Below, in pieces: positions 1 to 38,269 of a stretch of DNA of 38,269 nt. The stretch comes from Enterobacteriaceae bacterium UBA2655 (GTDB lineage: Bacteria; Pseudomonadota; Gammaproteobacteria; Enterobacterales; Enterobacteriaceae), in the NCBI GenBank assembly GCA_002359495.1, contig DENB01000082.1, forward strand, positions 1 through 38,269. The letters run 5' to 3'. The notes beneath the pieces were generated by a model that was not told the DNA's origin, searched no databases, and worked only from the letters and a program-made list of their open reading frames with translations. Both the position numbers and the translations under genes were made by a program. Every line of letters starts with the position of its first letter. The stretch's first letter is position 1.

Positions 1-364
1 CGCCGCCGAAAGCGAAGCCGAGCCAGTCGGCGGGCGTATCGGCGCCGAACAGCGCAATGCCCAGAACTACGGCGAAACCGGCGCCGGCGTTAACGCCTAA
101 AATGCCGGGATCCGCCAGCGGATTACGCGTCAGGCTTTGCATCAGCGCGCCGGCCAGACCGAGCGCCGCCCCCGCCAGCAGACCGGCAAGGGTACGCGGC
201 AGGCGCGCATCGCGCACGATAGCGCAGTCGGCGCTGCCGCAGGCGTGAAAAAGCGCGTTATACACATCGGAAAGGGCGATCGATTTTGCCCCCAGCATCA
301 GGCTGAGAGCGATAAGGAGCAACAGCAGAATCCCTGAGCCTGCCATTGCGCGGATCTGGCGCAT
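1..364 (-). CDS. fepD: Ferric enterobactin ABC transporter permease FepD (3' end cut by the window)
   Basis: This is the first ~121 residues of a FecCD-family inner-membrane permease that carries ferric enterobactin from periplasmic FepB into the cytoplasm, working with FepG and the ATPase FepC. The reading frame starts at the ATG at 364 (MRQIRAMAGSG) with a hydrophobic first segment (ILLLLLIALSLMLGA). It continues through the family motif RLPRTLAGLLAGAALGLAG and the loop SLTRNPLADPGILGVNAGA, both typical of FepD/FhuB-like permeases. It runs off the left edge, so fepG and fepC are expected beyond it. A Fur-box-like sequence lies 70 bases upstream (434-452). In E. coli the divergent neighbour here is entS, but here the next gene is fepB in the same orientation. 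Naming it FepD rather than another siderophore permease rests on sequence recall and on the fepB/ent neighbours. Confidence 0.9.
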   Translation of the reverse strand, partial: MRQIRAMAGSGILLLLLIALSLMLGAKSIALSDVYNALFHACGSADCAIVRDARLPRTLAGLLAGAALGLAGALMQSLTRNPLADPGILGVNAGAGFAVVLGIALFGADTPADWLGFAFGG

Positions 365-433
365 AGCGTTTTAAACCTTCACTGATCAACGACATTGCGA
401 GCGAGCTATCTCCGATGGCGCGCGGAGAAATGT

Positions 434-452
434 GATAATGACTCTTATTATC
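434..452. promoter_or_regulatory. Fur-box-like operator upstream of fepD
   Basis: The sequence GATAATGACTCTTATTATC matches 15 of 19 positions of the Fur consensus GATAATGATAATCATTATC, with both outer half-sites intact. It sits in the fepD promoter region, where iron repression is expected. It is a pattern match only. Confidence 0.65.
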
Positions 453-505
453 GTTATTACTCGTATTTGTCTATGTTATCACGACTCGCTTAACGGAGCA
501 GGAGG

Positions 506-537
506 AAAATGCGCGCCCTGTTCGACGCGCAATTTTT
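506..537. terminator. Hairpin after fepB, probably a bidirectional terminator
   Basis: An inverted repeat TGCGCG/CGCGCA (510-515 and 526-531) is flanked by A-rich and T-rich tracts on both sides (AAAA at 506-509, TTTTT at 533-537). It lies just beyond the fepB stop. In E. coli entS and fepB converge here; in this window only fepB remains, so the hairpin would separate fepB from fepD. Confidence 0.5.
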
Positions 538-546
538 ACAGTGGAA

Positions 547-1515
547 TCAGGATTTGACGAACAGCTGCTCCAGACGCGTCAGCAGATTGCTGGCGCTGTA
601 GTAATCGAGACGGAAGGTCTCTGCGCCCAGCGCATACACCTGTTTCTGCCGCACCGCCGCCGTTTGCGCCAGGAAAGGATTGTTCAGCACCGATTGCGCG
701 GTTTTCTCCTCCGCCGCGAACAGCAGATAGCTTTTGCCGTTCAGACCGCTGGCCAGATTTTCCCCCTCCAGCTGAATGATATCTTTGCGCTGTCCCATGC
801 TGTGGCCGCGCTGCAGCGAGGCCGGCGGCGTCGCCAGCGTAAAGCCGAGCTGCTGCAGCAGTTTTCCCTGCGCCGAGTCGCCGGTCCAGAGATTGACCGC
901 GCGGCCGTCGCCGTTCCATACCATCGCGGAAACCGGCTGCGGCGGCAGCGTCAGCTTCTGTTTTAGCGCCGCTTCGCGCGCGTCGAAGGCTTGCACGCGC
1001 GCGGCAGCCTGCGCTTCGTGGCCGGTAGCCTGGCCCAGCAGCGTCACCAGCTGCTGCCAGCTTTTGTCGTCGTAGTTAATCACCAGCACCGGCGCGATAG
1101 CGGAGAGCTGATCGACCAGCCTGATGGCCGAATCGTTGCCGGTGGCGCTGACGATAATCAGATCCGGCGCCTGCGCCGCCACCGCCTCGGCGTTCGGCTC
1201 GCCGATGTAGAGCCGCTTCACGCCGCGCTGTTTCGCCGCCTCGCTCCACTGGCGGAAAAAGCCTTGCGCATCCGCCACGCGGCTCGACGGCGCCGCGGCG
1301 CCGCTGGCGATCACCGGCGCATCGATGGCCAGCAGCGACCCGGTCAACGTCACGCTGGTCGAGACGATGCGCTGCGGCATCTGTTCCAGCGTCACGGCGC
1401 CGTTCGCGCCCTTCACCTGACGCGGCCAGCCTTCCGCCGCCTGCAGCGGGGCGGAAAAGAGATGTAAAACCAGAAAAACGGCGGCGAACGCGCCGGAATA
1501 GCTGCGCTTAATCAT
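547..1515 (-). CDS. fepB: Ferric enterobactin periplasmic binding protein FepB
   Basis: This 322-residue protein begins with a Sec signal peptide ([10 protein letters not shown], a hydrophobic stretch, then SAPLQA at 21-26, cleavage near residue 27) and has no lipobox cysteine, so it is a soluble periplasmic binding protein. It delivers ferric enterobactin to FepDGC after import by an outer-membrane receptor. The mature part has the type III binding-protein pattern: an N-terminal domain with [18 protein letters not shown], a central helix, and a C-terminal domain ending RLEQLFVKS. Its length is close to E. coli FepB (318). It is transcribed divergently from entC across a shared 175-base control region with a Fur-box-like site, the normal arrangement. 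The unusual point is that fepD follows on the same strand with no entS between them. Confidence 0.93.
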
Positions 1516-1601
1516 GGACTTTCTTCCACCCTCTTTTGTTATCCGAACCTGACAGAATGTGCTGATTTAACACTCATACGCAGGGAAAATACCGTGAATT
1601 T

Positions 1602-1631
1602 ATTGACACTCATCGTCAATCGACGTAGGTT
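1602..1631 (+). promoter_or_regulatory. Candidate entC promoter within a divergent control region
   Basis: TTGACA (1603-1608) is followed after 17 bases by TAGGTT (1626-1631), a weak -10. The -35 is the left arm of a perfect inverted repeat ATTGAC-N7-GTCAAT (1602-1607 and 1615-1620), so a near-consensus TTGACG also faces the fepB side. I saw no convincing -10 for fepB at standard spacing. Confidence 0.4.
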
Positions 1632-1644
1632 ACACCACCACAAT

Positions 1645-1663
1645 ACAAATGATAATCATTCTT
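1645..1663. promoter_or_regulatory. Fur-box-like operator between fepB and entC
   Basis: ACAAATGATAATCATTCTT matches 14 of 19 positions of the Fur consensus, including the uninterrupted core AATGATAATCATT. It lies between the candidate entC -10 and the entC Shine-Dalgarno, as expected for iron-dependent repression of entCEBAH and fepB. Confidence 0.7.
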
Positions 1664-1690
1664 AATCCTCTTATCATTTAAGGTGGGATT

Positions 1691-2869
1691 ATGGTGGAAA
1701 CCATGACGTTTGAAAATGCCTCGCTGCACGATTTCTCCGCGCTATGCCGGGGCTTCCTGTTTACTTCTCCCTGGCGCAGCCTGACAACCCAAGGGTGTTT
1801 CACCACGCTAAACCAGCCGGTTGTTGACGGCAATCGGCTGAACGGCGATTTTCAGCAGCAGCTGCAACGCCAGTTTGCCGCCGCTAAACAGGCCGGCATC
1901 GTTAATCCTGTTCTGGTCGGCGCAATTCCTTTCGACGTCAGTCAGCCTGCGGCGCTGTTTATTCCCGAATCCTGGCAAGGCTTCCGGCGTAACGACCTGC
2001 TGGCGGCGCTGCCGGAAAACCGCGCGCCGCTGCCGGAAATCCGTCGCCGCGCCGCCGTGCCGGAACATGACGCTTTCACGCGGATGGTGGCGCAGGCGGT
2101 GGCCGCGACGCAACGCGGCGAGCTGGATAAAGTGGTGCTGTCGCGTCTGATGGATATCGTGACGGAAGCGCCGGTCGATACCGCCGCTTTGATGCAGCGC
2201 ATCATGGCGCAGAATCCCAACAGCTATCACTTCCATCTGCCGCTGCCGCAGGGCGGCGCGCTGATGGGCGCCAGCCCGGAGCTGCTGCTGCGCAAGCAGG
2301 GACGCGAATTCAGCTCCTGTCCGCTGGCCGGCTCCGCGCGTCGCGAAGCGGAGCCGGAGCGCGACCGCGCCGCAGGCGACAGCCTGATGCATTCCACCAA
2401 GGATCGTCATGAACACCAGCTGGTGACCGACGCCATGCGCCAGGTGCTGCAGCCGCGCAGCCGCCAGCTCGCCGTGCCGTCGCAGCCCTCGCTGATCACC
2501 ACCGCCACCTTATGGCACCTCGCTACGCAGATCGACGGCGAAGCGCTGGATGAGAACGAAAACGCGCTGTCGCTGGCGTGCCTGCTGCACCCTACCCCGG
2601 CCCTGAGCGGCTTTCCGCATCAGCATGCCCAACGCCTGATCCGGCAGCTAGAGCCTTTCGATCGCCAGCTGTTCGGCGGCATCGTCGGCTGGTGCGACGC
2701 GGAAGGCAACGGAGAGTGGGTAGTCACCATTCGTTGCGGAACGGTTCAGGGCGCGCGGGTACGGCTGTTTGCCGGCGCCGGCATCGTTGCCGATTCGCAA
2801 CCTGAATCAGAATGGCGGGAGACCGGCGTTAAGCTCGACACCATGCTCCGCGCTTTTGGACTGCAATAA
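1691..2869 (+). CDS. entC: Isochorismate synthase EntC
   Basis: This 392-residue enzyme converts chorismate to isochorismate, the first step of 2,3-dihydroxybenzoate synthesis. It has the chorismate-binding fold with the general base Lys147 (DKVVLSR, 146-152) and the acid Glu197 ([10 protein letters not shown]), both at the same numbers as in E. coli EntC. It also has the C-terminal [19 protein letters not shown] block. The chosen ATG at 1691 is preceded by AGGTGGG at good spacing; an in-frame ATG four codons later is possible. It leads the entCEBAH operon, with entE starting 10 bases after its stop. The length is practically that of E. coli EntC (391). Confidence 0.96.
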
Positions 2870-2879
2870 AGGAACTGTC

Positions 2880-4493
2880 ATGACCATCCCCTATACCCGC
2901 TGGCCCGACGATCTGGCCGCACGCTACCGTGAAAAAGGCTACTGGCTGGATCTGCCGCTGACCGACATTCTCGATCGGCATCGGGAGAACGATGAGATCG
3001 CCCTGATCGACGGCGATCGCGAATTCAGCTACCGCCAGCTGGCGCAGCTGAGCGACAATCTTGCCGCCGCGCTGCGACGTCGCGGCCTGAAGGCGGGCGA
3101 GACGGCGCTGGTGCAACTGGGCAACGTGGCCGAATTCTACCTGACGCTGTTCGCACTGCTTAAAATCGGCATGGCGCCGGTCAATGCACTGTTCAGCCAT
3201 CAGCGCACCGAGCTGAACGCCTATGCCGCGCAGATTGAACCGGCGCTGCTGATCGCCGACCGCGAACATGCGCTGTTTCAGGATGATGCGTTTCTCGACG
3301 CGCTCTGCGCCGCGCAGCCGTCGCTGCGCCATGTGGCGCTGCGCAACGCTGCGCAGGCGGAGAACAGCCTGGACGCGCTGTTGGCCGAACCGGCGGGCGA
3401 GTTTCGCGCCGCGCCGTCGGCCGCCGACGAGGTCGCCTTTTTCCAGCTCTCCGGCGGCAGCACCGGCACGCCGAAGCTGATCCCACGCACCCATAACGAC
3501 TACTACTACAGCATCCGCGCCAGCGTGGCGATTTGCGCCGTCACCGCGCAAACCCGCTATCTGATCGCTCTGCCCGCGGCGCATAATTTTCCGATGAGCT
3601 CGCCGGGCGCGCTTGGCGTGTTTTATACCGCCGGACGGGTGGTGCTGGCCGCCGATCCCAGCGCGACGCTCTGCTTCCCGCTGATCGAAAAGCATCAGAT
3701 CACCGATACCGCGCTGGTTCCGCCAGCCGTCAGCCTGTGGCTGCAGGCGATCAGCGAATGGGGAAGCCATGCTCAGCTCGCCTCGCTCAAACTGCTGCAG
3801 GTGGGCGGCGCCAAGCTGGGCGAAACGCTGGCGGCCCGCATTCCCGCCGAGATCGGCTGCCAGCTGCAACAGGTATTCGGCATGGCCGAAGGGCTGGTTA
3901 ACTACACGCGGCTGGATGACGACCCGCAGACCATTCTAACCACGCAGGGACGGCCGATCTCCGACGACGACGAGGTATGGGCCGCCGATGAGAACGGCGA
4001 CCCGCTGCCGCCGGGCGAAACCGGACGCCTGATGACGCGCGGACCCTATACCTTTCGCGGCTATTATAAAAGCCCCGAACATAACGCCAGCTGCTTTGAC
4101 GCCGAAGGCTTTTACTGCTCGGGCGATCTGATTGAAATCACCCCGCAGGGCTACATTAAGGTGCAGGGACGCGAAAAAGATCAGATCAACCGCGGCGGCG
4201 AGAAAATTGCGGCGGAGGAGATCGAAAATCTGCTGCAACGCCATCCCGACGTGATCCACGCGGCGCTGGTCTCCATGTCCGACGAGCTGATGGGCGAAAA
4301 GAGCTGCGCCTTTATCGTGGCGCGTCAGCCGATCAAACCGGTGGCGCTGCGTCGCCATCTGCGCGAGCTGGGCGTCGCCGAGTTTAAGCTGCCGGACCGT
4401 ATAACCTGCGTGGATGCGCTGCCGCTGACTCCGGTCGGCAAGGTGGATAAGAAACGTCTGCGCCAACAGCTTGCCGATCAACCGCAGGCGTGA
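2880..4493 (+). CDS. entE: 2,3-Dihydroxybenzoate-AMP ligase EntE
   Basis: This 537-residue adenylate-forming enzyme activates 2,3-dihydroxybenzoate with ATP and loads it on the carrier domain of EntB. Visible motifs are the phosphate-binding loop SGGSTGTPK (191-199), the core motif around [15 protein letters not shown], the hinge region [17 protein letters not shown], and the C-terminal catalytic-lysine block [15 protein letters not shown]. The frame is open further upstream into entC, but the ATG at 2880 follows AAAGGA and gives the family length (E. coli 536). It lies 10 bases after the entC stop, and entB begins 17 bases after its own stop. Confidence 0.96.
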
Positions 4494-4510
4494 CCTTTTC
4501 AGGAGAGAGT

Positions 4511-5365
4511 ATGGCTATTCCAAAACTGACCTCTTATGCATTGCCGGCGGCCAACGAGCTGCCGACCAACAAAGTGAAATGGGCTTTCGAGCCCGCGCGC
4601 GCCGCGCTGCTGATCCACGATATGCAGGCTTATTTCCTCAATTTCTGGGGCGAAGAGAGTCCGCTGGTGCAGCAGGTGGTTGAAAACATCGCGCGTCTGC
4701 GCCGCTACTGCAAAGCGCAGGGCATTCCGGTGTTTTATACCGCGCAGCCGAATCAGCAGAGCGATGAGGATCGCGCGCTGCTGAACGATATGTGGGGGCC
4801 AGGCCTGAACAATCATCCCGATCAGCAAAAGATCGTCGACGCGCTGGCGCCGGATGAAAATGATCAGGTGCTGACCAAATGGCGCTACAGCGCTTTCCAC
4901 CGCTCGCCGCTGGAGTCGATCCTGCAGGAGATGGGACGCGATCAGCTGATCATCACCGGGGTTTACGCCCATATCGGCTGCCTGACCACCGCGACGGACG
5001 CCTTCATGCGTAACATCAAACCCTTTATGGTGGCGGATGCGCTGGCCGACTTCACCCGCGACGAGCATATGATGGCGCTGACCTATACCGCCGGCCGCAG
5101 CGGCAAAGTGGTCATGACCGCCGACCTGATGCTGCTGCCGCTGAGCAAAGATGAACTGCGTGCGCTGGTGCTGCCGCTGCTGGAAGATGAGGACGTGCCG
5201 GAAGATGACGAGAACCTGATCGATTACGGCCTCGACTCCGTGCGCGTCATGGCACTGGCGGCGCGCTGGCGCCAGGTTCACGGCGATATCGACTTTATCA
5301 GCCTGGCGAAAAACCCCAGCATTGACGGCTGGTGGGCGCTGCTGTCGCGGGAACTGAAGCAATGA
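4511..5365 (+). CDS. entB: Isochorismatase / aryl carrier protein EntB
   Basis: This is a two-domain protein of 284 residues. The N-terminal isochorismatase (about 1-205) cleaves isochorismate to 2,3-dihydro-2,3-dihydroxybenzoate and pyruvate, with catalytic Asp37 in LLIHDMQAYF. The C-terminal aryl carrier domain (about 210-284) carries the phosphopantetheine attachment Ser243 in DYGLDSVRVMALAARW, loaded by EntE and offered to EntF. AGGAGAG precedes the ATG at 4511. The stop overlaps the entA start (ATGA). EntD (phosphopantetheinyl transferase) and EntF are not in the window. Its size matches E. coli EntB (285). Confidence 0.96.
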   Translation: MAIPKLTSYALPAANELPTNKVKWAFEPARAALLIHDMQAYFLNFWGEESPLVQQVVENIARLRRYCKAQGIPVFYTAQPNQQSDEDRALLNDMWGPGLNNHPDQQKIVDALAPDENDQVLTKWRYSAFHRSPLESILQEMGRDQLIITGVYAHIGCLTTATDAFMRNIKPFMVADALADFTRDEHMMALTYTAGRSGKVVMTADLMLLPLSKDELRALVLPLLEDEDVPEDDENLIDYGLDSVRVMALAARWRQVHGDIDFISLAKNPSIDGWWALLSRELKQ

Positions 5366-6120
5366 CGCAGCCTTTTGATTTTTCAGGCAAGATCGTCTGG
5401 GTAACCGGCGCCGGTCAGGGGATCGGCTATCACACGGCGTTGGCTTTTCATCAGGCCGGCGCGCAGGTCGTCGGTTTCGATCTGCGCTTCCACGACCAGC
5501 CTTATCCTTTCGCCTGTCGCCAGCTCGATGTCGCCGACGCCGCGCAGGTGAAAGCGGTATGTCAGGCGCTGCTGGCGGAGCAGCCGCGGCTGGATGTTCT
5601 GATCAACGGCGCCGGCATTTTGCGCACCGGCACCACTGACGAACTGGCGTTAGAGGACTGGCAGGCGTGCCTGGCGGTCAACGCGGGCGGCGCGTTCAAT
5701 CTGTTTCAGCAGACGCTGCCGGTGTTTCGCCGCCAGCGCGCCGGGGCTATCGTCACCATCGCCTCTAACGCCGCTCATGCGCCACGTATCGGCATGTCCG
5801 CTTACGGCGCGTCGAAAGCGGCGTTACGCAGCCTGTGTCTTACCGTAGGGCTGGAGATGGCCCCTTACGGCGTGCGCTGCAATATCGTCTCGCCGGGATC
5901 CACCGATACCGAGATGCAGCGCAGCCTCTGGCATACGCCCGATGCCGAACAGGCGATGATCGACGGCTTTCCCGATCAGTACAAGCTGGGGATCCCGCTG
6001 CGTAAGATCGCCAAACCCGAAGAGATCGCCGCCAACGTGCTGTTCCTCGCCTCGGATTACGCCAGCCACGTAGTGTTGCAGGACATCGTGGTCGACGGCG
6101 GCGCGACGCTGGGAGCCTGA
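5362..6120 (+). CDS. entA: 2,3-Dihydro-2,3-dihydroxybenzoate dehydrogenase EntA
   Basis: This 252-residue short-chain dehydrogenase oxidises the dihydrodiol to 2,3-dihydroxybenzoate using NAD+. It has the Rossmann signature TGAGQGIG (15-22), the NGAG structural motif (82-85), and the catalytic set Ser135, Tyr148 and Lys152 (SAYGASKAAL), with SPGSTDTEM following. The ATG at 5362 overlaps the entB stop by four bases, indicating translational coupling. It is slightly longer than E. coli EntA (248), the difference being spread over loops. entH follows after three bases. Confidence 0.95.
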   Translation: MTQPFDFSGKIVWVTGAGQGIGYHTALAFHQAGAQVVGFDLRFHDQPYPFACRQLDVADAAQVKAVCQALLAEQPRLDVLINGAGILRTGTTDELALEDWQACLAVNAGGAFNLFQQTLPVFRRQRAGAIVTIASNAAHAPRIGMSAYGASKAALRSLCLTVGLEMAPYGVRCNIVSPGSTDTEMQRSLWHTPDAEQAMIDGFPDQYKLGIPLRKIAKPEEIAANVLFLASDYASHVVLQDIVVDGGATLGA

Positions 6121-6123
6121 CGC

Positions 6124-6543
6124 ATGACGGCAATCTGGAAACGCTCGCTAACGCTGGCGGAGCTGAACGCGCTGGGTGAAAACTCGCTGGTAGCGTATCT
6201 GGGGATCGTTTTCACCGCTATCGGAGAGGAGACGCTGGAAGCGACCATGCCGGTCGATGCGCGCACGCATCAGCCTTTCGGGCTGCTGCATGGCGGAGCC
6301 TCGGTGGTTCTCGCAGAATCGATGGGGTCGATCGCAGGCTATCTCTGCGTCGATGAGGGGAAAAGCGTGGTCGGGATCGAGGTCAACGCCAGCCATCATC
6401 GCGCCGTCTCCAGCGGCGAGGTGCGCGGCATTTGCCGTCCGCTGCATCTCGGGGCGCGCAATCAGGTGTGGCAGATTGAGATCCGCAATGCGCGCGGCCA
6501 GCTCTGCTGCAGCTCGCGGCTGACCGTCGCCGTGATGGGCTGA
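6124..6543 (+). CDS. entH: Proofreading thioesterase EntH (YbdB)
   Basis: This 139-residue hotdog-fold thioesterase releases wrongly acylated or stalled groups from the EntB carrier domain, keeping enterobactin synthesis running. The hotdog signature [18 protein letters not shown] contains the conserved catalytic glutamate and the HGG turn. It is the last gene of the entCEBAH operon and is followed by a hairpin terminator at 6555-6574. The length is that of E. coli EntH (137). Confidence 0.94.
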
Positions 6544-6554
6544 AGCAATAAAAA

Positions 6555-6574
6555 AGGCGGCTCGATAGCCGCCT
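6555..6574. terminator. Bidirectional terminator between entH and obgE
   Basis: A perfect 8-base-pair stem AGGCGGCT/AGCCGCCT with a CGAT loop is flanked by A5 on the left and CTTTTA on the right. It therefore ends entCEBAH on the plus strand and obgE on the minus strand. Confidence 0.85.
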
Positions 6575-6583
6575 CTTTTAGGG

Positions 6584-7771
<1,188 letters not shown>

Positions 7772-7941
7772 TCACTCTTACGCCCGCATAACAGTTATGG
7801 CTTGCGGGCGGGTCCGCCAGGGTCTTCTGCGCTGACCGGCGGCGGATAAAACAGGATTGACCAGAGGCCAGGTGTACATAAATTGTACAGCAATCCGCTG
7901 CGTAACACCGCTTTTCTCAGCGTTCGGCATCAGAATGTAAA

Positions 7942-7966
7942 AAGCCCCGCAAAAGCTGCGGGGCTT
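7942..7966 (-). terminator. Terminator after rpmA
   Basis: Read on the minus strand, the stem AAGCCCCGC/GCGGGGCTT is followed by a T run (GCGGGGCTTTTT). It is a good rho-independent terminator 43 bases beyond the rpmA stop. Confidence 0.8.
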
Positions 7967-8009
7967 CAATTCGTTTAATCAGGCCGCAGTGGCCTGAGTC
8001 ACGACAACC

Positions 8010-8267
8010 TTACTCAGCAACGATGCTGACGAATTTACGGTTGTGCGGACCTTTAACTTCGAATTTTACTTTGCCGTCGATGGTAGCGAACAGGGTATGG
8101 TCGCGACCAAGACCTACGTTAGTACCGGCGTGGAACTTGGTGCCACGCTGACGAACGATGATGCTGCCAGCCAGAACGGCTTCGCCGCCAAAGCGTTTTA
8201 CACCCAGACGTTTTGCATTGGAGTCACGACCGTTACGAGTCGAGCCACCAGCCTTTTTATGTGCCAT
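8010..8267 (-). CDS. rpmA: 50S ribosomal protein L27
   Basis: This 85-residue L27 begins [20 protein letters not shown], whose flexible N-terminus reaches the peptidyl-transferase centre. The body [19 protein letters not shown] is highly conserved. The size is that of E. coli L27 (85). It is co-transcribed behind rplU, 15 bases away, from the promoter at 8666-8694. Confidence 0.98.
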
Positions 8268-8282
8268 TTGTCAGATCTCCTC

Positions 8283-8771
<489 letters not shown>

Positions 8772-8850
8772 TCAGTAACAGATAACCTGAACTCACGCTG
8801 GGTAAAACCGCTTACCATGGCAAAGAAACGAGTCATAGCTGAACAGACGA

Positions 8851-9822
8851 ATGAACCTAGAACAGATAAATGAATTAACCGCGCAGGATATGGCGGCCGT
8901 CAACCAGACCATCCTCGACCAGCTGAATTCAGATGTTTCGCTCATCAACCAGTTGGGCTATTACATCATCAGCGGAGGCGGCAAACGCATACGCCCCATG
9001 ATCGCCGTGCTGTCGGCGCGCGCGCTGAATTATCAGGGCAATCTGCATATCACCAACGCGGCCCTGATCGAATTTATTCACACCGCCACGCTGCTGCACG
9101 ACGACGTGGTGGATGAATCGGATATGCGCCGCGGCAAAGCGACCGCCAACGCCGCCTTCGGCAACGCCGCCAGCGTGCTGGTCGGCGATTTTATCTATAC
9201 CCGCGCTTTCCAGATGATGACCAGCATGGGATCCCTGAAGATCCTCGCGCTGATGTCGGAAGCGGTGAATGTGATCGCCGAGGGTGAAGTGCTGCAGTTG
9301 ATGAACTGCAACGATCCTGACATCACCGAAGAGAGCTATATGCGTGTGATCTACAGCAAAACCGCGCGTCTGTTCGAGGCGGCCTCGCAGGCTTCCGCGA
9401 TCCTCGCCGAGGCGACGGAAGCGCAGGAAAAAGCGTTGCAGGACTATGGCCGCTATCTGGGCACCGCTTTCCAGCTAATCGACGATCTGCTTGACTACAG
9501 CGCCGACGGCAAAACCCTGGGGAAAAACGTCGGCGACGATCTCAGCGAAGGCAAACCGACCCTGCCGCTGCTGCACGCCATGCGCAACGGATCGCCGGAG
9601 CAGTCCGCGATGATCCGCCAGGCGATCGAAGAAGGCAACGGGCGCCACCTGCTGGAGCCGGTGCTGACCGCCATGCAGCAGTGCGGTTCGCTGGAATGGA
9701 CGCGCAAGCGCGCCGAAGGAGAGGCGGACAAAGCGATCGCCGCGCTGAAGGCGCTGCCGGAAACCCCCTGGCGCATTGCGCTGGAAGCGCTGGCGCATAT
9801 GTCGGTGCAGCGCGACTTCTGA
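8851..9822 (+). CDS. ispB: Octaprenyl diphosphate synthase IspB
   Basis: This 323-residue trans-prenyltransferase lengthens farnesyl diphosphate to the C40 side chain of ubiquinone and menaquinone. The first aspartate-rich motif is DDVVD (84-88, within LLHDDVVDESDMRRG) and the second is DDLLD (211-215). The substrate-binding GGGKRIRP is at 42-49. Its length is identical to E. coli IspB. It is divergent from rplU, the conserved gamma-proteobacterial arrangement. TACAAT at 8767-8772 could be its -10, without a clear -35. Confidence 0.97.
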   Translation: MNLEQINELTAQDMAAVNQTILDQLNSDVSLINQLGYYIISGGGKRIRPMIAVLSARALNYQGNLHITNAALIEFIHTATLLHDDVVDESDMRRGKATANAAFGNAASVLVGDFIYTRAFQMMTSMGSLKILALMSEAVNVIAEGEVLQLMNCNDPDITEESYMRVIYSKTARLFEAASQASAILAEATEAQEKALQDYGRYLGTAFQLIDDLLDYSADGKTLGKNVGDDLSEGKPTLPLLHAMRNGSPEQSAMIRQAIEEGNGRHLLEPVLTAMQQCGSLEWTRKRAEGEADKAIAALKALPETPWRIALEALAHMSVQRDF

Positions 9823-9830
9823 CGATCAAC

Positions 9831-9849
9831 AGAGCACAGGACGTGCTCT
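9831..9849 (+). terminator. Weak hairpin after ispB
   Basis: The stem AGAGCAC/GTGCTCT with a 5-base loop starts 9 bases after the ispB stop. It is followed by a C/T-rich tract rather than a clean T run, so termination here is uncertain. Confidence 0.4.
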
Positions 9850-10062
9850 CCCTCTCTTTCCCCTTTCTCTGCCGCAGAATGCTTTTCCCGCTTACACAGA
9901 TTGCAAAACTTTTGCGAAGGTTTCCCCACTTCTGTATTTCATCACAAAATTTACTGGAAGCTTATGGAAATTATTTGATATAAGAACCTGTAATTTCCAG
10001 TTTTTAACCAAAACCGGAATTATGACCATCAGGGATTAACATGCACAAGGAGACACACGGCT

Positions 10063-10362
10063 ATGTGTGCGAAAAAAACCGACTGGCATCCCGCCGACAT
10101 TGTCGCTTCATTACGTAAAAAAGGCACCTCGCTGGCCGCACTTTCCCGTGAGTCCGGGCTATGCTCGTCCACGCTGGCGAATGCGCTGACCCGTCCGTGG
10201 CCAAAAGGAGAATGGCTTATCGGGCTGGCGCTCGAGGTAGATCCGGCCGAAATCTGGCCCAGTCGCTATTACGATCCGGTAACGCAGCGACTTCTGGATA
10301 GAAAAAAATTGATGCGCGCGAAATCGCGACGAAAATTGGTAAAAGATCAGGAAAAAGAATAA
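10063..10362 (+). CDS. sfsB: Ner-like DNA-binding protein SfsB (Nlp)
   Basis: This small helix-turn-helix protein of 99 residues belongs to the Ner/Nlp family, related to the Mu Ner repressor. In E. coli SfsB was linked to activation of maltose genes. The conserved blocks are DWHPADIVASLRKKGTSLAA, then the recognition-helix region SSTLANALTRPWPKGE, then IWPSRYYDP. The basic tail KSRRKLVKDQEKE differs from E. coli and makes it slightly longer (92 there). It lies between ispB and murA as in E. coli. AAGGAG lies upstream of the ATG. A strong terminator follows directly. Confidence 0.92.
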   Translation: MCAKKTDWHPADIVASLRKKGTSLAALSRESGLCSSTLANALTRPWPKGEWLIGLALEVDPAEIWPSRYYDPVTQRLLDRKKLMRAKSRRKLVKDQEKE

Positions 10363-10363
10363 T

Positions 10364-10391
10364 AAAATGGCCGGGGAAACCCGGCCATTTT
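10364..10391. terminator. Strong terminator between sfsB and murA
   Basis: A perfect 12-base-pair stem AAAATGGCCGGG/CCCGGCCATTTT with a GAAA tetraloop lies immediately after the sfsB stop. It is symmetrical enough to serve the converging murA transcript as well. Confidence 0.9.
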
Positions 10392-10415
10392 ATGTTGTGC
10401 GGTAGCCGCAGAAAC

Positions 10416-11690
<1,275 letters not shown>

Positions 11691-11744
11691 TTAACAATCA
11701 AAAAAGCAAATGCCCGCCGCAGGCGAGCGCGCCACGCTGGCCGC

Positions 11745-11999
11745 TTAAAAACCGTTGAGTTTACGGTCGCGAGCCCATTCAGCAGGCGTATAAGTTTTGA
11801 TGGATACCGCATGGATGCGGTTATCGGCGATAAATTCCATCAGCGGCGCATAGACCGCCTGCTGTTTTTTCACACGGCTCAGCTCGCCGAACATCTCGCC
11901 CACGGCGATCACCTGAAAATGGCTGCCATCGCCGCTGACGTGGACTTCTTCTAACGGCAGCGCGTTCATTAACACGGCCTGAATTTCGTTGTTTTCCAT
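11745..11999 (-). CDS. ibaG: BolA-family protein IbaG
   Basis: This 84-residue BolA-like protein, formerly YrbA, partners with monothiol glutaredoxin in handling [2Fe-2S] clusters and is acid-induced in E. coli. The BolA fold is recognisable in [20 protein letters not shown] and the late block [15 protein letters not shown]. The length equals E. coli IbaG. It lies between mlaB and murA as in E. coli. Confidence 0.95.
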
Positions 12000-12070
12000 T
12001 GCTCTTAACTTCGCTTAATAATAATCAGGCAGACATCTTAGTGGAAAGCGCATGACTCTTAAATACGCAA

Positions 12071-12095
12071 AAGCCCCTGCATAAAACAGGGGCTT
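12071..12095 (-). terminator. Terminator after mlaB
   Basis: On the minus strand the stem AAGCCCCTG/CAGGGGCTT with a 7-base loop is followed by TTG. It sits between mlaB and ibaG, so ibaG-murA probably have their own promoter or depend on readthrough. Confidence 0.7.
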
Positions 12096-12113
12096 AAAGG
12101 GATGACATTGTAT

Positions 12114-12419
12114 TCAGGCGATTTTATCCGAAGAAACAATGATCTCTTGCAGGTTGTAAAGCGTAATCAGCGAACGCAGTTTATCGTTAATCCCATTAAA
12201 GCGCGGCGTTCTGCCCTGATCCCGCGCGATTTCACGCAGATGCACCAGCAGCGCCAAGCCCGCGGAATCGATGCGATCCAGCGCCGAGACGTCGATAATA
12301 TCCGCTTTAGCCATCACGCTTTCCCGCTGCTGCCATAGCGCCAGCAGCGTATCGCGATCCAGCTTGCCGCTCAGATGCAGAGTGTCGGCCTGCAGTTGCC
12401 AGCGTAACGGTTCAGTCAT
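12114..12419 (-). CDS. mlaB: STAS-domain subunit MlaB
   Basis: This 101-residue cytoplasmic STAS protein binds the ATPase MlaF and is needed for assembly and activity of the MlaFEDB phospholipid transporter. The STAS core ADIIDVSALDRIDSAGLALL includes the Asp-Ser-Ala-Gly turn. The start [10 protein letters not shown] at 12419 overlaps the mlaC stop by one base (TAATG), the usual coupling. The frame is open upstream, but that part lies inside mlaC. E. coli MlaB has 97 residues. Confidence 0.94.
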   Translation of the reverse strand: MTEPLRWQLQADTLHLSGKLDRDTLLALWQQRESVMAKADIIDVSALDRIDSAGLALLVHLREIARDQGRTPRFNGINDKLRSLITLYNLQEIIVSSDKIA

Positions 12420-13051
12420 TACTTCTGTTGATCCAGCGTAATGGGCTGCGCCGCATAGTTTTTCAGCTGCGCGGTTAAGCCGTCGATGCCTTTGGTGCGC
12501 AGCAGGTCGCTCCACTCGTTCTGCTTGGTGGTGATCATGCTGACCCCTTCCGCCACCATGTCGTAAGCCTGCCAGTCGCCGGTACGGCTGTTTTTACGCC
12601 ACTGGAAATCCAGGCGCACCGGCGGACGGCCGTTCGGGTCCAGAATCGTTACGCGGATAGCGATGATGTTGGCGTCGCCCAGCGGCTGTTTCGGCTGGAT
12701 CTGGTAAGTCTGCCCGTGATAGAGCGCCAGCGCCTGACCATAAGCCTGTGCCAGGTAGTCGCCGAAGGCGCTGAAGTAGGCGTCACGCTGCGCCGGCGTC
12801 GCGTCGCGGTAATAACGTCCCAGCACCAACGCGCCGGCGTATTTGATCTGCACGTAAGGCAGCAGCTCCTGACGCACGATCTGGCGCAGGTAATCAGGAT
12901 TCTGCTTGATCTTCGGCTGTTCGTTTTTCAGGCGCGTAAAGGTTTTCGCCGCCGCCTCGTTCATCAACTGGTAGGGATCGCTTTGATCCGCAGCGTTCGC
13001 GACCAGAGGCGCAATGGCCAACATGGCAATCATCATAAAACGTTTAAACAT
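12419..13051 (-). CDS. mlaC: Periplasmic phospholipid-binding protein MlaC
   Basis: This 210-residue protein with a cleavable signal peptide ([20 protein letters not shown], cleavage after residue 20) ferries phospholipids between outer-membrane MlaA and inner-membrane MlaFEDB. The conserved MlaC core includes [18 protein letters not shown] and [16 protein letters not shown]. Length and neighbours agree with E. coli MlaC (211). It is fourth in the mla operon. Confidence 0.95.
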
Positions 13052-13064
13052 CGTGTTTTACCTC

Positions 13065-13601
13065 TCAGGGTTGTTCCGGTGCAGCAGGTGCGCTCTCCGC
13101 TCCCTGCGCTGGTTTGGACTCATTTCTTCCATCGCCGCTCTTATACAGGAACTGCCCGATCAGGTCTTCCAGTACTATCGCCGACTTGGTATCTCGCAAC
13201 GTATCGCCATCTTTCAACATAGCAGAACCTAAATCCGGATCGTCGAAACCGAGATTTAGCGCCAAAAATTGCTCGCCCAGCAGGCCCTGCGTACGGATCG
13301 CCAGCGAACTGGTATCCGGGATCTGATTCGCATAACGATCGCTGATCGCCATGGTGATGCGCGGCAAAAGCGTCTTCGGCTCCAGCTCGATGTCCGTTAC
13401 GCGGCCAATCACCACGCCGCCGATTTTTACCGGCGAGCTGGCTTTCAGACCGCCGATATTGTCGAAGGTGGCGTAAAGCTTCCAGGTCGGCTCAGTGCCG
13501 ACCGATTTCAGATCCGCTACGCGCAGACAGAGAAACAACACGGCGATCAGCGCCAGCAGGATAAAGACGCCTACCCAGATTTCGTTTTTTTTGCTTTGCA
13601 T
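13065..13601 (-). CDS. mlaD: MCE-domain subunit MlaD
   Basis: This 178-residue inner-membrane anchored protein has one N-terminal transmembrane helix (about 7-27) and one MCE domain (TFDNIGGLKASSPVKIGG). It forms a hexameric periplasmic ring with a hydrophobic pore, through which lipid passes between MlaC and MlaE. The family start MQSKKNEIWVG at 13601 is chosen over an upstream codon; it overlaps the end of mlaE by 4 bases rather than 11. The low-complexity tail rich in Ala, Glu and Pro is variable in the family. E. coli MlaD has 183 residues. Confidence 0.95.
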   Translation of the reverse strand: MQSKKNEIWVGVFILLALIAVLFLCLRVADLKSVGTEPTWKLYATFDNIGGLKASSPVKIGGVVIGRVTDIELEPKTLLPRITMAISDRYANQIPDTSSLAIRTQGLLGEQFLALNLGFDDPDLGSAMLKDGDTLRDTKSAIVLEDLIGQFLYKSGDGRNESKPAQGAESAPAAPEQP

Positions 13602-13605
13602 TGCA

Positions 13606-14388
13606 TTAATTCCCAAACATCAGTGCCGTCAGCACAAAATCCAAACCGAGTACCGCCAGCGAGGCATGCACCACGGTACGCGTTGTTGCCCGACTGATTC
13701 CTTCAGAAGTCGGAATGGCGTCGTAGCCATTAAACAGCGCAATCCAGGTGACCGTCACCGCGAAGACCGCGCTCTTGATGATGCAGTTGAGGATATCGGT
13801 GCTAAAATCTACCGCGTTCTGCATCGCCGACCAGAAAAAGCCGGGATCGATGCCTTTCCAGCTCACGCCGACCAGCGCGCCGCCGGCAATGCCCACCGCG
13901 GTAAAAATCAGCGCTAACAGCGGCATGCTGATAAAACCCGCCCAGAAACGCGGCGAAACCACGCGCCGCAGCGGATCCACCGCCATCATCTCCATGCTGG
14001 AGAGCTGCTCCGTGGCTTTCATCAGGCCGATCTCCGCCGTCAGCGCCGAACCGGCGCGGCCGGCGAACAGCAGCGCGGTCACCACCGGGCCCAGTTCGCG
14101 CAGCAGCGATAATGCCACCAGCATGCCGAGACTGGTTTCCGCGCTGTAGGTGGTCAGCACCAGATAGCCTTGCAGCCCAAGCACCATGCCGATAAACAGC
14201 CCAGAGACCACGATAATCAGAAGCGACAGTACGCCTACGCTGTAAAGCTGTTTCACCAGCAGCGGCGCATGTTTGCGAAAGGCAGGTTTGCCGATTAGCG
14301 CATGAAATAGCATCATTCCCGCGCGCCCGAACGAGGCGCAGGTTTCAATTCCCTGACGTCCCAATGACGCCAGCGCCTGTAACAACAT
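13606..14388 (-). CDS. mlaE: Phospholipid transporter permease MlaE
   Basis: This 260-residue membrane permease of the MlaFEDB complex has five to six hydrophobic segments. The conserved central block is [20 protein letters not shown], followed by [20 protein letters not shown], the coupling region that contacts MlaF. The ATG at 14388 gives the E. coli length; the TTG one codon upstream is a less likely start. The start lies 4 bases after the mlaF stop. Confidence 0.96.
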
Positions 14389-14392
14389 CAAT

Positions 14393-15211
14393 TTACCTTC
14401 TCCCTGAGCCGGTTAAATCGGCAAGATAATCGCCGGCTGCGAAACGAAACGGCACCGGGCCGTCCGCGTGGCCGTCGATAAACTGGCGCACGCGCGGATC
14501 GTCGTTTTTCCGCAGCTCCGGCGCGCTGCCCTGCGCAATGATCTTTTGCCCGGCTACGATATAGGCGTGATCGGCGATACTCAAGACTTCCGGCACGTCG
14601 TGCGAAACCACGATGCAGGTGACGCCCAGCGAATGATTGAGTTCGTCGATCAGTTTCACCAGCACGCCCATGGTGATCGGATCCTGGCCAACGAAAGGTT
14701 CGTCGAACATGATCAGATCGGGCTCCAGCGCAATGGCGCGCGCCAGCGCGACGCGTCGGGCCATGCCGCCGGAAAGTTCAGCCGGTTTTAACTGCGCCGC
14801 GCCGCGCAGGCCTACGGCCTCCAGCTTCATCATGACCGTGCTGTGCAGCAGCGGCGCCGGAAGATGCGTATGTTCGCGCAGCGGCCAGGCGACATTTTCA
14901 TAGACGGTTAAATCGGTAAAAAGCGCGCCGGATTGAAACAGCATGCTCATTTTTTTGCGCGCTTCGTACAGCTTCGAGCGCGACAGCGTGGGGATATTTT
15001 CGCCATGAAACCAGATTTCGCCGCGATCGGGCTGTAGCTGGCCGCCAATCAGGCGCAACAGCGTGGTTTTGCCAATGCCGGAAGGTCCCATAATGGCGGT
15101 CACTTTACCGGCGGGAACCGTCAGCGAAATATCATCGAAGATTTGGCGATCTCCGCGTGAGAAACTCACGCCACGAACCTCAACCAGATTCGTTTGCTGC
15201 TGGATCATCAT
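14393..15211 (-). CDS. mlaF: Phospholipid transporter ATPase MlaF
   Basis: This 272-residue ABC ATPase drives lipid transport to maintain outer-membrane asymmetry. Walker A is GPSGIGKTT (42-50), the signature is LSGGM (146-150), and Walker B is LIMFDEP with Glu171. The C-terminal tail [12 protein letters not shown] corresponds to the segment that docks into the neighbouring ATPase and MlaB in E. coli. There are tandem ATGs at 15211 and 15208, preceded by AGAGG. First gene of mlaFEDCB, divergent from yrbG. Confidence 0.96.
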
Positions 15212-15436
15212 TACCTCTTATGCGGATCGGACGTATTCGCGATCGGGTGATGGTAGCCTGATCCCGCGTAATGCACGATAGTTTTACAGAAACTTACTGC
15301 TCAGTTGTGGCGAAAACGGTCATAAAATTTACTTTTGCCTCTCAGACGGTCAAAATCAGCGGCTGTTTGTTTATCCGGAATTCGAAGCCCTGTCAGCGCA
15401 TCGCGTTTGGCGAGGCTACCCACGCAAGGATTTTTC

Positions 15437-16417
15437 ATGTTCGTCGCTACCGCGATGTTGATCATCGGTCTGATTTTACTTGCTTATGGAGCCGATCGTC
15501 TGGTGTTCAGCGCGTCGATTTTATGTCGTTCGCTCGGCATGCCGCCGCTGATTATCGGCATGACGGTAGTCAGCATCGGCACATCGCTGCCAGAGATTAT
15601 TCTCTCCTTTTCCGCTGCGCAACATGGCCAGATGGATTTGGCGGTAGGGACGGCGCTGGGTTCGAACATCACGAACATATTGTTGATTCTCGGCGGCGCC
15701 GCGCTGCTGCATCCGCTGACGGTGCACTCGAACCTGATCCGCCGTGAGCTGCCGTTGATGCTGCTGGTCTCGTTATTGAGCGGCATCATGCTGTTTGATA
15801 ATCATCTTAGTCGACTTGATGGATTTGGCCTGCTCGCCATCGCCGCCCTCTATCTGCTGGTGGTTATCCGCATCGCGCGCCGCGCCGAACGCGACAATAA
15901 CGATACCCTGACGCGCGAGCAGCTGGCGGAGCTGCCGCGCGAAGAGGCGGGCAATACCGTCGCCTTTCTCTGGCTGGCGGTGGCGCTGCTGATTATGCCG
16001 ATTTCGACGCGTATGGTGATCGATAACGCCACGGTGCTCGCCGATTACTTCGGCGTCAGCGAGCTGGTGCTGGGCCTGACGCTTATCGCCGTCGGCACCA
16101 GCCTGCCGGAACTCGCCACCGTTATCGCCGGCGCACTAAAAGGCGAGGATGATATCGCTATCGGCAATCTGATCGGCGCCAACATTTATAATATTGCCAT
16201 TGTGCTCGGTCTGCCGGCGCTGCTGCATCCCGCCAGCATCGATCTTCACGCCTTCGCGCGCGATTACTGGGTCATGCTGGGCGTCAGCGCGCTGTTTGCG
16301 CTTATCTGCCTGCAGCGACGCCGACGCATCGGCCGCGCCGCAGGCAGCATTTTACTGTGTGGATTTATCGTGTGGGTGACGCTGCTCTGGCTGCACCCTG
16401 CGTTTATCGATGGATAA
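15437..16417 (+). CDS. yrbG: Calcium/sodium antiporter family protein YrbG
   Basis: This 326-residue inner-membrane protein of the CaCA (NCX-like) superfamily has the internal duplication typical of the family: two alpha-repeat motifs, GMTVVSIGTSLPEI near residue 46 and GLTLIAVGTSLPEL in the second half. The SNITNILLILG and ANIYNIAIVLGLP segments complete the ion-binding sites. About ten transmembrane segments are visible, with a charged cytoplasmic loop in the middle (RRAERDNNDTLTREQ). The frame is open upstream, but the ATG at 15437 has AAGGA six bases before it and gives the E. coli length (325). The physiological ion is not certain even in E. coli. Confidence 0.94.
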   Translation: MFVATAMLIIGLILLAYGADRLVFSASILCRSLGMPPLIIGMTVVSIGTSLPEIILSFSAAQHGQMDLAVGTALGSNITNILLILGGAALLHPLTVHSNLIRRELPLMLLVSLLSGIMLFDNHLSRLDGFGLLAIAALYLLVVIRIARRAERDNNDTLTREQLAELPREEAGNTVAFLWLAVALLIMPISTRMVIDNATVLADYFGVSELVLGLTLIAVGTSLPELATVIAGALKGEDDIAIGNLIGANIYNIAIVLGLPALLHPASIDLHAFARDYWVMLGVSALFALICLQRRRRIGRAAGSILLCGFIVWVTLLWLHPAFIDG

Positions 16418-16432
16418 AAGGACACGCTTGCC

Positions 16433-17419
16433 ATGTCATATCACGTACCAACTCCGGGTTTCGATTTTCAGCAGGCTGGAAAAGAGGTGCTGCGCATTGA
16501 ACGCGAAGGGCTGGAACAACTCGACCAATATATCAACGACGATTTCACCCGCGCCTGCGAAATGATTTTTGCCTGTCAGGGCAAAGTGGTGGTGATGGGC
16601 ATGGGAAAATCGGGCCACATTGGTAAAAAAATGGCCGCTACTTTCGCCAGCACCGGCACGCCCGCTTTTTTTGTCCATCCCGGCGAGGCGAGCCACGGCG
16701 ACCTCGGCATGGTCGGCGCCAACGACGTGGTGATCGCCATCTCCAACAGCGGAGAGTCGAATGAGATTCTGGCGCTGATTCCGGTGCTGAAACGTCTTAA
16801 GGTTCGTCTGATTTGCATGACCAGCCGCGCCGAGAGCGCCATGGGTCGCGTGGCGGATGTTCATCTGAGCGTCAAGGTGCCGCTGGAGGCCTGTCCGCTG
16901 GGCCTGGCGCCGACCTCCAGCACCACCGCCACGCTGGTGATGGGCGATGCGCTGGCCGTCGCGCTGCTGAAAGCGCGCGGTTTTACCGTGGAGGATTTCG
17001 CCCTCTCGCACCCCGGCGGCGCGCTGGGACGCAAGCTGCTGCTGCATGTCAGCGATATTATGCACAGCGGCGACGAGATCCCGCACGTGACGCGTGACGC
17101 TTCGCTGCGCGACGCGCTGCTGGAAATCACGCGCAAAAATCTCGGTATGACGGTTATCGTCGACGATTTAATGAAAATCGAAGGCATTTTCACCGACGGC
17201 GACTTACGCCGCGTGTTCGATATGGGCGTCCATTTCCAGACGGCGTCGATCGCCGAAGTGATGACGCCGGGCGGCATTCGCGTACGGCCCAATATGCTGG
17301 CCGTCGACGCGCTGAACCTGATGCAAAACAAAAACATCACTGCGCTGCTGGTAGCCGATGACGATCGTTTGCTGGGTGTGGTACATATGCATGACATGCT
17401 GCGCGCAGGCGTAGTCTGA
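16433..17419 (+). CDS. kdsD: D-arabinose 5-phosphate isomerase KdsD
   Basis: This 328-residue enzyme interconverts ribulose 5-phosphate and arabinose 5-phosphate, the first step of Kdo synthesis for LPS. An N-terminal SIS sugar-phosphate domain (GMGKSGHIGKK, 56-66) carries His88 and His193 (LSHPGGALGR), both catalytically important in the family. Two CBS domains follow from about 207 to the end. It has the same length as E. coli KdsD and lies directly upstream of kdsC. Confidence 0.97.
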   Translation: MSYHVPTPGFDFQQAGKEVLRIEREGLEQLDQYINDDFTRACEMIFACQGKVVVMGMGKSGHIGKKMAATFASTGTPAFFVHPGEASHGDLGMVGANDVVIAISNSGESNEILALIPVLKRLKVRLICMTSRAESAMGRVADVHLSVKVPLEACPLGLAPTSSTTATLVMGDALAVALLKARGFTVEDFALSHPGGALGRKLLLHVSDIMHSGDEIPHVTRDASLRDALLEITRKNLGMTVIVDDLMKIEGIFTDGDLRRVFDMGVHFQTASIAEVMTPGGIRVRPNMLAVDALNLMQNKNITALLVADDDRLLGVVHMHDMLRAGVV

Positions 17420-17432
17420 ACAGGAACAAACA

Positions 17433-17996
17433 ATGAGCGGAACATTAACCGTTGAGACCTGCTACGGTCCCGTTAGCGCTGAGGTCATGGCGCGCGCCAG
17501 TAAAATTCGTCTGCTGATTTGCGACGTCGACGGCGTGATGTCGGACGGCGTGATTTATATGGGCAACAGCGGCGAAGAGCTGAAGGCCTTCAACGTGCGC
17601 GACGGCTACGGCATTCGCTGCCTGCTGACCTCGGAAGTCGAAGTGGCTATCATAACCGGCCGCAACGCCAGGCTGCTGGAGGACCGTTGCAAGACCCTGG
17701 GCATTACGCATCTTTACCAGGGACAATCGGATAAGCTTTTGGCCTTCCGGGAACTTCTGGATAAACTGTCGTTAACTGCAGATGAAGTGGCCTACATCGG
17801 CGACGACCTGATCGACTGGCCGGTCATGGCTCAGGTCGGCCTGAGCGTCGCGGTGGCGGATGCCCATCCGGTCCTGCTGCCGCGCGCGCGCTACGTGACC
17901 CGCATCGCCGGTGGACGCGGCGCGGTTCGCGAGATCTGCGATCTGATTTTACTGGCTCAGAACAAATTCGAGGATGCCAAAGGGCAATCGGTATGA
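17433..17996 (+). CDS. kdsC: Kdo 8-phosphate phosphatase KdsC
   Basis: This 187-residue HAD-superfamily phosphatase hydrolyses Kdo 8-phosphate to Kdo. The nucleophile Asp31 and Asp33 sit in CDVDGVMSDG. Other HAD blocks are TGRNARLLEDR and YIGDDLIDWPVM. The small C0-type size (E. coli 188) fits a tetrameric enzyme without a large cap. Its stop overlaps the lptC start (ATGA). Confidence 0.96.
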   Translation: MSGTLTVETCYGPVSAEVMARASKIRLLICDVDGVMSDGVIYMGNSGEELKAFNVRDGYGIRCLLTSEVEVAIITGRNARLLEDRCKTLGITHLYQGQSDKLLAFRELLDKLSLTADEVAYIGDDLIDWPVMAQVGLSVAVADAHPVLLPRARYVTRIAGGRGAVREICDLILLAQNKFEDAKGQSV

Positions 17997-18571
17997 GTAA
18001 AAGCAGGCGTTGGATAACGCTGATTCTGGCATTGATTGCCCTGGTATTAATTGGCTGGAACTTAACCGGTCAGGATGAGACGTTATCGCCTCTCGCCCGC
18101 AACGATCAGGAACCCACTTACACCAGCGCGAATTCCAATACGGTGGTGTATAACCCGGAAGGCGCGCTGGCCTATAAGCTGGTTTCGGAGAAAGTGACCT
18201 ATTTTTCTGCGGATGCTGTGAGCTGGTTCGATAATCCGGTGATGACCACCTACGACGAAAACAAGGTGCCGACTTGGTCGGTGCGCGCCGATAAAGCGAA
18301 GCTGACGAACGATCGTATGCTTTACCTGTACGGGCACGTAGAGGTGAATACGCTGACGCAAGATTCGCAGCTTGAGCGGATCAAAACGGACAACGCGCAA
18401 GTTAATCTTGTTACGCAGGACGTGACTTCTGACGATCAGGTCACGCTTTACGGCCGCAGTTTTAACTCCACCGGCATGAAAATGCGCGGCAATTTACGAA
18501 CCAAGAATGCCGAGTTAATCGAAAAGGTTAAAACCTATTATGAAATCCAAAATGAACAAACCCAGCCTTAA
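17993..18571 (+). CDS. lptC: LPS transport protein LptC
   Basis: This 192-residue bitopic inner-membrane protein has one N-terminal helix (about 6-24, ITLILALIALVLIGW) and a periplasmic beta-jellyroll. It receives LPS from LptB2FG and passes it to LptA. The fold region TYDENKVPTWSVRADKAKL is characteristic. The last 32 bases overlap the lptA start, the same overlap as in E. coli. Confidence 0.95.
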   Translation: MSKSRRWITLILALIALVLIGWNLTGQDETLSPLARNDQEPTYTSANSNTVVYNPEGALAYKLVSEKVTYFSADAVSWFDNPVMTTYDENKVPTWSVRADKAKLTNDRMLYLYGHVEVNTLTQDSQLERIKTDNAQVNLVTQDVTSDDQVTLYGRSFNSTGMKMRGNLRTKNAELIEKVKTYYEIQNEQTQP

Positions 18572-19091
18572 GCTCCTGCTGATCGGCGCGTTGTTTAGCA
18601 GCATGCCGGCGCTGGCTGTTACCGGTGACTCGGATAAGCCCGTCAATATCGATTCGGAAAATCAGGCGCTGGATTTACAGGGCAACGTTGCTACCTTTAC
18701 CGGTAACGTCATCGTGACGCAGGGGACGATAAAAATCACTGCGGATAAGGTGGTGGTGACGCGTCCGGGCGGCGACAGCAATAAAACCATCGTCGACGCC
18801 TGGGGCAACCCGGCCACCTTTTACCAGATGCAGGACAGTGGCAAGCCGGTACAGGGGCACGCGGGCAAACTGCATTACGAACTGGCGAAAGATTTTATCG
18901 AGCTGACCAGCAACGCCTATATCGAACAGCTGGACAGCAACATCAAGGGCGACCGCATCACCTATCTGGTGAAAGAGCAGAAGATGCAGGCTTACAGCCA
19001 GGGTCAGAGCAAGCGCGTGACCACCGTGCTGATGCCGTCGCAGCTGCAGGATAAAAACGGTTCGTCCAACAGCCAAAAGAAGAGTAACTGA
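18540..19091 (+). CDS. lptA: LPS periplasmic bridge protein LptA
   Basis: This 183-residue periplasmic protein oligomerises into the beta-jellyroll bridge between LptC and the outer-membrane LptD. A signal peptide ends at about SMPALA (residue 26). The block [17 protein letters not shown] and the late [19 protein letters not shown] are conserved. The Lys/Ser/Asn-rich C-terminus is normal for LptA. It is followed after 5 bases by lptB. Confidence 0.96.
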
Positions 19092-19096
19092 TTCCT

Positions 19097-19822
19097 ATGG
19101 CCACTTTAATCGCAGAAAATCTGGCGAAGGCGTATAAAGGCCGTCGCGTGGTGGAAGATGTCAGCCTGCAGGTGAAATCCGGCGAGATCGTCGGCCTGCT
19201 GGGCCCCAACGGCGCCGGCAAGACCACCACGTTTTACATGGTGGTCGGCATTGTTCCACGCGACGCGGGTCGCATTGTTATCGACGATGAAGATATCAGC
19301 ATTCTGCCGCTGCATGCGCGCGCCCGTCGCGGCATCGGCTATCTGCCGCAGGAAGCCTCGATTTTTCGTCGTCTGAGCGTCTACGATAACCTGATGGCCG
19401 TGCTGCAGGTGCGCGACGATTTGACGGAAGAGCAGCGTCAGGATCGCGCCAATGAGCTGATGGAGGAGTTTCACATCGAGCATCTGCGCGACAGCATGGG
19501 CCAGGCGCTTTCCGGCGGCGAACGTCGCCGCGTGGAGATCGCCCGCGCGCTGGCGGCTAATCCGAAATTCATTCTGCTCGATGAGCCTTTCGCAGGCGTC
19601 GACCCGATCTCCGTCATCGATATCAAAAAGATTATCGAACACCTGCGCGACAGCGGTCTCGGCGTGCTGATCACCGACCATAACGTGCGTGAAACCCTGG
19701 CCGTGTGCGAGCGCGCCTACATTGTCAGCCAGGGGCACCTGATCGCCCACGGCACGCCCGGCGAGATCCTTGCCAATGAACAAGTTAAGCGCGTTTATTT
19801 GGGTGAAGAGTTCAGACTCTGA
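19097..19822 (+). CDS. lptB: LPS export ATPase LptB
   Basis: This 241-residue ABC ATPase powers LPS extraction by LptB2FG. Walker A is GPNGAGKT (36-43), the signature is LSGGE (138-142), Walker B has Glu163 ([12 protein letters not shown]), and the switch is His195 (ITDHNVRET). The length equals E. coli LptB. rpoN begins 48 bases later, so partial co-transcription is likely. Confidence 0.97.
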
Positions 19823-19870
19823 TAAGGTGTCGTTAACCATGAAGTTTGCTTAGGAAATTCAATCCTGATT

Positions 19871-21304
19871 ATGAAGCAAGGTTTGCAACTCAGGCTCAGC
19901 CAACAGCTGGCGATGACCCCTCAGTTGCAGCAGGCGATTCGCTTGTTGCAACTTTCCACGCTTGAGCTCCAGCAGGAGCTTCAACTGGCGCTGGAAAGCA
20001 ACCCGCTGCTTGAACAGGCGGAACTTCATGACGAAGTGGACGCGCGCGAATATCAGGAGAGTGAAGCGCTGGACACCCGGGAAGCGCTAGAGCAGAAAGA
20101 TATGCCTGAAGAGCTGCCTCTGGATGCGACCTGGGATGAAATTTACACCGCAGGCACCCCCTCCGGCACCGGCACCGACTATCAGGACGACGAGCTGCCG
20201 GTCTATCAGGGCGAAACGACCCAGTCGCTGCAGGATTACCTGATGTGGCAAGTGGAGCTGACCCCCTTTACCGACACCGATCGCGCTATTGCGACCTCCA
20301 TCGTCGACGCCATTGACGACACCGGCTATCTGACGGTCTCGCTGGAGGATATTCGCGACAGCATCGGCAGCGAAGAGCTGGCGCTGGACGAAGTCGAAGC
20401 GGTGCTGAAACGCATCCAGCGCTTCGACCCGATCGGCGTAGGCGCGCGCGATTTGCGCGACTGTCTGCTGGTGCAGCTGTCGCAATATCCCGCGGATACG
20501 CCGATGCTGGCGGAAGCGCGGCTAATCGTCGGCGAACATCTGGATCTGCTGGCGAACCATGACTTTCGCAGCCTGATGCGCGTCACGCGTCTGAAGGAAG
20601 AGGTGTTGAAAAACGCCATGCTGCTGATCCAGTCGCTGGATCCGCGTCCGGGCCAGTCGGTGAACACCGGCGAACCGGAATATGTGATCCCGGACGTGTT
20701 GGTGCGCAAAGTCGGCACGCGCTGGACGGTGGAGCTGAACGCCGACAGCGTGCCGCGCCTGCGCATTAACCAGCGTTACGCCGCCATGAGCGGCACCACG
20801 CGCAACGACAGCGACAATCAGTTTATTCGCAGCAATTTGCAGGAAGCGAAATGGCTGATAAAAAGCCTGGAGAGCCGCAACGATACCTTGCTGAAAGTGA
20901 CGCGCTGCATCGTGGAGCAGCAGCAGGCTTTTTTTGAGCAGGGCGAAGAGTTTATGCGTCCGATGGTGCTGGCGGATATCGCTCAGGCGGTGGATATGCA
21001 TGAATCGACGATCTCCCGCGTCACCACGCAAAAGTATTTACACAGCCCGCGCGGCATTTTTGAATTGAAATATTTTTTCTCCAGCCACGTTAACACCGAA
21101 AGCGGCGGCGAAGCCTCCTCGACGGCGATTCGCGCGCTGGTGAAGAAATTAATCTCAGCGGAGAATCCCGCTAAACCCTTGAGCGACAGCAAGCTGACCT
21201 CCATGTTATCTGAACAGGGAATTATGGTGGCCCGGCGTACCGTCGCTAAATATCGTGAGTCTTTATCTATCCCGCCATCGAACCAGCGTAAACAATTGGT
21301 TTGA
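19871..21304 (+). CDS. rpoN: RNA polymerase sigma-54 factor RpoN
   Basis: This 477-residue sigma-54 recognises -24/-12 promoters opened by AAA+ activators such as NtrC. The glutamine- and leucine-rich region I ([20 protein letters not shown]) binds activator. An acidic region II follows. The core-binding and DNA-binding region III ends with the RpoN box [10 protein letters not shown] (454-463), at the same position as in E. coli. The length is identical to E. coli RpoN. Confidence 0.97.
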
Positions 21305-21325
21305 CAGAACTGAGAAGGAAGACCT

Positions 21326-21613
21326 ATGCAGCTAAATATCACTGGGCAACACGTTGAAATCACCGATCCGTTGCGTGATTTCGTCAACAACAAATTTGCC
21401 AAACTGGAACAGTATTTCGACCGAATAAATCAGGTTTATATTGTTCTGAAGGTGGAGAGGGTCATGCAGGTGGCGGAAGCGACGCTACATGTCAACGGCG
21501 GCGAGCTGCACGCCACGTCGGAAGCGGAAGATATGTATGCGGCCATCGACGGATTGATCGATAAACTCTCCCGTCAGTTGACGCGACATAAAGACAAACT
21601 GAAACAACACTAA
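21326..21613 (+). CDS. hpf: Ribosome hibernation promoting factor HPF (short form)
   Basis: This 95-residue protein is a short HPF/YfiA-family member that binds the 30S subunit in stationary phase and, with RMF, favours 100S dimers. The conserved sequence MQLNITGQHVEITDPLRDFV opens the beta-alpha-beta fold. Its position between rpoN and ptsN is conserved. GAAGGAAG precedes the ATG. Confidence 0.96.
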   Translation: MQLNITGQHVEITDPLRDFVNNKFAKLEQYFDRINQVYIVLKVERVMQVAEATLHVNGGELHATSEAEDMYAAIDGLIDKLSRQLTRHKDKLKQH

Positions 21614-21666
21614 CCTTCACGCTTGCACACAGGCCCGCCGTCGCGGCTGGGCCTGGCTGACAGGAT

Positions 21667-21690
21667 GGGGCGCGTTAACCGCCCCGTTTT
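21667..21690 (+). terminator. Possible attenuator between hpf and ptsN
   Basis: The stem GGGGCG/CGCCCC with a 7-base loop is followed by GTTTT, 54 bases after hpf. The stem is short and the T tract brief, so it may only attenuate readthrough into ptsN. Confidence 0.45.
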
Positions 21691-21785
21691 GCCATTTGTG
21701 CAAGCGCCAACAGGGCTTTGCTTTTCCTGCCATAAGGCGCGTAAAGTGGAGGCACCTGCGGCCTGATGAACATGCAAGTGAAACG

Positions 21786-22271
21786 ATGATGAACAACGAT
21801 CTGACACTGGAACTGAGCACAGTATTAACGCCGGACTGTACGCGCAGCGGCGTACACTGCCAGAGTAAAAAACGCGCGCTGGAAATTATCAGCGAACTGG
21901 CAGCAAAACAGCTCAACCTGCCTCATCAGACAATATTTGAAGCGATCCTGACCCGCGAGCGCATGGGAAGCACCGGCATCGGCAACGGCATCGCGATCCC
22001 TCATGGCAAGCTGGAAGAAGATACGCTGCGCGCCGTAGGCGTTTTTATCAGCCTCGATCAGCCTATCGCCTTCGACGCGGTGGACAATCAGCCCGTCGAT
22101 CTGCTTTTCGCCTTGCTGGTTCCTGCCGATCAGTGCAAAACCCATCTGCACACGCTGTCGCTGGTGGCGAAACGTCTGGCGGATAAAACGGTTTGCCGTC
22201 GCCTGCGCGCCGCACAAAATGATGAGGAGCTTTACGAAATCATCACCGAAGCTCAGGAAGAACATCCTTAA
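21786..22271 (+). CDS. ptsN: Nitrogen PTS enzyme IIA(Ntr) PtsN
   Basis: This 161-residue EIIA-type protein accepts phosphate from Npr and regulates potassium transport and other targets. The phosphorylation site His73 lies in GIGNGIAIPHGKLEED. With the start MMNNDLTLELS at 21786, residue numbering agrees with E. coli PtsN; the second ATG at 21789 is an alternative. There is no strong Shine-Dalgarno before either (AAGTGAAACG), so the start is less certain than the gene. Confidence 0.95.
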   Translation: MMNNDLTLELSTVLTPDCTRSGVHCQSKKRALEIISELAAKQLNLPHQTIFEAILTRERMGSTGIGNGIAIPHGKLEEDTLRAVGVFISLDQPIAFDAVDNQPVDLLFALLVPADQCKTHLHTLSLVAKRLADKTVCRRLRAAQNDEELYEIITEAQEEHP

Positions 22272-22325
22272 GCGCAATGCATTTTTACCGGCGCCCGCCG
22301 CCGGTTTAAAACGGGAGAAGAGGTC

Positions 22326-23180
22326 ATGGTGCTGATGATCGTTAGCGGTCGTTCAGGCTCAGGTAAATCAGTCGCGCTGCGCGCGCTGGAGGATATGGGA
22401 TTTTATTGCGTCGACAATTTGCCCGTGGTGCTGCTGCCGGAGCTGGCGAACTCGCTGGTGGATCGCAATATCTCAGCGGCGGTCAGCATCGACGTACGCA
22501 ACATGCCGGAATCGCCGGAGATTTTCGACACAGCGCTGAATAACCTGCCGGAAGATTTCTCTCCGCAGCTGCTGTTTCTTGATGCCGATCGTAATACTTT
22601 AATACGCCGCTATAGCGATACGCGCCGTCTGCACCCGCTCTCCAGCAAAAACCTGTCGCTGGAAAGCGCCATCGATGAAGAGAACGCGCTGCTGGAGCCG
22701 CTGCGTTCCCGCGCCGATTTGATTATCGATACCTCGGAGATGTCGGTGCATGAACTGGCGGAGATGCTGCGCACGCGCCTGTTAGGCAAGCGAGAGCGGG
22801 AGCTGACCATGGTGTTTGAATCTTTCGGCTTCAAACACGGCATTCCCATCGATGCGGATTATGTTTTCGACGTGCGCTTTCTGCCCAACCCGCACTGGGA
22901 CCCCAAGCTGCGTCCGATGACCGGTCTTGACCGTCCGGTCGCCGCTTTCCTCGATCGCCATACCGAAGTGCATAATTTTATTTATCAGACGCGCAGCTAT
23001 CTGGAACTTTGGCTGCCGATGCTGGAAACCAATAACCGCAGCTATCTGACCGTCGCGATCGGCTGTACCGGTGGCAAACATCGCTCGGTCTACATTGCAG
23101 AGCAGCTCGCTGACTATTTCCGCTCACGCGGCAAAAATGTGCAGTCTCGTCATCGCACGCTGGAAAAACGCAAATCATGA
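22326..23180 (+). CDS. rapZ: RNase adapter protein RapZ
   Basis: This 284-residue RNA-binding protein brings the small RNA GlmZ to RNase E and senses glucosamine 6-phosphate, controlling glmS. The N-terminal P-loop GRSGSGKS (8-15) is intact. The C-terminal RNA- and sugar-binding domain contains [17 protein letters not shown], and the basic end [11 protein letters not shown]. The length equals E. coli RapZ. The stop overlaps the npr start (ATGA). Confidence 0.97.
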
Positions 23181-23449
23181 CCGTCAAGCAAACCGTTGAA
23201 ATCAAAAACAAGCTGGGTATGCATGCGCGCCCGGCGATGAAGCTGTTTGAACTGGTGCAAAGCTTCGATGCCGAGGTGCTGCTGCGTAATGAGGCGGGCA
23301 CAGAGGCCGAAGCGAGCAGCGTAATCGCGCTGCTGATGCTCGACTCCGCAAAAGGCGGCCATATTGAGGTCGAAGCCAGCGGCCCGGAAGAGGCCGAAGC
23401 GCTGGCGGCGGTGATCGAGCTGTTCGATGCCGGTTTCGATGAGGATTAA
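23177..23449 (+). CDS. ptsO: Nitrogen PTS phosphocarrier Npr
   Basis: This 90-residue HPr-like protein (npr) moves phosphate from EI(Ntr) to PtsN. The phosphorylated His16 is in [13 protein letters not shown]. It is last in the rpoN-hpf-ptsN-rapZ-npr run, coupled to rapZ by a 4-base overlap. The length equals E. coli Npr. Confidence 0.96.
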
Positions 23450-23485
23450 GCTGCCGGCGTTGCCCTTCCCCGCCCTGACGACTCC

Positions 23486-24208
23486 TTAACGCAGCTTATT
23501 ACGCTGCAAAAATCCCTCCCCGCCCAACTGCCGCATCTGACGCATAATCCATTGCTGACGCTGACGAACATAGCCGGAAGGGGCGCCGGCGCGAAAGCGC
23601 AGCGGATTCGGCAATACGGCGGCCAGCAGCGCGGCATCAGCGATGGTCAGCTTGCTGGCCGGCTTGTGGAAGTAACGCTGCGCGGCGGCTTCGACGCCGA
23701 ATACGCCCTCGCCGAATTCAGCCACGTTGAGATAGACCGTTAAAATGCGTCGTTTTGTCCAGACCGTTTCAATGCCTACCGTCAGACCCGCCTCCAGTCC
23801 TTTACGCAGCCAGCTGCGGCCGTCCCAGAGAAACACATTTTTCGCCGTCTGCTGCGACAGCGTTGAGGCGCCGCGCATCCGTTCGCCCTCGTTTTTGTCC
23901 AGTACCGATTCGATAGCGGCGACGTCAAATCCCCAGTGTTGCGGAAATTTTTGGTCTTCCGAAGCGATCACCGCCAGCGCCATCCAGGGCGAGATTTTAT
24001 CCATCCCGACCCAATCGGAATGCGCCACATAATCAAACTGTCCGCTGAACCAGGCGCTCAGCAGCCGTTCCGCCATTACTGCGGAAAAGGGAACAGGCAA
24101 AAACGCGAACAGAAGAATACCTGCAATCCAGACTCCGGCTAACATAAGAAACAGGCGCGCTAAAATAGCTTTAATTCGTTGCAAACCCTTCCCTTTATGC
24201 TTACTCAT
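23486..24208 (-). CDS. mtgA: Monofunctional peptidoglycan glycosyltransferase MtgA
   Basis: This 240-residue GT51 enzyme polymerises lipid II into glycan strands. It has one N-terminal membrane anchor (about 17-37). The catalytic Glu84 lies in [14 protein letters not shown]; the following blocks [26 protein letters not shown] and [15 protein letters not shown] are family signatures. The ATG at 24208 has AAGAGAAGA upstream and gives the family length (E. coli 242); an ATG eight codons earlier lacks a ribosome-binding site. It converges on npr. In E. coli elbB follows upstream, but here it is absent. Confidence 0.95.
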
Positions 24209-24232
24209 GCAATCTTCTCTTATCTGTTTCAT

Positions 24233-24960
24233 GAATTAATCAATTACTGACGTCATGAACGAATGTTTTCATCAAATTTACTGAAAATGACGGCGATTAT
24301 TCCATCATGCATTAAACTAAAAAACAGACACTGCTGGTACAGCCAGCGAAATGTACTTGTGACATCAAGCACTTCCAACCGTTAGGAATCGGTTCCATCG
24401 GCGTTTTCATCTTAGAATATCCCTTTCTCAACTCTTAATATTTTGTAATAATGAGCAGGGTGAATCATTCACCATGCTTAACTATTAAGCCAGGAAGAAT
24501 TTGCTTCTCTGCAAGAATGAGCCGCATTGGTCTTAAAACAGGTGAATTTTTTGCGCCAATTTTTCATGTTGCTTTGGTTCATCATGTAAAAAATTAAAAA
24601 GCAAGACGATCCGTATTGATTGTCAAAACCTAATGTTTGCATTTTTTTGCCTTGCTTACCAAAACGTTTTGGACAGCCCGGGTATAACTCCTTTTTGTTA
24701 CTGCGTTTTCAAAAGGTTATAAAGAAAAATTCGGAAAAATTTTAGCGGGCTGTTTTTTCCGGCTGCGTCGTATTGTAAAAAATTATGCGACCATAAGAAA
24801 TCATGGAAAAACAGGAATAATTGGTTAAAATTAGAGCAATGCAGCGAAGAAATTGATTCCTTGCTTGACTGTGTCATCAAATTAATGTTTTCTGTATTTA
24901 AACGCTGTTCAACTTCACACATCTTAATGAATCTTGTCGCAATGCGTGGCATATTTGCTA
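24233..24960. other. AT-rich gene-free gap in the place of elbB
   Basis: In E. coli elbB lies between mtgA and arcZ/arcB. Here about 730 bases hold no convincing gene: the one longer open frame (24698-24952, minus) has no good ribosome-binding site and no recognisable family. The stretch is clearly more AT-rich than its flanks. I saw no ElbB-like residues. It contains a perfect 14-base palindrome (24659-24672). Confidence 0.6.
24659..24672. promoter_or_regulatory. Perfect palindrome, possible LacI-family operator
   Basis: CCAAAACGTTTTGG is a perfect 14-base palindrome with the central CG step and AAACG/CGTTT halves common to LacI/PurR-type operators. It is followed by TATAAC at about 24683, but no gene of matching orientation begins nearby, so its target is unknown. 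Confidence 0.3.
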
Positions 24961-24969
24961 AGGTGTTAT

Positions 24970-25093
24970 GGAAGCGTTAACCAATACCACGCTGTTGCTC
25001 AAGACATTCTCCTAAGAATAGCAGCAGTGACCCTTTTCCCTGGTGTTGGCGCAGTATTCGCGCACCCCGGTTTCGACTGGGGTTATTTTTTTT
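24970..25093 (+). ncRNA. arcZ: Hfq-dependent small RNA ArcZ
   Basis: The 3' part is unmistakable. TTTCCCTGGTGTTGGCGCAG (25035-25054) runs on into the conserved GTATTCGCGCACCCCGG. It ends in a terminator hairpin (25064-25070 with 25077-25083) and a T run to 25093. ArcZ base-pairs with rpoS (activation) and with flhDC, tpx and sdaC mRNAs in E. coli, through this conserved region, and is processed to a short 3' form. The 5' end is not conserved and is set only by the E. coli length (121); the true start may lie between about 24964 and 24975. The gene converges on arcB, as in E. coli, and its terminator overlaps the arcB stop. Confidence 0.9.
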
Positions 25094-27437
25094 CAGCTTC
25101 CCTTAAATCCTCAGCTTCGCTTACCCAGTCGCGTAATACGGCGACGTCGTGTTGCCACTCCTGCTTGAGTTCGTCTATCCATTCCTGAACATTGTCCCAC
25201 CAGGCGGGCAGTTCCGGGCTTTGAATCTGTTTCGCCAGCTGTTGCAGATGCTGCAAGCCTACCGACCCGGCTGCGCCCTTGATTTTGTGTCCCTCTTCCG
25301 CAATGCCTTTCTGGTCGCGCGCCATCATGTTGGAGTCCAACACTTCAAGATAGCCTGGCATCATCTGCTCAAACATTGCGAGACTCTGATGAATCAGATC
25401 CGGTCCGACGAGATCGAGATACTGTTCCAGCATCGGCACATCCAGCAGCGCCAGCGTTTTATCGCTCAGCGGCGGCGTATCGCTCTCATCCGGCTGCGCC
25501 TGATAATCCCAATATTTTTTGATGATCGCCGTCAGCGCCGGGACGGCCAGCGGCTTGCTCAGCACATCGTCCATGCCCGCCTCCAGGTACTCTTTTTTGT
25601 CTTTCAGCACGTTAGCGGTCAGCGCAACCAGCGGCGGCAGCATGTGGTTTTGATAACGACGATGGATTTCGCGCGAGACGTCAAGCCCGGTCATATCCGG
25701 CAGCTGGATATCAAGCAGCACCAGATCGAACTCCTGCGGATCGAACATCGCCAGCGCGTCCGTGCCTGTCATCGCCACTTCGACGCTGCACCCGAGCTTC
25801 TCCAGCACCGAGCGCGCGACAATCACGTTCAGCTCGATATCTTCCACCAGCAGGACATGCAGCGCCGGCAGCGGCAGCGAATCCTCCGGGTTCTCGTCAT
25901 CCGCCTCTTCCGCCACGCGCGGCGCGTGGATCGATACGGTAAAGCAGGAACCCTGCCCCGGCGCGCTGCGTACGCTGATATCGCCGCCCATCGCCTGCGC
26001 CAGCCGACGCGAAACCGCCAGACCGATGCCGGTGCCGGTCGCCGGCTTGCCGCCGTGCTGATCCTTCACCTGATAATACATGGCGAAGATTTTATCCTGC
26101 TCATCCTGCGGGATGCCCATGCCGGAATCTTCGACCTCGAAACGCAGCGTTTCATCCTGCCCATACTGCACGCGCACCACGATTTCGCCCTGCTGAGTGA
26201 ACTTCACGGCGTTGCCGATCAGATTCCACAGGATCTGGCGCAGCCGCGTGCCGTCGGCGCAAATTTTATGCGGCAGCGGCAGCGTCGGCGCCATAATGAA
26301 CTTCAGTCCCTTGGGCTGCGCCAGCAGGCCGGACAGGTTTTCGAGATCGGCAAGGAAGCCGGTAAAATCCAGCGGCTGGTTATCGAGCTGCACTTTGCGC
26401 CGCTCGATCTTATCCATCTCAATCACGTCGTTAAAAATGTTCCCCAGGGTAATGGCGGAGACGTGAATAGTCTTCAGGAATTTCAGCTGCTCCTGGTTCA
26501 AATCGGTATCCAGCAGGATGCGGCTAAGCCCGACGATGCCGTTAAGCGGCGTACGCAGCTCGTGGCTGATAGTGGAAATAAAGGTGGTCTTTTCCCTGCT
26601 GGCGTTCTCCAGCGCGTCCTGGTAGCGCTTACGCTCAGTAATATCGCGGCCGAAGCCCATCAGGCCGCTGCGTTTGCCCACGCGGTCGTAATAAGGCACC
26701 TTGCGAATTTCAAAGCAGGCTTTGCGCCCGTCGGGATATTGCAGCCACTGCTCGTAGGTCAGCGCCACGTTGTGCCGGAACACCTTCTCATCGGTTTCCA
26801 GCACCTTGGTTGCCGCTTCGTCGTCATAGATGTCGCGCGGAGTCAGCCCGATCAGCTGCTTCTCGCTTTTGCCGGTCAGCAATTCCATCGCGCGGTTGCA
26901 GCCAGAAAACTGCTTGTCGATATTGCGATAGAAAACCAGATCCGGCGACGCGTCGAGGAAAGAGCGCAGAAAAGAGGATTGCTGTTCCAGTTCGATCTGC
27001 GCCTGCTCGCGCCGCGCCATCTCCTCGCGCAGTTTGTCCATTACCTGCTCGCGCGCCTGCTCCGCCTTAATACGATCGGCGATCTCCTGGTTAAGCTGGC
27101 TGATGGTCTCCTGCATCTGTTGATTAAGCTCCAGATCGCGGGTGCGCATCTCCTCCAGTTTATCCACCAGGCGCGCCAGGCGCTGACGCGATTCCTCCAG
27201 CTGATCGACCACGACCGAGAGGAAATAGACGGCCCAGGGAGTAATCAGCAGGCCAAAGAAGATCGATCGCACCATGTCGATGCTCTCTACATGACCGCGC
27301 AGCACCATAGTAACGGCCATCTGTACGATCATGGCTAATACCACCAGCGCGGAGGCCAGCAGCAGCGAAAAGCGCACCAGCCCCAGCTTGACCATCAGAT
27401 CAACGTAATACTGCGCTAACAGACGAATTTGCTTCAT
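25083..27437 (-). CDS. arcB: Anaerobic redox sensor histidine kinase ArcB
   Basis: This 784-residue hybrid kinase controls ArcA in response to quinone redox state. It has two N-terminal transmembrane helices (about 23-46 and 57-77), a leucine-rich linker, and a PAS domain with the redox cysteines Cys180 and Cys241. The HisKA site is His292 (SHELRTPLNG), followed by an ATPase domain (NLIGNAVKFT and GTGIGLAVSRR), a receiver domain with Asp576 (DLVLLDIQLPDMTG), and a C-terminal Hpt domain with His717 (EEGHKIKGAAGS). All five functional residues have the same numbers as in E. coli; the tail is slightly longer (778 there). The E. coli neighbours elbB and yhcC are both missing. Confidence 0.97.
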   Translation of the reverse strand: MKQIRLLAQYYVDLMVKLGLVRFSLLLASALVVLAMIVQMAVTMVLRGHVESIDMVRSIFFGLLITPWAVYFLSVVVDQLEESRQRLARLVDKLEEMRTRDLELNQQMQETISQLNQEIADRIKAEQAREQVMDKLREEMARREQAQIELEQQSSFLRSFLDASPDLVFYRNIDKQFSGCNRAMELLTGKSEKQLIGLTPRDIYDDEAATKVLETDEKVFRHNVALTYEQWLQYPDGRKACFEIRKVPYYDRVGKRSGLMGFGRDITERKRYQDALENASREKTTFISTISHELRTPLNGIVGLSRILLDTDLNQEQLKFLKTIHVSAITLGNIFNDVIEMDKIERRKVQLDNQPLDFTGFLADLENLSGLLAQPKGLKFIMAPTLPLPHKICADGTRLRQILWNLIGNAVKFTQQGEIVVRVQYGQDETLRFEVEDSGMGIPQDEQDKIFAMYYQVKDQHGGKPATGTGIGLAVSRRLAQAMGGDISVRSAPGQGSCFTVSIHAPRVAEEADDENPEDSLPLPALHVLLVEDIELNVIVARSVLEKLGCSVEVAMTGTDALAMFDPQEFDLVLLDIQLPDMTGLDVSREIHRRYQNHMLPPLVALTANVLKDKKEYLEAGMDDVLSKPLAVPALTAIIKKYWDYQAQPDESDTPPLSDKTLALLDVPMLEQYLDLVGPDLIHQSLAMFEQMMPGYLEVLDSNMMARDQKGIAEEGHKIKGAAGSVGLQHLQQLAKQIQSPELPAWWDNVQEWIDELKQEWQHDVAVLRDWVSEAEDLREAEKK

Positions 27438-27866
27438 AACGTACTCCCTGGCTGAGAAACGGCACCATCATAACGTAAATCGCTTGCCTGCGGGCTTCAT
27501 CGACCAGGGTAAATCCGGGCGCTTTTGCCCTGTTATGGTGCAGCTCGCCTTGTTTTCGCCGCCGTTCGACTATTTATGCGCAAACAGCTTGACTAATTTC
27601 ACTAACTGAATAACCTTTAAGGCCGCCTGATCGCAGGCGAGCATCTCGCACCGGCATTTCTTCACGTTCCTCGCTCAGTTTTGGGCCGTTTTTCCTTTTT
27701 GCTTTTTGCATATTCATTCATTTTTAATGCTGAGCTAAGCATTGCCGTCGCGATTAATTTTTCTAATAAACTCGCCCTGTTTCATTCAAATAAGCCGATA
27801 TAAGAAAAACAGATACATCCTGTGTCCCTCCGCAGGCAGGCAGCAGATAATGCTGCAAAAAGCATC

Positions 27867-27883
27867 GGCACCAGCATGGTGCA
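27867..27883. promoter_or_regulatory. NtrC-like binding site upstream of gltB
   Basis: GGCACCAGCATGGTGCA matches the NtrC pattern TGCACYA-N3-TGGTGCA at 13 of 14 fixed positions. It could also fold as a small RNA hairpin, but it lies upstream of the candidate promoter. Confidence 0.5.
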
Positions 27884-27896
27884 GCAATATGACGGC

Positions 27897-27913
27897 TGCA
27901 CTACAGTGAGACA
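27897..27913. promoter_or_regulatory. Second, weaker NtrC-like site
   Basis: TGCACTACAGTGAGACA has a perfect left half (TGCACTA) and 5 of 7 in the right half. It begins 30 bases after the first site, about three helical turns, similar to the paired enhancer sites upstream of glnA in E. coli. Confidence 0.35.
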
Positions 27914-28292
27914 GTTCACATTTCCACCGCTACCAGAGGGGGAGCGATTGACTTATTTTTCCTTGTTTTATCTATGTAAAACAAAAAGATAAATCTATAA
28001 ATCGCTGATTAATGTCGATCAGGTACGCTATTTGACCTGAGTACGCTTTCCCGATAAGTTGGAATTCCGCTGGAAGCTTTCCGGACGGGTGATCCATCCG
28101 TCATATTTATGCAGTAACAGAGATTCCCCCTGTAACAAGTCCAAGACGCTTGTGACACCGACGCCAACGGCTAAACAGATTAGGGGCGACAATGGAGTGA
28201 TGCGCACGATGCGTAAACCCGTCGCTATGCCCTTTCTACGCCCGACCGCCGAAGATGACGGGAATCCACAGAGCCTGGGGAGGTTCACTGAT

Positions 28293-31200
28293 ATGTTGTA
28301 TGATAAATCCCTTGAAAAGGATAACTGTGGCTTCGGCCTGATCGCCCATATTGAAGGCGAACCCAGCCATAAAGTCGTGCGTACCGCTATTCACGCGCTG
28401 GCCAGAATGCAGCACCGTGGCGCGATCCTTGCTGACGGCAAGACCGGCGACGGCTGCGGCCTGTTATTACAAAAACCTGATCGCTTTTTCAGCGTCGTGG
28501 CGGAAGAGAAAGGCTGGCGCTTAGCGAAAAATTACGCCGTCGGCATGATTTTCCTCAGCAACGATGAGGAAGAAGCGCAGGCGAGCCGCCGCGTGGTCGA
28601 AGAAGAAGTGATCCGCGAAACCCTCTCTGTGGTAGGCTGGCGCGATGTCCCCGTTAATCAAGACGTGCTGGGCGAAATCGCCCTGTCGTCGATGCCGCGC
28701 ATTCAGCAGCTGTTTATCAACGCCCCTGCTGGCTGGCGTCCGCGCGATATGGAGCGCCGCCTGTATATGGCGCGCCGCCGTATTGAAAAGCGCATGGAGC
28801 TGACCGACGACAAAGCGTTTTACATCTGTAGCTTTTCCAATCAGGTCAATATCTATAAAGGTCTCTGTATGCCGGCCGACCTGCCGCGCTTCTACCTTGA
28901 CCTGGCGGATTTGCGTCTGGAATCGGCCATCTGTCTGTTCCACCAGCGCTTCTCCACCAATACCGTGCCGCGCTGGCCGCTGGCGCAGCCGTTCCGCTAT
29001 ATGGCGCACAACGGCGAAATCAATACCATCGCCGGCAACCGCCAGTGGGCGCGCGCGCGCGCCTACAAGTTCAACACGCCGCTGATCCCCGATCTGCAGA
29101 CCGCCGGCCCGTTCGTCAATGAAACCGGCTCGGACTCCAGCTCGATGGATAACATGCTGGAGCTGTTCCTGAACGGCGGCATGGATCTGATCCGCGCGAT
29201 GCGTCTGCTGGTGCCGCCGGCATGGCAAAACAACCCGGATATGGATCCGGAGCTGCGCGCCTTCTTCGACTTCAACTCCATGCATATGGAGCCGTGGGAC
29301 GGCCCGGCGGGCATCGTGATGTCCGATGGCCGCTACGCCGCCTGTAACCTTGACCGTAACGGTCTGCGTCCGGCGCGCTACGTCATCACCAAAGACAAGC
29401 TGATCACCTGCGCGTCCGAAATCGGCATCTGGGATTACCAGCCGGACGAAGTGGTGGAGAAAGGACGCGTCGGCCCGGGCGAGCTGATGGTGATCGACAC
29501 CCGCATCGGCCGTATTCTGCATTCGACGGAGACCGACAACGATCTCAAAAGCCGCCATCCCTACAAAGAGTGGATGGAGAAAAACGTCAAGCGTCTGGTG
29601 CCATTCGAAGATCTGCCGGACGATCAGGTGGGCAGCCGCGAGCTGGACGATAACCTGCTGGCGACCTACCAGAAGCAGTTTGCTTACAGCAGCGAAGAGC
29701 TGGACGGCATTATCCGCGTGCTGGGCGAGAACGGTCAGGAAGCCGTGGGCTCCATGGGCGACGATACGCCTTTCGCCGTGCTCTCCAGCCGTCCGCGCAT
29801 CATCTATGACTATTTCCGTCAGCAGTTCGCGCAGGTGACTAACCCGCCTATCGATCCGCTGCGTGAAAATCACGTGATGTCGCTGGCGACCAGCATCGGC
29901 CGCGAAATGAACGTTTTCTGCGAGGCGGAAGGCCAGGCGCATCGCGTCAGTTTTAAATCGCCGATCCTGCTGTGGTCCGATTTCAACCAGCTCACGACGC
30001 TGGACGGCGAACATTATCGCGCCGATACGCTGGATTGCACCTTCGATCCCGCGCAGCTGACGCTGGAGCAGACCCTTCACCGCCTGTGCGACGAAGCGGA
30101 AAACATGGTGCGCAACGGCACGGTGCTGCTGGTGCTCTCTGACCGCGCCATCAGCGAACTGCGCCTGCCGGTGCCGGCGCCGATGATCGTCGGCGCGGTG
30201 CAGACGCGTCTGGTGGAGAAAAACCTGCGCTGCGACGCCAACATCATTGTAGAAACTGCCAGTGCGCGCGACCCGCATCACTTCGCCGTGCTGCTGGGCT
30301 TCGGCGCCACCGCCGTCTATCCGTACCTGGCCTATGAGTCGCTGGCGAAGATGGCCGACAGCAACGTCATCGACAAAGATTACCGCGCCCTGATGCTGAA
30401 CTACCGTAACGGCATCAACAAGGGTCTGTATAAGATCATGTCCAAAATGGGCATCTCGACCATCGCCTCTTACCGCTGCTCCAAGCTGTTCGAAGCCGTG
30501 GGCCTGCATGCGGACATCTCCGGCCTCTGCTTCCGCGGCGTGGTAAGCCGCATCAGCGGCGCCAATTTCGCCGACTTCCAGCAGGACCTGGTAAACCTGG
30601 CGAAACGCGCCTGGCTGCAGCGTAAACCGCTGGATCACGGCGGCCTGCTGAAATATGTCTACGGCGGCGAATACCACGCCTATAACCCGGACGTGGTCGG
30701 CACGCTGCAACGCGCGGTGCAGAGCGGCGAGTACAGCGACTATCAGGAATATGCGAAGCTGGTCAACGAACGTCCGGTGGCGACGCTGCGCGACCTGCTG
30801 GAACTGCAGCCGGGCAGCCAGTCGATCAACATCGACGACGTTGAACCGGCCAGCGAGCTGTTCAAACGTTTCGACACTGCGGCGATGTCTATCGGCGCTC
30901 TGAGCCCGGAAGCGCACGAGTCGCTGGCGGAGGCGATGAACAGCCTCGGCGGCTACTCCAACTCCGGCGAAGGCGGCGAAGATCCGGCGCGTTATGGTAC
31001 CAATAAAGTGTCGCGCATTAAGCAGGTGGCGTCAGGACGCTTCGGCGTTACCCCCGCCTATCTGGTGAACGCCGACGTGATCCAGATTAAGGTCGCCCAG
31101 GGCGCCAAACCGGGCGAAGGCGGACAGCTGCCGGGCGACAAAGTCACGCCTTATATCGCCAAGCTGCGCTATTCGGTTCCCGGCGTGACGCTGATTTCAC

Positions 31201-32759
31201 CGCCGCCGCATCACGATATCTACTCGATCGAAGATCTGGCGCAGCTGATTTTCGACCTGAAGCAGGTGAACCCGAAAGCGATGATTTCGGTGAAGCTGGT
31301 TTCAGAGCCGGGCGTGGGCACTATCGCCACCGGCGTGGCGAAAGCCTACGCCGACCTGATCACTATCGCCGGCTATGACGGCGGAACCGGCGCCAGCCCG
31401 CTCAGCTCGGTGAAATATGCCGGCTGTCCGTGGGAGCTGGGCCTGGTGGAAACCCAGCAGGCGCTGGTGGCCAACGGCCTGCGTCATAAAATCCGTCTGC
31501 AGGTGGACGGCGGCCTGAAAACCGGCCGTGACATCATCAAGGCAGCGATTCTCGGCGCGGAGAGCTTCGGCTTCGGCACCGGCCCGATGGTGGCGCTGGG
31601 TTGTAAATATCTGCGTATTTGTCACCTGAACAACTGTGCGACCGGCGTCGCGACTCAGGATGACAAACTGCGTAAGAATCACTATCACGGTCTGCCGTTC
31701 AAAGTGACTAACTACTTTGAATTCATCGCGCGCGAAACCCGCGAGATTATGGCGGAGCTGGGCGTGAAGCGTCTGACCGACCTGATCGGCCGCACCGAGC
31801 TGCTGAAAGAGCTGGAAGGATTCACCGCTAAACAGCAGAACCTGGATCTGTCGTCGCTGCTGAAGACCGCCAGTCCGATGCCGGGCAAAGCGGTGCACTG
31901 CACCGAAGATAACCCGCCGTTCGATAAAGGCGTGCTGAACAAGGCGCTGTACGATCAGGCGATGCCTTATGTGGAAGCGAAGCAGAGCAAAACGTTCTAC
32001 TTCGATATCCGTAATACTGACCGCTCGGTCGGCGCGACGCTCTCCGGCGCCATCGCCGCCGTCCATGGCGATCAGGGTCTGGCCGCCGATCCGATCCGCG
32101 CCTTCTTCACCGGCACCGCGGGCCAAAGCTTCGGCGTCTGGAACGCGGGCGGCGTGGAGCTGACACTGACCGGCGATGCCAATGACTATGTCGGTAAAGG
32201 CATGGCGGGCGGTATGCTGGCGATTCGTCCGCCGATAGGCTCGGCTTTCCGCAGCCACGAAGCGACGATTGCCGGCAACACCTGTCTGTATGGCGCAACC
32301 GGCGGCAAGCTGTTCGCCGCAGGCCGCGCGGGTGAGCGTTTCGCCGTGCGTAACTCCGGCGCGATCACCGTCGTGGAAGGCATTGGCGATAACGGATGCG
32401 AATATATGACCGGCGGCATCGTCTGCGTGCTGGGCCGCACCGGCGTCAACTTCGGCGCGGGCATGACCGGCGGTTTCGCCTACGTGCTGGATGAAGATGG
32501 CGAGTTCCGTAAGCGCGTTAACCCGGAGCTGGTGGAAGTGCTTAACGTTGACGAGCTGGCGATCCATGAAGAGCACCTGCGTGGGCTGATCACTGAACAC
32601 GTTCAGCATACCCGCTCATCGCGCGGTGAAGAGATTCTGGCAAACTGGCCGGCATGGTCGGCGAAATTCGCTCTGGTTAAACCGAAGTCTAGCGATGTCA
32701 AAGCATTGTTGGGTCACCGTAGTCGTTCCGCAGCCGAGCTGCGGGTGCAGGCGCAGTAA
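28293..32759 (+). CDS. gltB: Glutamate synthase (NADPH) large subunit GltB
   Basis: This 1488-residue subunit makes two glutamates from glutamine and 2-oxoglutarate. The N-terminal class II glutaminase uses Cys12, exposed by removal of the first 11 residues (YDKSLEKDNCGFGLIAH). A central domain and the FMN-binding synthase domain follow, the latter carrying the 3Fe-4S cysteines in CKYLRICHLNNC, and then the C-terminal beta-helix rich in glycine (GKGMAGGMLAIRPP). The ATG at 28293 has GGGGAGG nine bases before it and gives the E. coli curated length (1486). The frame is open upstream, with other ATGs at 28200 and 28209 (MRKP, resembling an older E. coli start), so a longer product cannot be excluded. 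gltD follows after 9 bases. Confidence 0.96.
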   Translation: MLYDKSLEKDNCGFGLIAHIEGEPSHKVVRTAIHALARMQHRGAILADGKTGDGCGLLLQKPDRFFSVVAEEKGWRLAKNYAVGMIFLSNDEEEAQASRRVVEEEVIRETLSVVGWRDVPVNQDVLGEIALSSMPRIQQLFINAPAGWRPRDMERRLYMARRRIEKRMELTDDKAFYICSFSNQVNIYKGLCMPADLPRFYLDLADLRLESAICLFHQRFSTNTVPRWPLAQPFRYMAHNGEINTIAGNRQWARARAYKFNTPLIPDLQTAGPFVNETGSDSSSMDNMLELFLNGGMDLIRAMRLLVPPAWQNNPDMDPELRAFFDFNSMHMEPWDGPAGIVMSDGRYAACNLDRNGLRPARYVITKDKLITCASEIGIWDYQPDEVVEKGRVGPGELMVIDTRIGRILHSTETDNDLKSRHPYKEWMEKNVKRLVPFEDLPDDQVGSRELDDNLLATYQKQFAYSSEELDGIIRVLGENGQEAVGSMGDDTPFAVLSSRPRIIYDYFRQQFAQVTNPPIDPLRENHVMSLATSIGREMNVFCEAEGQAHRVSFKSPILLWSDFNQLTTLDGEHYRADTLDCTFDPAQLTLEQTLHRLCDEAENMVRNGTVLLVLSDRAISELRLPVPAPMIVGAVQTRLVEKNLRCDANIIVETASARDPHHFAVLLGFGATAVYPYLAYESLAKMADSNVIDKDYRALMLNYRNGINKGLYKIMSKMGISTIASYRCSKLFEAVGLHADISGLCFRGVVSRISGANFADFQQDLVNLAKRAWLQRKPLDHGGLLKYVYGGEYHAYNPDVVGTLQRAVQSGEYSDYQEYAKLVNERPVATLRDLLELQPGSQSINIDDVEPASELFKRFDTAAMSIGALSPEAHESLAEAMNSLGGYSNSGEGGEDPARYGTNKVSRIKQVASGRFGVTPAYLVNADVIQIKVAQGAKPGEGGQLPGDKVTPYIAKLRYSVPGVTLISPPPHHDIYSIEDLAQLIFDLKQVNPKAMISVKLVSEPGVGTIATGVAKAYADLITIAGYDGGTGASPLSSVKYAGCPWELGLVETQQALVANGLRHKIRLQVDGGLKTGRDIIKAAILGAESFGFGTGPMVALGCKYLRICHLNNCATGVATQDDKLRKNHYHGLPFKVTNYFEFIARETREIMAELGVKRLTDLIGRTELLKELEGFTAKQQNLDLSSLLKTASPMPGKAVHCTEDNPPFDKGVLNKALYDQAMPYVEAKQSKTFYFDIRNTDRSVGATLSGAIAAVHGDQGLAADPIRAFFTGTAGQSFGVWNAGGVELTLTGDANDYVGKGMAGGMLAIRPPIGSAFRSHEATIAGNTCLYGATGGKLFAAGRAGERFAVRNSGAITVVEGIGDNGCEYMTGGIVCVLGRTGVNFGAGMTGGFAYVLDEDGEFRKRVNPELVEVLNVDELAIHEEHLRGLITEHVQHTRSSRGEEILANWPAWSAKFALVKPKSSDVKALLGHRSRSAAELRVQAQ

Positions 32760-34187
<1,428 letters not shown>

Positions 34188-34210
34188 TTTTTCCGCCCGC
34201 CTGACGCTCA

Positions 34211-34243
34211 ACGCCTCTTCGTTGTCGAAGAGGCGTTTTTTTA
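34211..34243 (+). terminator. gltBD terminator
   Basis: A perfect 11-base-pair stem (ACGCCTCTTCG at 34211-34221 with 34226-34236) and a TTGT loop are followed by seven T residues. The T run extends into the stop codon of the converging ABC exporter gene at 34241-34243, so the accessory locus begins exactly at this terminator. Confidence 0.9.
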
Positions 34244-36370
34244 TCTGCCGCCAGCCTGATCAGCCAACTCATCCGCCAGATTAATCACCCGATCGGCTGA
34301 AGCGATGGTAGAAGGACGATGCGCAATGATAATACGCGTCACTTTTTGCGTGGCGATAGCCTGATTAATATGGGCCTCGTTCTCCAGATCGAGGTGGCTG
34401 GTCGCCTCATCCATAAACAGGATCATCGGCTGACGGTAAAGCGCGCGGGCGATGAGCAGGCGCTGTTTTTGCCCGCCGGAGAGGCTGCCGCCCAGCTCCG
34501 AAATCAACGTCTCATACCCCATCGGCATCGCCATAATATCATTGTGAATGTTCGCCATTTCGGCGCACTGCCGCATCAGTTCGTCATCGTGCGGCGCGGT
34601 GAAGGCGCAAATATTATCCGCGATCGATCCAGAAAACAGCTTGTCGTCCTGCAGTACGCAGGCGATGCAGCGACGGTAGTTGTTCAACCCGATGGCGTGA
34701 ATATCCATGCCGTTAAACATCACCTTACCGGCGTCAGGCTTCACCTGCCCGGTCATGACTTTCATCAGCGTGGTTTTGCCTAATCCTGACGGCCCGACGA
34801 TCGCCACGCTTTCACCCGCGACGAAGCGCAGACTCAGATGGGAAAATATCGGCCTGGTGATGGCATCGTATTGATAGCCAATATCCTGAAGCTCAAGCGA
34901 AGCCGCCTCGTTAGAACGGTAGATATCAATAATTTTGCCGCTGTCTTCAGGCGGGGTTAACACAATATCAGCGACGCGCTCATTATGCAGACCTAACATA
35001 CGCAGCTGTAAAAGCATATTCACCAGGCTGGCGGCGCGCTCGCCGAACTGTCCCCGATAAGCGTTAAACGCGACGAACATACCGATGGTTAAATTGCCGT
35101 CAATCACCATGGTCGCGCCAAGCCATAAAATAATGACCTGATCGAAAGCGGTAATAATGTTATTGACGCCGCCGAACAGCATATCCAGTTTCGAGAGCTT
35201 AATACCTGCGTTAGTGCTGTCTACGCTAAGATTCAGCCAGTACTGCGCGCGCGTTTGCGTCAAACCCAGCGAGCGAATGGTATTTATGCCATAAAGCGTC
35301 TCCATAAAATGGGAATCCGCTTTCGCATCCCGGACAAGTTTGTCTTCCGTTGCGTTACGGTAGCGCCGCCACGTCGTTAAGCGCAGCGCGACATAAATTA
35401 ACGTCATCGCAATGACTACCCAGAGCAACCAGCCACCATAAAGATACATCATGACGATTAAGCCGACGGACATGATAGTATCAATAATGCTGTTTACGAT
35501 ATTGGTGGTAAAAATCTTATGCAGCGTTTCAAGCGAATTAAAGCGAGACTGAATATCCCCCAACTTTCGCTTTTCAAAATAATGGGAAGGCAAATCGAGA
35601 AGATGGCTAAAAAGACCGCCCTTCCACTGTACGTCAATCAATGCGCCGATAGTTAACGTTATCCAGGACCGGAAAAAAGAGACAAAGGTTCGAAAAAGAA
35701 TAAAAGAAAAAAGCCCCAGACACACCAGCATCAGTAGCCCGGCATCTTCAGCAGGCAGCACATGGTCCATAACCAGCTGCGTACCCATCGGCAAAAGCAG
35801 ATTAATACTCTCTATAATTAACGACAGGGAAAATATTTTTGTCAGCGCGCCGCGCAGTCCGATAATATTTTTCAGCAGGCTGGAAAAACGAAACTTTACC
35901 CGTTCTTCAACCGGCGTAAAGTCGTTGCCTGGCCAGAGCTCCAGCGCGATTCCGGTAAAATGCTGGCGACAGCGCGAAAAGGATATTTTGCGTTTCCCGC
36001 GTGCTGGATCCATGATGGTAATACTGCGCTGATTTACCGCTACCAGCACAACGAAATGATTGAGATCCCAATGCAGAATACAAGGGCATCGCAGTAATTT
36101 TAGCTCATCAATTTCCAGCGAAAGCGCCCGGGTCTGCATCCCCATATTTTTACTCATGGTGACGAGATCTTTTAAGGTCAGTCCGCGTGAAGAGACGCTA
36201 AATCTTTCTCTTATTGAAAAAAGATCGTGATTTATGCCGTAAAAGCCGGAGATCATGGCTAAACAGGCAAGGCCGCATTCTGACGCCTCAGTTTGCAAAA
36301 TTTCAGGAATTTTCGATCGAAATGAAAAACTCAAACGGCGCGTTATCCATTGATAGAACTGTTCGTTCAT
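34241..36370 (-). CDS. Peptidase-containing ABC exporter, CvaB-like (microcin secretion)
   Basis: This 709-residue bacteriocin-type exporter cleaves a double-glycine leader and pumps the peptide out. The N-terminal C39 peptidase (about 20-150) has all catalytic elements: Gln26, Cys32 in QTEASECGLACLAM, His105 in LNHFVVLV and Asp121 in MDPARG. A six-helix transmembrane domain spans about 165-460. The nucleotide-binding domain has Walker A GPSGLGKTT (526-534), LSGGQ (630-634), Walker B with Glu655 (LFMDEATSHLD) and the switch His684 (IIAHRPSTI). Size and layout match CvaB of the colicin V system. The start touches the stop of the upstream adaptor gene (TGAATG), indicating coupling. The cognate substrate is most likely the 73-residue precursor at 37844-38065. 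Confidence 0.93.
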   Translation of the reverse strand: MNEQFYQWITRRLSFSFRSKIPEILQTEASECGLACLAMISGFYGINHDLFSIRERFSVSSRGLTLKDLVTMSKNMGMQTRALSLEIDELKLLRCPCILHWDLNHFVVLVAVNQRSITIMDPARGKRKISFSRCRQHFTGIALELWPGNDFTPVEERVKFRFSSLLKNIIGLRGALTKIFSLSLIIESINLLLPMGTQLVMDHVLPAEDAGLLMLVCLGLFSFILFRTFVSFFRSWITLTIGALIDVQWKGGLFSHLLDLPSHYFEKRKLGDIQSRFNSLETLHKIFTTNIVNSIIDTIMSVGLIVMMYLYGGWLLWVVIAMTLIYVALRLTTWRRYRNATEDKLVRDAKADSHFMETLYGINTIRSLGLTQTRAQYWLNLSVDSTNAGIKLSKLDMLFGGVNNIITAFDQVIILWLGATMVIDGNLTIGMFVAFNAYRGQFGERAASLVNMLLQLRMLGLHNERVADIVLTPPEDSGKIIDIYRSNEAASLELQDIGYQYDAITRPIFSHLSLRFVAGESVAIVGPSGLGKTTLMKVMTGQVKPDAGKVMFNGMDIHAIGLNNYRRCIACVLQDDKLFSGSIADNICAFTAPHDDELMRQCAEMANIHNDIMAMPMGYETLISELGGSLSGGQKQRLLIARALYRQPMILFMDEATSHLDLENEAHINQAIATQKVTRIIIAHRPSTIASADRVINLADELADQAGGR

Positions 36371-37660
36371 TCATCTGCCCTGCAATGCTTTTTTAATTTT
36401 ATAATAAGGCTGGAATACCCACTGATACAGAGGACGGTTTTCCAAAAAAAGCGTCGCCTCCGCCAGCAACCCCTCTGTGAGCGCAATACTTTTCGACTCA
36501 TAGGTGATAACGCTACTGGCAGGTTCAACGAAGACTTTATAATAGTTTTCTCCGTTCGAAGCTTTTAAGAGATGTTCGGCGCTTCGATAATTTCCCATTT
36601 CCTGCAACGAAGCCGGCACGGCGGAAACGGAGACGATTTTCCCGGAGAACTGACCAAAGCGTTCATAAGGGTAAGCGCTGTAGCGTAAGTTAACCTTATC
36701 GTTGACGTTAATATAAGGCAGACCGGATCCCGGCACCCAAAGCACCACTAAGGCTTTTTTCTCCGCTTCCGGAATAATTTGCGCCATCGCATCATGGGCG
36801 GCAAGCATCTGTCCCACTGAGACGCTCATTGTCTCGATAAAGCCGTCAACGGGAGCGGTAATAGCTATGAAGCCATTCGTTTCTACTTCATTCAGGCTGC
36901 GCGAAACGTTGCTTTTGCTGTTTTCATATTCAGAAATTTTATTTTCGAACTCTATAGCTTTGGATTTAAGATCGTTCTCCAGACTTTTAATCAGCAACGT
37001 TTCCTGTTCTTTTTGGTTAAGAAGCGAGTCGTAAATGTTTTGTTGTTGATAGTACAGGCTGGCCTGGTAATTAAGCTGATCCTGCGTTATCCAACCCTTT
37101 TTTCGGTAGGCGTTGTAGCTTTCAAAGCTTTTTTTCGCTGCAGTTAACCCTTTCGTCGCGTTGCTCAATGAATCTTTGGTCTGTTTAAGTTTTATCTTTT
37201 TTTGTTCAAGCTGAGAACGTATGTGTTCAAGCTCCTGATCCTTATTCCGCTCGGTTTTCATGATAATCTGATCGAGGTTTTTACGCTGATCTTCTAATAA
37301 CATCCGGGATTGCGTGCTCACAACGCCATGGTTTGTTACTTTATTGACGTCGATCAGATAGATAAGCTGGCCTTTTTTCACTTTTTGACCAGGTTCGACA
37401 TAACGCTCAGCGACGTAACCTGGCTGTGTGCTGAGGATGTTAATAAATCGCGGATTAAAGGTGGCTTCGCCTGTTACGTTCGTCCGACGATCCATATGAG
37501 CGTAACGCAAAGCTAAAATAAGAATAAGTAGAAAAAATAACGAAATAATCAGAGTTATCCATGAGGGAACTCTGGCGATTAACAATGCCTGCCCTGCCCA
37601 CCTTCCATGATGAAAAACAACGGCTTCAGCGCGAAAAAGCTTCCTGCTTTTATCGGGCAT
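36371..37660 (-). CDS. HlyD/CvaA-family periplasmic adaptor (microcin secretion)
   Basis: This 429-residue membrane-fusion protein links the ABC exporter to an outer-membrane channel, presumably the chromosomal TolC, since none is encoded here. One N-terminal transmembrane helix (about 33-53, SWITLIISLFFLLILILALR) is followed by a lipoyl half-motif (PGYVAERYVEPGQKVKKGQL). A long coiled coil occupies about 115-270, rich in Gln, Lys and Glu. The second lipoyl half (ITAPVDGFIETMSVSVGQML) and a beta-barrel domain complete it. It resembles CvaA (413). Codon use is AT-rich compared with gltBD. AGGGAAAG lies upstream of the ATG; TATAAT at 37763-37768 may be its own -10. Confidence 0.9.
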   Translation of the reverse strand: MPDKSRKLFRAEAVVFHHGRWAGQALLIARVPSWITLIISLFFLLILILALRYAHMDRRTNVTGEATFNPRFINILSTQPGYVAERYVEPGQKVKKGQLIYLIDVNKVTNHGVVSTQSRMLLEDQRKNLDQIIMKTERNKDQELEHIRSQLEQKKIKLKQTKDSLSNATKGLTAAKKSFESYNAYRKKGWITQDQLNYQASLYYQQQNIYDSLLNQKEQETLLIKSLENDLKSKAIEFENKISEYENSKSNVSRSLNEVETNGFIAITAPVDGFIETMSVSVGQMLAAHDAMAQIIPEAEKKALVVLWVPGSGLPYINVNDKVNLRYSAYPYERFGQFSGKIVSVSAVPASLQEMGNYRSAEHLLKASNGENYYKVFVEPASSVITYESKSIALTEGLLAEATLFLENRPLYQWVFQPYYKIKKALQGR

Positions 37661-37783
37661 AATATCTTTCCCTGTCTATTTTGAGGCTATTTTCATAAGC
37701 ACATGCCCAGGCTAAAAAAAATAACATGCCTGATAACTTTCCATCGTGATGGGAATCTGATGATTATAAATAAAATTTAATTA

Positions 37784-37815
37784 AAAACGACATCAGTAGA
37801 CAATGATGTCGTTTT
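37784..37815 (-). terminator. Terminator or attenuator after the microcin-like gene
   Basis: A perfect 12-base-pair stem (AAAACGACATCA with TGATGTCGTTTT) and an 8-base loop start about 30 bases beyond the peptide stop. On the minus strand it is followed by TTAATTAAATTTT. It lies between the peptide gene and its transporter genes and would give more peptide than exporter mRNA. Confidence 0.75.
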
Positions 37816-37843
37816 ACATGTTTAATTAAACAGATATCAAGGC

Positions 37844-38065
37844 TTATTTCTTAAACCATTTGCTGATAGACTCAGCCAGCGAACCAATAATACCACCAAT
37901 GCCAGCGCCCAGAGTTAACAGTGAGTCAGAGAATGAAGGCGCATTGTCTTCACGCAGTGCCCAGCTTGCCAAGCCATTAATACCTGATTGAATGGCACTC
38001 AGAGATTCACCAAAAGAAATGCCACCAGCAACTTCCATTGTTTCTACTTCATGTAATTCACGCAT
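37844..38065 (-). CDS. Double-glycine-leader microcin-like peptide precursor
   Basis: This 73-residue precursor has a 15-residue leader MRELHEVETMEVAGG, very like class II microcin leaders (colicin V MRTLTLNELDSVSGG). The mature part is 58 residues, starting ISFGESLSAIQSG. The core has no cysteine, so no disulfides and no lanthionines. It carries an acidic middle (REDNAPSFSD) and ends with a glycine-zipper-like hydrophobic stretch (GAGIGGIIGSLAESI) and a basic tail KWFKK, consistent with membrane insertion. The ATG at 38065 is preferred because AAGGAGA lies 6 bases before it; an ATG at 38068 and an upstream GTG at 38089 are less likely. It has its own promoter and terminator and is followed by the adaptor and exporter genes. 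I do not recognise it as a named microcin. Confidence 0.85.
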   Translation of the reverse strand: MRELHEVETMEVAGGISFGESLSAIQSGINGLASWALREDNAPSFSDSLLTLGAGIGGIIGSLAESISKWFKK

Positions 38066-38105
38066 CATTTTCTCCTTGTTATGATACACGCTAAAAATTA
38101 AAAAG

Positions 38106-38134
38106 AAAATATCACTCTAATATTACAGCGTCAA
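38106..38134 (-). promoter_or_regulatory. Promoter of the microcin-like gene
   Basis: On the minus strand TTGACG (38134-38129) is followed after exactly 17 bases by TATTTT (38111-38106). This is a good sigma-70 promoter placed about 40 bases before the peptide start. Confidence 0.65.
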
Positions 38135-38205
38135 TATACAAAAACTAATTTTTAAGAGAAAATACGTATTATATTATTGGAAATATCTTAATTAATATCA
38201 ATAGT

Positions 38206-38216
38206 ATGATTATCAT
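38206..38216. promoter_or_regulatory. Fur-like half-site palindrome upstream of the microcin-like promoter
   Basis: ATGATTATCAT is an 11-base palindrome (ATGAT-N-ATCAT) that equals the core of the Fur box, but the outer hexamers are poor (12 of 19 positions overall). It lies about 75 bases upstream of the -35. In an AT-rich background this may be chance. Confidence 0.3.
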
Positions 38217-38269
38217 ATAAATGATTATTTTAAATAATAAATTTTACTCAGCTAAATAGCTGCGCGGAA
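38217..38269. other. Right edge of the window, no gene recognised
   Basis: The stretch is AT-rich with a small inverted repeat CAGCTA-AA-TAGCTG (38249-38262). All three minus-strand frames entering from the right edge stop within a few codons, so a gene could end here, but nothing can be identified. An immunity gene could lie just beyond. Confidence 0.3.

Follow-up and report, generated by a model that had tools for sequence, protein, structure and literature searches.

At one end of a contig of Enterobacteriaceae bacterium UBA2655 (DENB01000082.1), apparently a relative of Pantoea, analyzed at its full length of 38,269 nucleotides (nt) and called the window here, three minus-strand genes encode a double-glycine precursor peptide, an adaptor, and an exporter. 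With a probability of roughly 60%, we consider this locus to be a bacteriocin module of the class II microcin or Cdz-like kind that was acquired and encodes a single peptide; from the sequence, we infer killing, export, the cleavage site, membrane action, and acquisition from outside, and the peptide is probably directed at the membranes of bacterial competitors. In the available sequence, no immunity gene that would protect the producer adjoins the locus.

Organization of the locus

The window is one whole contig, in which ORF calling and translation place the three genes after gltD (Table 1). The set proposed in the first-pass annotation (precursor, HlyD-type adaptor, and C39 exporter, all on the minus strand) was borne out, with its domains and catalytic triad intact. 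The exporter matches the Pfam families Peptidase_C39 (E = 3e-35), ABC_membrane (E = 3e-46), and ABC_tran (E = 1e-29), keeps Q26, C32, H105, and D121 as well as the Walker and LSGGQ motifs, and can be aligned with PCAT1 (4ry2; E = 5e-96) along almost all of its sequence. The adaptor gene ends directly at the start codon of the exporter gene, and its product matches HlyD_3 above the cut-off (E = 8e-13), and every NCBIfam match to it is below cut-off. Six TolC-type matches were found in the genome, two of them above the TIGR01844 cut-off (best, 437 bits). The AT-rich, chromosomal setting claimed earlier also holds, with a GC content of 44 to 49% in the locus versus 60% in the neighboring chromosomal gltBD genes.

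TABLE 1 Features at the end of the window that carries the locus
Feature	Positions	Strand	Basis
Terminator-like hairpin that follows gltD and marks the limit of the conserved backbone	34210..34237	+	Consensus scan
Peptidase-containing ABC exporter (C39 + TMD + NBD), 709 aa	34241..36370	-	ORF, domains, residues
HlyD/CvaA-type periplasmic adaptor, 429 aa	36371..37660	-	ORF, domain search
Terminator-like hairpin between precursor and adaptor (10-bp stem, 8-nt loop, T run)	37783..37813	-	
Double-glycine precursor, 73 aa	37844..38065	-	ORF, homologues
GxxxGxxxG glycine zipper (G53, G57, G61)	37883..37909	-	
Core unit 2, residues 44-59, SFSDSLLTLGAGIGGI; repeats unit 1 in tandem at shift 27; model helix 45-71	37889..37936	-	
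Core unit 1, residues 17-32, SFGESLSAIQSGINGL; model helix 18-36	37970..38017	-	
Leader MRELHEVETMEVAGG, 15 residues, predicted cleavage after GG	38021..38065	-	13-15/15 identical in four homologues
Shine-Dalgarno AGGAG (precursor)	38072..38076	-	
Promoter-like TTGACG-17-TATTTT, TG before second hexamer, 9/12	38106..38134	-	Consensus match only
Repeat CTAAATAGCTGCGCGGAA, contig end	38252..38269	+	Four contig ends of the genome

An adjacent upstream ATG at 38068 is an alternative start that would give a precursor of 74 aa. The hairpin between precursor and adaptor, unlisted by the terminator consensus scan, folds with a z score of −2.54 (2 of 200 shuffles were equally good) and may keep the peptide in excess over the exporter. 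Promoter-like sites number 13 in this region, with 7.7 expected, and the window holds no Rfam element. The iron regulation hinted at in the first-pass annotation is not supported: the sole Fur-like match near the precursor has three mismatches and lies in AT-rich DNA. With up to three mismatches to the Fur consensus, five Fur-like matches were found in the window versus 0.93 expected (1 of 100 shuffles reached five); the two in the locus, at 35860 and 38186, each have three mismatches, and control by a Fur box was rejected. Rejected as well were a plasmid origin (the best plasmid match of the precursor has an E value of 6, and the best plasmid exporter among the matches listed is 59% identical) and the joint occurrence of "microcin" and "gltD" in one publication, which is a chance co-occurrence. 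No near match to the adaptor and precursor DNA was found in E. coli.

The precursor peptide

Conservation of the leader in the homologues (Table 1) indicates that the small precursor ORF is no chance frame, and we take this 15-residue MREL...GG leader to resemble those of known class IIa microcins. The core, which contains no cysteine, consists of two tandem units, an internal duplication that was matched in 0 of 2,000 column shuffles. The structure model is a helical hairpin (mean pLDDT of 75.6), and only 0 to 8 of 2,000 shuffles reached the amphipathicity of the helices. The three zipper glycines, bounded by D47 and E65, are invariant in five close sequences, and G53 and G57 are shared by 14 aligned sequences; composition alone yields a glycine zipper in 845 of 10,000 shuffles. 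Six to nine of the nine residues of the C-terminal tail ESISKWFKK are kept in homologues.

That the core is not a recognized one, as claimed earlier, stands: no Pfam model (MccV, PF17508, included) or NCBIfam model matched the precursor at an E value of ≤1. The PDB contained no relative at an E value of ≤10, and a fold search with the model returned 52 matches at ≤10 and none at ≤0.001.

Homologues and distant relatives

Four homologues of the precursor were found among 5.8 billion proteins searched, and none of them is named as a bacteriocin among the matches listed. Since P0001 (97% identical) represents a cluster containing the window's own protein, three of the four are clearly independent. 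The cores of these three (P0002, P0003, and P0004) share 36, 39, and 32 of 58 residues with the window core, and unit 1 shares only 12 to 13 of 27. The exporters P0006 and P0007, the putative partners of P0002 and P0003, respectively, are 88 to 89% identical to the window exporter. Among the homologues, the core has thus changed more rapidly than either the leader or the exporter. Both pairings, judged from equally sized contigs, are very probable; the recurrence of the peptide with its exporter elsewhere had been named as a check in the first-pass annotation. A profile search of 61 genomes of the genus gave matches with an E value of ≤10 in 45, the best outside the window's own genome having an E value of 0.145; the weak matches in G300 and G306 are other double-glycine peptides near exporters.

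Duplicated glycine-zipper peptides with a double-glycine leader also occur beside related exporters in loci L124 to L131, L135, L141, L167, and L221, which resemble the window locus in their peptide-adaptor-exporter order and MREL-type leader. Two tandem zipper units were present in all 10 members of one list of these relatives (≤9 of 1,000 shuffles each), with a spacing similar to that in the window core, and nine aligned precursors are 22 to 33% identical to that of the window. Aligned core to core with this group, the window core reached 24.6 in hhalign, whereas none of 50 column shuffles exceeded 16.0 and none of eight other peptide groups exceeded 18.9; the match to looser glycine-zipper loci was poor (17.9). 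The HMM of the group scored the whole window precursor at 20.1 bits and P0002 to P0004 at 24.9 to 35.4 bits; with the leader removed, the cores scored 8.6 to 17.5 bits. By these comparisons, the window core is remotely related to the duplicated glycine-zipper peptides. Two peptides of this kind show a resemblance to PSM-beta that stays under the Pfam cut-off, and the window peptide shows none at an E value of ≤1.

Contig end and search for an immunity gene

On the 5′ side of the precursor, 204 nt remain before the contig stops inside a repeat (Table 1) that also terminates an IS630-family element in another genome (L093). The transposase was not found in the genome's own assembly, so an IS630-type element is indicated by its terminal repeat, which lies at four ends of contigs, and by the L093 copy; no target-site duplication was recognized by eye. 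In seven of eight relatives, sspBA adjoins gltD; here, it is on a separate contig (C29) that stops 106 bases past sspB and terminates in this repeat as well, and the module was probably inserted between gltD and sspB.

The first-pass annotation had called the locus complete, which the window does not bear out: it holds no immunity-like ORF, and the contig is cut at an IS-type end. On the minus strand, the spacers of the locus hold no ORF longer than 25 aa, and none of ≥20 aa starts within 38090 to 38251. Apart from the three genes, no ORF of >43 aa overlaps 37640 to 38269.

Loci with related exporters were scanned for ORFs of 40 to 150 aa that have one or more predicted membrane stretches and lie ≤700 nt from the cluster. 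An adjacent small membrane ORF was present in 12 of 12 MccV/MccN-like loci (L154, in which no peptide was found, was dropped, and the candidate in L202 is on the other strand). The 18 glycine-zipper loci, hand-picked with weaker or oddly placed ones such as L153, L195, L209, L210, L213, and L216 left out, had a candidate of any kind in 5 cases and none in 13: 2 of 13 stricter loci (L128 and L130; none in 11) and 3 of 5 looser ones (L132, L133, L134, L137, and L163). The 146-aa ORF with three transmembrane segments that is one candidate in L133 and L163 is presumably a housekeeping protein. Two other peptide groups had immunity-like ORFs in one of eight and none of six loci. A Fisher test of 12/12 versus 5/18 gave 9e-5, a value that is only indicative because the peptides were assigned to groups by eye, once they had been inspected.

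A conventional diffusible class IIa microcin, its immunity gene lying past the contig end or separated or lost through an IS630-type insertion 5′ of the precursor, would agree with a window that is a whole contig terminating in an IS-type repeat and with the regular membrane ORF of the MccV/MccN-like loci. We consider it unlikely, since such an ORF is also missing from most loci whose peptides come closest to that of the window, the comparisons made set the core apart from colicin V, L, and N, and the 5′ region holds only the short frames given above.

An exported structural, adhesive, or signaling peptide, for example one forming surface aggregates, would need no immunity gene. The scarcity of immunity-like ORFs in the glycine-zipper loci and in the two other groups fits this role, as does a neighboring group of double-glycine peptides (MKQL) that by eye looks nearly identical between genomes among the matches listed. 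This, too, we hold to be improbable: the core outpaces leader and exporter in divergence, as expected for peptides used in competition, and amphipathic, zipper-bearing cores such as this one are typical of membrane-active peptides. Moreover, surface aggregation does not keep Cdz peptides from killing (PMC5380434, extract).

Discussion

For the preferred reading, a bacteriocin module, the following course is proposed. The precursor would be translated with its leader of 15 residues and cleaved after Gly15 by the exporter's C39 domain, and the 58-residue core would leave the cell through exporter, adaptor, and chromosomal TolC. The two amphipathic helices that the core is predicted to form in tandem derive from duplication of a single unit. 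Helix 2, which is more conserved and carries the zipper, would enter the target cell's inner membrane and associate with itself there, and the first, faster-changing unit would set the receptor or range. The producer might be protected otherwise than by an adjacent immunity protein, for example by a peptide that is inactive until assembled on the surface or that needs a receptor the producer lacks. Tentatively, the locus might belong to a widespread class with a tandem glycine-zipper unit and no immunity gene, whose producers are protected otherwise or whose peptides have a nonkilling role.

With its four homologues, the precursor adds a family to the microcin and Cdz field. Related exporters serve peptides with and without an adjacent membrane ORF, so the "microcin plus immunity" view of such loci does not always hold; whether and how producers of glycine-zipper peptides protect themselves is a testable question.

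A class II microcin system has five components (PMC9746304, extract), and from that list a GG-leader precursor, an exporter with the C39 triad, an adaptor, and a genomic TolC are present here; the fifth is a cognate immunity protein. The locus resembles those of the class IIa microcins (MccV, L, N, S, and PDI) in its adaptor, TolC, and C39 exporter with C32, H105, and D121 at the CvaB positions (PMC9746304, extract); it differs in having no cysteines, no match to the MccV model, and no adjacent immunity gene in the available sequence. Of the class II microcin hallmark claimed in the first-pass annotation, the secretion set of precursor, adaptor, and C39 exporter stands, and membership in the colicin V/L/N families is not supported: no Pfam or NCBIfam model matches at an E value of ≤1, in a comparison that includes MccV through its Pfam model, and the core lacks cysteine. 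The class IIb siderophore microcins (MccH47, E492, and M) have the same type of export machinery, but the window peptide has no serine-rich C terminus, and only the precursor lies between adaptor and contig end, and on these grounds this class was rejected.

Cdz-like peptides are defined by four sequence features (PMC5380434, extract), all of which the window peptide has; among them are its length and leader (73 aa and GG, for a range of 60 to 151 residues and G[G/A/S]) and a zipper (one or two in the definition) flanked, not interrupted, by proline or a charged residue. The Cdz criteria further call for type I secretion genes homologous to CdzAB, for which the locus offers a C39-type exporter and an adaptor as candidates. 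They also include surface retention and contact-dependent killing (PMC5380434, extract); with the Cdz-like features present, a supernatant test may miss activity, and supernatant assays alone could falsely score the locus inactive. The Caulobacter system has two peptides and the three-transmembrane immunity protein CdzI (PMC5380434, extract), whereas the window has one, internally tandem-duplicated peptide and no immunity ORF in the available sequence. Cdz-like systems mostly have one peptide, often with transposases nearby, and their immunity proteins are harder to identify (PMC5380434, extract). By the published criteria, the locus shares with CdzABCD/I a type I secretion pair, a small peptide, a zipper, and a short charged or polar tail (PMC5380434, extract), and a Cdz-like glycine-zipper bacteriocin appears to fit its sequence better than colicin V, L, or N.

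An intact secretion cassette for a new peptide family

The window is the entire contig C53 of its genome, and three minus-strand genes beside gltBD constitute a real and intact secretion cassette that serves a new small peptide family. The first-pass annotation had described them as a double-glycine (GG) precursor, a HlyD-type adaptor, and an exporter with an intact C39 peptidase, a description borne out by the domains and the triad residues. PCAT1 (4ry2) aligned to exporter residues 16 to 701 (E = 5e-96), and the exporter retains Q26, C32, H105, D121, GPSGLGKTT, and LSGGQ, with C32/H105/D121 at the same positions as the CvaB catalytic triad reported in PMC9746304. For the precursor, neither Pfam nor NCBIfam gave a match at E ≤ 1, in agreement with the earlier remark that its core was unfamiliar. 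It has an AGGAG site, promoter-like sites on its 5' side (consensus match only), and a 3' terminator-like hairpin with a z value of −2.54 (fold versus shuffles) that is absent from the consensus terminator scan. TolC-type genes are present elsewhere in the genome. The transporter had also been called AT rich, and GC content across the locus was indeed 49% (exporter), 44% (adaptor), and 44% (precursor) versus 60% for gltBD, a drop that suggests acquisition from outside. Within the exporter gene, third-position GC climbs from the C39 portion (49%) through the membrane portion (55%) to the ATPase portion (68%), possibly a sign of mosaic origin.

Features of the secretion locus in the window
Feature	Position	Strand	Evidence
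Terminator-like hairpin past gltD, before the three locus genes	34210-34237		
Exporter gene	34241-36370	-	ORF; Peptidase_C39, ABC_membrane, and ABC_tran domains
Adaptor gene	36371-37660	-	ORF; HlyD_3 match
Precursor gene	37844-38065	-	ORF

Probable pairing of peptide and exporter

A search of 5.8 billion proteins, which requires shared 5-residue words, returned four precursor homologues (97, 70, 71, and 64% identical), the 97% one falling in the cluster of the window's own protein; a profile search found no relatives beyond those four. Homologue P0002, from Pantoea osteomyelitidis, lies on a contig of 570,836 bases, equal to that of exporter P0006 (89% identical to the window exporter), and homologue P0003 lies on one of 496,121 bases, equal to that of exporter P0007 (88% identical). 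Because the contigs are equal in size, it is very probable that the peptide is inherited along with its exporter and that a homologous pairing, whose absence from related genomes had been named among the refutations of the microcin interpretation, recurs. The next exporters were ∼62% identical among the matches listed. Exporters (E ≤ 1e-100) occurred in 31 of 61 genomes of the genus, including the window's own, and were at most 55% identical outside it; no precursor relative outside its own genome scored better than E = 0.145 in these 61 genomes. Among 295 sampled family genomes, the precursor was present in its own genome only. Taken together, these matches suggest that the source organism is related to Pantoea.

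Genomic site

GltD was found at 91 to 95% identity in 8 genomes besides the window's own (61 genus genomes searched). In seven of these, sspB-sspA follows gltD; the remaining one has other cargo. In the window genome, sspA-sspB is found on a different contig, C29, whose end lies 106 bases past the sspB stop codon, and one repeat is common to the ends of C53, C29, C92, and C28. In another genome the same repeat borders an IS630-family transposase gene on both sides, one copy being perfect and the other having 2/20 mismatches. The simplest order would be gltD-exporter-adaptor-precursor-IS630-type element-sspB, which we infer, since the transposase gene was not found in the window's own assembly.

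In another genome of the genus (G315, locus L070), gltD is followed by unrelated cargo, two genes that by eye resemble those for an acetyltransferase and a glycosyltransferase, so the interval between gltD and sspB may be a hotspot for insertions. With GltD as query, only 15 of 61 genus genomes, including the window's own, reached E ≤ 1e-200, and six of the 15 did so at 63 to 64% identity; gltBD itself therefore looks patchy across the genus. Elsewhere, an AT-rich interval (24233-25082) lies between genes that we take to be arcB (25083-27437, minus strand) and an mtgA-like gene (23486-24232, minus strand). No ORF of >84 amino acids lies wholly within it; elbB, expected at the matching place from Escherichia coli, is seemingly absent from it.

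A duplicated core with a conserved glycine zipper

Residues 17 to 32 and 44 to 59 of the core form a tandem duplication (shift 27). Its score in the five-sequence alignment was matched by 0/2,000 column shuffles, and in each sequence alone by 0 or 1 of 1,000; such repeats are not unique, as 30 of 108 other GG-peptide cores reached ≤6/300 shuffles. The second copy contains GxxxGxxxG at 53/57/61. Since 845 of 10,000 core shuffles yield such a motif, its conservation outweighs its mere presence: all three glycines (G53, G57, and G61) are unchanged across the five close sequences, and the first two remain so in an alignment of 14. The leader is identical to those of the homologues at 13 to 15 of 15 positions; against P0002 to P0004, unit 2 (residues 43 to 64) is identical at 14 to 18 of 22, and unit 1 (residues 16 to 42) at only 12 to 13 of 27. 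AlphaFold2 predicted helices at 18 to 36 and 45 to 71, with a mean pLDDT of 75.6 for the best model and 70.6 to 53.5 for the others (five-sequence alignment); helix moments exceeded those of nearly all shuffles.

Related loci and immunity genes

Adaptor relatives (E ≤ 1e-60) occurred in 83 of 392 family genomes and 42 of 154 genera. We surveyed 20 stretches around genus exporter matches, one further genus stretch, those around 99 (19 + 80) of 104 adaptor places other than the window's own, and two named Xenorhabdus loci, for a total of 122 loci. At least one clear GG peptide was present in 90 of them (118 peptides altogether), and 67 had one 250 to 1,400 nt upstream of the adaptor gene. Ten peptides formed a group that shared the window core's type of tandem zipper duplication (shifts of 20 to 26; matched by 0/1,000 shuffles for eight, 3/1,000 for L124, and 9/1,000 for L129). 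Their profile scored 24.6 against the window core in hhalign (probability, 55%), with shuffles at ≤16.0 and eight other groups at ≤18.9. A hidden Markov model of this group plus one more peptide, with the window's family left out, scored the window precursor and P0002 to P0004 at 20.1 to 35.4 bits and their leaderless cores at 8.6 to 17.5 bits. Judged by these sequence scores, a link to the duplicated glycine-zipper group is likely but remote. Residues 46 to 69 of the L125 glycine-zipper GG peptide (its second unit) resembled phenol-soluble modulin beta (E = 4e-4, below the Pfam cutoff). At L148 to L152, L155 to L158, and L114, a 63-amino-acid GG peptide (MKQLTE...) is encoded next to related exporters but on the opposite strand; by eye, it looks nearly identical between genomes and so unlike a fast-evolving bacteriocin.

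Small membrane ORFs ≤700 nt away were scanned for as candidate immunity genes, in peptide groups drawn by eye and after the fact. At least one was found near 9/9 MccV-like and 3/3 MccN-like loci, 5/18 glycine-zipper loci (2/13 stricter, 3/5 looser), 1/8 'GGDGGG' loci, and 0/6 loci of another genus group. The difference between the groups suggests two kinds of peptide for this clade's exporters, one with and one without an adjacent immunity gene. The window locus would fall into the latter kind, subject to the caveat that its contig is cut. More surprising is that duplicated glycine-zipper loci repeatedly lack an immunity-like gene.

Comparison with known systems

Class II microcins are widespread in Enterobacterales, and Pantoea and Erwinia candidates have been screened, according to PMC9746304, PMC13101503, PMC11494933, and PMC13174018; the window peptide is undescribed in the passages compared. 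At title level, no paper on such a microcin, glycine-zipper, or gltD locus in Pantoea was found. PMC5380434 defines peptides like those of Cdz, the contact-dependent glycine-zipper bacteriocin system of Caulobacter, by four sequence features, and the window peptide has all four. As reported there, Cdz-like systems mostly have one peptide, their secretion genes are more conserved than their peptides, transposases are often nearby, and immunity proteins are harder to find. L135, L141, and L167 have two adjoining GG peptides upstream of the adaptor gene, a duplicated zipper peptide and a longer, glycine-rich one, resembling the two-peptide arrangement of Cdz. Given the four features and the reported traits, the locus probably functions as Cdz-like or class II microcin bacteriocins do, its membership being probable rather than proven. 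What is new is the peptide family; the kind of system it joins is already known.
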